DNA of 64,000 nucleotides, taken from contig JACNLO010000037.1 in NCBI GenBank assembly GCA_014381555.1, positions 1 to 64,000 of the forward strand. Reading direction: 5' to 3'. This DNA is from Planctomycetota bacterium (GTDB lineage Bacteria; Planctomycetota; Phycisphaerae; Phycisphaerales; SM1A02). The translations under genes were made by a program, and so were the position numbers. Shown one piece after another: positions 1-64,000 of this stretch. Under the pieces are notes generated by a model. It saw only the letters and a list, made by a program, of their open reading frames with translations. It ran no database searches and had not been told where the DNA came from. Every line of letters starts with the position of its first letter. Positions within the stretch are counted from its first letter, which is position 1.

Positions 1-58
1 TAATAGTAGGGAAATGCAGGAAGGAATACAAGGAAAATATGTGGGATTCAAGCAGGAT

Positions 59-663
59 TCGTTGCCGCGGGCCTGCTTTGCAGTCCCGCGCCACTCGAGT
101 ACTGTGGGCGTGCTTTGCACGCCCGAGCATGGCAGTAGCCATGCTCATGGCCTACTTCCACGAAGAAAAAAGCGATTTCGCTGAAAGTGAAAGTGCTTTT
201 ATTCTTCAAAGGAGTTGGCACTTTCAAAAAGTGTGCATGAAACGAAGTTTCCGCTGTGGCGAATGTATGTACTTTTCAGGGACTCGTTGCCGCGGGCCTG
301 CTTTGCAGTCCCGCGCCACTCGAGTACTGTGGGCGTGCTTTGCACGCCCGAGCATGGCAGTAGCCATGCTCATGGCCTACTTCCACGAAGAAAAAAGCGA
401 TTTCGCTGAAAGTGAAAGTGCTTTTATTCTTCAAAGGAGTTGGCACTTTCAAAAAGTGTGCATGAAACGAAGTTTCCGCTGTGGCGAATGTATGTACTTT
501 TCAGGGACTCGTTGCCGCGGGCCTGCTTTGCAGTCCCGCGCCACTCGAGTACTGTGGGCGTGCTTTGCACGCCCGAGCATGGCAGTAGCCATGCTCATGG
601 CCTACTTCCACGAAGAAAAAAGCGATTTCGCTGAAAGTGAAAGTGCTTTTATTCTTCAAAGGA
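59..663. repeat. Tandem 225-bp hairpin-array repeat, 2.7 copies
   Basis: Copies start at 59, 284 and 509 and look identical by eye; the third is cut off at about 663, next to the 3' end of tRNA-Val. Each unit is a chain of inverted repeats. In copy 2 these are: 291-315 (10 bp with one mismatch, TTT loop), 331-349 (GGGCGTGC/GCACGCCC, TTT loop), 350-371 (GAGCATGGC/GCCATGCTC, 4-nt loop), 396-407 (AGCGA/TCGCT), 414-450 (GAAAGTGC/GCACTTTC, 21-nt loop) and 464-476 (GAAAC/GTTTC). The unit length is divisible by three, so a reading frame runs through all copies, but it follows the palindromes and has no protein hallmarks. This could be a REP/BIME-like or other non-autonomous element, or a structured RNA. 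No transposase is visible, and the array may begin upstream of the window. Confidence 0.9.
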
Positions 664-665
664 AG

Positions 666-739
666 TGGGCCATACAGGACTCGAACCTGTGACTTCTTCG
701 GTGTAAACGAAGCGCTCTAGCCAACTGAGCTAATGGCCC
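666..739 (-). tRNA. tRNA-Val (anticodon UAC)
   Basis: The minus strand folds into a full 74-nt cloverleaf. The 7-bp acceptor is GGGCCAT/ATGGCCC, the D stem GCTC/GAGC, the anticodon stem CTTCG/CGAAG with loop TTTACAC (anticodon UAC), and the T stem ACAGG/CCTGT with loop TTCGAGT. The discriminator is A and CCA is not encoded. It lies 45 bp downstream of the FtsK-like gene on the same strand, so co-transcription is possible. Its 3' end touches the hairpin repeat array. Confidence 0.97.
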
Positions 740-784
740 TAACAGTTTCAGAACGTACTTGTAGTAGTTGGTCGAACTGCCCGA

Positions 785-3700
785 TTAAAATTCGGGGGCG
801 TACGGTCTGAACGGCTCTATTGTACCAGTTTCTTCGCTGTAGAGGATAGCACGGTGCATGCCAAGTCGCGAAGCATCTGGCATATCGATAAGGTTCGTGG
901 AATCATTGGCTCCCATTTGTAAAAGCACCCGCATATCAAATTCTCTTAGCGCCTGACGGTCAAACGTCCGGTTTAAGTTTGCAAGGGTGTCCGTTGAACA
1001 AATCACGTGCATTCCAAGAGTTGGACCTTCCTTGAGCAACTCAGTGAAAATTTTGCTTGGAGTTTTTGCCTTTTCTTCGTCGTTCATCGAGAAACCGTAG
1101 TCATCCTCGTCACGACGAAGATCTCTAAAGCGGTGCAAAGCATTCACAATAAAGTAGATGACTGGAGCATCTGTTGCTCCAACTTCGATTCGCTTTTGTA
1201 ACTCTGAATCAATTGAAGCCATTGCTTCTGGGATATCGCGCAACCCAACAAGTTTTGGCTTATTTATCAAGCCATCTATTGCGGCAGGAAGAGTAGCTGA
1301 GTGGGATTGATCTTGCGGAGCTCCATCAAGAAGTATGAATGAAACGTCTTCGGGAGCGTATTGTTTATCAAGTGATCGCAATGAACTGGCAATCAGATTC
1401 GTCGTTATCTCGTCTTGTTGCCCGACAATGAGAAGATTACTTGCTGAAGCCATTCGGAACGTTGCTGAGGTGTCTTCCTTAATTGCCATCGCGCCGCCAA
1501 GCCATGCTTTTGCAGAAAGTGGTTTTGATACTTTTTCTAAACTATTAAACTTTGCATTTTCATGAAGATAAACCGGTTGATTTCCTTCGTAGACAACCAT
1601 CTCGCGTGGTGTGCCATTGTCTCTGACGGCAAGGTTTTCAAGAAAAACTTCTCGCTCACTGTCAGTTATCCACACAACTTGGAAAGGGCTGTTGCCTTCA
1701 ATGTTTCCAGCGGCATCGTTATAAATTGCTTCGCCGGGTCTTGAAAGCAATCGGGCAGCAGCGTTATCTTCGTTGAGAATAATGTAACTGTCTTGCTCGG
1801 AACATTGCAATGCAACCCGAACAGCCATTTGTCCCATCGTTGAGCGACTAAGGGTGTACGCACCGTCTAAGGTTTGTGAACCCATGATTGCATGGATACC
1901 AAATGCACGACCTTGCCTTACAAGTCGGTCAAGCAATAGATTTGCTTCTTGTGCAACACGGTCATCGTCAATGAAGAACTCCTGAAATTCATCGATGATA
2001 AGTAAAATGCGAGGCATACGGTCGCTTGATTTTTTTCTGAACCCTGCAATGTCTTGTACGCCTTGCTCTCGGAATAATTCACCTCTGCGTTTAAGCTCTG
2101 CATCAACTCGTTGCAGCACGCTTATGCCAAACTCTCGATCACTTTCAACGGCAACGACGCGAGCGTGTGGCAACTTGTGCGTTGCGTACGTTTTGAATTC
2201 GACACCTTTCTTAAAGTCGACAAGATAAAACTCGACCTCATCAGGGCTGTACCAAAGCGCAAGGTTTGTGATTAATACGTGGAGCAGTGTGGACTTGCCA
2301 GATCCCGTCTTGCCCGCAATAAGTGCGTGTTGAGCGGTGCCTTTACCAAGCGTAAGGTTCTGTAATTTTGTTGCACCAGATCGACCCAAAGGAATCGCAA
2401 TCTTTTCAGAAGTTGAGCGTGACCACAGATTTTCAGTAGATGGTGCGATGACACCAAAAGGAACTTCAACACGGTGCGTGCTGTCTGCAGTTTCGCCAAC
2501 CTTTTTAACTATGGCTGTGGTGGTGTTTTCATCTGGTGGAAATTCAAGATTGAGCGGTAATTCTCGCAACTCATCTTCGTCTATGCAAAATGAGTTGTCC
2601 TCTTCAACAATGCGAAAAGGAATGCGTTGAAACGTGTCTTCATCAATGCCGGATGGAAGTGGAATAGAAAGATCGCGATGAACAATAACGTACACTCCAC
2701 ACCTTGCTCCACTTGTGACAATACTAGCGAGCCGTTTTGCCGCAAGTTCAGAAAAGTTGTTGGGTAAGTCTGCGATTACTAAAAATCGGTATGGCTCTGC
2801 AATTTCGCCAGCTTTTTCATTATAAGCATCGATAGATTCAAATTCATTACGCAAGTACTTTTGAATAACAGTTTCCATATGCTCAGTAAGGCGAGCAAGT
2901 TGAGCTTCAATATGTCTTGGCTCTGTCCACGCTCGGTCGAGGAGTTGCGAATCTTCGTAATCTGCCAAGTGCATAACCCCTGCAAAACTTTGCCCAAGAC
3001 TTACAGGGTCTATAAGTGTAAACTTTGCTTTGCCAGGAGGGATTGCAGTGAGGATTCGCATGATTGCGTTTTGAATAATCGTAATGCTTCTCTCTCGTTG
3101 TTTGCCTGATGAGGAAACAAGAATGGATGCATTGCCAGGCAACGTAGATCCTACTGGGATGGATAAGTTTGATTCGATCGGAAGCGATAAGTTTTCGCTC
3201 GTAGGCAGAACTCCAGCAACAGTTACGAGGTCGATGGCAAGGTCACCGATTGGGATGGTCGTGCTGGACTCTGTTTTTGGATTCCATGAAACCCACTCTG
3301 TATTCCAAGTGGGATGTTCATTGGATTTTGTCTCAATTTGCACGTTGCAGTCGTCTTGAAAAGCTTGAAGTTCCTCAGTCCATCGTTTGGTGAGCCGTTC
3401 CATTGTGTCATGGTGGTCCGCCTGAATCGATGCCATGCTTTGTGTAAACTCTTTTTGTATCCTTGAACGTTCGGTATCTTTTTGCAGGTCGAGTTCTGCC
3501 ATAGTTGTTTCGTATGTTCGTAGTGCGTCAGCCTCATCCTGTTCAACTCGAGATGCTAAAGTTTTTGCTACTGCTTCAAATCGAGTTTTTTCTTTTTTAA
3601 TATCTTTCTTTGAGAGCCGGTTGATTTCACTGAGTCTCGGTTTATATCTGTCTTCAGCTTTTTTAATTTCGTTGTCGCGGTTTGTTGTGATTGCTTTTTC

Positions 3701-4579
3701 TTTTGCTTTGCGTTTTATCTCTGTTGTTTCAATTGAAATAACGAATGCTTCTTTTGCAAGTGAGATATTTTGATTGAACTCATTGTGTTTTTTTCTAACG
3801 GAGTTCTTTCCAGAAGCAAATGTAGTAATGAGTGCAAGGATTGAAACCACCATCGCGCCAATTGGGATAGCAAAAAGAGAAAGTGAAATTTCCCAGTCTG
3901 TGTAGGCTCCAGAAACAGCGATGGCGCCCGCAGTTACAATGCAGACAATGAAGGCAGGGCGTAAGCCGACGAACCACTTTGCTTTTGGGTCAGATTGAAT
4001 CGCACGAAGGGCTTTGGAAGCAGCGTCTGTGTACTCTTCCATGGTTTTTTCAACCTTGGGGACAGTGCCTGTTTTTTGTTTTGTGTGGGATTGGCGTAAT
4101 TTTGAGAGTGTCTTCGGAGCTTCTTCGCACAAATCCAGTAATTTTTTGTTTGTTTTCTCAAATGATTCAACAACTTTATATGCATGTTTTCGGGGTTCAG
4201 AAATTGCACCTTCATACACAGATTCTGCAAGCCAAATTGCATCGTTTAGTTTTGTTTGATTATGTTCATGAAGTTCTTCTGCTTCAAGTTCGATTTCGGT
4301 TACACGAAGGTCGTGTTTATTTTTAAGTACTTCTGGCTCAACTTTACGTCGTTTATCTGTTTTTGCAAGAGCTGCATCTCTATATTGAATTGCTTGGTTG
4401 CTTTGCTCATCGTAGAGTTCAGAGCATTGTTCAAGTTGGGTTGCCTTCTTTCTTTCAGCCTCGACTTTATGTAAGTCTATACGTTCTCGTAAATCACCCT
4501 CTTCACTTGCTGTTTCTTGAATAAGTACTCGCAATGCTGTGAGTTGTTCTTTCTGATGTTTGAGGGTGGAGTTAGTCAT
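785..4579 (-). CDS. Coiled-coil, membrane-anchored FtsK/EccC-type ATPase
   Basis: About 1264 aa. Order of parts: long charged coiled coil (about 1-200); two adjacent membrane helices (about 203-256); a second coiled coil (about 265-420); a beta-rich linker; an FtsK/SpoIIIE-type P-loop ATPase domain with Walker A GKTGSGKST at 756-764 and Walker B LLIIDEFQEF near 860; and a second FtsK-like domain whose P-loop is degenerate (GQQDEITTN, near 1050). One active plus one degenerate motor domain recalls EccC/EssC of type VII secretion systems. It is last in an operon with a WXG100-like protein and two small coiled-coil proteins, which supports a secretion motor rather than chromosome segregation. 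The start at 4579 (M-T-N-S-T) is a judgement: an in-frame ATG at 4621 exists and neither has a clear Shine-Dalgarno. No FHA domains are seen. Confidence 0.85.
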   Translation of the reverse strand: MTNSTLKHQKEQLTALRVLIQETASEEGDLRERIDLHKVEAERKKATQLEQCSELYDEQSNQAIQYRDAALAKTDKRRKVEPEVLKNKHDLRVTEIELEAEELHEHNQTKLNDAIWLAESVYEGAISEPRKHAYKVVESFEKTNKKLLDLCEEAPKTLSKLRQSHTKQKTGTVPKVEKTMEEYTDAASKALRAIQSDPKAKWFVGLRPAFIVCIVTAGAIAVSGAYTDWEISLSLFAIPIGAMVVSILALITTFASGKNSVRKKHNEFNQNISLAKEAFVISIETTEIKRKAKEKAITTNRDNEIKKAEDRYKPRLSEINRLSKKDIKKEKTRFEAVAKTLASRVEQDEADALRTYETTMAELDLQKDTERSRIQKEFTQSMASIQADHHDTMERLTKRWTEELQAFQDDCNVQIETKSNEHPTWNTEWVSWNPKTESSTTIPIGDLAIDLVTVAGVLPTSENLSLPIESNLSIPVGSTLPGNASILVSSSGKQRERSITIIQNAIMRILTAIPPGKAKFTLIDPVSLGQSFAGVMHLADYEDSQLLDRAWTEPRHIEAQLARLTEHMETVIQKYLRNEFESIDAYNEKAGEIAEPYRFLVIADLPNNFSELAAKRLASIVTSGARCGVYVIVHRDLSIPLPSGIDEDTFQRIPFRIVEEDNSFCIDEDELRELPLNLEFPPDENTTTAIVKKVGETADSTHRVEVPFGVIAPSTENLWSRSTSEKIAIPLGRSGATKLQNLTLGKGTAQHALIAGKTGSGKSTLLHVLITNLALWYSPDEVEFYLVDFKKGVEFKTYATHKLPHARVVAVESDREFGISVLQRVDAELKRRGELFREQGVQDIAGFRKKSSDRMPRILLIIDEFQEFFIDDDRVAQEANLLLDRLVRQGRAFGIHAIMGSQTLDGAYTLSRSTMGQMAVRVALQCSEQDSYIILNEDNAAARLLSRPGEAIYNDAAGNIEGNSPFQVVWITDSEREVFLENLAVRDNGTPREMVVYEGNQPVYLHENAKFNSLEKVSKPLSAKAWLGGAMAIKEDTSATFRMASASNLLIVGQQDEITTNLIASSLRSLDKQYAPEDVSFILLDGAPQDQSHSATLPAAIDGLINKPKLVGLRDIPEAMASIDSELQKRIEVGATDAPVIYFIVNALHRFRDLRRDEDDYGFSMNDEEKAKTPSKIFTELLKEGPTLGMHVICSTDTLANLNRTFDRQALREFDMRVLLQMGANDSTNLIDMPDASRLGMHRAILYSEETGTIEPFRPYAPEF

Positions 4580-4636
4580 AATATGAGTAGAGATGCATGT
4601 CCCCATGGAATTATATTTCATGGGGATTGTATATCG

Positions 4637-4849
4637 TTACGAGCAATCACTTTGAGCTCTCGAAACTGATTCCCCTATCGATTCCATAGCACGAATTGCA
4701 GAATTGACCGAGTCGAGCAGGGGGTTGATGTGCTTTTCTTCAATTCGTCTGCTGACGGGGTCGTCCCACAACTCAGTCGCCTGATTCCATTGATAAATCA
4801 GAGTTTTTGTCGCTTTCGTTAGTTGTGCTGTCGCTGTTTGCATGCTCAT
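4637..4849 (-). CDS. Small helical protein of the WXG100/FtsK operon
   Basis: 70 aa, predicted almost wholly helical and rich in charged and Gln residues, with the segment LIYQWNQATELWDD near the N-terminus and two Cys-free amphipathic helices after it. I do not recognise a named family, but I recall similar short proteins beside FtsK-like genes in planctomycetes. The first 77 bp overlap the end of the upstream 212-aa gene in another frame, so translation is probably coupled. Starts at 4849 and 4843 (M-S-M) are both possible. It may be a second WXG100-sized partner or chaperone of the ATPase encoded 57 bp downstream. Confidence 0.65.
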   Translation of the reverse strand: MSMQTATAQLTKATKTLIYQWNQATELWDDPVSRRIEEKHINPLLDSVNSAIRAMESIGESVSRAQSDCS

Positions 4850-5411
4850 CGTTTATGTATTCCGTTTGTTCTTCGCCCTTGCGTGCGATTGATGTTGTTT
4901 GGGTGGTGGTGAGTTCTTCAGTTGCAGAGGTCGATTTCGTTGAGAGATATTGTTCAAGAGTTGCTATCGATTTCTCGATGAGATGAACTGTCTTTTGAGC
5001 ACTTCCATCAAGTGCTGAACTCAGTGGAGAGAGTTCGCTTCTATATTCGTTGCTACTGCGCTCAAATGTCCTTGACCAACGATTTGTTTGCTTTAGTTTT
5101 TGGCGGGCGTGAGCAACTTCTTCCTTACGTTTACGCACAAGTTGAATTTGGTCAGTTGGCCCTCGAGGGTTGTCTGGTTGAGAAATTTTTGCCCGATAGA
5201 GTTCGTTTTTTGCTTGTGCAAGTTTTTCCTCAGCTCTTCGTGTTTCTTGAATCCAATGCGCAGGTTGCTGTGATTGAAGCCAAAGCTGTATTCGCATAAC
5301 TTCCGAGTCGCTTGTTGAGACGGCTCGCTTTGCCTTGTCAATGAAGTGGATAAGTGCAACGCGAAATTCTCGCAATGCCTCTAACGAACGAACATTTGCT
5401 GATTTTGCCAT
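4773..5411 (-). CDS. Conserved coiled-coil protein of the WXG100/FtsK operon
   Basis: 212 aa. The N-terminal 150 residues are helical and strongly charged, starting MAKSANVRSLEALREF, and form an SMC-like coiled coil containing the Trp-bearing stretch LWLQSQQPAHWIQ. The last 55 or so residues are a low-complexity Ser/Thr/Asp/Glu tail. There is no signal peptide or membrane helix. It starts 3 nt after the WXG100-like gene ends, and its tail codons overlap the start of the 70-aa gene. I recall similar proteins beside FtsK-like genes in planctomycetes, but the function is unknown; a scaffold or substrate adaptor is a guess. Confidence 0.75.
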   Translation of the reverse strand: MAKSANVRSLEALREFRVALIHFIDKAKRAVSTSDSEVMRIQLWLQSQQPAHWIQETRRAEEKLAQAKNELYRAKISQPDNPRGPTDQIQLVRKRKEEVAHARQKLKQTNRWSRTFERSSNEYRSELSPLSSALDGSAQKTVHLIEKSIATLEQYLSTKSTSATEELTTTQTTSIARKGEEQTEYINDEHANSDSTTNESDKNSDLSMESGD

Positions 5412-5414
5412 GTG

Positions 5415-5687
5415 TTACCGTTGCTGAAGGTAGTCCTCGATGCGCTGCGCTTTGCGAAGCAAGAATGGGATTTGTTCTGCTGATGATTTAGAAAAACGGT
5501 CCATCGCCTTGACCGTGAAATCAAACTCTTCTTCAAACTTACGTTGTTCTTGGTCACGCCAGCTTTGTGAAAGGGATGCCATTCTCGATCGCATCACTTG
5601 AAGTTGATGAGTTAAATCGTCATTAAACCGTTTTAGATCATGAGCGAATCGTCTAATTTCTTCGGGGTCTGCAATTGCTTTTGCCAT
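5415..5687 (-). CDS. WXG100 (ESAT-6-like) family protein
   Basis: 90 aa, with no signal peptide and predicted to form a helical hairpin. The mid-protein turn holds SLSQSWRDQEQ, a W-x-x turn matching the WXG position (Asp replaces Gly). The length and central Trp fit the WXG100 family, whose members are substrates or structural partners of type VII secretion. It is the first gene of an operon with two coiled-coil proteins and an FtsK/EccC-type ATPase. The start at 5687 is chosen because MAKAIADPEEIRRFA follows an AAGGATA ribosome site. An upstream in-frame start at 5732 would add 15 unlikely residues. Confidence 0.8.
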   Translation of the reverse strand: MAKAIADPEEIRRFAHDLKRFNDDLTHQLQVMRSRMASLSQSWRDQEQRKFEEEFDFTVKAMDRFSKSSAEQIPFLLRKAQRIEDYLQQR

Positions 5688-5694
5688 TAGTACA

Positions 5695-5716
5695 TATCCT
5701 TTATATATTAAGGATA
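5695..5716 (-). promoter_or_regulatory. Hairpin sequestering the WXG100 Shine-Dalgarno
   Basis: A perfect 7-bp inverted repeat (TATCCTT at 5695-5701, AAGGATA at 5710-5716; 8-nt A/T loop) lies 8 nt upstream of the WXG100 ATG. In the mRNA the arm nearest the start contains the purine-rich ribosome site and the distal arm is its complement. The fold would therefore hide the site, and G-U pairs could extend it. It could equally be an operator or promoter palindrome. Confidence 0.5.
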
Positions 5717-5785
5717 CACCCCAAACCACCATGAGGTTGGAAATTATGCAGAAATGATGCTTCTAGCATTAAATCTCGGGTGTAT

Positions 5786-7105
5786 TTACCTAGCAACAGC
5801 GAGTTCTACAGTTGGTCTACCAACAGAGTAGTAGTTAAATCCATAACTCGCCATCTCGTTTCTTTTGTACAAGTTGCGACCGTCAAACACGACTGGGTCG
5901 TTAAGAATAGTCTTTAATCGTGCAAAATCAGGGGAACTGAACTCTGACCATTCAGTACAAATGACAAGCGCATCTGCTTGATTGGCTGCATCATACATGT
6001 CTTTGAAAATCTCAACTTCAGGGACTTCGTGACGGAATGTTTCCCATGCTTCTGGGTCAAAACCAGTTACTTCTGCACCAGCTTCGATTAAAGTTTTTGC
6101 AATATCAATCGAAGGAGCATCTCTGACATCGTCAGTGTTTGGTTTAAATGCTAAACCCCAGAGTGTAACCTTTTTGCCAGTTAGGTCGTTGTTAAAGTGT
6201 TTTAGGATTCGATCTGCAAACCACCTTCGCTGGCGTTGGTTAAGGTTGTGCACGGCAGTGTTAACAAGGCAGGGAGCATTTGCGTCATCACCCATCTCCA
6301 TTACTGCTAACGTGTCTTTTGGGAAGCAAGATCCACCGTATCCGATGCCCGGCTTGAAGAATTGGTTTCCGATTCGGCTATCTGAACACATGCCAGTGCG
6401 AACACGTTCAATATTTGCACCGTTGCGTTCGCAGAGGGAAGCAATTTCATTTATAAAACTGATTTTACATGCGAGCATAGCGTTGGATGCGTACTTCACC
6501 ATTTCTGAAGAGTGAATATCAAAGAAGAAAATTGGGTGCCCATCACTTATAAATGGAGCATATACCTTCTCTAAGAATTTTTTAGCTCGGTCATCTTCCA
6601 CGCCGCAAACAACACGGTCAGGATTCATGAAGTCGTCGATTGCATTTCCTTCGCGTAAAAACTCAGGACAGTTTGCTATTGAATATTTCCCTTTAAGCCG
6701 CTCTGCAACTTTGTGTGTTGTTCCAACTGGGACGGTGGATTTCACCACGACAGTTGGCGGTTCATCAAACGAGTCGAGTGAATCAGAAATACTGTCGGCA
6801 ACTCCCATAACGTGCGACAAATTGCAACGACCATCTTCTCCTGTTGGAGTTCCAACGCAAATGAAAATGATGGAAGAATCGCAATAGGCTGTATTTGGGT
6901 CATCTGTGAAATGAAGCCGGCCTGCATTAATTGACTTTGTCATCATTTCAGAAAGGCCAGGTTCAAAGAAAGGCGCTTCGCCCTTGCGTAGAGTTTCAAC
7001 TTTCTTAGGGTCAATATCAAGGCACGTCACATTATTCCCCGCATTAGCGAAGCAAGTACCTGTGATTAAGCCAACGTATCCAGTACCAACAATTGTTATT
7101 TTCAT
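5786..7105 (-). CDS. ugd: UDP-glucose 6-dehydrogenase
   Basis: 439 aa. It oxidises UDP-glucose to UDP-glucuronate with two NAD+ in the cytoplasm, supplying surface polysaccharides. The N-terminal Rossmann motif is GTGYVGLITGTCFANAG (about residues 7-23). The central domain carries KSTVPVGTT and the catalytic Cys motif GYGGSCFPKDT. The C-terminal UDP-binding domain has WGLAFKPNTDDVRDAPS. Length is normal for the family. It overlaps the upstream ogt stop by 4 nt and is the last gene of the EEP-ogt-ugd run. Confidence 0.96.
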   Translation of the reverse strand: MKITIVGTGYVGLITGTCFANAGNNVTCLDIDPKKVETLRKGEAPFFEPGLSEMMTKSINAGRLHFTDDPNTAYCDSSIIFICVGTPTGEDGRCNLSHVMGVADSISDSLDSFDEPPTVVVKSTVPVGTTHKVAERLKGKYSIANCPEFLREGNAIDDFMNPDRVVCGVEDDRAKKFLEKVYAPFISDGHPIFFFDIHSSEMVKYASNAMLACKISFINEIASLCERNGANIERVRTGMCSDSRIGNQFFKPGIGYGGSCFPKDTLAVMEMGDDANAPCLVNTAVHNLNQRQRRWFADRILKHFNNDLTGKKVTLWGLAFKPNTDDVRDAPSIDIAKTLIEAGAEVTGFDPEAWETFRHEVPEVEIFKDMYDAANQADALVICTEWSEFSSPDFARLKTILNDPVVFDGRNLYKRNEMASYGFNYYSVGRPTVELAVAR

Positions 7106-7560
7106 GACTTCATTATACCCTTTTCGAGGTCCAATAGATATTGTTTTCTCTTAAGCTCCATGCCTTCCAAATCAGTTGAACCCGAATACCCGTGCAAATG
7201 TCCAGTGCCCGAAATGACACGGTGGCAGGGAGTGATGAGAGTGAGAGGATTTTTTCGCATTGCTTGCCCAGCTGCTCGCATAGCTTTGGGTGAGCCAGCA
7301 TGTTTTGCCAGTTCTGCATACGTTATCGTTTCTCCGTATGGAATGGCTCTGCACGCTACCCAACACTTTTGGGTAAATGGTGTGGAATCGGGAATTGGTG
7401 CATCAAATTTCTCTACGAGTTTTCCGTCAAAATAATCTGCAAATTGCTGGGCTAGTTTTTTTGTTGGTTCCTTTTCGGAGACATGTCTCCCAAAGTCGCA
7501 AAACAATTCGCCATCAAAATACCCAAGAGATATTGGACCTACTTTGGTTTCAATAATCAT
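7102..7560 (-). CDS. ogt: Methylated-DNA-protein-cysteine methyltransferase
   Basis: 152 aa. It repairs O6-alkylguanine by suicide transfer of the alkyl group to its own Cys. The active-site motif TPCHRVI is present, as is the upstream helix-turn-helix region with GETITYAELAKHAGSP and AMRKNP. Length matches short Ogt/MGMT proteins without an Ada domain. It overlaps both neighbours by 4 nt (ATGA), so it is translationally coupled to the EEP-family gene and to ugd. Confidence 0.95.
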   Translation of the reverse strand: MIIETKVGPISLGYFDGELFCDFGRHVSEKEPTKKLAQQFADYFDGKLVEKFDAPIPDSTPFTQKCWVACRAIPYGETITYAELAKHAGSPKAMRAAGQAMRKNPLTLITPCHRVISGTGHLHGYSGSTDLEGMELKRKQYLLDLEKGIMKS

Positions 7561-8699
7561 TTGACAATTCTGAAATCAGCAACAAGTGGTAGGTGATCAG
7601 ATAGTTTTGCAGTGTCTTCTGCTTTGAGATTTTTTTCAAATGATGTTTTTTTGTCAATATCAGCAGTGTCAAGTACAAAACTATTGACGAGAGTAAGTGT
7701 CTCTGGTGAGTACAACATCCAATCCAATCTTCCTGGGGTAAACGAACTTGCCGTGTCTGACCAAGTTGCGTTGAGTCTCATGTCTGGCTGGAACGCGTCA
7801 ACAATAGCAAGTCTGTTTGCTTGAACAATTTCTAGGGGTTTGGTTGTTCCAACAAGATTCCAATCGCCTGCGATAACAAATCTTGGTGACTGCATATTAT
7901 CAATGATTGATCGAATCGATTTTGCCTCTTCCTGTCGCTGTTCTTCAGCTTCACCGGTAGGTCCTCCGCAACACCTGAGGTGGAGTGAAATAAAGTTAAT
8001 TGGCTTTTCTTTTACATAGATAGCGCCAACAATTATTTTTTGTTTTGCGATACATTCGAAGATTTTTGATTGGAGTGAGGTAACTATCGCACTTTTTAGT
8101 TTGTGATGGCGCTCGGTTCCGCTACTTGTGCTTGTAGCAGCCGTCCAGTTTCCTCCAAGTGCTGCATTGATAAAATCAGTGATTGTTGCGGGAGTGTCAT
8201 CACCATCGAGTTCTTGCAAAAGCAAGACGTCAGGTTGAAGGGCTTTTAAAATGCGAGCACTTCGTTCGGTGTCATCTAGAAGGTTCCCGAATTGGACATT
8301 CCAACTTACTACCCTTAAGTCTCCTTTTGGCGTAAAAAGAGCTTCACATTGTTTTGTAGGAAAGGTGGTCTTTGGTTTGTTGACTCTAAGTTCAAACGAA
8401 GTGGCTGCAGTTGTTGGCGCGAAGACGACTCCAGCATCGTATGGAGAAATCCATTCATCACCTTTTTTGCAGGAAACCCCGTAACCCTTACCCTTTGGTG
8501 AGAAGAAAACAGTGTACTCTCCAATCTCTACAACCTTTTGCTCGGGCAACTGTTGCAGGCACGCTTCGCTAGGGAGTTCTATGAGTTGATACACGAAGTA
8601 GTCATCTTCTTGATGGGTGACACCATCTTCCCAATCATGGAAGGAACCATCGATTTGGATGGGAGAAAGAGCAAGGCAAAGTATTGGAAGAATAAGCAT
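7557..8699 (-). CDS. Secreted endonuclease/exonuclease/phosphatase-family protein
   Basis: 380 aa. The N-terminus [18 protein letters not shown] looks like a signal peptide. A roughly 120-residue beta-rich region follows, then an EEP domain with [26 protein letters not shown] and a final [10 protein letters not shown]. These are the metal- and phosphate-binding Asn, Glu, Asp and His motifs of the fold. The substrate cannot be told: nucleic acid, phosphoinositide or sphingomyelin-like lipids are all possible. An upstream GTG at 8717 adds MYSTHT and would leave only 3 bp to glyA; the ATG at 8699 is preferred. Confidence 0.85.
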
Positions 8700-8720
8700 A
8701 GTGTGTGTAGAATACACGGT

Positions 8721-10019
8721 ATGACGAATACAACTGAATTACCAATTTTAGACCCATTGTCACTAGAACTCCTTCGTGTTCTTGAAGTTTCTGATGCTCA
8801 AGTTGCAACAAGCATGGAAGCAGAAGCTAGGCGACAACAATATACGCTTGAATTGATTGCATCTGAAAACCATGTCTCTCCTACTGTGATGCATACAATG
8901 GGGTCGTGGCTTACAAATAAATATGCTGAAGGGTATCCTGGGAAAAGGTATTACGGTGGATGTGAACATCACGATGCCATTGAGGATTTAGCACGAGATC
9001 GTGCTAAAGAGTTGTTTGGTTGTAAGTTTGCAAATGTCCAGCCACACAGTGGTGCTAATGCAAATGTCGCTGCGTTTATGGCATTATGTAAACCAGGCGA
9101 CACGATTCTTTCCTTGCCAATAAGTTCTGGTGGTCACTTGAGCCATGGTTTGAAACCAAACTTTTCAGGCACATTTTACAACATTGAAAGTTACGAACTT
9201 GACAGTGATACCGAAACACTTGATTACGACCATATTGCTGCTCGTGCAATTGAAACAAAACCCAAGATGATTATTTGCGGGTACAGCGCCTACTCACGAA
9301 CAATTGATTTTAAAAGGTTCCGTGAAATTGCAGATTCAGTCGGGGCATATTTGATGGCAGACATAGCACATATTGCGGGGCTAGTTGCAGGCGGGCAACA
9401 TCCTTCGCCATTCCCTCACGCTCATGTTGTCACAACGACGACTCACAAAACACTTCGGGGTCCTCGTGGTGGTTTGATTCTGACGAACGATGAAGAGGTT
9501 GCAAAATTGGTTGATCGAAAAGTGTTTCCTGGGAGCCAAGGTGGCCCATTGATGCACATTATTGCAGCAAAAGCCGTTGCTCTTGGTGAAGCATTGCAAC
9601 CATCTTTTAAAACATACGCAGCGAATGTTGTTGAAAATGCTGCAGCCCTTGCAGAAGCTCTTGTAGAACATGGATATCGATTATGCAGTGGTGGAACAGA
9701 TAATCACTTGATGCTCGTTGATCTACGACCGCGAGATGAAAATTTAACGGGATCTGATGCTGAAGATTGGCTTGGTAGCGCTGGGATTGTTGTGAATAAG
9801 AACGGTATTCCAAACGACCCTCGCAAGCCGATGGTGACAAGCGGGTTACGCCTAGGAACTGCTGCATTGACAACTCGTGGTTTAAATTCCGACGACATGC
9901 GTACGATCGCTTCGATGATTGACCGCGTTCTTGCAAGCGGTGGTGACGAAGAAGTTTGCAATGCCGTTAATGCTGAAGTCCGTGAATTGTGTGAGCAACA
10001 CCCATTGTATGGGCATTGA
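8721..10019 (+). CDS. glyA: Serine hydroxymethyltransferase
   Basis: 432 aa. A PLP enzyme interconverting serine plus tetrahydrofolate with glycine plus 5,10-methylene-tetrahydrofolate. The PLP lysine motif [13 protein letters not shown] is present, along with the N-terminal [11 protein letters not shown] and [11 protein letters not shown]. The ATG at 8721 gives the usual family N-terminus; the open frame extends to 8538 but that part is antisense to the EEP gene. Only 21 bp separates it from the divergent EEP start. folD elsewhere in the window uses the same one-carbon pool. Confidence 0.97.
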
Positions 10020-10486
10020 TGACTGCGCCAGTATTCAATATAGTTTTGCTTAATCCACAAATCCCAAATAACACTGGGAACATTGGTCGTACTGCGATGG
10101 CGACAGGTTGTCGATTGCACATAATTCATCCAATAGCTTTTGACATGGATGAAAAAGCAGTACGAAGAGCTGGCTTAGATTATTGGCACTTGCTCGATGT
10201 GAGAGAGCATGAATCTTGGGAAGCGTTTTTGGAGCAGGAAAATCCTGACCAACTTTGGCTGTTTACGACAAAAACAAATCGCACTCTTTGGGACGCTGAG
10301 TTTTCAAAAGGTGATTACTTGCTTTTTGGAAGTGAACAACATGGAGTGCCTAAAGAAGTGCACGATTTTATTGGGGTAGATGGTAGTTTGACATTGCCGA
10401 TGGTCAATGATGCTCGGAGCTTAAACCTCGCTACCGCTGTCTGTGCTGCGGTTTATGAGGGAATTCGTCAACTTTCCGGCTCATAA
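10019..10486 (+). CDS. trmL: tRNA (cytidine/uridine-34-2'-O)-methyltransferase
   Basis: 155 aa SPOUT methyltransferase that 2'-O-methylates the wobble base of certain tRNA-Leu species using S-adenosylmethionine. Motifs: N-terminal LLNPQIPNNTGNIGRTA, then LFGSEQHGVP and the knot-forming LPMVNDARSLNLATA. The start overlaps the glyA stop by one base (TGATG); a TTG at 10016 is a weaker alternative. Confidence 0.93.
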   Translation: MTAPVFNIVLLNPQIPNNTGNIGRTAMATGCRLHIIHPIAFDMDEKAVRRAGLDYWHLLDVREHESWEAFLEQENPDQLWLFTTKTNRTLWDAEFSKGDYLLFGSEQHGVPKEVHDFIGVDGSLTLPMVNDARSLNLATAVCAAVYEGIRQLSGS

Positions 10487-10559
10487 ACACTGCCAAAATG
10501 CTATAGTCTGATGTCTAACAACTAATATTCATCCCACTATTTTTGGAGACGAGAAGACC

Positions 10560-12617
10560 ATGGCAAAATACACAACTACTGATATTCGAAACATTGTGAT
10601 GACCGGCGCTGCTGCCGCCGGAAAGACGACCCTTGTTGAAGCAATGCTTCATATATCGGGAACCATTGGTCATATTGGTAGTGTTGAGCAGGGGAGCACA
10701 GTGTGCGACTTTGATGATTTAGAAAAAGAATATACCCACGGGATTGATAGCGCAATTATTCACTTTGATCACAACGGTGCGCATGTAAATATTGTTGACA
10801 CGCCAGGAAGCCCAGGTTTCTTAGGCAAAGCAATTGCAGCATTGCCAGCTGTTGAAACTCAGGTCATCATGATTGATGCAGGCTCAGGGATTGACACAAT
10901 TACTCGTAAACTATTCACGGTTGGTAAAGATCGGAATTTACCACAGGTGATTTTGATTAATAAAATGGATCATGCTGAAGATTTAGGTAGCTTACTTGAG
11001 CAAATACAAAACACATTCGGAACTGTCTGTCGACCTGTAAACTTGCCAACAGATGGTGGTAAAGGTGTGATTGATTGTTTCAACAATGCAGATGGCGATT
11101 CAGATCTTGGAGATGTTGCCGATTTTCATACTGGAATTGTTGATCAAGTTGTTGAGATTGATGAAGAACTTATGGAATCATACTTGGAGCAAGGCGAAGT
11201 AAGCCCTGAGCAATTACATGGTCCATTCGAGGCAGCATTACGCCAAGCACATTTGGTTCCTGTGATGTTTATGACTGCAAAAGAAGATGTAGGCGTGAAA
11301 GAATTCATGGACTTCATAGCTGCTCTCTGTCCTAACCCTCTTGAGGGTAACCCAAGAACTTTCATTATTCATGAGGGTGATGAGCAAGAAGAATGGCATT
11401 CAACGAATGACGGAGATCACCCCGTTGCTCACGTATTTAAAGTTTCTTCAGACCCTTACGTTGGAAAGTTATGTGTTTTCCGTGTTCATCAAGGTGAATT
11501 GAGTTCAAGTGTGCATCCTCGTGTTGGAGACATCAAAAAACCACTACGTTTGAGTCACGTTTTTAAATTGCAAGGCAAAGACCACATAGAAGTTTCAGAA
11601 GTTATTTCAGGTGATATCGGCGCTGTAGCTAAAGTGGACGAATTACATTACGGAAGTGTGATGCATGATGCTTCACTTAGTGAACAGATGAAAATTAAGC
11701 CGTTGCCAATGCCTAAGCCAATGTACGGACTTGCAATCGACGCAGCAAATCGAAACGCAGAAACTAAACTCGGCGAAGCGCTTGCGAAGTTACGGGCGGA
11801 AGATCCAACCCTTGAAGTTGATCGAGTTGCTGCAACAGGTGATCTTGTCTTGAGAGGTTTAGGAGATATTCACTTGCGAGTAAAACTTCGTTTAATGAAG
11901 GATAGATATGGAGTAGAAGTAGAAACTCGAACTCCAAAAGTTGCATATAAAGAAACAATTACAGCAAATGCTGATGGACATCATAAACATAAGAAACAAT
12001 CAGGTGGCTCAGGTCAGTTCGGAGAAGTGTATCTTCGCGTTGAACCATCAGTAGGTGAAGAAACGGAATCATCTGCAGATGGCTTTGTCTTTGTTGATGA
12101 TACTTTCGGCGGATCAGTGCCAAAACAATTTATGCCTGCGATTGAGAAAGGCGTGAAATCGGTTATGTCAGATGGTGCGATTGCTGGCTACCCAATGTAT
12201 AACATCAAAGTGACCGTCTATGACGGAAAACATCACGCAGTTGACTCAAAAGAAATTGCGTTTATGACGGCCGGGAAAAAAGCATTCATCGAAGCAGTCA
12301 AAAAGGCTAAGCCAGTCCTTCTTGAACCATTTGTGAAGTTACATATTTCAATTCCAACTGACATGATTGGTGATATCTCTTCTGATATCTCAGGTCGTCG
12401 AGGTCGAATTTTGGGCACAGAAATGTTGCCCGGTGATCAGGCCCTACTTGAAGCGGAAGCACCTTTGTCAGAAGTGATGTCGTATACGAATCAGTTGAAA
12501 TCAATCACAGGCGGCACGGGTTCATTTGAAATGGAATACTCTCACGATGAACGAACTCCTGCAAATGTGCAACAAGAAGTTGTGAAGGCATTTAGCCCAG
12601 ACAAAGACGACGAGTAA
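10560..12617 (+). CDS. EF-G-like translational GTPase (EF-G paralogue)
   Basis: 685 aa with full EF-G domain order. The G1 loop is GAAAAGKTT (about residues 16-24), G3 is DTPGSPGF, and G4 is NKMD. C-terminal domains carry DIHLRVKLRLMKDRYGVEVETRTP, split here by family knowledge into the domain III and IV junction, and ISSDISGRRGRILGTE in domain V. The His of the canonical DTPGH motif is Ser here, as in other EF-G2-type paralogues, so this is unlikely to be the main EF-G. The role may be recycling or stress translation. A GGAG site lies 13 nt upstream of the ATG, and a TATAGT-like -10 lies near 10503. Confidence 0.85.
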   Translation: MAKYTTTDIRNIVMTGAAAAGKTTLVEAMLHISGTIGHIGSVEQGSTVCDFDDLEKEYTHGIDSAIIHFDHNGAHVNIVDTPGSPGFLGKAIAALPAVETQVIMIDAGSGIDTITRKLFTVGKDRNLPQVILINKMDHAEDLGSLLEQIQNTFGTVCRPVNLPTDGGKGVIDCFNNADGDSDLGDVADFHTGIVDQVVEIDEELMESYLEQGEVSPEQLHGPFEAALRQAHLVPVMFMTAKEDVGVKEFMDFIAALCPNPLEGNPRTFIIHEGDEQEEWHSTNDGDHPVAHVFKVSSDPYVGKLCVFRVHQGELSSSVHPRVGDIKKPLRLSHVFKLQGKDHIEVSEVISGDIGAVAKVDELHYGSVMHDASLSEQMKIKPLPMPKPMYGLAIDAANRNAETKLGEALAKLRAEDPTLEVDRVAATGDLVLRGLGDIHLRVKLRLMKDRYGVEVETRTPKVAYKETITANADGHHKHKKQSGGSGQFGEVYLRVEPSVGEETESSADGFVFVDDTFGGSVPKQFMPAIEKGVKSVMSDGAIAGYPMYNIKVTVYDGKHHAVDSKEIAFMTAGKKAFIEAVKKAKPVLLEPFVKLHISIPTDMIGDISSDISGRRGRILGTEMLPGDQALLEAEAPLSEVMSYTNQLKSITGGTGSFEMEYSHDERTPANVQQEVVKAFSPDKDDE

Positions 12618-12649
12618 AAATTGTCGTTTCGTTTCAAGTTGGCTATAGG

Positions 12650-13288
12650 TCAAAAGCCCTGAACTACGAATGGATTTGTCACACGTTCGTGCCCAATCGT
12701 TGAAGCGGGTCCGTGCCCAGGATAGATGTTCATTTCATCTGGAAGATTCATCAGCACATTCGCAATGGTATGCCGTAAATCTTCAACATTGCTCGTTGGA
12801 AAATCATGCCTTCCAATACTTCCAGCGAATAAAGTGTCCCCAACAATTGCTTCGTTAGCGTCGTCGTTAATGAAGCAAACACTTCCAGGACTGTGACCTG
12901 GAGTATGCACGACACGCCACGTTGAATCACCAAGTGAAAGGACGTCTCCATCTTGAAGAGTTTTATCAGGCGGGGAAACAGTAATTGGAGTCCCAGCAAA
13001 GCCAGATAGATTCAGTGTTGGGTCCATATTCCATGAATGTTCAATTGGGTGACAGTACACAGGGACGTTTCCGATGGAATCTCTGAGTTTGTCGAGCCCT
13101 GCAATGTGATCAGCGTGACAATGGGTGAGAAGAATAGCTTTGGGTTGCAACTTTTCGGTTTCAAGGTACTCAATCAGTGGCTCGGGCGAATATCCGCAAT
13201 CTACGACCCAACATTCATCACCCTGCGTCAAAACATGGCAGTTGGTTTGGTAATCTCCAAGGACAAAAGGTGTAATCTGGACGGTCAT
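12650..13288 (-). CDS. MBL-fold hydrolase (glyoxalase II-like)
   Basis: 212 aa metallo-beta-lactamase fold. The dinuclear zinc motif THCHADHIAGLD is near residue 55, followed by HTPGHSPGSVCF, GDTLFAGSIGR and a final YPGHGPAS. This matches the short YcbL-type hydroxyacylglutathione hydrolases or related thioesterases, which lack the glyoxalase II C-terminal domain. It converges with the EF-G-like gene and diverges from the cupin gene with 48 bp between starts. Confidence 0.88.
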   Translation of the reverse strand: MTVQITPFVLGDYQTNCHVLTQGDECWVVDCGYSPEPLIEYLETEKLQPKAILLTHCHADHIAGLDKLRDSIGNVPVYCHPIEHSWNMDPTLNLSGFAGTPITVSPPDKTLQDGDVLSLGDSTWRVVHTPGHSPGSVCFINDDANEAIVGDTLFAGSIGRHDFPTSNVEDLRHTIANVLMNLPDEMNIYPGHGPASTIGHERVTNPFVVQGF

Positions 13289-13336
13289 AGAAGGGCTCCT
13301 GAGGTATACAATGAGAAGGAACAGGAAGCATACTCA

Positions 13337-13705
13337 ATGATAAAGCAGAGCGTACAACAAATGGATGGTATTTCCGTCAAAGGCGATGGAATCAAAGGCG
13401 TGACAATGCGTGTGCTTGTACGGAAAGAGGATGGAGCCCCGACCTTTGCGATGCGCCATTTTTCTGTTGAGTCAGGGGGATATACACCCAGTCATCTCCA
13501 CCCATGGGAGCATGAGGTCTTCGTACTCTCAGGTCAAGGCGAAGTTGAGTGTGCTGGTGAAGTGAAATCAATTCAAGGTGGTGACGGGTTGTTCATCCCA
13601 TCAAATGATTTACATCAATTTCGAAATGTTGGCCAGCAACCACTCGAATTTTTGTGCATTGTTCCTATTGAGTCAGATTGCGGAGAACCAGTCCCAGGAA
13701 GTTAA
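13337..13705 (+). CDS. Single-domain cupin protein
   Basis: 122 aa. The conserved metal-binding motifs are visible: HLHPWEHEVFVLSGQGEVE (the HxH...E...G motif 1) and PSNDLHQFRN (the later His of motif 2). This is the small cupin type that binds a divalent metal; the ligand or reaction is unknown. The frame is open upstream to 13037 but that part is antisense to the MBL gene. The ATG at 13337 follows a GGAAG site. Confidence 0.88.
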   Translation: MIKQSVQQMDGISVKGDGIKGVTMRVLVRKEDGAPTFAMRHFSVESGGYTPSHLHPWEHEVFVLSGQGEVECAGEVKSIQGGDGLFIPSNDLHQFRNVGQQPLEFLCIVPIESDCGEPVPGS

Positions 13706-13713
13706 TATCACAT

Positions 13714-14640
13714 ATGAAGCCAAATACAACACAATGCATAATCTACTTTTCTCCGCTTCTAATACTCGCATGTCTTGGAGTTATCTTGGGTGCAACGATG
13801 TCAGATTGGACGTTAGCGCCTGAACTATTTTTGGGTTCATTTATCCTTTTGGGTGTGACACTCGCAAGTATAGGTGTTGTAATGCAAGTGAATTCTAATT
13901 CTGAGCGTAGTGTCGATACAACTAAACTCGATTCGATTCTTGAAGCAATGCAGATGTCTGAAAACGCAAAACGAATCCTCTTTCGTGACAGAGAACTTGT
14001 TCTCCTAAGAAATACTGTGCAAGAAGACATCTCTAAGGGTGACTTCCATGCAGCACTTGTCATTTGTGACCAGATGGCAAATGTATTTGGTGCTGTTGAA
14101 GAAGCGGAACAAATGCGAACCCAAGTTCAACAAATTATTCATAAGCATCACGAAGATCGAATTCGTAACGAAATGAAACAATTAGAAGAACTTCTTGTCG
14201 GACATAAGTGGGTGGAGGCATATCAGTATGCAGCGAGGCTGCGACGTCTATTTCCAGAGTCGCCGCTCTTACACGGCCTCGAACAACATATTGCAGATAC
14301 TCGAACTGAATATGGCAGAAATCTAGAGGTTAGTTTCCTTCAAGCTGCAGAGAATGAAGATGTTGATAATGCGATGGGATTACTTCGTGAACTCGATTCG
14401 TATCTGACTCCAGAGGATGCCCGTAAGTTTAAGGATATTGCTGCAACAGTTGTTTCAACATATCGGGAGAGTCTAGTGGCAAAGTTTAAGATGGCTGTTA
14501 GCGACCGCCGATGGCGAGAAGCAATTGTATTTGGTGAAGAGTTGACGCGTCATTTTCCGAACACGAAAATGTCTGAGGAAGCTAAGGAAATGCTTGAAAC
14601 AATTCATATTCGTCTTGTTGAGGAAGAGACTTCTGTATGA
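13714..14640 (+). CDS. Membrane-anchored TPR-like protein
   Basis: 308 aa. Two hydrophobic helices lie at the N-terminus (about 8-27 and 38-58). A helical cytoplasmic or periplasmic region follows with tetratricopeptide-like helix pairs, for example KGDFHAALVICDQMANVFG, KWVEAYQYAARLRRLFPES and RWREAIVFGEELTRHFPNT. There are no catalytic motifs. It starts 8 nt after the cupin gene and overlaps the HEAT lipoprotein by 4 nt, so it is the first partner of a coupled envelope operon (TPR, HEAT, MATE). Function unknown; a scaffold is likely. Confidence 0.75.
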   Translation: MKPNTTQCIIYFSPLLILACLGVILGATMSDWTLAPELFLGSFILLGVTLASIGVVMQVNSNSERSVDTTKLDSILEAMQMSENAKRILFRDRELVLLRNTVQEDISKGDFHAALVICDQMANVFGAVEEAEQMRTQVQQIIHKHHEDRIRNEMKQLEELLVGHKWVEAYQYAARLRRLFPESPLLHGLEQHIADTRTEYGRNLEVSFLQAAENEDVDNAMGLLRELDSYLTPEDARKFKDIAATVVSTYRESLVAKFKMAVSDRRWREAIVFGEELTRHFPNTKMSEEAKEMLETIHIRLVEEETSV

Positions 14641-15470
14641 GACGAATTGTTGTAATTATCGTACTTTTTGCTTCCTCTTTTCTTGTGAGCTGTGTCTCTG
14701 ATGATTTTAGTAATATCGTAGAAGGTTTCTCTCCGATTTCCCCAACGCAAGCGGCTTTAATGGCAGTTGATCAATATGACGCTGATGATCGCCGAACTGG
14801 AATCACCCTACTAGCAAACTCCCCATTTGGAGGTGCCCCTGAGTATCTCAAGATATACCGTGATTACGTTATGGTAGATCGCGATCCACTTGTTCGAGCA
14901 GCATCGATTAAAGCACTCGCAAGATTTGGAAATTCTGAGGATGCAATTCTCGTTGCACAGTGGCTTAATCGTAGGGATGAACAGAGTGAACAAGTGAGAA
15001 GGGCAGCTGCAATCGCTCTGCAGCGACTTCATAATCCAGCGGTCGTGCCACGTCTTCTTCGTTCACTTCGAGATCCAGATGAGGGTGGCCAAATTCGCGC
15101 ATCTGTTGCAACAGCACTTGGACAATATCCTGAAGACCAAGTTTTTATGGGGTTGGTTGCGTCTCTTCAAGCAACTGATTTGGCAATCAACCTTTCGGGT
15201 GCCCAATCATTACACACATTAACCGGTCAAGTTTTTGGAACAGATTGGGATGCGTGGTTTGAGTGGCGTAAGGATACTGTTAATGCAGAGAAAGATATCT
15301 TTGCACACATGTCTGTGTATGAGTACCCAACGTATCAACATGAAGCTCGGTGGTGGGATAAATTAACATTTTGGGAGCGTAGAATTCATGAGAAACCAGA
15401 TGCTCCAGCTGGGTTAAAGAAAGCATCTACTCGTTCTACATACGATGAAGAAGTCGATAGTACCCAGTGA
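14637..15470 (+). CDS. HEAT-repeat lipoprotein
   Basis: 277 aa. Signal peptide with lipobox FLVSC; Cys19 would be lipidated. About four HEAT-like helical repeats follow, such as DPLVRAASIKALARFGN, SEQVRRAAAIALQRLHNPAV and QIRASVATALGQYPED. The C-terminal 90 residues are charged and Trp-rich. It probably forms a protein-binding solenoid at the membrane. It overlaps the genes on both sides by 4 nt. Confidence 0.8.
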   Translation: MRRIVVIIVLFASSFLVSCVSDDFSNIVEGFSPISPTQAALMAVDQYDADDRRTGITLLANSPFGGAPEYLKIYRDYVMVDRDPLVRAASIKALARFGNSEDAILVAQWLNRRDEQSEQVRRAAAIALQRLHNPAVVPRLLRSLRDPDEGGQIRASVATALGQYPEDQVFMGLVASLQATDLAINLSGAQSLHTLTGQVFGTDWDAWFEWRKDTVNAEKDIFAHMSVYEYPTYQHEARWWDKLTFWERRIHEKPDAPAGLKKASTRSTYDEEVDSTQ

Positions 15471-17005
15471 CCAAAAAACCAGAGACTCAGTCACAATTAG
15501 AAGAACGTCGCCGAATCGCGGCAATGCAGCCCTCGCCAGAGGATTTGCCAGAACCACTCGCGGAGCCAGTAGGGTCTATCCGTAGTGGTTCTCTTGCGGG
15601 TAAAACAATGTGGGCGGCAATTTGGTTTCTTGCGATTCCGATTCTTATTCAACAAATTCTAGTTGCAAGCGTTGGGCTTGCCGACAAAATATTTGCAGGT
15701 GCATTGCCCGAAGCAGTGGTCTTGCCAGCGATGGATGCAATTGGGATAGGTTCGTATATTGGGTGGTTCATTGCAATTGCCGTTTCAGGGGTTGGGATTG
15801 GTGCACAAGCATTGATTGCACGAGCAATGGGAAGTGGGAACATTACTTTGGGAGAAAAAGCGCTGGGACAATCGTTAACCCTTGCGTTTTTATGGGGTTT
15901 TGTCGTCGCGATTGGACTCTGGTTTGGCGCTCCGATGCTCGGTGAATTTTGCCAACTCTCTTCAGAAGCACAGGTGTATCTTGTTCAATATGTTCGAGTG
16001 ATTGCACTTGGAATGCCAGCATGTAGCGTAATGACCACAGGCGCTATGGCATTGCATGGGAGTGGCGACACTATTCGCCCAGCTATTGTGACGGTGATTG
16101 TCAACATCGTAAACGTCATTGTTTCATGGAGTTTGAGCGGGGCGAATGTACGACTTGGTGATTCTGTTTTTGAGAATCCATTTGAATGGGATCTTCATGT
16201 CATTGGAATTGCAACAGGTACCGCGTGTGCGTATGTTGTTGGCGGTGTCTTAATTGTGATTGTGTTGCTTCGAGGGATTAAAGACTTATCTCTAAATGTA
16301 CGAGACTTAGTTCCAGACTTAGCTCTCTTCTGGAGAATTGCTAAAATTGGTGTTCCGAATTTCTTTGAAGGACTTTCGATGTGGGCGGCGAATTTGTTCG
16401 TCTTACAATTTATTGGACAGATTGCCGCGAAGATGGCAATAGAAATGGATGCAGACGAACCTGTTGCACAAGGGCTACAAGGTGCGCATGTCATTGGTGT
16501 GCAATGGGAGTCGTTTAGTTTTCTTCCCGGTTTTGCGATTGGTATTGCTGCAGGAACACTTGCGGGGCAGTACTTGGGGGCGAATAATGTTAACCAAGCG
16601 AAAAAAGCTGTTATGGCGTGCGTTCTACTTGCTGTTTTGTTTATGGGTTCGCTAGGAATTTGTATGGCTGTTGCGGGGCATACTCTGACAGCAATTATCT
16701 CAACTGAACCTATGCACCTTGCCCTTGTGCCACAGCTACTATTTATTGCAGGAGTTACTCAAGTTGGCTTTGCAGTCATGATGGTTATTCGACAAGCGTT
16801 GAAGGGTGTTGGAGATACGGTGTGGACTATGATTATCACAACATTTTCAAGTTGGTGTATTCGACTACCTGCTGCGTGGTTTCTAGGGGTTTATCTGAAT
16901 CTTGGTCTTGTTGGGATTTGGTATGCACTCTGTGGTGAAATGATTCTTCGAGGAGGTTTCTTTGCAATTCGCTTTTGGCAAGGCGGCTGGGTCCGGAAAA
17001 TCTAA
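15467..17005 (+). CDS. MATE-family efflux transporter
   Basis: 512 aa, with a hydrophilic N-terminal 45 residues followed by about 12 membrane helices in the twofold MATE arrangement. Family-like segments include AIPILIQQILVASVGLADK near the first helix, GIGAQALIARAMGSGN, and the matching second-half GIAAGTLAGQYLGANNVNQA. It exports cationic compounds or drugs in exchange for Na+ or H+; the substrate here is unknown. It starts at GTG 15467, overlapping the HEAT lipoprotein stop (GTGA), and is followed by a strong terminator. Confidence 0.92.
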   Translation: MTKKPETQSQLEERRRIAAMQPSPEDLPEPLAEPVGSIRSGSLAGKTMWAAIWFLAIPILIQQILVASVGLADKIFAGALPEAVVLPAMDAIGIGSYIGWFIAIAVSGVGIGAQALIARAMGSGNITLGEKALGQSLTLAFLWGFVVAIGLWFGAPMLGEFCQLSSEAQVYLVQYVRVIALGMPACSVMTTGAMALHGSGDTIRPAIVTVIVNIVNVIVSWSLSGANVRLGDSVFENPFEWDLHVIGIATGTACAYVVGGVLIVIVLLRGIKDLSLNVRDLVPDLALFWRIAKIGVPNFFEGLSMWAANLFVLQFIGQIAAKMAIEMDADEPVAQGLQGAHVIGVQWESFSFLPGFAIGIAAGTLAGQYLGANNVNQAKKAVMACVLLAVLFMGSLGICMAVAGHTLTAIISTEPMHLALVPQLLFIAGVTQVGFAVMMVIRQALKGVGDTVWTMIITTFSSWCIRLPAAWFLGVYLNLGLVGIWYALCGEMILRGGFFAIRFWQGGWVRKI

Positions 17006-17040
17006 TTTTGGTTCAGAGCCAGAGTGGCTCTGAGCCAAAA
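17006..17040. terminator. Bidirectional terminator after the MATE gene
   Basis: The 16-bp arms TTTTGGTTCAGAGCCA (17006-17021) and TGGCTCTGAGCCAAAA (17025-17040) pair with one G-T, a 3-nt loop and A/T flanks on both sides. It sits between the convergent MATE and metallophosphoesterase genes. The GGCTCAGAGCC core recurs at 32695-32706. Confidence 0.85.
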
Positions 17041-17071
17041 AGAGGATACGTCTTTTTACGTCAGATGTGGT

Positions 17072-17824
17072 TTAGCAACCCATTTCCAGGCGCTCGGCAA
17101 GAATAGATGGGAGCCCGACCGAATGAGTTTCGCTCTGGGCACCTTTGATGTCATATTCTGTGCGATAGAGGGTAAAAATCGCTTCAGCATCTGGGCAGGT
17201 GTAATCTAGAACGGCATAACTTGCACGAGCATCGCCATCACGAGGTTGCCCAACTGAACCTGGGTTACACAGGTATCGGTCCTCTGGGTTTAAAACAATC
17301 GGCTCACCATGAACAGGAACTTCGAGTGTGACATCTCCTGAGGGTTGCGAACGAAAAATAGTTGGCAAGTGAGTGTGCCCATGCAAACAAATACCTTGGT
17401 TGAGCCCTTCAAAAGCCTCGATGGCATGTGGAAGTTCGTGGATATATGCAGAATCATGAAGTACTGGTGTGTCATGAACGAGCAGAAGGGAATCGCCAAG
17501 TCGAATTCGCGTTTTCATGTGACTGATAGCGTGTAAATGATATGCGCCGAGTTGATCTCGTGTCCAATTTAAGGCCATGAGTGCGGCACTGTTAAAATAA
17601 CGACCAAGATCTGGGTCAAGTACGGCTTCGTCGTGGTTTCCCCGAACAACTTCATGGCAATAACTAAGAACTAGGTCAAGACACTTTGTAGGCGAAGGTC
17701 CATAGCCAACAATATCACCGAGACAAACTATTCGATCAACTTCTAACTCTCCAAGTCGGTCATACACCGCCCGCAATGCTTGAGCGTTTCCATGGATGTC
17801 TGAGATGATGCCATACCTTGACAT
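17072..17824 (-). CDS. Metallophosphoesterase (calcineurin-like)
   Basis: 250 aa. Dimetal motifs of the calcineurin-like family are present: IISDIHGNAQAL (D-x-H), CLGDIVGYGP (GDxxGYG), VRGNHDEAV (GNHD) and the later CLHGHTHLP (GHTH). It is the YfcE/DR1281-like family of cytoplasmic phosphoesterases, possibly acting on nucleotides or phosphoproteins; the exact substrate is unknown. It follows infC by 9 nt, so it is likely in the thrS-infC operon in place of the usual rpmI-rplT. Confidence 0.9.
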   Translation of the reverse strand: MSRYGIISDIHGNAQALRAVYDRLGELEVDRIVCLGDIVGYGPSPTKCLDLVLSYCHEVVRGNHDEAVLDPDLGRYFNSAALMALNWTRDQLGAYHLHAISHMKTRIRLGDSLLLVHDTPVLHDSAYIHELPHAIEAFEGLNQGICLHGHTHLPTIFRSQPSGDVTLEVPVHGEPIVLNPEDRYLCNPGSVGQPRDGDARASYAVLDYTCPDAEAIFTLYRTEYDIKGAQSETHSVGLPSILAERLEMGC

Positions 17825-17833
17825 AAGTTGTTA

Positions 17834-18484
17834 CTACTCTTGGGCTTGTTCACTTTGATTATCTTGATTAATTTGCTTTTTCGCCTGTTCTTGGGCAGAA
17901 AGCAAAGATTTAATTTTCGTATTGTCTGGTGAAAGCACCATAGTTTGCCGTCTTCCAGCGAATCGTGGAGGAGTTTCTAGTTTTGAAATATCCGAAAGCT
18001 TCTCAATAATTTCTTTCATGCGTTCGTTGCCACGTTCTTTGTGCATCATTTCTCGGCCACGAAAGTTTTGAACAATAAGAACCTTGTGTCCTTCAAGCAA
18101 GAACTTCCTTGCCTGATTGATGCGAATGCCGACGTCATGTGGGTCAATTTTCATTGAACGGCCAAGACGAACTTCTTTCGTTTCTACAGTTTTGGTCTTT
18201 GCTCTGTTTGCACGTTCTTTTTTCGATTGTTCATATCGGTACTTGCCAAAATCAAGAATTCGGCAAACCGGGGGGTCCGAGGTTGGAGAAACTTCCACAA
18301 GGTCTAGACCTGCGCGGTGAGCGAGTGTAATTCCTTCATCTAGGTTCACGACTCCAATCATGTTTTCGTCTTGATCAATAAGTCGAATTTTTGAAGCACG
18401 AATTCGATCGTTTATCTTTGGAAGGTTCCGTGCATTTTGGCGGGGTTTAATAAAGCGTCTACGAGCGATAGGACAAATCTCCAT
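17834..18484 (-). CDS. infC: Translation initiation factor IF-3
   Basis: About 216 aa. Binds the 30S subunit and proofreads initiator tRNA. The N-domain contains NDRIRASKIRLIDQDENMIG and PPVCRILDFGKYRYE; the C-domain contains KEVRLGRSMKIDPHDVGIRI and GHKVLIVQNFRGREMMHKERG. A 35-residue basic N-extension and a Gln/Glu-rich C-tail flank the core. The start is uncertain: ATG 18484 is listed, but ATC 18469 sits 9 nt after a GGAG and infC classically uses non-AUG starts; the frame also extends to 18538. It lies downstream of thrS as in many bacteria, but without rpmI and rplT. Confidence 0.94.
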   Translation of the reverse strand: MEICPIARRRFIKPRQNARNLPKINDRIRASKIRLIDQDENMIGVVNLDEGITLAHRAGLDLVEVSPTSDPPVCRILDFGKYRYEQSKKERANRAKTKTVETKEVRLGRSMKIDPHDVGIRINQARKFLLEGHKVLIVQNFRGREMMHKERGNERMKEIIEKLSDISKLETPPRFAGRRQTMVLSPDNTKIKSLLSAQEQAKKQINQDNQSEQAQE

Positions 18485-18609
18485 TGAGTGTGTGGGAACG
18501 ATAAATGACAGTCTTTGTTTTAAGATCCGGAGGTGCATGCTTTGAGTTGGTGGTGAGGATATTGGTCATGCTCGGCTGTGTGAGGGATGCGCATACGGAG
18601 CGAATCCGA

Positions 18610-18695
18610 ATTGATTCGGAAAGCAATGTAAAAAAGTTGTTGCACATTTCATGTTCATATCCTGTACCTATCAAGTTGTACTGTTGCAGGATATG
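18610..18695 (-). promoter_or_regulatory. infC leader with inverted repeats
   Basis: The 240-bp gap between thrS and infC holds a 9-bp perfect inverted repeat (CATATCCTG 18656-18664, CAGGATATG 18687-18695) that encloses a GTAC/GTAC pair, and a CCGAATTGATTCGG palindrome near 18606-18619. These could form leader stems ahead of infC or be operators. No T-stretch marks a clear terminator. Confidence 0.4.
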
Positions 18696-18724
18696 TAAAA
18701 AACCAATGATTATCAAGCATTTTT

Positions 18725-20806
18725 TTAATGTTCTACCTCAGGAAAGCAAGTTTTTATTGTTGATGATTCGCCACGCGTCTTAATCTCATCCTTAATTGCT
18801 CGTGTAAATGTCTCAAGGCCGACTGCTCCAAGGTCTTCCATAATTCCTCGCATTCGAACACTTACGTTGTTGTTTTGGGCATCTCGTGGACCAACGACAA
18901 GTAGCCACGGAATCTTCATGTCTGCAGCAGTACGGATTTTTGCTTGAATACGTTCGTCACAGGTATCGACTGTCGCTCGTATCCCTTGTTTTCGCAGTGT
19001 GTCAAGTACTGCATGTGCGTAGTCGTTAGTTTTTTCAGATATTGCGAGCACCCGAACTTGTTCAGGTGCAAGCCACGTTGGAAATGCTCCTGCAAAATGT
19101 TCAATAAGTACGCCGATGAATCGTTCCATGGAACCAAAGGGTGCGCGGTGAATCATAATCGGTCGATGTCGGTTTCCATCTGCTCCAATGTATGAAAGAT
19201 CAAAACGCTCAGGAAGGTTGTAGTCAACTTGAACAGTGCCAAGTTGCCATGGTCTCCCAAGGACATCGTTAACAATGAAGTCAATTTTTGGGCCGTAAAA
19301 TGCCGCTTCGCCTTCTTCTTCTGACCAAGGAACGTCAAGAGTTTTTGCTGCATTGCGACATGCCTCTTCTGCTTTGTCCCAGTTCGATGAGTCTCCAACA
19401 TATTTTTCCGAATCTGAGTCTCGTAATCCAACACGTACTTTATAGTTGTTCATGCCAAGAGTTTTGAAAATAATTTTTACGAGTTCAAGACATCCAACAA
19501 GTTCATCTGCGATTTGTTCTTCAGTGCAGAATAGGTGGGCATCATCTTGTGTAAAACCACGGACGCGAGTCATTCCACCAATTTCACCAGACTGCTCCCA
19601 GCGATAAACAGTGCCAAACTCTGCGAGTCGAACGGGTAAGTCACGGTAGCTGTGGTGAGAACTTGCATAAATGCGAATGTGATGCGGGCAGTTCATCGGT
19701 TTCAATAAGTACCCCTCAATCTCACCAGCTTTCATGAGATTTGCAAGGTCGCCACAAGAGCATCCTTCGCTAGCAAGTTCGTTCAGTTGTTCTGGGTCTA
19801 TAAGCGGTGGATATTGGCTTCCTTGATAGTACGGGTAATGACCAGATGTTTTGTACAAGTCAAGTTTTCCGATGTGGGGTGTGAATACCTGGTTGTATTG
19901 CTGTTTTTGCAATTCTTCTGAAATAAATGTTTGCAGTTCTTGCCTAACAACCGCACCATTTGGAAGCCAGAGCAAGAGGCCTTGCCCAACTTGTTCGTCT
20001 ATGTGAAAGAGTTTCAGTTTCTTCCCAACAACACGATGGTCACGCTTCTTTGCTTCTTCAAGCATTTTAAGGTGATGCTTGAGTTGTTTCTTATGCACAA
20101 AAGCAACACCGTAGACACGCGTTAATTTGTCAGAATCGGCATCTCCGTGCCAGTAACTACTTGCAATGCTTTGGAGTTTATAAGCTCCGATTCTTCCAGT
20201 TGAAGGGACATGCGGACCTCTGCATAAATCTTCCCAATCTTTTTGTGGCTCTCCCGTGGCGTACCATGTGAGAGTTTCAGAGCCGTTTTCAATGGCACGT
20301 TCTGCGTTGTCGATTTTGTATTTGCTTCCTTCGCTCGAGAGTTTCTGCATTCCCTCGTCAACAGGGAGTTCGTATCTTGTGAAAGGGCGATCTTCTTTGA
20401 TTATTATTGCCATTTCGGTTTCAATTGCTTCGAACTCTTCGCTGCTTAACGGTTCAGAACCTTCAAAAGAGATGTCGTAATAAAAACCATTGTCAAGAGC
20501 AGGTCCGTACACAAGTTTTGCGTTTGGGCGGATTCGTTGAATCGCTTCTGCCATGACATGCGCACAACTATGTCGAATGAGCTCCAGGGCGTCTGGGTCA
20601 CTTTCTTTTTCGCCTTTACGAGCTGTTACGATTTTGACTTCTGCGTCTTTATCAATTGGAGTTGAAAGATCGCAAAGAGTCCCATTGATTCGAGCACCGA
20701 CAGCGCATTTGGCAAGTCCTTCAGAGATATCACTCGCTATTTCGTATGGCGTTGTGTCTTGGTCAAATGTTCGTGTTGTTCCGTCTGGAAGAGTAATTGT
20801 TGGCAT
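18725..20806 (-). CDS. thrS: Threonyl-tRNA synthetase
   Basis: 693 aa. Charges tRNA-Thr. It has an N-terminal TGS domain (MPTITLPDGTTRTFD), a second-domain editing motif HSCAHVMAEA, the class II core with KPMNCPHHI (motif 2 area: EFGTVYRWEQSG then RGFTQDDAH) and motif 3 HRAPFGSMERF, and an anticodon-binding domain. It is about 50 residues longer than the E. coli enzyme because of an insert between QGSQYPP and LLKPMNC that includes CSCGDLANLMKAG. It starts 4 nt after nrdR. Confidence 0.97.
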   Translation of the reverse strand: MPTITLPDGTTRTFDQDTTPYEIASDISEGLAKCAVGARINGTLCDLSTPIDKDAEVKIVTARKGEKESDPDALELIRHSCAHVMAEAIQRIRPNAKLVYGPALDNGFYYDISFEGSEPLSSEEFEAIETEMAIIIKEDRPFTRYELPVDEGMQKLSSEGSKYKIDNAERAIENGSETLTWYATGEPQKDWEDLCRGPHVPSTGRIGAYKLQSIASSYWHGDADSDKLTRVYGVAFVHKKQLKHHLKMLEEAKKRDHRVVGKKLKLFHIDEQVGQGLLLWLPNGAVVRQELQTFISEELQKQQYNQVFTPHIGKLDLYKTSGHYPYYQGSQYPPLIDPEQLNELASEGCSCGDLANLMKAGEIEGYLLKPMNCPHHIRIYASSHHSYRDLPVRLAEFGTVYRWEQSGEIGGMTRVRGFTQDDAHLFCTEEQIADELVGCLELVKIIFKTLGMNNYKVRVGLRDSDSEKYVGDSSNWDKAEEACRNAAKTLDVPWSEEEGEAAFYGPKIDFIVNDVLGRPWQLGTVQVDYNLPERFDLSYIGADGNRHRPIMIHRAPFGSMERFIGVLIEHFAGAFPTWLAPEQVRVLAISEKTNDYAHAVLDTLRKQGIRATVDTCDERIQAKIRTAADMKIPWLLVVGPRDAQNNNVSVRMRGIMEDLGAVGLETFTRAIKDEIKTRGESSTIKTCFPEVEH

Positions 20807-20810
20807 AATG

Positions 20811-21305
20811 TTACTTATTGAACAGGTTTGACTGAGTGGGGAATACAGGTGGTTCGTCTTGCATGTCAGAAACTTCTCGTGACAAGTCTTCTAAATCTTG
20901 GAAGTTAAAATATTCACTTGCATATCGTATGTAGACAATTGGATCAACGGATTTTAGTTGGTTTGCAACACGAAGACCAACTTCTTTGCTTGGTACTTCA
21001 CGTTCAAAGAGTTGCATGAGTTCTTCTTCAACATCTCTGACGATGGAAACTTTTTGTCCCTCAGGGATAGGGCGTTTCCCACACGCTGCTTGTAAGCCAC
21101 GGAGCACTTTTTCAGGGTCGAAGGGTATTCTTGTTCCATCGCGTTTGATGACCATGAGTCGAGAGGTTTTTTCAACCCGCTCAAATGTGGTAAACCTGCG
21201 ATTGCATTTCTGGCATTCACGACGACGACGAATGGAACGTCCTCCATCGGAGCCACGGCTATCAATAACCTTGTCTTCATCTCGTTCGCAGTATGGGCAC
21301 AACAT
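20811..21305 (-). CDS. nrdR: Transcriptional repressor NrdR
   Basis: 164 aa. Zinc-ribbon N-terminus (MLCPYCERDEDKVIDSR, then CQKCNRRFTTFE) and an ATP-cone domain (IKRDGTRIPFDPEKV). NrdR senses ATP/dATP and represses ribonucleotide reductase genes at NrdR boxes. A ribonucleotide reductase C-terminal domain gene lies at 58425 in this window, but no NrdR box was recognised nearby. It probably heads the nrdR-thrS-infC transcript. Confidence 0.96.
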   Translation of the reverse strand: MLCPYCERDEDKVIDSRGSDGGRSIRRRRECQKCNRRFTTFERVEKTSRLMVIKRDGTRIPFDPEKVLRGLQAACGKRPIPEGQKVSIVRDVEEELMQLFEREVPSKEVGLRVANQLKSVDPIVYIRYASEYFNFQDLEDLSREVSDMQDEPPVFPTQSNLFNK

Positions 21306-21342
21306 CGAGTCACCATTGTACTCAACTCGTGGGAAATTTGAT

Positions 21343-22209
21343 TTATGGCGTGATGCTTGGTGTCCAGTCCTCAGTGGTTGCTCTTGGAGCCCATCTTCGC
21401 ATATCTGCGAGATCTAGGATGCTTACAAATTCGGTCGTGCCGTCGAGTTGCCCGACTAAGACTTTGCCATCATGGCGCGCAGAAAGGTTTCCATGATCGG
21501 CAGAGTCCGTGGTTGGCGAGGTGGAGTGCTCGCCATTAACCATGTGCCACCTCCATGCATCACCATTACTTGGAAAGTAAGGACTTTTTATTTCATAGTA
21601 ACCTTCTGATGGAAGTGATAATTCGCCAGTACCGTTGTCACTTGCTGCGGGAGCTTTTGCCGACGCGAAGACCAGTTGCCTCGAAGGGTGACGGATATCT
21701 GAAAGGAATTTGCCGTATAGATGTTTGCTTTCAAGTGCAGGCATGGCGGTTGTTCGTTGGTCGCCACCCATCCATTCGCAGTTGAGACCAAATGACGGGA
21801 ATACGCTTGCAATATAAGTGTAATCATCTGTTCCCAAGGATTGAGTAATCAATTCTGATTGATCGTTGATGTATAAGGAAGCCATAGCATCATCGAGGTA
21901 GGGGAGAAGTCGCCAAACGTATCTTCCGCTTGCTGGCCAATCAATTTGTTCGCCATTTGGACCAGTGAATGTTTCTTCTTGGTTGTTTGAGTACCCGTCG
22001 ATGAAAGCACCCTTACGTTCAGTTGCTGCGAGGAGATATGCTTGTAGAACAGATCGAAGGGCAGCGGCTTCTCTGCTGCTCCTAGCTGAAGATAGAACAC
22101 TTGAGGCGATAGTTGAGGTTAATCCTGTGAGTATCGAGATGATTGCAACCACGACGAGCAATTCAATTAGCGTGAAGCCTTTTTTATGGAATAACTTATG
22201 TATTTGCAT
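21343..22209 (-). CDS. Type II secretion/pilus pseudopilin-like protein
   Basis: 288 aa. Class III prepilin signal with cleavage after Gly in KKGFTLIELLVVVAIISIL, giving an N-methylated Phe and the conserved Glu5, followed by a single hydrophobic helix. The C-terminal domain is a soluble beta-rich head without the H-x9-DG motif of the large planctomycete DUF1559 group. It likely enters a pseudopilus or surface filament. The start at 22209 is preferred to 22221 because it places a short basic leader before the cleavage site. It diverges from the dockerin-type protein across an A/T-rich 132-bp region. Confidence 0.88.
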   Translation of the reverse strand: MQIHKLFHKKGFTLIELLVVVAIISILTGLTSTIASSVLSSARSSREAAALRSVLQAYLLAATERKGAFIDGYSNNQEETFTGPNGEQIDWPASGRYVWRLLPYLDDAMASLYINDQSELITQSLGTDDYTYIASVFPSFGLNCEWMGGDQRTTAMPALESKHLYGKFLSDIRHPSRQLVFASAKAPAASDNGTGELSLPSEGYYEIKSPYFPSNGDAWRWHMVNGEHSTSPTTDSADHGNLSARHDGKVLVGQLDGTTEFVSILDLADMRRWAPRATTEDWTPSITP

Positions 22210-22341
22210 GAAGAGTAGCACCTTTTTGATTAGAATATAAAAGTGAATAATATCACAAACAAAAGAAAAAACATATTATATCACAATAGTAGATGCGTAT
22301 GAGTCTCAATTGCACTAGAATCTTCTTCCTTGGAGGATACG

Positions 22342-23394
22342 ATGACCAAAAAACATTTTCAAACACTATTTCTACAAGTTCTACCCGTTCTGCTAGTAAA
22401 TCTCTTTTTGCAGAATGCAAGCGCAGATTCCTTTACACATCTGCTTGAAGTTCCTGATTTTGACCGGTGGATGTATCCTTTTAATGGTTCAATCGGCGAT
22501 CGTGAAGTAGCTTCTACGTTCTCATCAATTGGTGGGGGCTATGAAATATTTGATGATCGAGATGCCCAGATTCTTCTTGGTTTTGTTACTCCTGAAGATT
22601 TTCCAACTGGGATTGGCGTACATCGGTACAACGTCGTTGAAGCAACGGTACACATTTCTATTAGCAATGAAGGGAATGTCTACGATCCAACAATTGATGG
22701 GTGGCAAAGTTACCTTGTTGATGGTGGGATAGAAGATGTAGATGCTGGTCGTCCGATAGAACTGTTTGGGGCCGCGTTTCGTGGGGGATTTGATGGATGG
22801 ACTTTTGGTGAAACCGGCCCATTCCCATTTGGCGCAGTGAGGCGGGAACGCAATGCATATCCAGTCATGATTGAGAACGGAGATGAAATAGATGTGTCAA
22901 ACAACGTGTTGGATCAATTTGAACCCAAACAATTTGCTGTTGGAGTAAACGAAACTCTAACCCCGGGGCAAATAATACCAACTGAAACAGTCCTATCTTT
23001 TGCAATTGATGTGACAGATCCAGACATTCAATGTTATCTCAAAAAATCATGTAACGAGGGTTTGATAAGTTTTATCATTTCTTCTTTGCACGAAGCTCAA
23101 GAACCCGGCGTTAGAAACAGCCGTGGTTTGGTTCAGCCAAACTTTCACATGAAAGAAAGCTGGGCAGTCTATTTTGGTATAGCAGACGCAGCGCAGTTGA
23201 ACTTTACAGTTGTTGTTGATGATTCAAACACAATTCCAGAGGATTTAGACGGCGATGGTGCAGTTGGTGTAAGTGATATATTAGTTTCCCTGAGTGATTG
23301 GGGTTTTTGTTATTGTTGTTCTAGTGACCTAAATGCAGATGGTGAAGTAAACGTTTCAGATTTACTTGCCATTATCGCTGCATGGGGTTCTTAA
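22342..23394 (+). CDS. Secreted protein with C-terminal double dockerin-like repeat
   Basis: 350 aa. A signal peptide ends near NASA/DSF. The middle 260 residues are beta-rich and not recognised. The last 50 residues hold two calcium-loop repeats, DLDGDGAVGVSDILVSLSDW and DLNADGEVNVSDLLAIIAAW, joined by a Cys cluster CYCC, which is the Phycisphaerae-style dockerin-like anchor. It is presumably extracellular or cell-surface attached. The GGAGG site at 22332-22336 fixes the ATG at 22342 rather than the TTG at 22330. Confidence 0.85.
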   Translation: MTKKHFQTLFLQVLPVLLVNLFLQNASADSFTHLLEVPDFDRWMYPFNGSIGDREVASTFSSIGGGYEIFDDRDAQILLGFVTPEDFPTGIGVHRYNVVEATVHISISNEGNVYDPTIDGWQSYLVDGGIEDVDAGRPIELFGAAFRGGFDGWTFGETGPFPFGAVRRERNAYPVMIENGDEIDVSNNVLDQFEPKQFAVGVNETLTPGQIIPTETVLSFAIDVTDPDIQCYLKKSCNEGLISFIISSLHEAQEPGVRNSRGLVQPNFHMKESWAVYFGIADAAQLNFTVVVDDSNTIPEDLDGDGAVGVSDILVSLSDWGFCYCCSSDLNADGEVNVSDLLAIIAAWGS

Positions 23395-23414
23395 AATAAA
23401 AAGGAGTTAGAGAC

Positions 23415-24050
23415 ATGGTACTTAAGGTTTTATTGTGTTCTGTAGTTGCAGGTTTTGCAACTGAACATGTTAGTGCTGACTTAGTGAACCCATCGGTTCC
23501 AGATTGGCGAGGAGACGTTGGCGCCCAATACTATGGTTGGGATTCGTTTACTTCGCCATACAGCGCACCAAATTTTAATGACAGCGGTGATGCTGGAGGT
23601 ATGTTGTTTAATTTTGCCGAGGGTGCAATGATTACTGGTTCTGGAAATATTTATAATCAAGGTGGTGGGCTAGAAATTCATGTGTATGGATATGGCCCAC
23701 TTGAACAAGCAGTCTTGAACGTTGCATCCATGGGAACTGAAATGGATTATGAAGGCGTTTCACTTTGGGTAACGGATGGCGAGAATGGGCAAATGTTTTC
23801 GTATGATACTTTCGCAACCAACTACTATGAAGAAGTGCCAAACTTCGGGGCAAATGTGAGCACTTCGTATGAATGGGATTTATCCGAGTATTCGGGTGTC
23901 ATTACAGAATGGGCATTTTTTGTAAACGGGACAGCGGAACATAATGTGCTTGATGCGGTAACAGTAGATATTTTCACAGGTGCAGTTCCAGCACCAAGTG
24001 CCTTGATTCTGCTTGGAATAGCGGGAGTGAAAATAAGACGCAGAAGGTAA
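23415..24050 (+). CDS. Secreted PEP-CTERM-like surface protein
   Basis: 211 aa. Signal peptide (cleavage near VSA/DLV), an acidic aromatic beta-rich body, and a C-terminal sorting tail VPAPSALILLGIAGVKIRRRR minus its last residue span: a Pro-Ala motif, a hydrophobic helix and an Arg cluster. In planctomycetes such tails resemble PEP-CTERM signals removed by an exosortase. It lies 20 nt after the dockerin-type gene with an AAGGAG site. The two are likely co-expressed surface proteins of unknown role. Confidence 0.82.
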   Translation: MVLKVLLCSVVAGFATEHVSADLVNPSVPDWRGDVGAQYYGWDSFTSPYSAPNFNDSGDAGGMLFNFAEGAMITGSGNIYNQGGGLEIHVYGYGPLEQAVLNVASMGTEMDYEGVSLWVTDGENGQMFSYDTFATNYYEEVPNFGANVSTSYEWDLSEYSGVITEWAFFVNGTAEHNVLDAVTVDIFTGAVPAPSALILLGIAGVKIRRRR

Positions 24051-24058
24051 TTGATAAT

Positions 24059-24098
24059 CCCCGGCTAGAATGTAGTTCTATGTAAGTTTGAGCCGGGG
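24059..24098. terminator. Hairpin terminator between convergent genes
   Basis: CCCCGGCT (24059-24066) pairs with AGCCGGGG (24091-24098), and a nested TAGAA/TTCTA stem sits in the loop. It lies between the surface-protein gene and the convergent Zn-ribbon gene. The T-tract is weak. Confidence 0.65.
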
Positions 24099-24112
24099 AT
24101 TTGGGAATAAAT

Positions 24113-24871
24113 CTACTTTTCGGCTGGAGTGAGGGCTTCGCGTGAAGCAGCTTCGAGATATAGGATACGGTCACATGAACCACATTTTACTATGGTGTCC
24201 TTGTTGCCCATAAGAGTAGTTATCGTTTCAAGTGGCAGGTGGAGACTGCAGGAAGTGCAAGAGTATTCTTTTCGTTTCTTGTCAATTATTTCAATGGCAG
24301 CCATTGATTCCCCTTCGTAATCGTCTGCAATGTCGTCAAAATCAGAAAGTACATCCTCTGGAATGACAGCAGCAGCAGCGCTACGTTCTTCTTGTAGTTC
24401 ACTCAGTTGTTCTGCAATTTCTGATTCATGTGTTTTCAAATCTTTTGCAGCAAGATCCTTGACTTTATCTCGCTCTTCTAAGCGAGTAGAAATATCTTTT
24501 GCGAAGTTCTCTAATACTTCAACAGCAGACATCTCTGCAAGTTCATCTTGTTCAAATGCTTTGCGGTGTTCTTTAATTGTATTCACTTCAGCAAGCAAAG
24601 CAGAATACTGTTTGTCATTCACTGCGAGTTTTAACTCGTCTCTTAAATGGCTGATTCTTGAGTCAATTGAACCAATCTCAGTTTCGAGATTTGCTATGTT
24701 TGATTGGTGCTGTTTTTGTTGCTGTTGATTTTCCGATTGCTCAAGAGCAAGTTCGTCGAGTTGACGAATTTGAACTTTGAGGTAGATTTCTGCAGACTCG
24801 ACTCGGCTTCGTAAGCTTCGAACTTGTCGGTCAACTGTATACAGGGTCAGCAGGTTGTCAATCAATGGCAT
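24113..24871 (-). CDS. Coiled-coil protein with C-terminal zinc ribbon
   Basis: 252 aa. Residues 1-190 form a long antiparallel-type coiled coil. The C-terminal zinc ribbon has CTSC near residue 205 and CGSC near 232. This is the C4-type (CT398/DUF164-like) family found in many bacteria, proposed to act in secretion or as a nucleic-acid-binding adaptor. The function here is unproven. It stands 22 nt upstream of the cdsA stop's far side on the same strand, so a run-through transcript is possible. Confidence 0.85.
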   Translation of the reverse strand: MPLIDNLLTLYTVDRQVRSLRSRVESAEIYLKVQIRQLDELALEQSENQQQQKQHQSNIANLETEIGSIDSRISHLRDELKLAVNDKQYSALLAEVNTIKEHRKAFEQDELAEMSAVEVLENFAKDISTRLEERDKVKDLAAKDLKTHESEIAEQLSELQEERSAAAAVIPEDVLSDFDDIADDYEGESMAAIEIIDKKRKEYSCTSCSLHLPLETITTLMGNKDTIVKCGSCDRILYLEAASREALTPAEK

Positions 24872-24893
24872 AAGAACTTAATTCTAGCAGATA

Positions 24894-25769
24894 TTAAGTA
24901 GTAGGTAGTAACCAATATGCAATTGGGCTAACAATCAGCAGAGAATCTAGAACGTCGAGAATGCCACCGAGTCCCGGCAGAACAGTTGAGGCATCTTTGA
25001 CACCGCTGTCTCGTTTGAAGACACTCATCAATAAATCGCCTAGTTGCCCTAGGAGTCCGAATAAAATGCCAAGGAATGCTGCATAAACAAGTGGAATCAT
25101 TGGTTCACCGGCGAGCCAATGATTATTCGCTGCGGCAAGACCAACTGCAGTTAGTGAAGCTGTTGCAAGTCCGCCAATTAAGCCCTCCCAAGATTTTGCA
25201 GGGCTAATCCAAGGGATTAATTTTCTTTTTCCGAAATTACAACCAACAAAAAATGCGCCCGTGTCGCACATTTTGACAATTGCGATGACGCCAAGAATCC
25301 ACCATGCACTGTGTTCTCTTCGAATGAGAAGCAAGAGCCCGAAGCCAAGTGCTACATACGCAGCGGTCCCAACAGTAAATGTTGTTCCAGCAAGTACGCC
25401 ATTGAGTTGCTTCCCTTTAGATAGAGAAAATACAGTGCATGCAAATCCAATTACAAAAATAGTTGAAAATATTGCAATGGCTTTTGAAATAGGCGTCGAA
25501 TCTGGCATGAGATATATAGCAATAATCCAAGCTTCCATTGAAATGATTAACATTGGAATATTGCATCTGATGCGAAGATTATTTGCCATCGCTCCAAATT
25601 CAAGTGCTGCAAGTGGTGCAACCAGAATCGCAAGGATTGCAATGAGCAATCCAGGTTGCAAGGGTGTTCCACACTGACAAGTAAGGCAGCCAAGTTTGTT
25701 ATCAAAGTAAATCAATGCAATGAGTGCGAAACTGAGAAGGGGGCCGGTGATAAGTCGATGTCTAAGCAT
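24894..25769 (-). CDS. cdsA: Phosphatidate cytidylyltransferase
   Basis: 291 aa integral membrane enzyme making CDP-diacylglycerol from phosphatidate and CTP for phospholipid synthesis. About eight membrane helices. The family signature near the C-terminus reads SVFKRDSGVKDAS then LPGLGGILDVLDSLL, with the Asp pair of the active site. The ATG at 25769 gives MLRHRLITGP; the GTG at 25787 would overlap the rhodanese gene. Confidence 0.94.
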   Translation of the reverse strand: MLRHRLITGPLLSFALIALIYFDNKLGCLTCQCGTPLQPGLLIAILAILVAPLAALEFGAMANNLRIRCNIPMLIISMEAWIIAIYLMPDSTPISKAIAIFSTIFVIGFACTVFSLSKGKQLNGVLAGTTFTVGTAAYVALGFGLLLLIRREHSAWWILGVIAIVKMCDTGAFFVGCNFGKRKLIPWISPAKSWEGLIGGLATASLTAVGLAAANNHWLAGEPMIPLVYAAFLGILFGLLGQLGDLLMSVFKRDSGVKDASTVLPGLGGILDVLDSLLIVSPIAYWLLPTT

Positions 25770-25771
25770 GT

Positions 25772-26080
25772 TTACTTGTCGCCCCACTGTTCAAAACCTT
25801 CTGCAATCGATTGACAGTTTGTGTATCCGAGTGAGCGAAGAAATGTTACAAATGTACGAGATCTATTCCCAGTTTTACAGTACACAAAAAAAGTTTGGTC
25901 TTTATTGCATGGAAAAGAATCTTTTCGTACGCTCAAATGTTGCAACGGAATATGTATTGCATTGTATAGGTGCGAGACCTCGAATTCGTCAATTGATCTG
26001 CAGTCAATGACAACTTCTCCTGAATTGGGAAGGTCGCAATAGGCAATTTCTGTTGGCTTGTTACGTATTTCTGATTGCAT
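25772..26080 (-). CDS. Single-domain rhodanese-like protein
   Basis: 102 aa. Rhodanese fold with active-site loop YCKTGNRSR (catalytic Cys) and the N-terminal VIDCRSIDEFEVSHL. It is a sulfurtransferase or thiol-handling protein; the partner is unknown. Its stop lies 2 nt before the cdsA start, and it follows recX by 15 nt. Confidence 0.92.
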   Translation of the reverse strand: MQSEIRNKPTEIAYCDLPNSGEVVIDCRSIDEFEVSHLYNAIHIPLQHLSVRKDSFPCNKDQTFFVYCKTGNRSRTFVTFLRSLGYTNCQSIAEGFEQWGDK

Positions 26081-26095
26081 CCTATTATCCTACCA

Positions 26096-26734
26096 TTAAG
26101 CATTCTTAGCTTGGGCTCTTCGCAATGCTTCAGCTCCAACATCTGTCGTAAAGCCTCTCCTGCTTAACGCTGAAATAACTTTCCTTCGAATTGTAGCCTC
26201 GTCTCCAGAAGTTACCTTTGCAAGCCGGAGTACTGCCAGTCTAGTTGCAGCATCTTGCTCGCTATTGTGTCCAAGTTCTTCTTCAATTGCGAGATTGGAA
26301 ACTTCTTTTGCAAGTTCTCGTTCCTCAAGTTTACGCAGTAACCAATAACGACTTGCGGGTTCGTGACGTGTCCAATCACGAATACGCGCGCACGCGTAGG
26401 CAAAATCATTTAGCCACCCGTCTGCTTCAAGTTGTTCAGTTGCCAAAGTAGCAACAGCTGGATCTACGCCACGTTTGATGAGTCGAGTTGCTAGTTCCTT
26501 TACACCCCACGCTTTTCTAGAAATGAGGTTAACAGCAATAGTTCTGGCATCTTCAATTTCTTCTATTGACTTTATTTGACTAGAAAGTTCATCGGTCCAA
26601 ACTTGGTCGATTGCAAGATTTAGTCGCTCTGTAGTTGAAAGTGGAAGAGTAATTACTGAAACACCATTAACATAGATAACCCGATAATTTGGGTCGTTAT
26701 TAAGGGGGGAAATGTTAGTGATTGTCTTGGTCAT
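26096..26734 (-). CDS. recX: Regulatory protein RecX
   Basis: 212 aa. RecX caps RecA filaments and inhibits recombinase activity. Three-helix repeats typical of the family are visible: RKAWGVKELATRLIKRGVD, QLEADGWLNDFAYACARIRD and HEPASRYWLLRKLEERELA, preceded by a roughly 60-residue N-terminal strand region as in longer RecX proteins. It overlaps the TPR gene by 4 nt. recA is not in this window. Confidence 0.88.
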   Translation of the reverse strand: MTKTITNISPLNNDPNYRVIYVNGVSVITLPLSTTERLNLAIDQVWTDELSSQIKSIEEIEDARTIAVNLISRKAWGVKELATRLIKRGVDPAVATLATEQLEADGWLNDFAYACARIRDWTRHEPASRYWLLRKLEERELAKEVSNLAIEEELGHNSEQDAATRLAVLRLAKVTSGDEATIRRKVISALSRRGFTTDVGAEALRRAQAKNA

Positions 26735-27054
26735 AGAATGCTATGTAGTAATCCACTCATCTCATCTGCAGCGTGTTGGTCACCCAAACTTTGTGCTTGG
26801 GTAATACCATCCTTTAGTGTTTGGGTGGCAGACACTTGGTCGCCTGAATCATTTTGGCAACGGGCTTTATGGAGCCATGCGTAACAATATGCTGGGTCGC
26901 TTTCAATCGTCCTGTCGAACCATGCAATTGCCTCTTGGTTCCTGCCAGCATTTGCGTGTTCCATAGCTATTCCGTACATACAGAAGGCATCGTGAGGGTC
27001 ATTTTCCAGAAGATTTCGCAAATGGCTTAATCGGTCATTAGAAGGTGCACTCAT
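26731..27054 (-). CDS. Small TPR-repeat protein
   Basis: 107 aa with two tetratricopeptide repeats: AFCMYGIAMEHANAGRNQEA and CYAWLHKARCQNDSGDQVSA. No signal peptide. The open frame runs upstream to 27174, but the ATG at 27054 (MSAPSNDRL) matches the domain start. It overlaps recX by 4 nt. The role is unknown; a protein-interaction adaptor is likely. Confidence 0.8.
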   Translation of the reverse strand: MSAPSNDRLSHLRNLLENDPHDAFCMYGIAMEHANAGRNQEAIAWFDRTIESDPAYCYAWLHKARCQNDSGDQVSATQTLKDGITQAQSLGDQHAADEMSGLLHSIL

Positions 27055-27072
27055 ATGTGTATCATGACACGA

Positions 27073-28515
27073 ATGGAAAAGAAATGCACATTGACTGCGC
27101 TGTTTTTTGTCTTCTTGATTTCTTTCTGCGTGCATGCAGAAGGGATCCGAGTACGGCATGCCTCCCAAGGGCAATCGATGGCGTTAGAAATTAACGGTGA
27201 GTATTGGTATCAGACCATTGGCGATTCGCTTGTGATTATGCCGAAAAATGGCGGTGATCCGTTTTTTGCAAAGAGGTTAGCGTCTCATCCTGGGGCTGCG
27301 ACTTGTAGCGATATTCTCTTGAGCGACACTTCACTTTTTGTCCTTCTTGATGGTCGAGAGGTTCTCACATACGACCTGCTTGCTAAGGGTGACCCACAAC
27401 TTGTGAAGCGCCAAGGTGCACTCTCACTTGGATTAATCCCACATGAACTTTTGTTCGTTGGTGATTGGCCAGTTGTAATTGGCGAAGGCGGTGCGGTTGT
27501 GCTATCAGATGGAGCGCCACTAGTGGCTTGTGGTGGCAACGTGACTGGTATAGCGATGTCACTTGACAGCGGGCTTGTGTATGCGATGGATGACAAGTTG
27601 TTTTCTGGTGACACAAATCTACAATTGGGAAGTGCAACAACAATTGTTGAATTAAATGACAACGCGGATGTGGACCTTGGCACACTTGTGTATACAAAAA
27701 ATCTTGATGGTAGAACTGAGGTGGGTCTGATGGATGGTGCAATGCGAGTCATTAATCCACAGGCGGGGAAAATAATTCTTGATGGGGAGTATCGGAACTT
27801 ATTTGTTCGAAGAAGCAGACTTATTGTTGTGACAGACGCTGCTGTTTACATTCTGGGCATTTCTCCAAACGTCTTGGAAGTACTTCAAACATTGCGGATA
27901 GAAGGTGTCCGCGATGTTGATGTTATTGCATCAAATTATCTTGCGTTGTGTGGAGAGTTTGGAAGAGGAATTTACCGCCTCAAGGAAGATCGTGGAGGAA
28001 GTGGTGAGCAATTGATTCGAGCGGTGTATTCGACAGGTGCAATGGTGCCTGGCGAGTTTGATTTGAAGGGAGTACTTGTGCCAACTGGGGATAGCTCGTT
28101 GTACTACGGCTTTGATCAGACTCTTACTCCATTTGAATCGAGCGCGCAAAGTGTACAACCTCCGAAAAGTGCTGTTATTCTTGGACTTGGTGCATCTATT
28201 GATCCTAAAATTGGTGCCGTAATAGTGAGCGACTCTACTGGTTGGAAAACGATTTTGGAATTACCTTCTCCTGCGAAGACACTTGTTCCAATTGATGGGA
28301 ATTTTTGGGTTGGTACACAAGAAGGCGTGTATGTGTTTGGGAGTGATGAAACAGGAAAATGCGTTGAATTGGCAAGCATTATTCTTTCAGGTCCAATTTT
28401 GCAACTCATCCCCCTTGTTGATGGTGGCGCTGCATTTGTTTCTGGGGCGGGAGTTGTGGGAATCCTTGAACTCGAAAAAGAACCTGTTCAGACTGAATCG
28501 CGATTCTTGCAATAA
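27073..28515 (+). CDS. Secreted protein, probable beta-propeller
   Basis: About 480 aa. Signal peptide (MEKKCTLTALFFVFLISFC, cleavage near HA/EG). The rest is a series of short beta-strand repeats with Gly/Asp turns (for example VVLSDGAPLVACGGNVTGIA), suggesting a propeller without catalytic motifs. I do not recognise a family. Starts at 27055, 27064 and 27073 are all possible; 27055 would directly abut the divergent TPR start codon. The last 28 bp overlap the convergent nth gene. Confidence 0.65.
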   Translation: MEKKCTLTALFFVFLISFCVHAEGIRVRHASQGQSMALEINGEYWYQTIGDSLVIMPKNGGDPFFAKRLASHPGAATCSDILLSDTSLFVLLDGREVLTYDLLAKGDPQLVKRQGALSLGLIPHELLFVGDWPVVIGEGGAVVLSDGAPLVACGGNVTGIAMSLDSGLVYAMDDKLFSGDTNLQLGSATTIVELNDNADVDLGTLVYTKNLDGRTEVGLMDGAMRVINPQAGKIILDGEYRNLFVRRSRLIVVTDAAVYILGISPNVLEVLQTLRIEGVRDVDVIASNYLALCGEFGRGIYRLKEDRGGSGEQLIRAVYSTGAMVPGEFDLKGVLVPTGDSSLYYGFDQTLTPFESSAQSVQPPKSAVILGLGASIDPKIGAVIVSDSTGWKTILELPSPAKTLVPIDGNFWVGTQEGVYVFGSDETGKCVELASIILSGPILQLIPLVDGGAAFVSGAGVVGILELEKEPVQTESRFLQ

Positions 28516-29135
28516 CGATTGCAAATGGAATCTGTATTGCAACTTCCTCCACGTTTTTTGCAGACTTGCCTGCCGTGCCACACGAGTAAATGACTGAGCA
28601 TGCACCATTGTTTTTGAGGGAACAAGTCCATCAAATCTTTTTCTATTTTTTCAGGTTTGGTTTCGGCAGTTAGGCCAAATCGTTGTGAGAGTCTCGCAAC
28701 ATGAGTGTCGACCACAACCCCTTCATTTTTGTTAAATGCATTTCCAAGAACTACATTTGCAGTTTTACGCGCAACTCCTCTGAGTTTTATGAGGTCGCTC
28801 ATAGTATCGGGGACCTTGCCATTAAAATCATCGACAATCATGTTGGCTGATGAGTGGATTGATTTTGCCTTGCTTCTGAAGAGACCGATTGATGAAATGT
28901 ACGGTTCAATTTCTTCGGGTGTTGATTTTGCATACGCTTGAACGGTCGGGAATGCCTTGAACAATTCTGGCGTTGCCTTATTGACCCCGACATCTGTTGA
29001 TTGTGCAGAAAGAATAGTTGCGAATAACAACTCTAGAGGCGAGCTGTAGTTCAATGCACAATGCGCGTCGGGATAACGTTCTTGCAATGAATTGAAGATT
29101 TCTTGCGCTCTCTTTTGCATTTTTTTACTACTCAT
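28488..29135 (-). CDS. nth: Endonuclease III
   Basis: 215 aa base-excision glycosylase/AP lyase removing oxidised pyrimidines. The helix-hairpin-helix is LRGVARKTANVVLGNAF with the catalytic Lys, and the catalytic Asp lies in VVDTHVARLSQRFGL. The C-terminal iron-sulfur loop has four Cys but with spacing C-x6-C-x5-C-x3-C instead of the usual C-x6-C-x2-C-x5-C. The start at 29135 overlaps moaE by 8 nt; an ATG at 29120 is an alternative. Confidence 0.93.
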   Translation of the reverse strand: MSSKKMQKRAQEIFNSLQERYPDAHCALNYSSPLELLFATILSAQSTDVGVNKATPELFKAFPTVQAYAKSTPEEIEPYISSIGLFRSKAKSIHSSANMIVDDFNGKVPDTMSDLIKLRGVARKTANVVLGNAFNKNEGVVVDTHVARLSQRFGLTAETKPEKIEKDLMDLFPQKQWCMLSHLLVWHGRQVCKKRGGSCNTDSICNRYCKNRDSV

Positions 29136-29574
29136 TACACGTAAGAGGAGTTCCGTTTGACCACGTTGTTCCATCGGCCCATTTTTCTTGTTTCCAAATC
29201 GGAACACGTTGCTTGAGTAGGTCAATCATGAATCTACACGCAGTAAAGGCATCGTCTCGGTGATCACTACTGACAGCAATCACTACGCTTGCTTCATCGA
29301 TCTTAACAGTGCCGATGCTATGAGTCACACGAATATGGCGAACAGAAAAACGGCTGATTGCTTCTTCTGCGAGAAGGCGGAGTTCTGCTTGAGCCATTTC
29401 CATATAGCAATCATAATGAAGGGAGGTGAGTTCCCCGTGTATTTCGTGCTTTTCGGGTCTGGTGCGGCCAACGAAAAGGCACTCGCCACCGCAGCCAATT
29501 GCAGGAAGTTCGCTTGCACTTGGTACATCGACTGCTTGTTGACAAAGCTGGATATCAATCTTGCTGTTGCTCAT
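29128..29574 (-). CDS. moaE: Molybdopterin synthase catalytic subunit MoaE
   Basis: 148 aa. With MoaD-thiocarboxylate it converts precursor Z to molybdopterin. Family motifs: FVGRTRPEKHE, LHYDCYMEMAQ, HSIGTVKIDEASVVIAVSS, HRDDAFTACRFMIDLLKQ and PIWKQEKW with the conserved Lys residues. The MoaD partner is not nearby. It diverges from mog across 50 bp, so the two molybdenum-cofactor genes may share a control region. Confidence 0.93.
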   Translation of the reverse strand: MSNSKIDIQLCQQAVDVPSASELPAIGCGGECLFVGRTRPEKHEIHGELTSLHYDCYMEMAQAELRLLAEEAISRFSVRHIRVTHSIGTVKIDEASVVIAVSSDHRDDAFTACRFMIDLLKQRVPIWKQEKWADGTTWSNGTPLTCNE

Positions 29575-29624
29575 AACGCACTACATAGTAGCACTGCGGA
29601 GCGGGTATAGGGTATGCTGTGTGC

Positions 29625-30140
29625 ATGAAGCATGGCTCTTCTAAATTGAAGGCAGTTGTCAACATTCTTACGGTGAGCGATACCCGCTCGCTTGAGGATG
29701 ACAAGAGTGGCTCCCTAGCAGTGACAGCACTTGAACAAGCGGGACATTCGATTGCAAGCCGAGAAATTGTTCGAGATGAACTTGGGGAAATCGCTGCAAT
29801 CATTTCGGCATGGGCAGGCGACGCAGCGGTTGATGCAATTGTTGTAACCGGCGGAACTGGTCCTGCTCGTAGAGATGTAACTCCTGAAGCCATTTCGCCA
29901 TTAATGACTGCAACGATGCCGGGTTTTGGTGAATTGTTTAGGCAGTTGAGTTATGAAGAAATTGGTGCCGCTGCGATGCTTAGTCGTGCGGATGCTGGTT
30001 GGATTGACACTGATAATTTGCGAACGCCAGTATTCATGCTCCCAGGTTCGCCAAATGCGGTATCGCTTGCTATGCAACAATTAATCATTCCACAACTTGC
30101 TCATCTCCTTGATGTTTGCTCCTTAGAGCCAAAGACATGA
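29625..30140 (+). CDS. mog: Molybdopterin adenylyltransferase-type protein (MogA/MoaB)
   Basis: 171 aa. Adenylylates molybdopterin before metal insertion. Motifs: ILTVSDTRS near the N-terminus, VVTGGTGPARRDVTPEA (GGTG substrate loop) and FMLPGSPNAVSLAM. The ATG at 29625 is preferred over the GTG at 29619. Its stop overlaps the acpS start by 4 nt. Confidence 0.9.
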   Translation: MKHGSSKLKAVVNILTVSDTRSLEDDKSGSLAVTALEQAGHSIASREIVRDELGEIAAIISAWAGDAAVDAIVVTGGTGPARRDVTPEAISPLMTATMPGFGELFRQLSYEEIGAAAMLSRADAGWIDTDNLRTPVFMLPGSPNAVSLAMQQLIIPQLAHLLDVCSLEPKT

Positions 30141-30529
30141 TTGTCACTCACGGTATCGACATTATAGATGTGGCACGTGTTGCGACGATGCTTGAGAAGC
30201 ATGGCCAAACATTTATCGATCGCTGCTTCACCAAAACGGAACAACTTGCTGCAGATGTTTCCTCTCCTGAAATGCGAGCACAACGTTTTGCCGCAAGGTA
30301 CGCTGCAAAAGAAGCTGTACTTAAAGCATTGGGAACAGGACTTGCTGGAGGTATTGAGTGGGTTGATATCAACGTTGCCCGAGAAGATGGTCCACCTATG
30401 GTAGAGTTATCAGGCAAAGCTGCTGAAGTTGCAAAAAAAGCTGGGATTACAGATTGGCAGTTAAGTCTTTCTCACACCAGCGGAATTGCAATGGCAAGCG
30501 TAATTGGAATAGGAGGATGCGATGGGTAG
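30137..30529 (+). CDS. acpS: Holo-[acyl-carrier-protein] synthase
   Basis: 130 aa. Transfers 4'-phosphopantetheine from CoA to ACP. Motifs: HGIDIIDVARV at the N-terminus, RFAARYAAKEAVLKALGTG (magnesium and CoA site) and LSLSHTSGIAMASV near the end. It overlaps mog upstream and the SPOR-like protein downstream by 4-8 nt. fabI and coaX of the same lipid and CoA pathways are elsewhere in the window. Confidence 0.95.
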   Translation: MIVTHGIDIIDVARVATMLEKHGQTFIDRCFTKTEQLAADVSSPEMRAQRFAARYAAKEAVLKALGTGLAGGIEWVDINVAREDGPPMVELSGKAAEVAKKAGITDWQLSLSHTSGIAMASVIGIGGCDG

Positions 30530-31199
30530 AAAAAAAGGACCAGCACTCTACGAACTGATTAAATCTAAGAACGCCACAGAACCACCTCCAATAGAGCCAA
30601 TCGTGGAGATGGACCATGAGGAAGTGGACCTTGATCACAACGTCCTAGTTCCGGGAAGTTCAATTCGCATCTCTATAGGCACAATTGGCGTAATTGCAGC
30701 GGTTTGTATTGCTCTCATAATCATTTCGTACACCTTGGGGTTTCAAAAAGGGTCGGCAATTACTAGTAAAGATTACGAGGTAGAGAGCTTTCGCAACATT
30801 TCAGAATCTTTTACCGACTCTGAACCCGCATCTCTCGCCACTGTTCCGGTTCCAAAAGTGATTGAAACTCTACCTAGAGACACGGGTTCTGCGGGCTGGG
30901 GGCCGATTTTAAGTGATCCACGTGAGATAAACTTTATCTATTACACCCTAATGCAGACCACAAAAGAGGGTGCGTTGCAATTAGCCACGTTCTGTAGGGA
31001 AAAAGGGCTTGAAACATACGCGATTTCCGGCAACAATACGCGATTCTTCAGAGTTGTAGCTTTTCCAGGTTCAACGGATCGAAACTCCTCCACTCTGAAA
31101 TCTGTTCAGGAAAAGATTCATGCAATAGGCAAGGAATGGACAGAAACCAAATCAGGTCGTAGCGATCTAACAGATGCGTATTTGAGCATCACCCAGTAG
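30522..31199 (+). CDS. Bitopic membrane protein with SPOR-like C-terminus
   Basis: 225 aa. A short cytoplasmic N-terminus rich in Lys and Glu, one membrane helix (about residues 50-72, IGTIGVIAAVCIALIIISY), a linker, and a C-terminal fold resembling a SPOR domain (GALQLATFCREKGLETYAI ... FFRVVAFPG). SPOR domains bind denuded peptidoglycan at division sites; that assignment is an inference from pattern only. It overlaps acpS by 8 nt. Confidence 0.7.
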   Translation: MGRKKGPALYELIKSKNATEPPPIEPIVEMDHEEVDLDHNVLVPGSSIRISIGTIGVIAAVCIALIIISYTLGFQKGSAITSKDYEVESFRNISESFTDSEPASLATVPVPKVIETLPRDTGSAGWGPILSDPREINFIYYTLMQTTKEGALQLATFCREKGLETYAISGNNTRFFRVVAFPGSTDRNSSTLKSVQEKIHAIGKEWTETKSGRSDLTDAYLSITQ

Positions 31200-31236
31200 C
31201 AGATAATGAGTTAGGATAAATTTAGGAAATAAAGTT

Positions 31237-31476
31237 ATGAGTCTTCACAGAAGTTTAAAAACAAAACCAGCTGGATTGAACCAGCACCGAAATGTATTGA
31301 CCCGCGCTGAACGGATCGTAAAACTTGCAAATGAAGATACATTCGATGTAGAAGAAAATTCGCCAATGGGTCTTCCAAAAGTAGCAAGCCGCAAGATCAA
31401 AATTGCAAGCAAGAAGAAAGATTCTGCTGAAGATGGTGAAGGTGAAGGCGCTGGCGAAGTAACAAGCGAAGAGTAA
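31237..31476 (+). CDS. Small basic protein (Planctomycetes/Verrucomicrobia type)
   Basis: 79 aa. Begins MSLHRSLKTKPAGLNQHRNV, continues LTRAERIVKLANE and GLPKVASRKIK, which matches the PVC-superphylum small basic protein family thought to be ribosome- or RNA-associated. Unusually, the basic core of about 58 residues is followed by an acidic Asp/Glu/Gly tail of some 20 residues. It is 37 nt after the SPOR-like gene, and 1 nt separates it from the aminotransferase TTG start. Confidence 0.85.
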   Translation: MSLHRSLKTKPAGLNQHRNVLTRAERIVKLANEDTFDVEENSPMGLPKVASRKIKIASKKKDSAEDGEGEGAGEVTSEE

Positions 31477-31477
31477 G

Positions 31478-32626
31478 TTGGCTTCATCGCTCGACATTGG
31501 GCGTCTCCTTTCAGAACGCGTAAAAGATATTGAGACCTCGGGGATTCGCCGCGCATGGGCACTTGCCCAGACGTGTGAAGATCCAGTTGATTTATCAATT
31601 GGACAACCCGATTTTCCCGTCCCCGATTCAATTAAAAAGGCGGCTATCGACGCAATTCTTCAAGATAAGAGTGGATACACTCAGACCGCTGGTGAAGATG
31701 TGCTTTTGCAAACGGTGTATAAACGACTCGGAGGCCAGTTTGGCTGGGAGTTTGGAAGCGATACATATCACGGTGCTATGATTACTTCTGGAACGGCAGG
31801 GGCGCTGACTCTTGCTTGTCTTGCTGTTTTAAGCCCTGGGGATGAAATAATAGTTCCCGACCCTTACTTTGTGATTTATCCGACACTTGCTCGAATAGCA
31901 GAAGCCAAAGCAGTGTTGTGTGATACGTATCCTGATTTCCGCATGACTGCACAGCGTATTGAGCAATGTATTACGGACAAAACAAAAGCAGTGCTATTAA
32001 ATTCTCCTGCAAATCCAACTGGTGTTGTACTTACTGAAAAAGAAGTTGAAGAAATTGCAACCTTATGCCGTGACCACGGGATTCTACTCATAACTGATGA
32101 AATTTATGATGAGTTTGTTTTTCCTCCAACTACACACGCAAGCCCGGCTGCAACAAATGATGACGTACTTGTCATTCGTGGGTACGGAAAAACTTATGGA
32201 TGTACAGGATGGCGAATGGGATATGCAGCGGGTCCGAAGCAACTTCTTGATGGTATGTTAAAACTTAAACAGCAAACTTTTGTATGCGCACCATCGCCGT
32301 TACAACATGGATTAGTTGGGGCATACGATATTGACCTTTCCCCACTGATTCAACGATTTGCAAATAGGCGTGACATGGTTGTTGATATGCTCAGTGATGT
32401 GACAGAGTTTGCTGTCCCGCAAGGTGCGTTTTACGCATTTATAAAAGTTCCTGAGCACCTCAATATGACAGGGATAGAATTTATAACTAAGGCAGTCTCT
32501 CATGATGTTCTTGCCATTCAAGGCAGTGTTTTTTCTGAGCGTGATTCTCACTTCAGAATTAGTTATGCCGTTGCTGATGAACAGTTAGAACACGGGCTTA
32601 CTATTTTAAAATCACTATTACAGTAG
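31478..32626 (+). CDS. PLP-dependent class I/II aminotransferase
   Basis: 382 aa. Fold type I aminotransferase of the aspartate/aromatic group. Motifs: SIGQPDFPVPDSI, TSGTAGALTLAC, NSPANPTGVVLT, ITDEIYDEF, the PLP-Lys segment GYGKTYGCTGWRMGY, and FRISYAVADEQL (substrate-carboxylate Arg). The exact amino donor cannot be told. The start is TTG 31478, one base after the preceding stop; there is no better ATG near the conserved N-terminus. Confidence 0.9.
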   Translation: MASSLDIGRLLSERVKDIETSGIRRAWALAQTCEDPVDLSIGQPDFPVPDSIKKAAIDAILQDKSGYTQTAGEDVLLQTVYKRLGGQFGWEFGSDTYHGAMITSGTAGALTLACLAVLSPGDEIIVPDPYFVIYPTLARIAEAKAVLCDTYPDFRMTAQRIEQCITDKTKAVLLNSPANPTGVVLTEKEVEEIATLCRDHGILLITDEIYDEFVFPPTTHASPAATNDDVLVIRGYGKTYGCTGWRMGYAAGPKQLLDGMLKLKQQTFVCAPSPLQHGLVGAYDIDLSPLIQRFANRRDMVVDMLSDVTEFAVPQGAFYAFIKVPEHLNMTGIEFITKAVSHDVLAIQGSVFSERDSHFRISYAVADEQLEHGLTILKSLLQ

Positions 32627-32690
32627 TACGAAATTTTCTGTTCCACTTTATTGCCCCACTTTTATGGTTCAGCCGATTCTTGGGCACCAC

Positions 32691-32840
32691 TTTTTGGCTC
32701 AGAGCCAAAAAGCGGCCAGAGCAAAAAATAAGCAGAGCCAAAAAGCAGCTGAGGCCCAAAAAAAAAGCCGCAAACAGGCGGCTGAACCAAAAAAAAGGCC
32801 CCGTCGGTGAGGCATAGCAACACCGACGAGGCGGAGGGGA
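32691..32840. repeat. A-rich hairpin cluster between convergent genes
   Basis: The 264-bp gap 32627-32890 has no gene. It starts with the perfect palindrome TTTTTGGCTC-A-GAGCCAAAAA (32691-32711), followed by degenerate repeats of a GAGCCAAAAAGC-like word. An AGCCGC/GCGGCT hairpin lies near 32769-32786, and a GTCGGTG/CACCGAC stem with an 11-nt loop lies near 32804-32828. It works plausibly as a double terminator for the aminotransferase and the glycosyltransferase. The word is shared with the terminator at 17006. Confidence 0.7.
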
Positions 32841-32890
32841 GAAAGATGTCTCATATCTCGACAGATTGGAAGCATCCCCATGAGCAAAAG

Positions 32891-33907
32891 TTAAAATAGG
32901 GTAAATGACGCCTCAAAAGCAGCGATTTGAGTGGATGAGGCGTACTGTGTTGCAACGAGGTGTGCCCCAGCTTCGCTGATTCTTTTAGCGAGTATTTGAT
33001 CTTCAAAGATTCGCTGCAGTGGCTCCTCCCATGATTCATCTACGATGAGTGCCGTTTCTTCGTCAATGAGCATATCAAAGCCATCAATTTTGGCAGCGAT
33101 GATTGGAATTGATGCGAGCATTACTTCTAGTAACACTGTTCGTACTGGCATAGTTTGAGAAGGAACGAGCACGACATCGGACTGAACAATGAGTGAACGT
33201 AACGCGGCCATATCTCTAAGGCACGTAACTCGGTCAAGCATTTTAAGTTCTTTAATTACTTTCCAAATTTTATGTTGGTGTCGGCCTGTTAACTCCACAA
33301 AAACATGAATGTCTTTTTTTGTTTGTAATGCTTCAAGAATGAGTTTCGTTGATTTAAAATTAGATGCAGCGTCTAGAATCGTGATACAACAGTTAGATTC
33401 AGATTCAGCAGATTCAATTGCATTTGATGTCGCAGCAGCAAGTGGCACAAGGGCGACGCGTTCCTCCCCAACACGTTGCGCAATACATCGTTCGATGGAT
33501 GGGGTTGCAGCAAGCCATCGCCAAACTTTAGAAGACTTTTTAACTTGCTTCGCTTGACGCATTGAAATAACTTCTCTCAGAACAGGCGCATCAACATGTG
33601 GAGAAATGTCCAGAGCAACTTGCTGAGCATCTTTTCCAAATGCAATTATTCCATCAATATCATTCTTCCCCAATTGCAGAATAAGTTCTTCGCAACGAAC
33701 ATTTCGAAGGAGTCGTGATACAGGCATGGGCGTAGAGATACGCTTTGCAAGTGACACCGCTTTTTCGTACGTGGATTCGTCATCTGTAGTTGAGGGCACA
33801 ATGCGAATAACTTGGTCGCCATCGTTGACGAGCCCCACAACGATTCTGTTCAGCATAGCGTGCTCTTGATCTAGTCGATCTGTTGACATAACCATTGCAA
33901 TGTTCAT
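32891..33907 (-). CDS. GT-B-type glycosyltransferase
   Basis: 338 aa. The N-terminal Rossmann-like domain starts MNIAMVMSTDRLDQEHAML; the C-terminal domain has VFVELTGRH, the hydrophobic strand SDVVLVPSQTMPVRTVLLEV and PIIAAKIDGFDMLIDEETA, resembling the nucleotide-sugar site of GT4/GT1 enzymes. The usual E-x7-E motif is only partly kept (an E occurs in LLEVMLASIP), so the donor and activity are uncertain. It overlaps the thioesterase by 4 nt. Confidence 0.75.
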   Translation of the reverse strand: MNIAMVMSTDRLDQEHAMLNRIVVGLVNDGDQVIRIVPSTTDDESTYEKAVSLAKRISTPMPVSRLLRNVRCEELILQLGKNDIDGIIAFGKDAQQVALDISPHVDAPVLREVISMRQAKQVKKSSKVWRWLAATPSIERCIAQRVGEERVALVPLAAATSNAIESAESESNCCITILDAASNFKSTKLILEALQTKKDIHVFVELTGRHQHKIWKVIKELKMLDRVTCLRDMAALRSLIVQSDVVLVPSQTMPVRTVLLEVMLASIPIIAAKIDGFDMLIDEETALIVDESWEEPLQRIFEDQILAKRISEAGAHLVATQYASSTQIAAFEASFTLF

Positions 33908-34431
33908 GAAGAAACCCCCAAAAAACCCGAACCCTCTGGAATTCCTTTGGGAGGATGCAAGGGATGAAGAGATTCTGCCATCTGATTTGGAATAGTTGTT
34001 GGCTTGCGTGTTTCTAAATCAACAAGAACCCATAATGTCTTGCATCTGCAGACAACTCGTTCCTTGTTCTCAATTGCATGAATGTATGTAGTTCGCCATG
34101 ACTTCACTCGTCGTATATCTTCAACCCAAGTTGTTAATCGTAAACAATCGCTTGTTCTTGCCTCGCTTAAATAATCAATTTCATGTCTTGCTACAAACCA
34201 CATCACGCCAGAGTTAAGAAGTTTCTGTCGGTCCCAACCGCAAGCATCGCAGTGAAGTTGCGAGCCTTTGTCAATCCATCGCAAGTATTCGATGTTGTTG
34301 ACATGGTCAACCTCCTTGCTCGTTTGTTTCGGATTGATTTGAACATTGCATTGAAACGGCGCAGGGTGAATCGTCTCTTTAAAAACAATGTGTTCGCGTG
34401 TTTCACAGGGCTTGACGAGAAGCTCGCTCAT
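33904..34431 (-). CDS. Acyl-CoA thioesterase, hotdog (4HBT) fold
   Basis: 175 aa. Hotdog-fold thioesterase similar to YbgC/FatA-like enzymes: TSKEVDHVNNIEYLRWID carries the catalytic Asp-x3-N-x3-Y pattern, and later come HEIDYLSEARTSD and SWRTTYIHAIEN. It likely hydrolyses short- or medium-chain acyl-CoA or acyl-ACP. The start codon shares one base with the upstream DUF971 stop (TGATG). The open frame to 34458 lies inside that gene. Confidence 0.88.
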   Translation of the reverse strand: MSELLVKPCETREHIVFKETIHPAPFQCNVQINPKQTSKEVDHVNNIEYLRWIDKGSQLHCDACGWDRQKLLNSGVMWFVARHEIDYLSEARTSDCLRLTTWVEDIRRVKSWRTTYIHAIENKERVVCRCKTLWVLVDLETRKPTTIPNQMAESLHPLHPPKGIPEGSGFLGVSS

Positions 34432-34733
34432 CACTTCAAACTCCTCAAGTACTCCCAAGTGTAGATTCCAGCGCTGTGCCCATCAGAAAAATTAAAACGA
34501 ATTGCATAGTTCCCAACAAGTTCGCCATCATTGATGACAACCTTACTGTTTGACGAACTTGGCAGAATAGCGAGTGGATTTTGTTCTAAATCTTCTCTAA
34601 TAGCCTTTGAATCAGCAGATGGGGACATACGCCTGAGGAGATCACAGGGGTAGAAAGACGTAGTTCCATCACTCCACTCCACATGGAGACCTTCCGATTT
34701 GCGAATATCAAGATGCTTAGGTGCAAGGGTCAC
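34431..34733 (-). CDS. DUF971 (GBBH-like N-terminal) protein
   Basis: 100 aa from GTG 34733. Motifs VEWSDGTTSFYPCDLLRRMSP and GNYAIRFNFSDGHSAGIY, then YTWEYLRSL, match DUF971, a metal-binding domain also found in gamma-butyrobetaine hydroxylases and in Fe-S cluster-related proteins. The role is unknown. The GTG start keeps the typical short N-terminus and leaves 15 bp to the divergent pyrF start; longer versions run antisense into pyrF. Confidence 0.8.
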   Translation of the reverse strand: MTLAPKHLDIRKSEGLHVEWSDGTTSFYPCDLLRRMSPSADSKAIREDLEQNPLAILPSSSNSKVVINDGELVGNYAIRFNFSDGHSAGIYTWEYLRSLK

Positions 34734-34748
34734 AACGAGGATTCTACT

Positions 34749-35609
34749 ATGATGCACGATATGAAATGCAGCGAGCATCCTGCAGATCGCATGTGCGAGA
34801 CAATTGACCGAATTGGTGTCCCACTCTGTGTTGGAATAGACCCAGTATTCGACCGACTTCCAATGGAATTGCAATCACAATCGCCGACTGAAGCATTCAA
34901 GATTTTTTGCATTGGAATCATCGATGCCGTAAAATCACATGTGGTCTCAGTGAAATTTCAATCTGCTTGTTTCGAACGAGAAGGAGCCCATGGAGTAGCC
35001 CTACTCGGCCGACTTCGAGAATATGCACATGAACATGGTTTGCAGGTCATCCTAGACGCAAAACGTGGGGACATTGGAATAAGTGCATCTCATTATGCTG
35101 CTGCTGTGACTGCAGATGGACCTTGCGATTGGGTGACGGTAAATCCGTATCTTGGTGCAGATGGTATCGAGCCATTCTTGGATGCTGGGCTTGGTGTTTT
35201 CTGCTTGGTCAGGACTTCTAATCCAAGTGGCGATTGTATTCAGCAACAAGTACTATGCGATGGTCGGACAGTTGCAGAATCAATAGCAGACATTCTTCAT
35301 GGTCTAGGCGAAAAATATATTGGAGAATCGGGCTGGAGTGCTCTTGGCGCAGTCGTTGGAGCTACGAAGCCAGATGAGGCACTGGTTCTTAGGGAACGCA
35401 TGCCACACGGAATGTTTTTAATGCCCGGCATCGGCGCTCAGGGAGCTACTCCAGAAATGGTTTCAAAGTGTTTTGCTGATGGACATGGAGCCCTCGCCAC
35501 TGCGAGTCGGAGCGTGATATATCCTCAGGGGACAAATGATTGGCAAGAAAACATTTCTCTCGCTGCAAAACAACTCGCAAGTGAATTAGAAATTAATGGG
35601 GTTGTATGA
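34749..35609 (+). CDS. pyrF: Orotidine 5'-phosphate decarboxylase (type 2)
   Basis: 286 aa. Decarboxylates OMP to UMP. Motifs: VGIDPVFDRLP near residue 28, KFQSACFEREG, the catalytic DAKRGDIGISASHYA, and LMPGIGAQGATPEMV. Length and the DAKRGDI signature match the longer type 2 (mycobacterial/PyrF2) subfamily. Starts at 34749, 34752 and 34761 are close alternatives. It overlaps the solute-binding gene by 4 nt. Confidence 0.95.
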   Translation: MMHDMKCSEHPADRMCETIDRIGVPLCVGIDPVFDRLPMELQSQSPTEAFKIFCIGIIDAVKSHVVSVKFQSACFEREGAHGVALLGRLREYAHEHGLQVILDAKRGDIGISASHYAAAVTADGPCDWVTVNPYLGADGIEPFLDAGLGVFCLVRTSNPSGDCIQQQVLCDGRTVAESIADILHGLGEKYIGESGWSALGAVVGATKPDEALVLRERMPHGMFLMPGIGAQGATPEMVSKCFADGHGALATASRSVIYPQGTNDWQENISLAAKQLASELEINGVV

Positions 35610-37150
35610 ATAAAACAGCAGTTATTGTGATTGGTGTTTGCCTCGCAATTTTATTTGGAGTTCCACTTTTTTTCCGTGGCGATTATGTTGAGATACCAAC
35701 TGATGCAGCAAAGGTCATTATTATCTCGCCGCACAATGAGCAAATCCGCCATGAGTTTGGTGCTGGATTTTCAAAATGGCATCAAGAAAAATTTCAGAAG
35801 CCAGCCCAAGTTGTTTGGTCTGTTCCAGGCGGTACGAGTGAAATTCGTCGTATGCTGATTTCGCAGTACAAACACGCTCTTGAAACGGGGAAAGAACCTG
35901 GTGGCGAAGCAGATCTAGTGTTTGGCGGTGGTTCGTATGAACACGGAGTGCTCAAGAAAACAATCGAATCAAATTTTGAAGGTGAAGAAGTTTCAACAAC
36001 AATAAGTGTCCCAGCAATAATTGATCAAGATATTCTTGATGAAGTGTACGGCGTAAATGTCATCGGCGATATTTCAATTTATGATCCAGATGGATATTGG
36101 CATGGCCTTGCACTTTCAGGTTTTGGAATTGTGTACAACAATGAAGTTCTTCAAACTTTGGATATTGAATTTCCAACAAGTTGGGAAGCGTTGTGTAATC
36201 CAGAACTGCTTGGAAGGTTAGCACTCGTAAACCCAGCCCAATCTGGTTCAGTTACGACAGCGTTTGAAGCAATCTTAAAAAATCTTGGTTGGAAACGTGG
36301 CTGGCAAGTATTGCGCAGAGCAGCAGCAAATGCACGTTATTTTTCTGCAAGTAGTTTAAAACCACCTGTAGATGTCAGCCAAGGGGATGCAGCGATGGGT
36401 GTATGTATTGACTTTTATGGTCGGTATCAATCTCAAGCAGTAAAGAGTAGTGGGGGCGGTGATCGGGTTGGATATATTGATCCGCCAAGTGCTACAATGA
36501 TTGACCCAGATCCGATTTCGCTCTTGAGAGGGGCGCCAAACGAGGAATTGGCAATGCGTTTTATCGAATATTGCTTGACCCGAGAAGCTCAATCGCTGTG
36601 GCAATTCAAGGTAGACGATGAAAGTAAGGATAAACTTGGTCCAGATACTTTTGAACTTCGCAGAATGCCAGTTCGACGGGAAATGTATACTCATTTTATG
36701 GATCGTATGGTCGATCAAGTAAACCCATACGAAACGGCACGTCCTGCACCATATCCAGACCGAAACATGCGTGCGTTTATTGCGCCAATTTTTAGTGCGA
36801 TGGCAATGGATACACATGATGAACTCATCGAAGCATGGGAAGCAATTCTTTCGCACCCAGCATATCCAGAGACCTCAACAATCGTCACTGCTAAAGATGT
36901 AGATGATGAAGAGCTTTCTTCGATGCTTGAATTATTTGATGCAATGCCAGCGATTCCTACGAATGAAGATACGAATCTATCGATGGACACTTTGGATAAT
37001 CGAAAAACCCTGAAATATGGTTGGCTTCGAGATCAGTGGGAAAGCGATGGATTATGGCACCCAGAAGATCGAGGGGCTTACTCATTGCAACAAAACGCAG
37101 CTAAGTTTTTCAAGCACAATTACACAACTATTGTTGAAGTGAATGAGTAG
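35606..37150 (+). CDS. Extracellular solute-binding protein, ABC type
   Basis: 514 aa. N-terminal hydrophobic segment (residues 5-24), either a signal peptide or an anchor. The body resembles iron(III)/phosphonate- or polyamine-type periplasmic binding proteins: VIIISPHNEQIRHEFGAGF, GEADLVFGGGSYEHG, YWHGLALSGFGIVYNNE, FPTSWEALCNPELLGRLAL and DAAMGVCIDFYGRYQ. No permease or ATPase gene is adjacent, so the transport partner is unlinked or the protein acts otherwise. It is some 150 residues longer than typical Fbp proteins, with a charged C-terminal region. It is flanked by 4-nt and 1-nt overlaps. Confidence 0.85.
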   Translation: MNKTAVIVIGVCLAILFGVPLFFRGDYVEIPTDAAKVIIISPHNEQIRHEFGAGFSKWHQEKFQKPAQVVWSVPGGTSEIRRMLISQYKHALETGKEPGGEADLVFGGGSYEHGVLKKTIESNFEGEEVSTTISVPAIIDQDILDEVYGVNVIGDISIYDPDGYWHGLALSGFGIVYNNEVLQTLDIEFPTSWEALCNPELLGRLALVNPAQSGSVTTAFEAILKNLGWKRGWQVLRRAAANARYFSASSLKPPVDVSQGDAAMGVCIDFYGRYQSQAVKSSGGGDRVGYIDPPSATMIDPDPISLLRGAPNEELAMRFIEYCLTREAQSLWQFKVDDESKDKLGPDTFELRRMPVRREMYTHFMDRMVDQVNPYETARPAPYPDRNMRAFIAPIFSAMAMDTHDELIEAWEAILSHPAYPETSTIVTAKDVDDEELSSMLELFDAMPAIPTNEDTNLSMDTLDNRKTLKYGWLRDQWESDGLWHPEDRGAYSLQQNAAKFFKHNYTTIVEVNE

Positions 37151-37635
37151 TGGCTCTTGGAGTAGGAAATATTGGAAAGGTATTGCAGCAACGGGGTGAA
37201 CTTCTTACAACTGCGGAATCGTGTACGGGTGGACTTCTCGCAGAATGTGTAACTGCTATTTCTGGTGCAAGCAAGTGGTACGCCGGTGGCTGGATAACAT
37301 ATTCCAACGAAATGAAGATAACTCAGCTAGGTGTTCCAGAAGAAATGTTGCAAGAGCATGGAGCCGTTTCGGAGCAAGTTGCAACAGCAATGTGCCAGGG
37401 AGCCGCACTCAAGAGTGGAGCAACTGTTGCACTTAGCACTACCGGAATTGCAGGTCCAAGTGGTGGAACGAATCTTAAACCAGTTGGAACGGTTTTTATT
37501 GGCTGTGTTGTGGATGGCGAAGTACAAGTAAAAAGATTTTTATTCAGCGGAACTAGAAACGAAGTTCGAGAACAAGCAGTCATCGCAGCATTGCAATTGT
37601 TATGCGAAATGCTTTCGGACAAGTCAATTTCATGA
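37150..37635 (+). CDS. CinA-family C-terminal domain protein (NMN amidohydrolase)
   Basis: 161 aa. Matches the PncC/CinA C-terminal domain that deamidates nicotinamide mononucleotide for NAD recycling: LLTTAESCTGGLLAECVT, GGWITYSNEMKITQLGV, LSTTGIAGPSGGT and KPVGTVFIG. The N-terminal MoCF-like domain of full CinA is absent. It starts at GTG 37150, sharing one base with the previous stop, and overlaps folK by 4 nt. Confidence 0.92.
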   Translation: MALGVGNIGKVLQQRGELLTTAESCTGGLLAECVTAISGASKWYAGGWITYSNEMKITQLGVPEEMLQEHGAVSEQVATAMCQGAALKSGATVALSTTGIAGPSGGTNLKPVGTVFIGCVVDGEVQVKRFLFSGTRNEVREQAVIAALQLLCEMLSDKSIS

Positions 37636-38093
37636 AGCAACAGAATGTATTTCTTGGCTTAGGTAGCAATCTTGGTGACCGTACTAAATACCTTTCAGCT
37701 GCGGTTGAATCAATTCGCAACGATCCAAACATACTGGTTGTTCAACAGAGTTCAGTAATCGAAACCGAGCCGGTTGGAGCAATTGAACAAGGGAAATTTT
37801 TGAACCAAGTCATTGAGATTCATACGGAGCATGAGCCCCGCGAGTTACTTTCAGTTTGCCTTGCAATCGAAGCTTCCCAAGGAAGGGTACGTGGAGAGAA
37901 GTGGGGGCCACGAATTCTTGATATAGATATCCTCTTTTATGGTTGTCACAGTATAAATGAAGAGGATCTCATTATTCCGCACCCTGAATCCCACAAACGA
38001 TTGTTTGTGCTAATTCCAATGGAAGAAATAGCCCCTAATTTTGAACATCCGATTGAAAAACAACGAATATCAACAATGTTACATGCTCTCTAG
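37632..38093 (+). CDS. folK: HPPK: 2-amino-4-hydroxy-6-hydroxymethyldihydropteridine pyrophosphokinase
   Basis: 153 aa. Transfers pyrophosphate from ATP to 6-hydroxymethyl-dihydropterin in folate synthesis. Motifs: VFLGLGSNLGDR, SSVIETEPVGAIEQGKFLNQ, RGEKWGPRILDIDILFY and PHPESHKRLFVLIPM. It overlaps the CinA-type gene by 4 nt (ATGA). The frame can be read from 37602 but the ATG at 37632 gives the standard N-terminus. Confidence 0.96.
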   Translation: MKQQNVFLGLGSNLGDRTKYLSAAVESIRNDPNILVVQQSSVIETEPVGAIEQGKFLNQVIEIHTEHEPRELLSVCLAIEASQGRVRGEKWGPRILDIDILFYGCHSINEEDLIIPHPESHKRLFVLIPMEEIAPNFEHPIEKQRISTMLHAL

Positions 38094-38148
38094 TGTTCTC
38101 TGGTATCCTGTTCAACCTCACTTACGGAAACTTAAATTGGAGTTACTT

Positions 38149-39525
38149 ATGAAATTACTTCCCATTATTGCAGCACTTGCGATATCCCCATTCGCCCTTG
38201 CACATCCAGATCATCAACCGGAGCATCCAGATCATCCTGCTGATCATCCTGAGCACCCTGCTGATCATCCTGAGCACCCAGATGCAGACGCCAAGGATAA
38301 AGCAGAAGCCACAGCTAAAGCAACCAAGTTACTAACAAAGGTCCACGAGGCGTATAAAGGTGCAACTGCAATTTCTGAAGTTGTTTCAGTTACGATGCCA
38401 GCAATGATGCCCGACGAAGAGTCAGAAACAATGACATTAACCACATCCGTCGACTCCAAGATGGGAAAGATTGTTGCTCAAGAGCAAATGACTGCTGTCT
38501 GGAAAGATGGCAAAGTGTTTATAGAGATAGACGATCTTGATGATGCCTACATTGAGCGAGATGCAAAAACATTCATGTCAGGATTATCCGGAGCGTTCGG
38601 ACCACAGGGAATGCCTGGTTTGTGGACAATCGCACTTCGCGAGAGTGACGATCCTGCAGATTGGATTTCAGCACTCTCTATGGGAATGCCTGGTGCAGGT
38701 ATCAGCGGAGTTTCAGAAGAAGATGGCTCGAGTATTATTACTATTCAGTCGCTGGTAGGGATAAACTCAGTTTACGTATCAGATTCCAATACGATTTCAC
38801 AAATTGTGATTACCGTATCCCAACCCGGTTTTCCTGCTATGGAAATGAAGGCGGTTTCAGACATATCTTTTGTGAAAGATATTCCTCCAGTGTCTTTTGA
38901 TGCTGGTGACCGTGATAAATTCGATTCTATGGAAGCTATTTATGAATCAATGGATGAGGAAGAATCGTTAGATGGAAAGAGTGCTCCCGACTTTACACTC
39001 TCAAAACTAGATGGTTCAGGTGATGTCACACTTTCTGATTTGAAGGGAGAAGTGGTTGTGCTTGACTTCTGGGCAACATGGTGTGGTCCATGTAAGAAGG
39101 GTCTTCCTGCACTCAATGAATTTGATGCTTGGGTTCAAGAACAAGGACTCAACGTTAAAGTATTTGCAGTAAATGTTTGGGAACGAGGCGACGATGCAAA
39201 AGTGAAAGAGACCGTTCAGACGTTCTGGTCAAAGAATAAATATGCAACAACAGTGCTCATGGCGAGTGGTTCCGATTCATTGACAAAAGAGTATGGCGTA
39301 TCAGGTATCCCTGCAACGTTTATTATTGATGGAAAGGGCAACATTGTTGAGTCTCATGTTGGGTTTAGTCCAGATATGATCGAGACTTTGAAGAAGTCTG
39401 TTAGAAAAGCGCTTTCAGGAAAATCCACAGCAAAACCAGATCATCCTGACCACCCCGATCATCCTGATCATCCTGATCATCCCGATCATCCTGATCATCC
39501 TGATCATCCTGATCATCCAAATTAA
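38149..39525 (+). CDS. Secreted thioredoxin-fold protein with Asp-His-Pro repeats
   Basis: 458 aa. Signal peptide MKLLPIIAALAISPFALA, then an N-terminal His/Asp/Pro/Glu-rich run (about residues 20-44, HPDH, HPEH and HPAD units). A middle domain (about 60-275) resembles outer-membrane lipoprotein carrier or DUF2092-like folds. A TlpA/ResA-type thioredoxin domain follows, with active site FWATWCGPCKKG near residue 310. The C-terminus is nine perfect Asp-His-Pro triplets and Asn. It is likely a periplasmic thiol-disulfide protein whose tails bind metal. A GGAG site at 38139-38142 supports the ATG at 38149. It converges with dacB with a 4-nt overlap. Confidence 0.85.
   Translation: MKLLPIIAALAISPFALAHPDHQPEHPDHPADHPEHPADHPEHPDADAKDKAEATAKATKLLTKVHEAYKGATAISEVVSVTMPAMMPDEESETMTLTTSVDSKMGKIVAQEQMTAVWKDGKVFIEIDDLDDAYIERDAKTFMSGLSGAFGPQGMPGLWTIALRESDDPADWISALSMGMPGAGISGVSEEDGSSIITIQSLVGINSVYVSDSNTISQIVITVSQPGFPAMEMKAVSDISFVKDIPPVSFDAGDRDKFDSMEAIYESMDEEESLDGKSAPDFTLSKLDGSGDVTLSDLKGEVVVLDFWATWCGPCKKGLPALNEFDAWVQEQGLNVKVFAVNVWERGDDAKVKETVQTFWSKNKYATTVLMASGSDSLTKEYGVSGIPATFIIDGKGNIVESHVGFSPDMIETLKKSVRKALSGKSTAKPDHPDHPDHPDHPDHPDHPDHPDHPDHPN
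39439..39519 (+). repeat. 9-bp tandem repeat encoding Asp-His-Pro
   Basis: Nine units of consensus GATCATCCT run in frame from 39439 to 39519, encoding the DHP triplets at the protein C-terminus. Units differ by a few silent changes (GACCACCCC, GATCATCCC, GATCATCCA), so the repeat number may vary by slippage while the protein sequence is kept. Confidence 0.92.
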
Positions 39526-40970
39526 TTTTTCAAAACTTCAACCCAAGAGGCGAAGACGATGCGTTCTTGCATTTTCTTCGCCTCTTTTACTGTTCCCTTT
39601 ACGCCGTTTGCGATAATGCTAAACACAAGTGGGGCTCTTCCGTTATCGAAAATAATGTAGCCACTAAGCGAGCAAACCTCTCTGAGATATCCACTCTTCG
39701 CATGAACGGTAGCCCCTTCGAGTTTGATTTTTTTGAAACGACTTCTTAACGTTCCATTTCCAGGTGTAGCTAGTGACGCAACGAGCGCCTTTCCCTGCAG
39801 TTCATCAACACGAAACGATTCAAGCAAACGAGCAAGTGTCTTTACGCTTACTTTATTATCTCTACTCATACCAGAACCATCAGCAGGAAAGAGCCCTTGT
39901 TGCTCGGCGCCGAGTCGTTGAATTACAACCGCTTTTACAGCGGCAGAACCTGTATCAAAGGAACCGGGTGTGCCTGTTGCATACGCAGAAAGTCTTTTCA
40001 GCAAAGCCTCGGCATACAAATTGTGGCTATCTCTGTTACTTCTTTGTAGCGCTTGTTCAATTGGAGTTTTATGAATGTAGAGCACTTTGCCAGAGGAGCT
40101 CGGTGCGTCGGCTTCAACCCTTTTTACTGTCTTAACTGAAATACCATGTGCCCGAAGAGCTGTTGCAAGAGTGTTGCCAAAAATCATCGATGGGTCATGG
40201 AACGGAATTTTTATTGGCTCGGTGTGAACAGCATTCACGTTGCCTCGTGCGCTCATCTTGTTTGTGTCAGGCGATCGAGAAACCCAAAAAGAAGATGAAT
40301 ATTTTTTTCCAGTTTTAGAAGTGGTTTTATTCTGTATGGTAATCCATGGCATTGCCGGAGCATATTTTCCTAAACTTGCATGTGTTCCTCGCAAGGGCTC
40401 AGGGTAAAAATGAATAACATTAAGGTGATAATTTATGCCCGCTACTTGTGCGCAATACCAGCGATCAATTTGGTCTGCAGGCCAAGATGGATGCGTGAAG
40501 GTTTGGTCAAAAATACGATCATCAATGTAAAGTGTCTCAACCGATGTGATGCCAGCATTTTTAGCGGCTTGAGCCCATGGTTTGAGTTGGGCTTCTAGAA
40601 TCGAACGTTCTTTTGACCAATCAGTGATTCCTAGAAGGGAGGTGTCTCCAAATGTGGGGTCACCATCACCTACAACGATGAGATTGTCACCATCTTTGAG
40701 CAATTTTGTTTGAAATGTAAACGAAGGGCCTAAGAGATGAAGGGCAGCGGCAGTTGTGAGCAATTTTTGATTGCTCGCTGGAATCATGCTCATATCTTCA
40801 TTTATTTCAATTATTGTTTTGCCAGTTGCAGTGTCAATTACGCAGACGGAAGCCGTCCCTTTTTTGAGGTCCGTCGTCGCTACGATTTTCTCAGCTTCCC
40901 CTTGTAGGTCTCCAAGAGCAATCTGGACAATCGAGAGTATGAGGATTATGGCAAAGCGTGGCAAAGTCAC
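39522..40970 (-). CDS. dacB: D-alanyl-D-alanine carboxypeptidase (PBP4 type)
   Basis: 482 aa. Class C penicillin-binding protein cutting or trimming peptidoglycan peptides in the periplasm. Signal peptide (residues 1-20), SxxK motif MIPASNQKLLTTAAAL near 65, SxN motif GSGMSRDNKVS, and HAKSGYL as the KTG-like third motif (Ser in place of Thr). A large insert lies between the SxxK and SxN motifs as in E. coli PBP4. It diverges from ligA with a 48-bp gap. Confidence 0.93.
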   Translation of the reverse strand: MTLPRFAIILILSIVQIALGDLQGEAEKIVATTDLKKGTASVCVIDTATGKTIIEINEDMSMIPASNQKLLTTAAALHLLGPSFTFQTKLLKDGDNLIVVGDGDPTFGDTSLLGITDWSKERSILEAQLKPWAQAAKNAGITSVETLYIDDRIFDQTFTHPSWPADQIDRWYCAQVAGINYHLNVIHFYPEPLRGTHASLGKYAPAMPWITIQNKTTSKTGKKYSSSFWVSRSPDTNKMSARGNVNAVHTEPIKIPFHDPSMIFGNTLATALRAHGISVKTVKRVEADAPSSSGKVLYIHKTPIEQALQRSNRDSHNLYAEALLKRLSAYATGTPGSFDTGSAAVKAVVIQRLGAEQQGLFPADGSGMSRDNKVSVKTLARLLESFRVDELQGKALVASLATPGNGTLRSRFKKIKLEGATVHAKSGYLREVCSLSGYIIFDNGRAPLVFSIIANGVKGTVKEAKKMQERIVFASWVEVLKN

Positions 40971-40997
40971 TCGGCAATTATCGGCAGAGTGCCATAA

Positions 40998-42992
<1,995 letters not shown>

Positions 42993-43004
42993 AATCCCTA
43001 ATCT

Positions 43005-43394
43005 ATGGGTCAGCTCGCACTAGGTTTTCGTTCATTGCTTATTAAAGTAGCCATATTCTTTGTGATGGCTGGTTTGCTTGCATGGGCTCTCGGTGGCACC
43101 TTGTTTCCAAAGCCGACCGTCGTGAATCTCCCAGGCGCAGGTCAAGTCTATTGGCGGGTCTCTTCGGGTGGCGACATTAACGGATTGCAATGGTCGCTAA
43201 TGCACAATGATCAAGAGATAAAAACTGGTCGGTGGCAATCTGCAGTTGGTCCTGTGATTGTCGATGGAGTTTCTTGGATTGCAACTGGAAACGCTGGGCA
43301 GTGGTCTTTCTCAAAAGTGACAGGCACTACGATTGAAGAAGTTGCAGCGCCAACATCGGAAGTTCTTTCTTCGCTTTTTCCACCCCAAAAATAA
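43005..43394 (+). CDS. Small membrane-anchored protein of unknown function
   Basis: 129 aa. One membrane helix near the N-terminus (about 11-30, LLIKVAIFFVMAGLLAWALG) and a beta-rich extracytoplasmic domain (VYWRVSSGGDINGLQWSLM, VDGVSWIATGNAGQWSFS). It is not recognised. It follows ligA by 12 nt. The last 184 bp are antisense to the uppP 3' coding end, which is unusual; the codon pattern looks protein-like on both strands. Confidence 0.6.
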   Translation: MGQLALGFRSLLIKVAIFFVMAGLLAWALGGTLFPKPTVVNLPGAGQVYWRVSSGGDINGLQWSLMHNDQEIKTGRWQSAVGPVIVDGVSWIATGNAGQWSFSKVTGTTIEEVAAPTSEVLSSLFPPQK

Positions 43395-44200
43395 ATTGCA
43401 ACAATGATTGCAAGTGCGATTCGGTACCAACCAAAAAGTGCTAGCCCGTGTTTTGATAAATATGCAACGAGCCATTTGATTGCTAGGGCTGCTGCTATGA
43501 AAGCAACAATGATTCCAATTATCATTGGTCCAACAGAGAGTGTAGAGAGTGTGTCTGAGTCCTTGAAAAGTTTAAAGACAGTTGCGCCACCAAGAGTTGG
43601 CAACCCAAGCAAAAAACTAAACTCTGCTGCATGTTTTGGTTTCATCCCCATAGCCATGCTGGCAACTATCGTTACCATTGACCTGCTTGTTCCCGGAAAC
43701 ATTGCAAGGCATTGAACAAGCCCGATGATCAGTGCTCTTTTCCAACTAAGGTGCTCAATATCAATAAAACTCATTGAATCGTTTCCTTCATGGAAAGCAC
43801 TTCGTTGCCACCTTGCTGCGAATAACATGAGAACCCCTCCGATTGCTAATGCCCATATTACAGGTGTTGTTCCCATGAGCCATTCGTCGATTGCGTCATC
43901 GAAAAGTAAACCAAAGATTGCAGCAGGCAAGAATGCGATAATAAGATTAATTGCAAGTTTCAAGCCAATGGTGTTTTTGCCAAGAAGACCACGAATCATT
44001 TCGGCAACACGTTTTCTGTAGAGCCCAAGGACGGCAAGAATGGCGCCACTTTGGATGACAATGAGGTACGGGTCGATTGCTTTCTCGGTGAGCCCCATGA
44101 AAGATTTTGCAAGAATAAGGTGCCCAGTCGAACTGACTGGGATGTACTCCGTCAATCCTTCAACAATGCCAAAGATAATAGCCTGAAAATAATCCATCAC
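43211..44200 (-). CDS. uppP: Undecaprenyl-diphosphatase
   Basis: 329 aa. Membrane enzyme recycling the lipid carrier for peptidoglycan synthesis (BacA family). Motifs: GIVEGLTEYIPVSSTGHLIL at the N-terminus, the second GLVQCLAMFPGTSRSMVTI and FSFLLGLPTLGGATVFKL. About eight membrane helices. Usual length is about 270 residues; the last 55 or so residues here (after AIYFWGG) are a soluble tail that overlaps the opposite-strand gene. Starts at 44200 and 44197 are equivalent. It lies 3 nt after ilvC. Confidence 0.94.
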   Translation of the reverse strand: MMDYFQAIIFGIVEGLTEYIPVSSTGHLILAKSFMGLTEKAIDPYLIVIQSGAILAVLGLYRKRVAEMIRGLLGKNTIGLKLAINLIIAFLPAAIFGLLFDDAIDEWLMGTTPVIWALAIGGVLMLFAARWQRSAFHEGNDSMSFIDIEHLSWKRALIIGLVQCLAMFPGTSRSMVTIVASMAMGMKPKHAAEFSFLLGLPTLGGATVFKLFKDSDTLSTLSVGPMIIGIIVAFIAAALAIKWLVAYLSKHGLALFGWYRIALAIIVAIYFWGGKSEERTSDVGAATSSIVVPVTFEKDHCPAFPVAIQETPSTITGPTADCHRPVFIS

Positions 44201-44203
44201 GCA

Positions 44204-45178
44204 CTAATCGTCATCTTGGTGCATGACACTTCGGATTTCCTTGCCAACTTTTTCGATTTCATGGTTTCGAAGTTCCTCTCTCTTGTTGTGAATCTCGTTT
44301 TTGACGAGTCGTTTTGCAAATGATCCATCTTGGACATTGTTTAAGAGAGTACGAAGTTTATTACGAAGATGTTCGTCATCAAGAAGATCCATTGCTTCAT
44401 AAGCGCCCATTTCCGCGGTGTTGCTAATTGCTTTCATCATTTCTGCAATGCCACGTTCGTGGATAATGTCAGCAACTTGCTTTACTTCGTGGCAGCATTC
44501 AATATAGGCGAGTTCGGGTGGATATCCGCCATCAACGAGTGTTTCGTACGAGGCCTGAATGAGCGTTGCGAGTCCACCAACAATTATCGATTGCTCACCA
44601 AACAAATCAGTTTCGGTCTCATTTTTGAAGGTTGATTCCAATACGCCGAGTCGTGATGACCCAATACCAGCCGCCCAGCCAAGGGCAAGTTCGCGAGCAG
44701 TCTGGGTCGAGTTTTCTCGTTCAACAGCAAGAAGGGTGAGCACTCCTGAGCCCTCAAGATATTTTTGTCTGACTGTAATTCCCGGACCCTTTGGAGCAAC
44801 CATGACGACCCCGATTCCAGCTGGTGGGTCAATTTGGCCAAAGTGGATTGCAAATCCATGGATGAAGCCAAGTGTTGCTCCCTGAATTAGATTCGGGGCA
44901 ATGTCCTTGGTGTAGATATTTTTTTGTATTTCATCAGGTAAGGCGATGATTACCAATTCAGAGGAAGACGAATCGGCGATTGAACGCACTGTAAAACCAT
45001 CTTCTCTAGCTTTGTCTGGATTCCTTGCACCAATGACTACGTCTAAGCCGCTATCACGAAGGTTCAAAGCGTGTGCTTTTCCTTGATTGCCGTATCCAAT
45101 GATAGAAACGCTTTTGCCGGCAAGCCCATCGAGTGGAACGTCCTCGTTTTTCAATATTTGGAAATGGTTGGCACACAT
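44204..45178 (-). CDS. ilvC: Ketol-acid reductoisomerase
   Basis: 324 aa class I KARI catalysing the second step of valine, leucine and isoleucine synthesis. Rossmann motif SIIGYGNQGKAHALNLRDSG, then VVIGARNPDKAREDGF, VMVAPKGPG, and the knotted C-domain with FGEQSIIVGGLATLIQAS, ETLVDGGYPPELAYIECCHE and MKAISNTAEMGAYEA. The cofactor-specificity loop is about three residues shorter than in common NADPH enzymes and keeps an Asp, hinting at NADH use. ilvB and ilvN are not adjacent. It diverges from aroK across 25 bp. Confidence 0.95.
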   Translation of the reverse strand: MCANHFQILKNEDVPLDGLAGKSVSIIGYGNQGKAHALNLRDSGLDVVIGARNPDKAREDGFTVRSIADSSSSELVIIALPDEIQKNIYTKDIAPNLIQGATLGFIHGFAIHFGQIDPPAGIGVVMVAPKGPGITVRQKYLEGSGVLTLLAVERENSTQTARELALGWAAGIGSSRLGVLESTFKNETETDLFGEQSIIVGGLATLIQASYETLVDGGYPPELAYIECCHEVKQVADIIHERGIAEMMKAISNTAEMGAYEAMDLLDDEHLRNKLRTLLNNVQDGSFAKRLVKNEIHNKREELRNHEIEKVGKEIRSVMHQDDD

Positions 45179-45203
45179 TGCGCTGTGAGCATACCATGGA
45201 AGC

Positions 45204-45716
45204 ATGTCTACGTTTGTTTTTATTGGATTCCGAGGTTCTGGAAAATCGACACTTGGAAAGTGGCTCGCAGATGAACTAGATTTACCATTTGTTGATACGG
45301 ATGAGAAAGTTCTTGGATTCTTAGGATTTCAAACTGTGATGGAGGCATGGGACGCCGTGGGTGAAGAAGGTTGGCGGGAAGCTGAACTTCATCTCATCCC
45401 AGAATTATTAGAGCAAGACGCTGTAGTTTCACTTGGCGGGGGAGCGCCATTACTCCCGAATGTTGCCAAAGCAATTGCAGTTTGTGATGTTGTTTTTAAT
45501 TTAACTGCGAGTGAAAATGTCACTGCAGACCGTCTTGCGCGTAGTTGCGATCGACCCGAGTTGTCTGCTGATGATACCGAGATGCGTCTGTCTCGGTTGC
45601 CAATGTATGCAGAACTTGGCACGTGCGGGATTGATACTTCAGGTGATCTTGAGTCGACTAAGAAATGCATTGTAGAGTTCCTAGAACATGGGCACCAAAT
45701 GCCACCTGCAATGTAA
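45204..45716 (+). CDS. aroK: Shikimate kinase
   Basis: 170 aa. Phosphorylates shikimate in aromatic amino-acid synthesis. P-loop GFRGSGKSTLGKWLAD at residues 8-23, shikimate-binding DTDEKV, the GGG loop LGGGAPLLP and the lid SCDRPELS. Normal length for a single-domain enzyme. It is followed by a strong terminator. Confidence 0.93.
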   Translation: MSTFVFIGFRGSGKSTLGKWLADELDLPFVDTDEKVLGFLGFQTVMEAWDAVGEEGWREAELHLIPELLEQDAVVSLGGGAPLLPNVAKAIAVCDVVFNLTASENVTADRLARSCDRPELSADDTEMRLSRLPMYAELGTCGIDTSGDLESTKKCIVEFLEHGHQMPPAM

Positions 45717-45787
45717 CCATACGCCAATTTTGGCTCTGATTAGAAGAAGGTGCGAAAATTAATGCAATTTGTAACAAAACCCAAAAT

Positions 45788-45814
45788 AAAAGGGCACCTA
45801 AAATGTGCCCTTTT
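45788..45814. terminator. Bidirectional terminator between aroK and rpmH
   Basis: A perfect 10-bp stem AAAAGGGCAC/GTGCCCTTTT with a 7-nt loop, giving a T-run on either strand. It serves the convergent aroK and rpmH transcripts. Confidence 0.92.
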
Positions 45815-45835
45815 ACAATTCATCCAACTGGTGGG

Positions 45836-45970
45836 TTAACTGATTTTACGTCCAATACGACGTTGTCGAGAAATAATCTTGCGACCATTTTTCGTTTTCA
45901 TGCGAGCACGGAATCCTATGGATCGAGCACGTTTGATCTTACTATTACGTCTTGGATAATGAACAGCCAT
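45836..45970 (-). CDS. rpmH: Ribosomal protein bL34
   Basis: 44 aa. Extremely basic: starts [20 protein letters not shown], then [14 protein letters not shown] and ends RRIGRKIS, which matches L34 (KIKRAR, GFRARM, TKNGR signature). A GGAG site lies upstream of the ATG. rnpA and dnaA, the usual neighbours near the origin, are absent; rnc is divergent on the other side. It is a short gene easily missed by automatic callers. Confidence 0.96.
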
Positions 45971-45982
45971 TGAGAAACTCCT

Positions 45983-46004
45983 GATTCGGATTTTAATCCG
46001 AGTC
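45983..46004 (-). promoter_or_regulatory. Hairpin at the 5' end of the rpmH transcript
   Basis: GATTCGGATT (45983-45992) pairs with AATCCGAGTC (45995-46004) with one G-T-like mismatch and a 2-nt loop. It sits right after the predicted transcription start and before the ribosome site, so it may stabilise or regulate the rpmH leader. Confidence 0.5.
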
Positions 46005-46008
46005 GCAC

Positions 46009-46037
46009 ATCATACCTCACACGACATTTCTCTGCAA
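46009..46037 (-). promoter_or_regulatory. Sigma-70-type promoter of rpmH
   Basis: On the minus strand a -35 TTGCAG (46037-46032) and a -10 TATGAT (46014-46009) are separated by exactly 17 bp. They are followed about 32 bp later by the rpmH ATG. The match is 4/6 or better to both consensus boxes. Confidence 0.7.
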
Positions 46038-46084
46038 GGGTTGTACAATGCCATTCCTACACCCTATCAGTGGTTTATCACCTT

Positions 46085-46813
46085 ATGGATAACGATTGGA
46101 TCGAATTAGCTCAGAGCATTATTCAGTATACGTTCAAGGACAAAACCCTCCTAGAACAAGCTTTATCCCATTCCTCGGCTGTAGATCAGCGCCATCAAAG
46201 CAATGAACGGCTTGAGTTTCTTGGGGACGCTGTCCTAGGATTTGTCGTTTGCAACGACACGTTTCAGCGGTACCCTGAGTTCGAGGAAGGGGACATGACA
46301 AAAGTGAAATCTACAGTCGTAAGCCGGAAAGTTTGTGCTGAAATAGCCCTTGAACTTGACTTATATCGCATTTTACGAGTTGGAAAGGGGATGGGCGCTG
46401 GAAACCTACCAGCTTCAGTATCTGGAGCTGCGTATGAAGCAATCATTGGAGCTATTTACTTAGATAGTGGCTTTGAGGTTGCCCAGAAATTTGTCCTTCA
46501 AACCATCAGCGAGAGAATCGAAGAAGCCGCGTCCTCAACTCACCAAGATAATTATAAATCCGTCCTTCAGCAGGTCGGGCAAAAGATAGCTGGCTTTGCA
46601 CCCGCCTACGTTGTCCTAGATGAAAAAGGCCCTGACCACGCTAAGTGTTTTGAAATATGCGTTGAGCTTGGCGGAAAACGATATACCTCAAAATGGGGAC
46701 CATCGAAAAAACAAGCAGAACAGCTTGCTGCTCTTGAAGCACTGAAAGAATTACAGTTTGCTGAAGAACTTGAAGATGGTACAGTCAACATTCTTGAAAT
46801 TCACGGCGAGTAG
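46085..46813 (+). CDS. rnc: Ribonuclease III
   Basis: 242 aa double-strand RNA endonuclease processing rRNA and other RNAs. Catalytic signature NERLEFLGDAVLGFVV near residue 38, the second acidic cluster AYEAIIGAIYLDSG, and a C-terminal dsRNA-binding domain (NYKSVLQQVGQK ... KKQAEQLAALEAL). The ATG at 46085 is preferred to the GTG at 46070. Its last 13 bp overlap the convergent surface-protein gene. Confidence 0.96.
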   Translation: MDNDWIELAQSIIQYTFKDKTLLEQALSHSSAVDQRHQSNERLEFLGDAVLGFVVCNDTFQRYPEFEEGDMTKVKSTVVSRKVCAEIALELDLYRILRVGKGMGAGNLPASVSGAAYEAIIGAIYLDSGFEVAQKFVLQTISERIEEAASSTHQDNYKSVLQQVGQKIAGFAPAYVVLDEKGPDHAKCFEICVELGGKRYTSKWGPSKKQAEQLAALEALKELQFAEELEDGTVNILEIHGE

Positions 46814-47655
46814 CCACGAAGTGGTCGCATCCTCCGAGCACCGTTTCCATCTTCATCCTTTATCTCAATAAACCCGCGATGTTCTTCATCCGATTTCATT
46901 GTGGCAACAGAAATGCCTCGTTGGTTAGCAATGCTTAATGCGCCACCTCCAGTATCTCCAACTGTTGAAGCTACAAAAATAGGAATGTTGTATGCGTTAT
47001 ACAAATTCAAAAGTCCACCGTCATCGGATGCAGCAAGGACGCCCATCTTTTTGCCAGAAGATGTGTTCACAACAACGCCACCACCTCCACCTGGAAGCAT
47101 TCTCATTTCAGAAACGACGTTGCCATCTCGGTCAGCAATTTGAAATCGTCCATGTCCACTCGGGTCACTTGCAACCACTGCAACGGGTAATCCAAATTCA
47201 TTCTGAATATGAAGTGAAGCATTTGCACCACTAAGTGTTAATGCTCCGCTTGCAAATTGCGAAAGCTCTTCGCCATCTTGATTCCATAAAGAGAACGTGC
47301 CACCATTTGGTGTTGACCAAATGCCTGCGACATTTGTTCCTGAGTCATCCCAGACTGCAAGGTCGCCACCGCTAGAAGTGCCAGATAGTCGAAGCAAATT
47401 GACTCCACTATGGTTGTATAAATCGAACCGTCCGCCATCGTCAGTTTGAGCGATTGAAACAACTGGGGTTCCTTCTGCTCCAAGAACATCAATTCGATTT
47501 ACAACAAGGTGATCGAGTACGGTTGGGCCAGCAGCATTTGCCGCAAACAACCCAGCGCCAATCAAAAGCATCCATGAGGCGGCCCTCCATCTTCGTACAC
47601 TTTTTCGTAGTGTGCTAAGTTCAAGTTCAATATTGTTGAGTCGTTCTGAATTCAT
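46801..47655 (-). CDS. Membrane-anchored beta-repeat surface protein
   Basis: 284 aa. A short coiled N-terminus, one membrane helix or signal segment (about 25-43, ASWMLLIGAGLFAANAA), then repeated units of about 25-30 residues of the form G-x-F-x-L-[YW]-N plus a beta turn (GGRFDLYNHSG, GGTFSLWNQDG, GGLLNLYNAYN, GGALSIANQRG), suggesting a beta-helix. No known enzyme motif. An AAGGAAG site supports the ATG at 47655. Confidence 0.7.
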   Translation of the reverse strand: MNSERLNNIELELSTLRKSVRRWRAASWMLLIGAGLFAANAAGPTVLDHLVVNRIDVLGAEGTPVVSIAQTDDGGRFDLYNHSGVNLLRLSGTSSGGDLAVWDDSGTNVAGIWSTPNGGTFSLWNQDGEELSQFASGALTLSGANASLHIQNEFGLPVAVVASDPSGHGRFQIADRDGNVVSEMRMLPGGGGGVVVNTSSGKKMGVLAASDDGGLLNLYNAYNIPIFVASTVGDTGGGALSIANQRGISVATMKSDEEHRGFIEIKDEDGNGARRMRPLRGYSP

Positions 47656-47875
47656 GGCGTTTCTTCCTTTAGAGCATTCAAGCATCGTGCGTGGATATCG
47701 CAACTGGGCTGTATCTTAGGTTTTAGATTCTTGTTTCTTCTATCGTCCTTTGACGCACTTAGAAGATAGTTATTGCACTATCATCTTCCGCTAATATCAT
47801 TCTATTTGACCCTAAAGCGATGGCTGTTCTCCTCAATGAGTAGATTTTCAGGTGAAGACGGTGTACTAAGCAAAT

Positions 47876-47899
47876 GTGTCATGATCTGATTCATGACAC
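47876..47899. promoter_or_regulatory. Operator-like palindrome upstream of the EamA gene
   Basis: A perfect 9-bp inverted repeat GTGTCATGA/TCATGACAC with a 6-bp centre lies 36 bp before the transporter ATG. The size and spacing are typical of a dimeric transcription-factor site. The same 231-bp gap holds a second stem (GATAGT/ACTATC, 47765-47782, flanked by GAAGAT/ATCTTC). Confidence 0.5.
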
Positions 47900-47934
47900 T
47901 ACAACATACTCATATCTGATACGGAAAGAGTAGA

Positions 47935-48840
47935 ATGGGGAAGATGGTAGAGGAAACAAAAGCGCAACCAAAAGGGTTGGGCTTCATGCTAATCGTTATT
48001 TCTGGGTTGTTGCTTGCGTTAATAATGGAAGCAACGAGTGTACTAGATCGTGATCTTGACTGGCAATCAGCCGTATTAACAAGGGGACTCTTTGGGACTA
48101 TTGTTGGCGTGCCACTGGCATGGCGGTGCTTAAATCAATTTACTTACCGTAATAAATTGTTGACGATTCGAAATGGGTTTAATGCAGTGTTTTTGTTTGG
48201 TATTTATTTTGCCGTCTCAAAGATACTTCCAGCAGATGCAATTGCCATTACAAGTACCCAACCAATTTGGGTTGCAGTTCTCTGTATTTTTTGGTTTGGA
48301 TACCGTTACTTCTTTCGGTTTTGGATTGCAGGGCTGCTCGCTACGATTGGAGTGGTAATACTTGTCTCAGCAAAACCACCAGATAGTTTGTCCGTTGTAG
48401 CATTGCTCATCGTGATTACAATATTAAGAGGTGCAGCAGTTATTTTGCTTCGTTCTTTGAAAGATGTTCCTCCTACTATCATCGCGTTGCACTTTTCAGT
48501 AATGGTATTGATTTCTGGGGCAATCGTCTTTTTCTTTTCTGGTGGCCATCACAAACTCGATACGATTTTGGATGCAAAAGGAATAACGTTGCTATTGATT
48601 ATTGGCGGAGGGGCAACTTTTTTTCAAATTCTTCAAGCAAAAGTTGCAATTATTGTTGGTTCGATGTCAACAGCGGTCATCATAATTGTTGCAGTTGTCT
48701 TTGCGTACATCATGGACATTTTCTTACACCATGCACATATTAATGGAATGCATATTTTCGGATTACTTTTGGTGATTTTGCCGACTGCTTGGATTGTGAT
48801 TAGCAAACACGTTCAAAAGCCAATCGACCCCAAGAAATAA
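47935..48840 (+). CDS. EamA/DMT-family transporter
   Basis: 301 aa with about ten membrane helices in two EamA halves. N-terminal LIVISGLLLALIMEATSVLD, mid helices with AIAITSTQPIWVAVLCIF (typical first-half EamA motif) and GVVILVSAKPPDSLS, and a second half ending HINGMHIFGLLLVILPTAW. A metabolite exporter of unknown substrate. It may be regulated through the palindrome at 47876. Confidence 0.88.
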   Translation: MGKMVEETKAQPKGLGFMLIVISGLLLALIMEATSVLDRDLDWQSAVLTRGLFGTIVGVPLAWRCLNQFTYRNKLLTIRNGFNAVFLFGIYFAVSKILPADAIAITSTQPIWVAVLCIFWFGYRYFFRFWIAGLLATIGVVILVSAKPPDSLSVVALLIVITILRGAAVILLRSLKDVPPTIIALHFSVMVLISGAIVFFFSGGHHKLDTILDAKGITLLLIIGGGATFFQILQAKVAIIVGSMSTAVIIIVAVVFAYIMDIFLHHAHINGMHIFGLLLVILPTAWIVISKHVQKPIDPKK

Positions 48841-48885
48841 ACTTTCCCGAGGGATTGTATTTGGATAGTTTTTTCGGGGGGGTAA

Positions 48886-48959
48886 CACGCGTGGAGGGAC
48901 TCGAACCCCCAACCCTCGGCTTCGAAGGCCGATGCTCTATCCAATTGAGCTACACGCGC
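48886..48959 (-). tRNA. tRNA-Arg (anticodon UCG)
   Basis: A 74-nt cloverleaf on the minus strand: acceptor GCGCGTG/CACGCGT (first pair G-U), D stem GCTC/GAGC, anticodon stem TCGGC/GCCGA with loop CTTCGAA (UCG), T stem GGGGG/CCCTC with loop TTCGAGT. CCA is not encoded. A TATAAT -10-like box lies about 15 bp upstream (near 48976-48981). Confidence 0.96.
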
Positions 48960-49015
48960 TTGGGTAGGGACGCAAATTATACTCTGTATAGCCCTGAGTC
49001 GTTTGTGAGGGTATC

Positions 49016-49792
49016 ATGCTCGCCATGACAATTATGCAAGGCAAAAAAGGTCTCGTTGTTGGTATCGCCAATGAACGAAGTTACGCTTGGTACATCGCAA
49101 AATCGCTCGTAGAAAATGGAGCCGAATGTGTTTTTACTCACCTTCCCGGTGAAAAGATGGAGCGGCGCGCTCGAAAAGCAATCGAAGCAATTGGCGTTGA
49201 AAATCCTACACTCATCTCGATGGATGCTGGAAGCGACGAGGACTTGGACAAGGTTTTTAGCGATCTTGGCGAAATCGACTTTTTAGTCCACTCGATTGCC
49301 TTTGCAGATAAGGATTGGCTCAAAGAGGGCAAATTTGCAGCAACACCTCGCGAGGTTTATACGCAAGCGCTCGATATCAGTGCGTACACATTGATGGCAA
49401 TGGCGAATAGAGCCGCGCCCCTTATGAAAGATGGTGGCTCGATTATTTCGATGAGTTACTTAGGGGCTGTCAAAGCAGTACCCGGCTACAACGTCATGGG
49501 TGTTGCGAAAAGTGCGCTTGAATCGGCGACTCGGTACCTTGCAATGGAACTAGGCGAAAAAAATATCCGTGTGAACTCGATTAGTGGCGGACCCCTGAAA
49601 ACGTTGTCTTCTATGGCAGTTGGCGGGTTTAGTTCGATTCTTGACTGGGTTGAAGAAAAAGCGCCACTCAAGCGAAATGTAACGGGTGAAGATGTTGGTA
49701 ACTCTGCGGTCTACTTGCTTAGCGATATGTCTTCGGGTGTTACGGGGCAAGTTTTGTACGTGGATTGTGGTTACTCGTCGGTTGGACTGTAA
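49016..49792 (+). CDS. fabI: Enoyl-[acyl-carrier-protein] reductase (NADH)
   Basis: 258 aa short-chain dehydrogenase of type II fatty-acid synthesis, reducing enoyl-ACP. Motifs: GLVVGIANERSYAWYIAKSL (cofactor loop with the FabI GxANxxSxAW pattern), the Tyr-x6-Lys YNVMGVAKSALE, and VNSISGGPLKTLSSM. Length is normal. Starts at 49016, 49025 and 49034 are all ATG; GAGGG before 49016 favours the first. It overlaps the convergent GTPase by 22 bp. Confidence 0.94.
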   Translation: MLAMTIMQGKKGLVVGIANERSYAWYIAKSLVENGAECVFTHLPGEKMERRARKAIEAIGVENPTLISMDAGSDEDLDKVFSDLGEIDFLVHSIAFADKDWLKEGKFAATPREVYTQALDISAYTLMAMANRAAPLMKDGGSIISMSYLGAVKAVPGYNVMGVAKSALESATRYLAMELGEKNIRVNSISGGPLKTLSSMAVGGFSSILDWVEEKAPLKRNVTGEDVGNSAVYLLSDMSSGVTGQVLYVDCGYSSVGL

Positions 49793-50712
49793 CTGCCTGG
49801 AAAAAACCACGGCTTGTCGCTTTTAAGAACTTTCGGAGGAACAATTGCATCGCGAATAAGTTGCGTGAGTGCTTCCATGTTTTCGCCAGTGTGCGCGCTG
49901 ACGCAAAGGTCTGAGTCTGCTTTGTCTTTGATATCTGATTTTGTAGCAATGCGTATTGCGTGATTGTCTGTTTCAAACCAATCGTGCGTCTCATCTGCGA
50001 TAAGAATTGTTAGAACGGCTTCGGTCATGATTTTTTTTGCAATTGTTATTGCTTCTTGTTCGATGGCATCATCGGAATCGCGAAAACCGGGAAGGTCGTA
50101 CAAGTCAAGGACAAGCCCGCCGCAATTTATTCTTGCGCCAACTGCATCGCGAGTTGCACCCGGAAGGTCGTGCACTATCGAGGTGTCCTGTTTAGTGAGC
50201 GAATTCATCAATGTGCTTTTTCCCGTATTTGGTGAGCCAAGCAAAACAACTTTCGGCGGGTAAATAAGATGGTTCAGAATTGTCGCTCGGTTTAGGTCGT
50301 CTTCTAATGGAGTTACGCCTCGCAATTTATCCGGCTGTTTAAGAAGTAACTCGACTGAAAGCTGGCTCTCTGCAATTGAAAGTGTTCTGAGCATCGCAGA
50401 GTCGATTTCGTCTTGTGCTTCAGGAAACTGTGGTTCATCTGTTTGCTCAATGTCAAGTTCGCTAAAGAGCTTGGCAAGTTTACGAAGGATTTGCATTCCG
50501 CCATGAGGCATAATATGCGCGAGTTGGTTGTTGATTTGTACAGCAACCGCCTCATCGATTCCTAGAATGTCAACGAGGTAAAGTCTGCCATCAATCCAAT
50601 TTGATCGGCTTGTGATTTGGGAAAGGGTAGTCGTGACATTTCCTGCTAATTGAATGATTGCAATCGCACCTTGACTAGGAGGCGTGAGTAACGTCCAGGT
50701 TCTCTTAGACAT
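49771..50712 (-). CDS. MnmE-like GTPase lacking the CIGK motif
   Basis: 313 aa. An N-terminal MnmE-like domain (GAIAIIQLAG, then HIMPHGGMQILRKL) precedes a Ras-like G domain: G1 GSPNTGKST near residue 180, G2 GATRDAVG, G3 DLPGFRD and G4-like TKSD. It is about 140 residues shorter than canonical MnmE, and the C-terminal C-x-GK tail needed for tRNA wobble modification is missing. It is a planctomycete-type paralogue or degenerate MnmE of unknown role. It overlaps coaX by 8 nt. Confidence 0.8.
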   Translation of the reverse strand: MSKRTWTLLTPPSQGAIAIIQLAGNVTTTLSQITSRSNWIDGRLYLVDILGIDEAVAVQINNQLAHIMPHGGMQILRKLAKLFSELDIEQTDEPQFPEAQDEIDSAMLRTLSIAESQLSVELLLKQPDKLRGVTPLEDDLNRATILNHLIYPPKVVLLGSPNTGKSTLMNSLTKQDTSIVHDLPGATRDAVGARINCGGLVLDLYDLPGFRDSDDAIEQEAITIAKKIMTEAVLTILIADETHDWFETDNHAIRIATKSDIKDKADSDLCVSAHTGENMEALTQLIRDAIVPPKVLKSDKPWFFPGSYSPTDE

Positions 50713-51487
50713 CTTCTTCGATAGTCATTGCGTGTTTGACTGAAATTGCAATGCCTTGCAACTGCAAGTCAGGAATAATTTGCTCAATAATATCGTCCTC
50801 TTCGAAAAGGACTTTTGCGTCACCACCAGTTGCAAGAATGCTTGGATAGGCGCCGTATCGAGAGGCGTATTGCTCCGAGAGTTGGCGGACCATGCCTTGA
50901 ATTCCGTGGAAGACTCCCTGCAGCATTGCTTGGGCGGTGTTCTTGCCGAATGCTTCTCGAAGTGGTCGTTCAAAATCAACATCTGGAAGGGCGGTTGTTC
51001 CATTGTGCATTGCTTGTAATTGCATTCTCGCGCCTGGAGCAATTGCTCCCCCGTGAAAGGTGCCATCGCCATCAACAAAATCTACAGTAACACAGGTGCC
51101 AGCATCGACCACGATACATGCTTGATTTGATAATTCCCATGCAGCAGCTGCGTTTAGAAGGCGATCGACGCCTGTAATTGTCTCAGGGTCAAGATGCCTT
51201 CCAATTGCAACGGGGACATCTTCGCCAACATTCCATATTTGTTTCGAAGTCTGGTCCGCGAGCATGCCTTTTATTGCGTATCCAGCGGTTTCATTTGAAG
51301 ATGCCATCACGATTTGTGGGCTTTCACCATCAAGTTCATTCCAATACACCAATGCTTGTTCAACAATGTCACTTGTGGCAGATGATTTGAAAGAGGAGAG
51401 TTCATCGATCGCATTTTCTTTGAAGGTTGCGATTGAAGTTCGGGTATTACCGACAGTAATTGCTAAGAAGGGGTGATCTGTGCTCAT
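50705..51487 (-). CDS. coaX: Type III pantothenate kinase
   Basis: 260 aa ASKHA-fold kinase for the first step of CoA synthesis. Motifs: FLAITVGNTRTSIATF near the N-terminus, TGVDRLLNAAAAW, VVDAGTCVTVDFVDGDG and HGGAIAPGARMQ. The start at 51487 (MSTDHP) is chosen over upstream codons that run antisense into folD. The gap to the divergent folD is 33 bp. Confidence 0.93.
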   Translation of the reverse strand: MSTDHPFLAITVGNTRTSIATFKENAIDELSSFKSSATSDIVEQALVYWNELDGESPQIVMASSNETAGYAIKGMLADQTSKQIWNVGEDVPVAIGRHLDPETITGVDRLLNAAAAWELSNQACIVVDAGTCVTVDFVDGDGTFHGGAIAPGARMQLQAMHNGTTALPDVDFERPLREAFGKNTAQAMLQGVFHGIQGMVRQLSEQYASRYGAYPSILATGGDAKVLFEEDDIIEQIIPDLQLQGIAISVKHAMTIEEDV

Positions 51488-51520
51488 CAAGGTATTGTAT
51501 CGTTGGTATCCTGCCACTTC

Positions 51521-52375
51521 ATGGCAGAAGCAACGATTATTGATGGACGCGCTTTGGCGGCTAAGGTGAAGGATATCCTTGCAGTTCGGGTGGAAGGTTT
51601 GAAAGACCGTGGAAAATGTGTTCGGCTTGATGCCGTTCTTGTTGGAGGAGATCAGGGAGCACATTTATATGCTGACAATCAGGAGAAAGCATGTAACGCT
51701 GTTGGGATTGAATATAACTTACATGAATTGCCCGACTCAGCAACCCAAAAAGATGTGATGGCGACAATTGATGAGCTTAACGGAAATCCGATGGTAACCG
51801 CGATTATGGTGCACATGCCGCTACCAGAGCAAGTGGATGCCGACGCAATTCAAACTATGATTGATGTTGACAAAGATGTTGAAGGCGTGAATCCTGCGAA
51901 TATTGGCAATATTGTTTTTGGGCGGCGGAGTTTGGTGCCATGCACGGCACTCGCTGTGATGGAGATGATTGAATCGACTGGCATAGAGATTCGAGGCAAG
52001 CAAGCGGTTTGTGTTGGGGCAAGTACCATTGTTGGCAAGCCAGTCGCAGTCTTATTGATGCAGGCGGAAGCGACTGTAATTTCGACGAACGAACATACTC
52101 CAAACCAAGAAACATTAACACGAAACGCAGATATTCTTGTGACGGCTGCTGGGGTACCCAATTTAGTTACCGCTGATATTGTGCAAGAAGGCGCAGTTGT
52201 GATTGATGTTGGTATCAATCGCATTGTTGGTGAAGACGGGAAAAAATGTACGGTTGGTGATGTCGATTTTGAAGCGGTCAAAAAAGTTGCTGGATTCATT
52301 TCCCCCGTTCCAGGCGGCGTCGGACCGATGACAGTTGCAATGCTGCTTCGTAATACCGTGCAAGCGGCAGAATAA
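51521..52375 (+). CDS. folD: Bifunctional methylene-THF dehydrogenase/cyclohydrolase
   Basis: 284 aa. Interconverts 5,10-methylene- and 10-formyl-tetrahydrofolate using NADP. Motifs: LYADNQEKACNAVGIEY with the catalytic Lys, MVHMPLPEQVD, ALAVMEMIES, Rossmann VGASTIVGKPVAVLLM and the end FISPVPGGVGPMTVAMLL. Here the usual GRSxIVG reads GASTIVG. It is linked metabolically with glyA and purC in the window. Confidence 0.95.
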   Translation: MAEATIIDGRALAAKVKDILAVRVEGLKDRGKCVRLDAVLVGGDQGAHLYADNQEKACNAVGIEYNLHELPDSATQKDVMATIDELNGNPMVTAIMVHMPLPEQVDADAIQTMIDVDKDVEGVNPANIGNIVFGRRSLVPCTALAVMEMIESTGIEIRGKQAVCVGASTIVGKPVAVLLMQAEATVISTNEHTPNQETLTRNADILVTAAGVPNLVTADIVQEGAVVIDVGINRIVGEDGKKCTVGDVDFEAVKKVAGFISPVPGGVGPMTVAMLLRNTVQAAE

Positions 52376-52392
52376 AAACTGTCCAGCGGGTC

Positions 52393-52422
52393 GTTTAATG
52401 AAGTTTAATGAAGTTTAATGAA
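52393..52422. repeat. Three tandem 10-bp repeats at the purC stop
   Basis: GTTTAATGAA occurs three times in a row at 52393, 52403 and 52413. The purC stop codon (52415-52417, minus strand) lies in the third copy. It fills the short convergent gap between folD and purC. Confidence 0.9.
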
Positions 52423-53356
52423 ATAGTCGGGTTGCGGCTTCGCGGTATCGGGCGACTGTGCCTTCGATGATTTCGGATGGAAGTTCAGGACCGGGAGGTG
52501 TTTTGTCCCAGTCGCCAGAGGCGACTATTGTCTCAAGCCAATTACGTACATACTGTTTGTCGAAACTATCTTGTTCTCGTCCAACTTCGTATTCGTCTGC
52601 TGGCCAGAACCGTGAACTATCTGGAGTGAGCACTTCGTCAATCAAGAGCAGTTCATTGGTTGGATTGCCTGCTTCATCAAGAGCATATCCAAATTCAAAT
52701 TTTGTATCCGCAAGAATGATGCCTCGCTCTGCTGCATACTCTGCTGCCTTTGTATACATTTCAAGAGAGACAGCTCGCAAACGTTCCATCACATCGCGTC
52801 CTGCAATTTCACACGCTGTTTCAAAATCAATGTTTTCGTCGTGTCCTTCAACAGCTTTTGTTGCGGGCGTGAATATTGGTTCAGGCAATTTACTTGAAAG
52901 TTGTAATCCCTGAGGGAGTGGAATCCCACAAACCGTTCCATCGTTTTGATATTCCTTCCAGCCACTACCAGCTAAATATCCGCGAACTACGAACTCGACA
53001 GGAATTACTTCGCAAGCCCGTCCGAGCATCATACGTCCCTCGCATTGGTCATAGAGTGAAGGGTCAAGATCCGGCACATCCTCTGGATTCGTTGAAATTA
53101 AATGGTCTTGAATTATTCCAAGATCCCGAATGAAATCAAACCACTTGCAACTAATTGTCGTAAGCTCTCTACCCTTTCCGGTCACAGGATTGGGCATAAC
53201 GACATCAAATGCGCTGATTCGGTCACTTGCGATAATTAAAACCATCCCAGTTTGCCCACTTTTTGCAGGGATTTGGTAGATATCTCTGACTTTGCCTTGG
53301 CGGCGCTGCTCGAAAGGAAGGTGGGTTTCATAAACGGCGGCTTCAGTTGTGTTCAT
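52415..53356 (-). CDS. purC: SAICAR synthase
   Basis: 313 aa. Joins aspartate to CAIR in purine synthesis. Motifs: RQGKVRDIYQIP near the N-terminus, LIIASDRISAFDVVMP, PVEFVVRGYLAGSGWKEY, ADTKFEFGYALDE and LLIDEVLTPDSSRFW. It is of the longer bacterial/yeast type (about 300 aa). The ATG at 53356 is chosen over 53380 because the former gives a normal N-terminus. Confidence 0.96.
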   Translation of the reverse strand: MNTTEAAVYETHLPFEQRRQGKVRDIYQIPAKSGQTGMVLIIASDRISAFDVVMPNPVTGKGRELTTISCKWFDFIRDLGIIQDHLISTNPEDVPDLDPSLYDQCEGRMMLGRACEVIPVEFVVRGYLAGSGWKEYQNDGTVCGIPLPQGLQLSSKLPEPIFTPATKAVEGHDENIDFETACEIAGRDVMERLRAVSLEMYTKAAEYAAERGIILADTKFEFGYALDEAGNPTNELLLIDEVLTPDSSRFWPADEYEVGREQDSFDKQYVRNWLETIVASGDWDKTPPGPELPSEIIEGTVARYREAATRLFH

Positions 53357-53418
53357 GATTTGCATTGTAGCGTCCCACACATCCTAAGAAGTGGAAACTA
53401 CAATACTTGTAGACTAAA

Positions 53419-54924
53419 ATGATACGTTTTACCCTTTGCTCCAAAAATAGTATTGCCGAAAAACTCGTCAACGTTCATCTCCTCACGAGAGATAATCAAG
53501 TGATTCCGGGAAGGGTAACAATTGAAAATGGAATAATAACTGCTGACGCTCAGGGGCATGCAAACTTCGCAATTGGCATATTGTACGATGCAGGAAATGC
53601 TGGTCGCTTGATGCTCCAGACTTCAATTCTTCCTCGTCGAGTTAAGCCATACATGCTTTCACTTGAATTGGCGAGGCATCGCATTAAGTCGTTCCTTGAA
53701 CTGAGTGAAAACTGGAGTCTTTTTCATCTTTCTGAAGACAACCCCGCAGTACTACGCTGGGAAGAATCTCGATCGATTTTTACGAAAGCCCTTGTGTGCG
53801 CCGATCAAAATAAGGCAAACGATTTGGCAAGACGTGCATTAGAAATTTCGATAGATGCTTCTGAACGCCTTGCGATGGCGCATGCACAAATTTTGTTACA
53901 CCGTCGGTACGCTACAAAAAATGCTTCAAACTCAACTCTTGGTGTAAACATAGCATCTCAGAGATTTGATGAACCGCTCCGAGCTCTTGTAAGCAATACT
54001 ATTGATATTGTAAAAATTCCAATGCAATGGTCGGAGATTGAACCAGAAGAAGGGGTCTTTCAATGGGGTTCTATTGATCGTTGGGTAAAGTGGGCGCGTG
54101 ATCACAAGAAACACATTATTGCTGGCCCATTGCTAGACTTTACTTCAAAGGATGGAATACCAGAGTGGGTTAAAAAAACAGAGCATGATTATTCTTTGTT
54201 TCGTGATAAATGTTATGACCATATCGAACGTGTAGTACAAAGGTACGGCGCCGCAGTTCTTTTTTGGAATGTTGCCACTGGGTTAAATCTCAATAGATAT
54301 GTGAAATTATCTTTGCCAAATTTAGTGGACCTTGTTCGGACCGCTCGCCTTCTTGTAAAGCAAGGCAGGCAAGGATCGAAAGTGATGATTGAGCTTTCTG
54401 AGCCATTTTCAGAATTTGTAGCTACGACTCCTGGTTCATGTAACGCACACGTATTCCTTTCAAGATTGGCTCAAGAGGGCGTGTCCCTCGATGCGCTGGG
54501 GGTTCAGTTTCTTATAGGTGGGCAAGGTGGAAGGGCAACTCGTGATCTTATGCTCATGAGCGCTAAACTTGACGAATTTCTGCATCTAGATTTTCCGATT
54601 ATTATTTCGGATTTCGGTACTCCATCGAAGACAATACATGAACACTACGGATGGTGGAAATCCCCTTGGGATGAAGAGCGACAAGAACAGTGGACGTCCC
54701 AGATGTTTGCAATCGCAATGAGTAAGCCCTTCGTAGATTCTGTGATATGGACCGATTTATACGACTACAAAACGATGAAACTTCCTACAGCGGGACTCAT
54801 ATCCCTGAAGGGAAAACCAAGGGCAGTCCTAGACAAGCTCCTTGCAATGCGCAAGCGACTGAGCAAGCCTTTGGGACCGCTCAATCTGCCAAAACGGAAA
54901 GATGCGACCAAGGAAAACGAGTGA
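53419..54924 (+). CDS. GH10-like TIM-barrel protein with altered catalytic residues
   Basis: 501 aa. Residues 1-165 form a planctomycete-type N-terminal domain (EASERLAMA-like helix, seen as DASERLAMAHAQILLHRR). The rest resembles a family 10 glycosidase barrel: IPMQWSEIEPEEGVFQW, a helix pair and the strand IIISDFGTPSKTIHEHYG. The acid/base segment reads FWNVATGLN where GH10 xylanases have WDVVNE, and the nucleophile strand carries Asp (SDFG) not Glu. No signal peptide is seen. It may be a non-hydrolytic carbohydrate protein or use a shifted mechanism. It overlaps the HhH gene by 4 nt. Confidence 0.75.
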   Translation: MIRFTLCSKNSIAEKLVNVHLLTRDNQVIPGRVTIENGIITADAQGHANFAIGILYDAGNAGRLMLQTSILPRRVKPYMLSLELARHRIKSFLELSENWSLFHLSEDNPAVLRWEESRSIFTKALVCADQNKANDLARRALEISIDASERLAMAHAQILLHRRYATKNASNSTLGVNIASQRFDEPLRALVSNTIDIVKIPMQWSEIEPEEGVFQWGSIDRWVKWARDHKKHIIAGPLLDFTSKDGIPEWVKKTEHDYSLFRDKCYDHIERVVQRYGAAVLFWNVATGLNLNRYVKLSLPNLVDLVRTARLLVKQGRQGSKVMIELSEPFSEFVATTPGSCNAHVFLSRLAQEGVSLDALGVQFLIGGQGGRATRDLMLMSAKLDEFLHLDFPIIISDFGTPSKTIHEHYGWWKSPWDEERQEQWTSQMFAIAMSKPFVDSVIWTDLYDYKTMKLPTAGLISLKGKPRAVLDKLLAMRKRLSKPLGPLNLPKRKDATKENE

Positions 54925-55232
54925 GACGTATTGGGGCAACCCCGATTTCGATTCTGCTCATTCTCTACTGTGCATACCTCTCTGTTTCATATTCAATTCC
55001 TAATACTGGGGATGTTGCGGTAGAGCCATTTAGGGTATGTCTTCAAACTGACCAGGCAGATGTCCTAGAGTTACTCCCTGGAATTGGACCGACAATGGCT
55101 GACAGGATTGTTGAATTTCGAAAAGAACATGCCATTGAATCACCAGATGATTTACTTCAGATACACGGCATTGGGAAAAAAACGGTTGATGAATTACGCT
55201 TACTGACAACTTCGGAGCCTAGAACGCAATGA
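54921..55232 (+). CDS. Membrane-anchored helix-hairpin-helix (ComEA-like) protein
   Basis: 103 aa from GTG 54921, which overlaps the previous stop by 4 nt. One membrane helix (about residues 5-24, ISILLILYCAYLSVSY) and two helix-hairpin-helix elements LLPGIGPTMADRIVEFRKE and QIHGIGKKTVDELRLL. This is the ComEA arrangement of a DNA-uptake protein facing outward, but small HhH proteins also serve other roles. It overlaps mfd by 4 nt. Confidence 0.78.
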   Translation: MRRIGATPISILLILYCAYLSVSYSIPNTGDVAVEPFRVCLQTDQADVLELLPGIGPTMADRIVEFRKEHAIESPDDLLQIHGIGKKTVDELRLLTTSEPRTQ

Positions 55233-58200
55233 GCGGAAAACATGTGTACTCGGCAATTGAAGAAGTGTCTTCGTTAATGGACGTGCAAGGATGTGTAACA
55301 GTGGGGCCAGTGAGTGGTTCATTTGGAGCGATGGCGGTTTCTGAATTGTGCAAGAAAAGAAGTGTTCTTTTTGTGACGGCTCATCTAGATGATGCAGATG
55401 AAAGTGTCGTAATGCTTCGAGATTTGGGAATACAAGTAGAAGTGTTTCCAGCTCTAGAAGTAGAAATTGCAAAAGATATTCTCGCTACGCGTTATGCCTT
55501 GCTCGATTCACTTCAACGTAGCCATGCGCCAAACGTAATAGTTGCAAGCGTTCCTGCACTCATGCAAAAAACCCCTTCACCTTTAGAAGTGAAGTCGGTT
55601 GTTAGACGAATCCAATTCGGTGATTCATGCTCGCTAAGTGAATTGCAGCAATGGCTTGTTGATGCAGGGTATGAACGGCGTGAAACTGTTGATGAAGCTT
55701 CTCAATTTGCACTTCGTGGTGGCATTCTAGATATTGCAACTGCTGCTGGTGAATTTGTGCGTCTTGATTTTTTTGGCGATACGATTGAGGCGATAAATGA
55801 AATTGACCCCGTGTCACTTGGGTCTGACTGTGTAATTGATGAAGTAATTCTTACAACTTCGATACCTACAGAAAACGAATCAAATCTTGTCCAACACATT
55901 CCTAATTCGTGGTGTGTTGTGCTGGATGATGCCGGCGAGATTTCACAACAGGCAAGGAGTTACTTTGATCGTGTTACTGACTCCTCGAAATTAGCACATC
56001 TTGATGATGTTCAAGCAGAGATGGTTCGAAGGTTATCTGGTGTTATTGGCTGTAGTGGACCTCCCGCTGTTGGTGTGGAGATTCAGTTGCCAGTGAGATC
56101 ATTACCAATTTTTTCAACTGTTGCTTCTGAAGCACTCGCAGAATTGGTCGAGATGTCAAAGGTTCGCAGCGTTCTGCTTACTTGCAGAACATCTGGCGAG
56201 GCAGAGCGCATGAAAGAGTTGATGACAACTGGACAAGAACTTGAAAGTGCTCAACAATTGCATGTCGTGGAAACCTTTGTACACAGGGGTTTCTTGCTTG
56301 GCGATGACTTTGCGATTGTTCCAACTCACGAAATATTCCATAGGTACGAATTAAGACGTGGTGTTCGCTCAAAACAAAAAACAATGCGTCAGGCAATGGC
56401 ATCTTTTGATGTTGATGACATTGTTGTGCACCGCGACCATGGAATTGCACAGTATTTAGGTATTCGACATCTGGATGGGCAGGAAGAAATTGAGTATCTA
56501 ACTCTTAAATTTGCAGGAGGAAAGTTGCTTCATGTCCCTGGAACGCATGCTCATCTTGTGCAACGGTATGTTGGTGCTTTTAAGGGTCGCCCTGAACTTT
56601 CAACATTGGGCGGTACGCGTTGGGCAAATCAAAAAGTAAAAGCTAAAGGAGCAGTTGTAGATTTGGCGCATGAGATGATTCGCGTTCAAGCAATTCGAGA
56701 GTCTGCTCCGGGGATTGCCTTTCCCGAAGATACACAATGGATGCAGGAATTTGAATCTAGTTTTCCGTGGGAAGAAACGGAAGATCAAAATGTTGCGATA
56801 GCGGCAGTTAAAACTGATATGCAATCTTCTCGGCCAATGGATCGACTTATTTGTGGCGATGTTGGATTTGGAAAAACTGAAATAGCAATTCGCGCAGCTT
56901 TTAAAGCCGCCGAGTCTGGGCGCCAAGTTGCAATCCTTGTTCCAACAACAGTTCTTGCGGTACAACATGAACGGACAATTCAAAAACGACTCGCAGATTA
57001 TCCATTTGTTGTGGAATCATTAACACGGTTTCACACGCCTGCTGAACAGAAAGAAATATTAGAACGGGTTTCCAGGGGCGAAGTAGACATTCTAATCGGG
57101 ACGCATCGTATATTAAGCAAGGACGTGTTTTTCAGTCGCCTTGGACTTGTTGTGATTGATGAAGAACAACGCTTCGGGGTTGAACATAAGCAACGTCTTC
57201 TAGCATTGCGAGCAGAGGCCGATGTATTAACCCTTACAGCAACGCCGATTCCACGTACATTGCACATGGCATTGCTTGGGATTCGAGATATCAGTTCTCT
57301 GCAGATTGCGCCAGTTGATCGGAGGGCAGTTGTGACTGAGATAAAAAGCTGGGATACACAACTTGTAAAAGATGGCATATTGCGGGAACTAGCTCGCGAA
57401 GGGCAAGTTTTTTATGTTCATAACAGAGTATTCGATATCGAAGAGGTAGCTGAAGAAATCAGAAACCTTGTTCCAGAGGCACGCGTTATTGTTGGTCATG
57501 GGCAGATGCCTCCTAGGGCTCTTGAAAAAGTTATGCTTGATTTTGTTCAAGGAAATGCAGATGTATTAGTTTCAACAACAATTATTGAGTCGGGGATTGA
57601 TATTCCTAGTGCGAATACAATGTTCATTGATGATGCTGATCGTTTTGGGCTTTCCGATTTGCACCAACTAAGAGGAAGAGTTGGCAGGTACAAACATCGG
57701 GCGTATTGCACTTTGCTCCTCCCACGTGATCGATTTGTAAATACCACTGCAAGAAAACGATTGCACGCTATTGAACAATTTTCAATGCTCGGAGCTGGGT
57801 TTCAAATTGCTCTTCGTGACCTTGAAATTCGCGGAGCTGGAAATTTGCTTGGTGCTGAGCAGTCGGGTCATATTGCAGCAGTCGGGTATGAAATGTATTG
57901 CCAGTTACTTGAGCAGGCAGTACAGCGCTTGAAAGATGGTAAGAAAACTTCATTGCTAGAGACCATGATTGACCTTGGAGAAACCGGAACAATTCCAACA
58001 GTATGTATTGCGGCTCCTTCAAGACGGCTTTCAATGTACTGTCGCCTTGCCCAGTGCGAGAGCCAGCGTGAGGTGGATGTTGTTGTTCACGACTTAAAAA
58101 CGGGCTATGGCGATTTGCCTGACGGGCTTTTGCGTCTTGTTCGCTATCACGAATTAAGAGTAGCAGCAGCTCTACTGAATATTGCTTCGATGACCCTTGA

Positions 58201-58405
58201 TGAAGAAGATGTAGTTATTCGGACGAAGGATGTAGATTCTCTTCGTAATAGATTAAAAATGGCTGGTGGAACTCTAAGGCAAGTTGGGAACGGCTCATCA
58301 ACGGGGTTTGTTGCGTTGTATTACAGGTCTGCTAATCAGGATGAATCTATGAGTATCTTGTCTGAGTTGCATCATCATCTTGTAGAATCAAGTTGCGTGT
58401 CGTAG
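55229..58405 (+). CDS. mfd: Transcription-repair coupling factor
   Basis: 1058 aa, about 90 shorter than E. coli Mfd. It removes stalled RNA polymerase and recruits UvrA. The N-terminal region is UvrB-like (ALRGGILDIATAAGEFVRLD, FFGDTIEAI), the RNA-polymerase-interacting domain has DDIVVHRDHGIAQYLGI, and the RecG-like translocase has Walker A ICGDVGFGKTEIAIRAAF, DEEQRFGVEHKQ, TATPIPRTLHMALLGIRD and QLRGRVGRYKHRAYC. The C-terminal TRCF domain is present. Confidence 0.97.
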   Translation: MSGKHVYSAIEEVSSLMDVQGCVTVGPVSGSFGAMAVSELCKKRSVLFVTAHLDDADESVVMLRDLGIQVEVFPALEVEIAKDILATRYALLDSLQRSHAPNVIVASVPALMQKTPSPLEVKSVVRRIQFGDSCSLSELQQWLVDAGYERRETVDEASQFALRGGILDIATAAGEFVRLDFFGDTIEAINEIDPVSLGSDCVIDEVILTTSIPTENESNLVQHIPNSWCVVLDDAGEISQQARSYFDRVTDSSKLAHLDDVQAEMVRRLSGVIGCSGPPAVGVEIQLPVRSLPIFSTVASEALAELVEMSKVRSVLLTCRTSGEAERMKELMTTGQELESAQQLHVVETFVHRGFLLGDDFAIVPTHEIFHRYELRRGVRSKQKTMRQAMASFDVDDIVVHRDHGIAQYLGIRHLDGQEEIEYLTLKFAGGKLLHVPGTHAHLVQRYVGAFKGRPELSTLGGTRWANQKVKAKGAVVDLAHEMIRVQAIRESAPGIAFPEDTQWMQEFESSFPWEETEDQNVAIAAVKTDMQSSRPMDRLICGDVGFGKTEIAIRAAFKAAESGRQVAILVPTTVLAVQHERTIQKRLADYPFVVESLTRFHTPAEQKEILERVSRGEVDILIGTHRILSKDVFFSRLGLVVIDEEQRFGVEHKQRLLALRAEADVLTLTATPIPRTLHMALLGIRDISSLQIAPVDRRAVVTEIKSWDTQLVKDGILRELAREGQVFYVHNRVFDIEEVAEEIRNLVPEARVIVGHGQMPPRALEKVMLDFVQGNADVLVSTTIIESGIDIPSANTMFIDDADRFGLSDLHQLRGRVGRYKHRAYCTLLLPRDRFVNTTARKRLHAIEQFSMLGAGFQIALRDLEIRGAGNLLGAEQSGHIAAVGYEMYCQLLEQAVQRLKDGKKTSLLETMIDLGETGTIPTVCIAAPSRRLSMYCRLAQCESQREVDVVVHDLKTGYGDLPDGLLRLVRYHELRVAAALLNIASMTLDEEDVVIRTKDVDSLRNRLKMAGGTLRQVGNGSSTGFVALYYRSANQDESMSILSELHHHLVESSCVS

Positions 58406-58424
58406 ACGGCCGATAGAAAAACTC

Positions 58425-58814
58425 ATGTGTTCCATTTCTCAAACTGGTCGTAGGACCTTGCCCCCAACTCACGATTCCTTGACGCATAAGTTTTCCGTCA
58501 ACGGTCACGAAGGGTACCTTACGATTGGGTTATTTGAAGATGGAACGCCAGGGGAGATATTTATTAAGATGAGCAAAGAGGGCTCAACACTTTCGGGATT
58601 GATTCAAGGTTTTTGTAGAGCGTTTTCTTTAGCGATTCAATACGGTTTGCCGGTTTCTGATGCGGTAGATCGTTTTCGAAATATGCGATTTGATCCAATG
58701 GGTCGAACAGCAAATCCTGATATTCCAAATGCGACAAGTATTCTTGACTATGTCGTTCAATTTCTTGAATACGAATTCAATATCCTTTCATCACGAGAGG
58801 CATCTGCTGCGTAA
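58425..58814 (+). CDS. NrdJ C-terminal (TSCPD/NrdJb-like) domain protein
   Basis: 129 aa. Segments THKFSVNGHEGYLTIGLFED, GEIFIKMSKEGSTLSGLIQG, LAIQYGLPVSDAVDRFRNMRFDP (in pieces) and NPDIPNATSILDYVVQFLEYE match the C-terminal domain of B12-dependent (class II) ribonucleotide reductase, as in the split NrdJa/NrdJb enzymes. The catalytic NrdJa part is not in the window. It lies 19 nt after mfd. nrdR at 20811 may control it if an NrdR site exists elsewhere. Confidence 0.8.
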   Translation: MCSISQTGRRTLPPTHDSLTHKFSVNGHEGYLTIGLFEDGTPGEIFIKMSKEGSTLSGLIQGFCRAFSLAIQYGLPVSDAVDRFRNMRFDPMGRTANPDIPNATSILDYVVQFLEYEFNILSSREASAA

Positions 58815-58843
58815 CGCCGGAGATCCCTACTCTAGATAATTAC

Positions 58844-58871
58844 AAAAGCTCGCCACACCTGGCGAGCTTTT
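58844..58871. terminator. Bidirectional terminator between nrdJb-like gene and rplI
   Basis: A perfect 12-bp stem AAAAGCTCGCCA/TGGCGAGCTTTT with a 4-nt loop and T-runs on both strands. It separates the convergent mfd/nrdJb-like and rplI transcripts. Confidence 0.93.
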
Positions 58872-58896
58872 GTTCTGTAATCGGAGTAATGCTATA

Positions 58897-59484
58897 TTAA
58901 GAAGCTTCGACAGTTTCTTCAGTTTCTTCCGAAGTGTTTTCTTCTTCTGCATCTGCTTGTTTTTCAATAACAATCAAATTGCCCTCATCATCAAATTCCA
59001 TATCTTCGCGGTCTTCAAGAGGTCTGTCTGGGTTCACAAGAACCTCAACATCCACCTTCAAGTCGCTTCCGAATTGGATAGTGACATGAAATTCACCAAT
59101 GCGACGAATTGCTTGGTGAAGGCGAACTGCACGAGTATCAACGGTGAATCCATTTTCAATGAGAGCATCTGCGATATCACGTTGTGTAACAGAGCCGTAA
59201 AGGCCGCCTTGGTCATTTGCGCTTCTAGTGAGCGTAAGCACGATGCCTTCAAGTTTTTCGATAATAGAAGCTTGCTCTGATCGTTTTGCTTCGTAATCTT
59301 TGAGTGCGATTTCACGAGCTTCGGCTAGAGCTGCAATTTTTTCAGGTGTTGGTGTTTCTGCCAGCCCCATTGGTAGAAGATAGTTACGAGCGAACCCTGT
59401 TCTAACGCGAACAATATCGCCAACAATTCCTAGGTTCTCTACGTTTGATGTGAGAAGGAGTTCAATTCTTCGTGTGCTTGCCAT
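58897..59484 (-). CDS. rplI: Ribosomal protein bL9 with acidic C-terminal tail
   Basis: 195 aa. Binds 23S rRNA at the L1-stalk base. N-terminal domain VENLGIVGDIVRVRTGFARN and YLLPMGLA, linker helix, and C-terminal domain with NDQGGLYGSVTQRDIADAL. About 45 residues longer than usual because of an extra Glu/Asp-rich tail (about 150-195, with EEENTSEETEE). It is the last gene of the glmU-prs-rplY-pth-rpsF-ssb-rplI run. Confidence 0.96.
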   Translation of the reverse strand: MASTRRIELLLTSNVENLGIVGDIVRVRTGFARNYLLPMGLAETPTPEKIAALAEAREIALKDYEAKRSEQASIIEKLEGIVLTLTRSANDQGGLYGSVTQRDIADALIENGFTVDTRAVRLHQAIRRIGEFHVTIQFGSDLKVDVEVLVNPDRPLEDREDMEFDDEGNLIVIEKQADAEEENTSEETEETVEAS

Positions 59485-59576
59485 GTTGTGATGTCCTTTC
59501 TAAGGAAAGTTAGGAGTCGCCGGCACGACCCCAACTGATATAGGTAGACGCTTGCCGGTGCATCGGTTATTAAAAA

Positions 59577-59984
59577 TCAGAATGGGATGTCATCTGCTGG
59601 AGGTGCAGCAGTTGTCGCAGTGCCTGCTGGCGGAGGAGTGGACGATTGTCCACCCTTGGAGTCAATAAATTGGAAACTCTCAATCACAACTTTGAGTTTA
59701 GAACGATTGTTTCCATCTTTGTCTTGCCATTGGTCAAGTTTTAGCCGACCCTCAACAAACACTGGCTTCCCTTTGGAGAGGTATTGGGACATAACTTCGG
59801 CAGTTCGACCCCAAGCTTCGCAGTCGACAAACGTCGTTTCCTCACGCATTGTGCCTTCGCGATCTTTAAATTTGCGATTCATAGCAATACCGATTTGCGC
59901 AACAGATTGGTTGCTTGGTGTTTGCTTTAGTTCGGGATCTCGGGTGAGATTGCCCATGATGAGGACTTTGTTATATGTAGCCAT
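59577..59984 (-). CDS. ssb: Single-stranded DNA-binding protein
   Basis: 135 aa. OB fold beginning YNKVLIMGNLTRDPELKQTP, with RKFKDREGTMREETTFVDCE and KGKPVFVEGRLKLDQWQDKD, a short Pro/Thr/Ala linker and the acidic interaction tip DDIPF. It binds ssDNA as a tetramer and recruits repair and replication proteins. It lies between rpsF and rplI as in many bacteria, but rpsR is missing from the cluster. Confidence 0.97.
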   Translation of the reverse strand: MATYNKVLIMGNLTRDPELKQTPSNQSVAQIGIAMNRKFKDREGTMREETTFVDCEAWGRTAEVMSQYLSKGKPVFVEGRLKLDQWQDKDGNNRSKLKVVIESFQFIDSKGGQSSTPPPAGTATTAAPPADDIPF

Positions 59985-60050
59985 AATGTTTCTCCAACTT
60001 GTAATTCTACCAGAAAAAACAGGAAGATCGATTTTCGTTGCTTTTTTTCG

Positions 60051-60581
60051 TTACGTTTCGCTTGGTTCTTCGGTAGCGACCTGTGCAACTTCTTCAGCCA
60101 CCTCGTTTGCCACTTCTTCAGGAATCTCCGGCTCTGGAGTTGGTTCTTTGGCGACTTGGTCTTCTTTTCTAGTAACAGTACTTCCTGCAGAAGTGCCTTT
60201 TTCAGATGTCTTTTCGCCTCGAAGTTTGATTTCGTCTGCGAGATCTTGGGCACCTTCATTTGCTTCGATGATTTCGGTTGGGAGATGTTCCGCGCGGGTA
60301 ACCATCATTCTGAGCAATTGTTCTGATTGATTGCAGCGACGTTCAAGGTCACTGATAGCAGCGGTTGGTGAATTAAAATAGACCAAGAAGTATACGCCTC
60401 GTTTGTTGCCATCTATTTCGTAAGCGAGTCGACGGTCGTCCCATTTACGGAAATTAATAACAGATACGCCTGATTTATCAAGGAGTTCCTTGAGGTGGTC
60501 TACGGCTTCTTGTAGGTTTGCTGTTGCTGATTGTGGAAAAAGAAACATGCCTTCATACAATGCAGTTCGTTCGTTGCTCAT
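60051..60581 (-). CDS. rpsF: Ribosomal protein bS6 with acidic C-terminal extension
   Basis: 176 aa. The S6 core (residues 1-95) is YEGMFLFPQSATANLQEAV, WDDRRLAYEIDGNKRGVYFL and CNQSEQLLRMMVTRAE. An extra tail of about 75 residues is rich in Glu/Pro/Thr (for example EPEIPEEVANEVAEEV). It lies 7 nt after pth and is followed by ssb. Confidence 0.95.
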   Translation of the reverse strand: MSNERTALYEGMFLFPQSATANLQEAVDHLKELLDKSGVSVINFRKWDDRRLAYEIDGNKRGVYFLVYFNSPTAAISDLERRCNQSEQLLRMMVTRAEHLPTEIIEANEGAQDLADEIKLRGEKTSEKGTSAGSTVTRKEDQVAKEPTPEPEIPEEVANEVAEEVAQVATEEPSET

Positions 60582-60588
60582 AATAATA

Positions 60589-61176
60589 TTACCTCGTAGT
60601 TTCTGAATTCTGAGTTTCGTTAAATATATTCATTGCTTCGTCAATGCCTGAATGAATCCAAGTTATTGCAGCATTGACTGCGTGGGAAAGTGCTGGTTCA
60701 ATTATTTCCTGTTGATCAGGAGTGAATTTGCCAAGCACGTAATCTGATTGTGGAATTAATCCTGGTTCGTCAACTCCGATCCGGAGCCGCGCCCACTCGC
60801 CACCTCCAAGGTGGTTTGTGACATCAGTTAAACCATTGTGTCCACCTGCTGTTCCATTGTTTTTAAGACGAATTGAACCGCAGGGGAGGTGGATGTCATC
60901 CACAACGAGAAGCAAATCCACAGTTGGATCTGCCTTGTAAAAAGAAATTGCTTGCTTAATTGGCTGGCCACTCCTGTTCATGAATTGTTGGGGTTTCATG
61001 AGAAGTACCTTCTCGCCATTAGCTCTAGCTTCAATGACCACAGCGTCAAACTTGGATGTCGCGGGCTCGCCGGGTGCAAGTTGCCTTGCAATGCTATCAA
61101 TAACTTCGAACCCAACATTATGCCGAGTACGATTGTATTTTGAGCCAGGATTTCCAAGACCAACGATGAGTTTCAT
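60589..61176 (-). CDS. pth: Peptidyl-tRNA hydrolase
   Basis: 195 aa. Frees tRNA from dropped-off peptidyl-tRNA. Motifs: LIVGLGNPGSKYNRTRHNVG with the catalytic His (N-x-H-N), KPQQFMNRSG, LLVVDDIHLPCGSIRLK and GTAGGHNGLTDVTNHLGG. It overlaps rplY by 4 nt and stands 7 nt ahead of rpsF. Confidence 0.97.
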   Translation of the reverse strand: MKLIVGLGNPGSKYNRTRHNVGFEVIDSIARQLAPGEPATSKFDAVVIEARANGEKVLLMKPQQFMNRSGQPIKQAISFYKADPTVDLLLVVDDIHLPCGSIRLKNNGTAGGHNGLTDVTNHLGGGEWARLRIGVDEPGLIPQSDYVLGKFTPDQQEIIEPALSHAVNAAITWIHSGIDEAMNIFNETQNSETTR

Positions 61177-61847
61177 TCTTCACTCGCCCCTTCGGTTGAA
61201 TCTTCTGAAGTTGCTTCACTAATAACTTCAGGTGATGCTTGTTCAGTTTCTTCATCCATGGCTACTCCTTCACCTACTTCTTGCTCTTCTACTTCTTCTT
61301 GGACGATGGTCACGTGAGCAATGTGTCGCTCTGGATCAAGAATCGCTCGGACTCCTTCAGGTAGGGTCAAGTCGCCAATAGTGAATACTTCTTCAACTGT
61401 AGATAGGTCAACCTTAATTGAATCTGGAATATCTTTTACCATGCATTCGATTTCAATCTTTGGCCGTGGTATTTCAAGAATAGCTCCATCGGCAGATGCG
61501 TTAATCGGTTGACCAGAAATATCCAGTGTCATAGTGATTGTCACAACTTGTTTCAAATCTACGCGAGCAAAATCAAGATGGATGAGATTATCGCCAAGAT
61601 AACCAAATTGAAGGTCTTTGACCAACACGGTTGCAGGGCTACCGTCACCATTGTCAAGTTCCATGATGTGGTTGCCATCGCGTAGATACGCGACTGCTTC
61701 TTTTTCATCTACACTTACTGAGACGGGTTCTGTTCCTTTGCTATAAATAGTCGCAGGGAGTCGACCGTTTTTGCGAAGACGCCGGGCATACGTTGTGCCA
61801 AGTTTATCTCGCAGCTCTACTTTTAATATGGGTGCTTTTTGTGCCAT
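61173..61847 (-). CDS. rplY: Ribosomal protein bL25 (CTC type)
   Basis: 224 aa. The 5S-rRNA-binding domain has YARRLRKNGRLPATIYSKGT and the CTC-type beta domain follows (QPINASADGAILEIPRPKIE in part, DLTLPEGVRAILDPERHIAH). The last 40 or so residues are a Glu/Ser-rich acidic tail. Usually about 200 aa in this type. It overlaps pth by 4 nt and lies 19 nt after prs. Confidence 0.95.
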   Translation of the reverse strand: MAQKAPILKVELRDKLGTTYARRLRKNGRLPATIYSKGTEPVSVSVDEKEAVAYLRDGNHIMELDNGDGSPATVLVKDLQFGYLGDNLIHLDFARVDLKQVVTITMTLDISGQPINASADGAILEIPRPKIEIECMVKDIPDSIKVDLSTVEEVFTIGDLTLPEGVRAILDPERHIAHVTIVQEEVEEQEVGEGVAMDEETEQASPEVISEATSEDSTEGASEE

Positions 61848-61866
61848 TTCTTTTCCTATCTAAACT

Positions 61867-62853
61867 TTATTTTTTGGGACCTTCTCCACGATTGAAGAGG
61901 CTCGATATTGACATATGGTGGTGAATTCGATGTACGGCTTCACCAAGAAACCGTGAAACACTGAGAACATGAAGTTTGTCCTCGATGCCTTCTAGCCGGC
62001 TATCGGGGGCAATAGTGTCAGTGATAATGACTTCACTGATTGGAGATGATTTAATTCGTTCAACTGCAGGACCGACAATGACACCATGAGTTGCTGCTGC
62101 GATAACTTTAGTTGCACCTTCCTCGGTGACCAACTTAGCTGCTTCGCAAATTGTTCCAGCTGTTGAAATCATGTCATCAACCATTAGTACTGTTTTGCCT
62201 TTGACATCACCGATGAGGCGTTTGGAAACAACTTCGCTTCCGGAATCTCTTCGTTTGTCGATGATGGCGAGTTTTGAATCGAGCAAACCTGCGTACATGT
62301 TTGCAACTTTTACATTCCCAACATCTGGGGAAACGATGACCATATCATCCCCTTGTATATCTGTTCGTTGTGAAAAGTAGTCGCAAAATACTTTGGTCGC
62401 TGTAAGGTGGTCAACAGGAATATCAAAGAACCCCTGAATTTGTGCTGCGTGCAAATCCATGCAAAGAACGCGGTTCGCACCTGCTGCAGTCATAATGTTT
62501 GCAACAAGTTTCGCTGTAATTGGAACTCGCCCTTCGTCTTTTCTATCTTGCCTTGCATAGCCAAAGTATGGGACAACAGCGGTTATGCGACCTGCGGATG
62601 CTCTGCGTAACGTGTCAATCCAAATAAGTAGTTCCATAAGATTGTCATTCACTGGCATCGCAGTAGATTGCACAATGAAACAATCTCTTCCGCGTATATC
62701 TTCATCAATTTTGACAATAATTTCGTTGTCGGGGAAGCATTCGACTGTGGCTGCTGCTAAAGGCATTTCCAAATGGCTGCACATTTCTTCTGCTAGATGT
62801 TTGCCACCTGTGGCTGCAAAAATTTTCATTCTTTTGTGATCATCGTGGCTCAT
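61867..62853 (-). CDS. prs: Ribose-phosphate pyrophosphokinase
   Basis: 328 aa. Makes PRPP from ribose-5-phosphate and ATP. Motifs: FAATGGKHLAEEMCSHL, FPDNEIIVKIDEDIRGRDCF, YFGYARQDRKDEGRVPITAK (ATP loop), MDLHAAQIQGFFDIPVDHLT and the PRPP loop VLMVDDMISTAGTICEAA. The ATG at 62853 overlaps the glmU stop by 4 nt. It supplies PRPP for purC and pyrF pathways. Confidence 0.97.
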   Translation of the reverse strand: MSHDDHKRMKIFAATGGKHLAEEMCSHLEMPLAAATVECFPDNEIIVKIDEDIRGRDCFIVQSTAMPVNDNLMELLIWIDTLRRASAGRITAVVPYFGYARQDRKDEGRVPITAKLVANIMTAAGANRVLCMDLHAAQIQGFFDIPVDHLTATKVFCDYFSQRTDIQGDDMVIVSPDVGNVKVANMYAGLLDSKLAIIDKRRDSGSEVVSKRLIGDVKGKTVLMVDDMISTAGTICEAAKLVTEEGATKVIAAATHGVIVGPAVERIKSSPISEVIITDTIAPDSRLEGIEDKLHVLSVSRFLGEAVHRIHHHMSISSLFNRGEGPKK

Positions 62854-63629
62854 ACTGTTGGCTCCATTTTGTTTTGTAACCGGTTCAGTAACACATGTTC
62901 AACATCAGCGAGTTGCTTTGGTGTATTGATAGAAAGAATGTCCTCAGGCGCAACGGCATTGACAATCTCAACAGGTTCATTTCTGTCGAGAAGCATTTGC
63001 GGAACTTCTGTGAGGTAGTACTCATTGGTGAGTGCGTTTGGTTGTAAATCGTCAAGGCATTCCCAGAGTGTTTTTGATTTAAATACTGCATAACTTGGAT
63101 ACACTTCGTGAATTTCAAGTTGTTCAGGGGTTGCATTTTTATGTTCAATTATTTCGGCGAAACGGTCGTTTTCATCGCGTATGATTCGTCCATATCCAGT
63201 TGGGTCTGGAATGGTGCTTGTTGCAAGAGTTGCAGCTGCAGTAGAAGTTTCTTGCAATGCAATCATGTCGTGAATTGTTGACGCTCGAAGCAGTGGTCCA
63301 TCGCCACCAAGAATAATGATGTTGCCATCAAAATCAGTAAGCGTTTCTTTGCATACAAGAACTGCGTGTCCAGTTCCAAGTTGTGGTTCTTGAATAACAT
63401 ATTCACACCCTTGGATTTGGTCTTGTACGATTTCAGCACCATGTCCGATTACAAGAATTACTCGATCTGCGCCTGCTTCTTTGACAGCATCAACTACCCA
63501 TTGCACCATTGGTTTTCCAGCAACTTCATGCAAGACCTTAGGAAGGTCGCTATTCATGCGCGTACCTTTTCCTGCTGCAAGAATTATTGCTGCAAGAGGT
63601 TTTTTGGATTGTGTTGACGTGTCTGTCAT
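62850..63629 (-). CDS. GlmU-type N-terminal uridylyltransferase
   Basis: 259 aa. Nucleotidyltransferase with signature IILAAGKGTRMNSDLPKVLH, QEPQLGTGHAV and LGGDGPLLR, matching the GlcNAc-1-phosphate uridylyltransferase half of GlmU. The left-handed beta-helix acetyltransferase domain is absent, so either that step is done by another protein or this is a related sugar nucleotidyltransferase. The ATG at 63629 is chosen because upstream codons enter tRNA-Gln. Confidence 0.88.
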   Translation of the reverse strand: MTDTSTQSKKPLAAIILAAGKGTRMNSDLPKVLHEVAGKPMVQWVVDAVKEAGADRVILVIGHGAEIVQDQIQGCEYVIQEPQLGTGHAVLVCKETLTDFDGNIIILGGDGPLLRASTIHDMIALQETSTAAATLATSTIPDPTGYGRIIRDENDRFAEIIEHKNATPEQLEIHEVYPSYAVFKSKTLWECLDDLQPNALTNEYYLTEVPQMLLDRNEPVEIVNAVAPEDILSINTPKQLADVEHVLLNRLQNKMEPTV

Positions 63630-63698
63630 CTCTTTGCCATTCTCCAAAAGCGAACTACTTGGAGGAACTTTCTGGGGGTGGGGAATGTCCTGTGGGAA

Positions 63699-63770
63699 CT
63701 GGCCCGCCAAGACTTGAACTTGGAATGCCTGGATCAAAACCAGGTGTGTTACCGATTACACCACGGGCCA
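63699..63770 (-). tRNA. tRNA-Gln (anticodon UUG)
   Basis: A 72-nt cloverleaf on the minus strand: acceptor TGGCCCG/CGGGCCA (weak U-A first pair, typical of tRNA-Gln), D arm GTGT/ACAC, anticodon stem CCTGG/CCAGG with loop TTTTGAT (UUG), T stem CCAAG/CTTGG with loop TTCAAGT. CCA is not encoded. It lies just upstream of the glmU-like gene on the same strand. Confidence 0.96.
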
Positions 63771-63920
63771 AAATGTTGAGATGCTTCTGAGTGAGAGCAA
63801 CTCTTGCAAACCTCCTGCCTAACCAATGCGAACATGGCTTGGGCATGCATGAATCGCGGAGGGACAAACTTCTGCAAGTGAAGCCCAATCCGCGGCGAAC
63901 TTCTCCTAGGACTTGGAGCA

Positions 63921-64000
63921 CTAATCGCCGCGATCAGTACCCCATGCAGCGCCAAGTATACGACTTGTCACTGACGGTCCCTCTTGTGGGGAAGGGTTGG
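63921..64000 (-). CDS. Possible C-terminal end of an off-window gene
   Basis: An open frame enters from the right edge and ends at 63921 with a protein-like tail (NPSPQEGPSVTSRILGAAWG, then TDRGD and a TAG stop). It is only 26 codons, so support is weak. A perfect 8-bp stem CGCGGCGA/TCGCCGCG (63891-63898, 63925-63932) encloses the stop region. The stretch 63771-63920 between it and tRNA-Gln shows no gene. Confidence 0.2.
   Translation of the reverse strand, partial: NPSPQEGPSVTSRILGAAWGTDRGD

What the first reader, a model, noticed from the sequence alone, without database searches (positions are those of the whole stretch)
785..5732. Minimal type VII secretion-like operon in a planctomycete
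Four co-directional genes are packed together: a 90-aa WXG100-like protein, a 212-aa SMC-like coiled-coil protein, a 70-aa helical protein, and a 1264-aa coiled-coil/two-TM ATPase with one good P-loop (GKTGSGKST) and one degenerate domain. The WXG100 plus EccC/EssC-like ATPase pairing is the core of type VII secretion, but the other known components (EccB, EccD, EsaA, EssA, EssB, mycosin) and any LXG toxin are missing. The ATPase carries long coiled coils where EssC has FHA domains. This may be a distinct Gram-negative T7SS-like machine.
Basis: partly seen in the sequence, partly recalled or inferred. Interest (0 to 1): 0.75.

Follow-up and report, generated by a model that had tools for sequence, protein, structure and literature searches.

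The report
Minimal WXG-protein export module, Planctomycetes/Verrucomicrobia
Four neighbouring genes in this planctomycete form a stripped-down, unstudied relative of the type VII protein-export machine of Gram-positive bacteria, and its four parts are kept together as a set across Planctomycetes even when they no longer sit side by side.

Summary
The 90-aa protein is a true WXG100 protein (Pfam over cut-off; nearest solved structure H. pylori HP0062). The ATPase is EccC/EssC-like, not FtsK-like, with a membrane hairpin and a predicted long coiled-coil stalk. The four genes are a real unit: in 392 Planctomycetota genomes each occurs in 60-61, in single copy, and 57 of the 63 genomes with any gene have all four. 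In some genomes the four are scattered over the chromosome yet all retained. The same gene order occurs in Verrucomicrobiota and Lentisphaerota. In a distant Helicobacter plasmid relative the slot of the 212-aa protein holds a coil fused to a WHH nuclease, followed by a SUKH immunity protein; here the slot is toxin-less. Most likely it is a type VII-like translocase exporting a complex of a helical carrier and two small WXG-like hairpins. Export itself is inferred. The general kind was noted in 2012 (Zhang et al., table footnote naming planctomycetes and verrucomicrobia) and 2024 (CoCoNuT paper). The obligate toxin-less four-part form is a new variant.

The parts
5415..5687 (-). WXG100 protein, 90 aa, WxD at the turn (W43, D45 invariant), conserved C-terminus IEDYLQQR
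   Evidence: Pfam PF06013 over cut-off; PDB HP0062 E=4.5e-8 single sequence, 6.6e-17 profile; 43/43 aligned members have WxD
4773..5411 (-). 212-aa helical protein: predicted long two-helix hairpin (residues 10-168) plus disordered tail; carrier/substrate slot
   Evidence: AF2 pLDDT 86; family in 60/392 phylum genomes, one copy each
4637..4849 (-). 70-aa short WXG-like hairpin (W21, W28, D30 invariant; C69 nearly invariant); overlaps the 212-aa gene by 77 bases
   Evidence: phmmer to WXG family up to 5.7e-7; hhalign prob 82%, E=1e-5; invariant columns
785..4579 (-). EccC/EssC-like ATPase, 1264 aa: N-terminal coil, TM hairpin, coiled-coil stalk, three FtsK/HerA domains
3827..3970 (-). two transmembrane segments of the ATPase (residues 204-222 and 233-251)
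   Evidence: hydropathy; 111 of 127 family members have exactly two
3317..3883 (-). TM2 and predicted long helical stalk (residues 233-421)
   Evidence: AF2 single helix over this range, but pLDDT falls to 52-63 in its middle
2480..3259 (-). ATPase domain D1 (about residues 441-700), P-loop lost
   Evidence: weak PF01580 match; AF2 fold; no Walker A, conserved DPVG
1640..2437 (-). ATPase domain D2 (about residues 715-980), the only one with intact catalytic motifs: GKTGSGKST at 2288-2314, DEFQ at 1982-1993
800..1513 (-). ATPase domain D3 (about residues 1023-1260), P-loop degenerate (GQQDE)
   Evidence: AF2 fold; D2+D3 tandem matches EssC 4lya with Z 29.0 over 490 residues, rmsd 6.1

Best explanation
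An obligate four-component, type VII-like protein translocase. Shown by sequence and comparison: the parts, the three-domain EccC/EssC-type ATPase with one active domain and a TM hairpin, and strict co-inheritance of all four genes. Inferred: the ATPase oligomerises at the inner membrane, held away from it by a long coiled-coil stalk. The 212-aa helical hairpin forms a pre-export complex with the 90-aa and 70-aa WXG-like hairpins, as LXG effectors do with Lap1 and Lap2 in T7SSb (PMC9600955). The middle ATPase domain powers transfer of some or all of this complex across the inner membrane. Because the carrier slot holds a nuclease toxin in a distant Helicobacter plasmid relative but only a short tail (or, in some members, an Imm33-like domain) here, the PVC form is more likely a fixed housekeeping or envelope export device than a toxin launcher. 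How anything crosses the outer membrane is unknown.
For: WXG100 match over the curated cut-off and profile match to HP0062/EsxB/EsxA structures. The ATPase scores far better with EccC/EssC than FtsK models. AF2 model (pLDDT 84) shows TM hairpin, long helix and three ATPase folds; Foldseek rank 1 is the EccC three-ATPase cytoplasmic domain (4nh0, 965 columns, E=2.3e-32) and EssC D2-D3 aligns over 490 residues. Four families in 60-61 of 392 genomes each, single copy, all four in 57 of 63. Same order WXG-p212-p70-ATPase across Planctomycetota, Verrucomicrobiota and Lentisphaerota. Scattered yet all retained in two single-contig genomes: G083 (WXG 2.50 Mb, p212 and p70 4.30 Mb, ATPase 5.92 Mb) and G161 (WXG 0.71, p212 2.66, p70 1.94, ATPase 0.23 Mb). 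Plasmid relatives with the same slots: Helicobacter WXG / coil+WHH nuclease / SUKH / 77 aa / ATPase; Caballeronia WXG / 436 aa / 113 aa / 76 aa / ATPase beside a TerY-P-type cluster. The p212 profile scores 20-25 bits on three such slot proteins against at most 13 on 256 natural coil controls.
Against: No secretion data. The YxxxD/E export motif of T7SSa is absent from the last 32 residues of all 43 WXG and all 54 70-aa proteins aligned. No YukC match above cut-off and no LXG in 13 genomes. No second WXG or p212 copy was found as an extra substrate. The related CoCoNuT-linked ATPases lack TM segments, and their authors suggest a different mechanism. The Helicobacter toxin's coil does not match the p212 profile, so equivalence there rests on position alone. 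Stalk confidence drops to 52-63 in its middle.
Confidence: 0.6

Rival explanations
1. An intracellular device, not a secretion system: the WXG-like hairpins and the helical protein act as adaptors that load a target (DNA or a protein) onto a membrane-tethered FtsK/HerA-type pump, for stress response or defence, as in the TerY-P and CoCoNuT neighbourhoods.
For: Close plasmid relatives sit in TerY-P, TerD and CARF contexts; PMC11090510 links this ATPase kind to CoCoNuT; the ATPase also matches SspH and mad8 defence models; no export motif.
Against: PVC members have two conserved TM segments and no recurrent neighbour gene at all beyond 5 of 26 loci; the tandem three-ATPase arrangement is EccC-like.
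Confidence: 0.22
2. A degraded mobile toxin-delivery operon: the toxin and immunity genes were lost and the remainder is kept by chance or spread by transfer.
For: PMC3482391 called such systems mobile versions of T7SS; toxin and immunity genes occupy the slot in a Helicobacter plasmid.
Against: Single-copy, nearly all-four-or-none retention even when unlinked; Verrucomicrobiota form one fully supported clade in the ATPase tree; D2 catalytic residues are 89-100% conserved in 84 sequences.
Confidence: 0.08
3. A cell-division or envelope organiser: the FtsK-family pump and coiled-coil proteins build a scaffold at the membrane, and the WXG fold is only a structural hairpin.
For: Housekeeping-like inheritance with no toxin partner; coiled-coil rich parts.
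Against: Only about 15% of sampled Planctomycetota have it, so it is not a general division part; the genome has a separate FtsK; WXG100 proteins are not known as scaffolds (own knowledge).
Confidence: 0.1

Closest known systems
Solo WXG plus YueA-like three-domain ATPase, 'mobile versions of T7SS' (Zhang et al. 2012, PMC3482391, Table 1 footnote 6)
   Same: Planctomycetes and verrucomicrobia named; three HerA/FtsK domains with only the middle one active; WXG without toxin fusion
   Different: The footnote gives no operon, no second WXG-like protein, no helical carrier and no TM/stalk; here the PVC form looks old and stable rather than mobile
EssC-like ATPase/WXG100 operon of Type III-A CoCoNuT and TerY-P loci (PMC11090510; Anantharaman 2012 as cited there)
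   Same: Only central D2 active, long N-terminal coiled coil, two WXG100-type proteins, a coiled-coil protein in the operon
   Different: Those ATPases are said to lack TM helices and their coiled-coil protein carries a nuclease domain; here two TM segments, no nuclease, no CoCoNuT genes
H. pylori HP0062/HP0066 minimal WXG100 system (PMC4978471, PMC3397514)
   Same: WXG hairpin is the nearest solved structure (3fx7), FtsK/SpoIIIE gene nearby, Gram-negative host
   Different: The relative read here, on a Helicobacter plasmid, has an 823-aa ATPase and a nuclease/SUKH pair; HP0066 itself was not compared
T7SSb (EssC, EsxA, LXG with Lap1/Lap2; PMC9600955)
   Same: WXG100, tandem-ATPase coupling protein, elongated helical protein with two small hairpins
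   Different: No YukC or LXG found; coiled coil where EssC has FHA domains; D1 inactive, whereas EssC is described with active D1 and D2 (PMC11090510)
T7SSa/ESX (EccC)
   Same: Best full-length fold match 4nh0 (Thermomonospora EccC)
   Different: No YxxxD/E motif; accessory membrane proteins not seen in the locus; long stalk

Membership tests
Type VII secretion system (T7SSa/T7SSb) | WXG100-family small protein | tested here: met
   PF06013 34.6 bits, cut-off 27.3; PDB profile matches
Type VII secretion system (T7SSa/T7SSb) | Membrane-bound EccC/EssC-type ATPase with tandem ATPase domains | tested here: met
   122/121 bits to EccCa/EssC models, though below their equivalog cut-offs of 509/778; 4nh0 top fold match; two TM segments
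Type VII secretion system (T7SSa/T7SSb) | C-terminal YxxxD/E export motif in a WXG/PE-type protein (T7SSa) | tested here: not met
   0 of 43 WXG and 0 of 54 70-aa proteins
Type VII secretion system (T7SSa/T7SSb) | EssB/YukC membrane component (T7SSb) | tested here: not met
   No match above cut-off in 13 genomes; best 16.7 bits against 27.4
Type VII secretion system (T7SSa/T7SSb) | LXG effectors (T7SSb) | tested here: not met
   0 of 13 genomes; control rings in B. subtilis
Type VII secretion system (T7SSa/T7SSb) | EccB, EccD, EccE, mycosin, EsaA, EssA | not tested
Type VII secretion system (T7SSa/T7SSb) | Export of WXG proteins | not testable with these tools
   Needs fractionation or secretome data
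Solo WXG / YueA-like ATPase group (Zhang 2012) | Three HerA/FtsK domains, only the middle active | tested here: met
   Motif conservation in 84 sequences; AF2 model
Solo WXG / YueA-like ATPase group (Zhang 2012) | Solo WXG gene without toxin fusion, in planctomycetes/verrucomicrobia | tested here: met
Solo WXG / YueA-like ATPase group (Zhang 2012) | Mobile element | tested here: not met
   Phylum-coherent ATPase tree, single copy, retained when dispersed. Within-phylum transfer is not excluded
CoCoNuT-associated EssC-like operon | No TM helices; coiled-coil-nuclease protein; CoCoNuT neighbours | tested here: not met
   TM segments present; Pfam finds no nuclease in the 212-aa protein; neighbouring ORFs by inspection are UDP-glucose dehydrogenase-like and methyltransferase-like
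FtsK chromosome translocase | Best score to FtsK models, single motor domain | tested here: not met
   35.8 bits to FtsK against 121.9 to EccCa; own genome has another FtsK-domain ORF (793 aa, 211 bits)

The most novel reading that the evidence does not exclude
The PVC phyla carry their own conserved, toxin-less, stalked type VII-like exporter for a diderm envelope, with four obligate parts and a fixed non-toxic cargo; toxin-carrying versions on plasmids elsewhere would be a radiation of the same carrier slot. It would be a distinct T7SS class beyond the Gram-positive T7SSa-j.
Probability: 0.4. Interest if true: 0.75.

Novelty: new variant of a known kind. Interest (0 to 1): 0.52.

Why it matters
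A recent subtype survey treats T7SS as a system of Bacillota and Actinomycetota (PMC11217815). A four-part, single-copy, co-inherited WXG/EssC-like module in diderm PVC bacteria would make the smallest working set of a type VII machine testable, and raises the question of how such a device works with an outer membrane. The comparison with plasmid relatives also suggests what the middle gene is: a carrier slot that is toxin-loaded in some lineages and empty here.

Tried and rejected
Rejected: chromosome-segregating FtsK. Rejected: chance neighbours. Rejected for PVC: recent mobile operon. A fifth recurrent neighbour gene: none in more than 5 of 26 loci at family level. LXG, and YukC above cut-off: not found. 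PDB sequence search with the p212 profile: only chance helical matches, best E=0.02; Foldseek with the p212 model: no match at E<=0.001. PDB search with the 70-aa profile gave only weak hits, ESXA at E=0.27, so WXG-likeness of the 70-aa protein rests and the motif. A short tail motif in p212 proved inconsistent (23 of 112). Outgroup placements in the tree sit on very long branches and are not used. Phage records gave only partial matches. In the VIA table single FtsK motor chains rank first by Z, but they cover one domain only.
Full report
What is there. The minus strand of window 785-5687 holds, in reading order, a 90-aa WXG100 protein (5415-5687), a 212-aa helical protein (4773-5411), a 70-aa protein (4637-4849, overlapping the previous gene by 77 bases) and a 1264-aa ATPase (785-4579). 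The WXG100 Pfam model matches over its curated cut-off (34.6 against 27.3 bits); the ATPase matches FtsK_SpoIIIE with 130 bits. NCBIfam gives 122 and 121 bits to the EccCa and EssC models, 36 to FtsK. The genome has one WXG100 match and a separate 793-aa FtsK-domain ORF.

The ATPase. Hydropathy gives two transmembrane segments at residues 204-222 and 233-251; 111 of 127 family members have exactly two. The AF2 model of residues 180-1264, on an 84-sequence alignment, has mean pLDDT 84: TM hairpin, one helix running from TM2 for about 170 residues beyond the membrane (confidence only 52-63 in its middle), then three ATPase folds. Foldseek ranks the three-ATPase cytoplasmic part of Thermomonospora EccC first (4nh0, E=2.3e-32, 965 columns), then EccC and EssC two-domain structures, then single FtsK motors. 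VIA-align gives single FtsK motors the highest Z over one domain (31.9, rmsd 2.5, 274 residues), and EssC D2-D3 Z 29.0 (rmsd 6.1) over 490 residues. Only the middle domain keeps catalytic motifs (GKTGSGKST 89-100% and DEFQ 100% conserved in 84 sequences); D1 and D3 have lost the P-loop.

The small proteins. The WXG profile finds H. pylori HP0062 (6.6e-17), then EsxB and EsxA structures. All 43 aligned WXG and all 54 70-aa proteins carry WxD; the YxxxD/E export motif is absent from both. Single-sequence comparison joins the 70-aa family to the WXG family at up to 5.7e-7 and profile comparison gives 82% probability, so the 70-aa protein is probably a short second WXG-like hairpin. The 212-aa protein is predicted as a long two-helix hairpin with a disordered tail (pLDDT 86) with no significant fold match.

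The unit. In 392 Planctomycetota genomes the ATPase occurs in 61, the 212-aa family in 60, WXG in 60 and the 70-aa family in 61; the three small families are always single copy at the thresholds used, and the few second ATPase matches are mostly split or partial pieces. Of the 63 genomes with any of them, 57 have all four, and five of the six exceptions are assemblies of 61-86% estimated completeness. Of 118 fetched loci with at least 1.1 kb upstream of the ATPase, 103 have all three small genes there in the same order (some loci are the same genome fetched twice). In several genomes of one family the genes are unlinked yet all present: in single-contig G083 the WXG gene lies at 2.50 Mb, the 212- and 70-aa genes at 4.30 Mb and the ATPase at 5.92 Mb; in single-contig G161 all four are apart; in G207 and G352 only the ATPase has moved. 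This is stronger evidence for a functional set than neighbourhood alone. No fifth gene recurs beside the block in more than 5 of 26 loci.

Distribution and inheritance. A scan of bacterial species genomes found it in Planctomycetota, Verrucomicrobiota and one Lentisphaerota. In the ATPase tree the Verrucomicrobiota rows form one clade (SH-aLRT 100) next to the Lentisphaerota row. Within Planctomycetota it is patchy (about 15% of sampled genomes, but most members of the window's own family). This argues against recent spread as a mobile element; older or within-phylum transfer is not excluded.

The carrier slot. Plasmid relatives share the slots. Helicobacter sp. NHP19-012: 89-aa WXG, 340-aa protein ending in a WHH/Colicin-DNase nuclease, SUKH-type protein, 77-aa protein, ATPase. 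Caballeronia sp. SBC2: vWA, WXG100, 436 aa, 113 aa, 76 aa, ATPase, CARF, vWA, PP2C, kinase, that is, a TerY-P-type neighbourhood. Rhodococcus and Deinococcus plasmids have rearranged versions. The 212-aa profile scores 25.1, 20.7 and 20.5 bits on the Rhodococcus, Deinococcus and Caballeronia slot proteins, against at most 13.1 on 256 natural coiled-coil segments and 6.3 on shuffles, but -2.6 on the Helicobacter one. About eleven PVC members of the 212-aa family carry a C-terminal extension; of eight scanned, six exceed the cut-off of the Imm33-like domain PF24719 and two match it weakly. So the slot takes different C-terminal parts; in the window it has only a short tail.

Mechanism. By analogy with LXG effectors, which are exported after forming complexes with two small helical targeting proteins, Lap1 and Lap2 (PMC9600955), the most likely working is a pre-export complex of the 212-aa hairpin with the 90- and 70-aa hairpins, fed to the EccC/EssC-like ATPase. 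This is inference; no export, binding or localisation has been shown.

Prior knowledge. [quoted passage not shown] PMC11090510 describes CoCoNuT-linked EssC-like ATPases with only D2 active, N-terminal coiled coil, no TM helices, two WXG100 proteins and a coiled-coil nuclease. PMC4978471 describes WXG and FtsK genes as a minimal type VII set in H. pylori. Searches of the held papers found no study of the planctomycete or verrucomicrobial form; subscription papers are mostly not held. The new points here are the membrane-anchored stalked ATPase, the second WXG-like protein in this form, the toxin-less carrier, and the obligate single-copy co-inheritance even when unlinked.

Noticed in passing
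window 55-663: A 225-bp unit repeated 2.7 times at 99% identity at the very start of the contig, ending next to a tRNA-Val gene (665-739, minus strand).
   Followed up: no
L101:2545-3624, L043:11714-12748 and about nine others: The 212-aa family carries a C-terminal extension matching the Imm33-like domain (PF24719) in some planctomycetes.
   Followed up: partly
L177 (Helicobacter sp. NHP19-012 plasmid) 4761-9163: WXG, coil-WHH nuclease, SUKH immunity protein, 77-aa protein and EssC-like ATPase in one operon: looks like a complete small toxin-delivery cassette.
   Followed up: partly
L098 and L146: MAGs labelled Alphaproteobacteria (SP218) and Anaerolineae (S014_14) carry ATPases 59% and 53% identical to the window's; probably misbinned planctomycete contigs.
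   Followed up: no
genomes G083, G144, G161, G207, G352 (one family): The operon is broken up over the chromosome in this family while all four genes are kept; neighbours of the lone WXG gene give no clear hint of function.
   Followed up: partly
L051, L053, L058, L059, L062: A 1200-1470-aa gene on the opposite strand follows the ATPase in five related genera; not identified.
   Followed up: no
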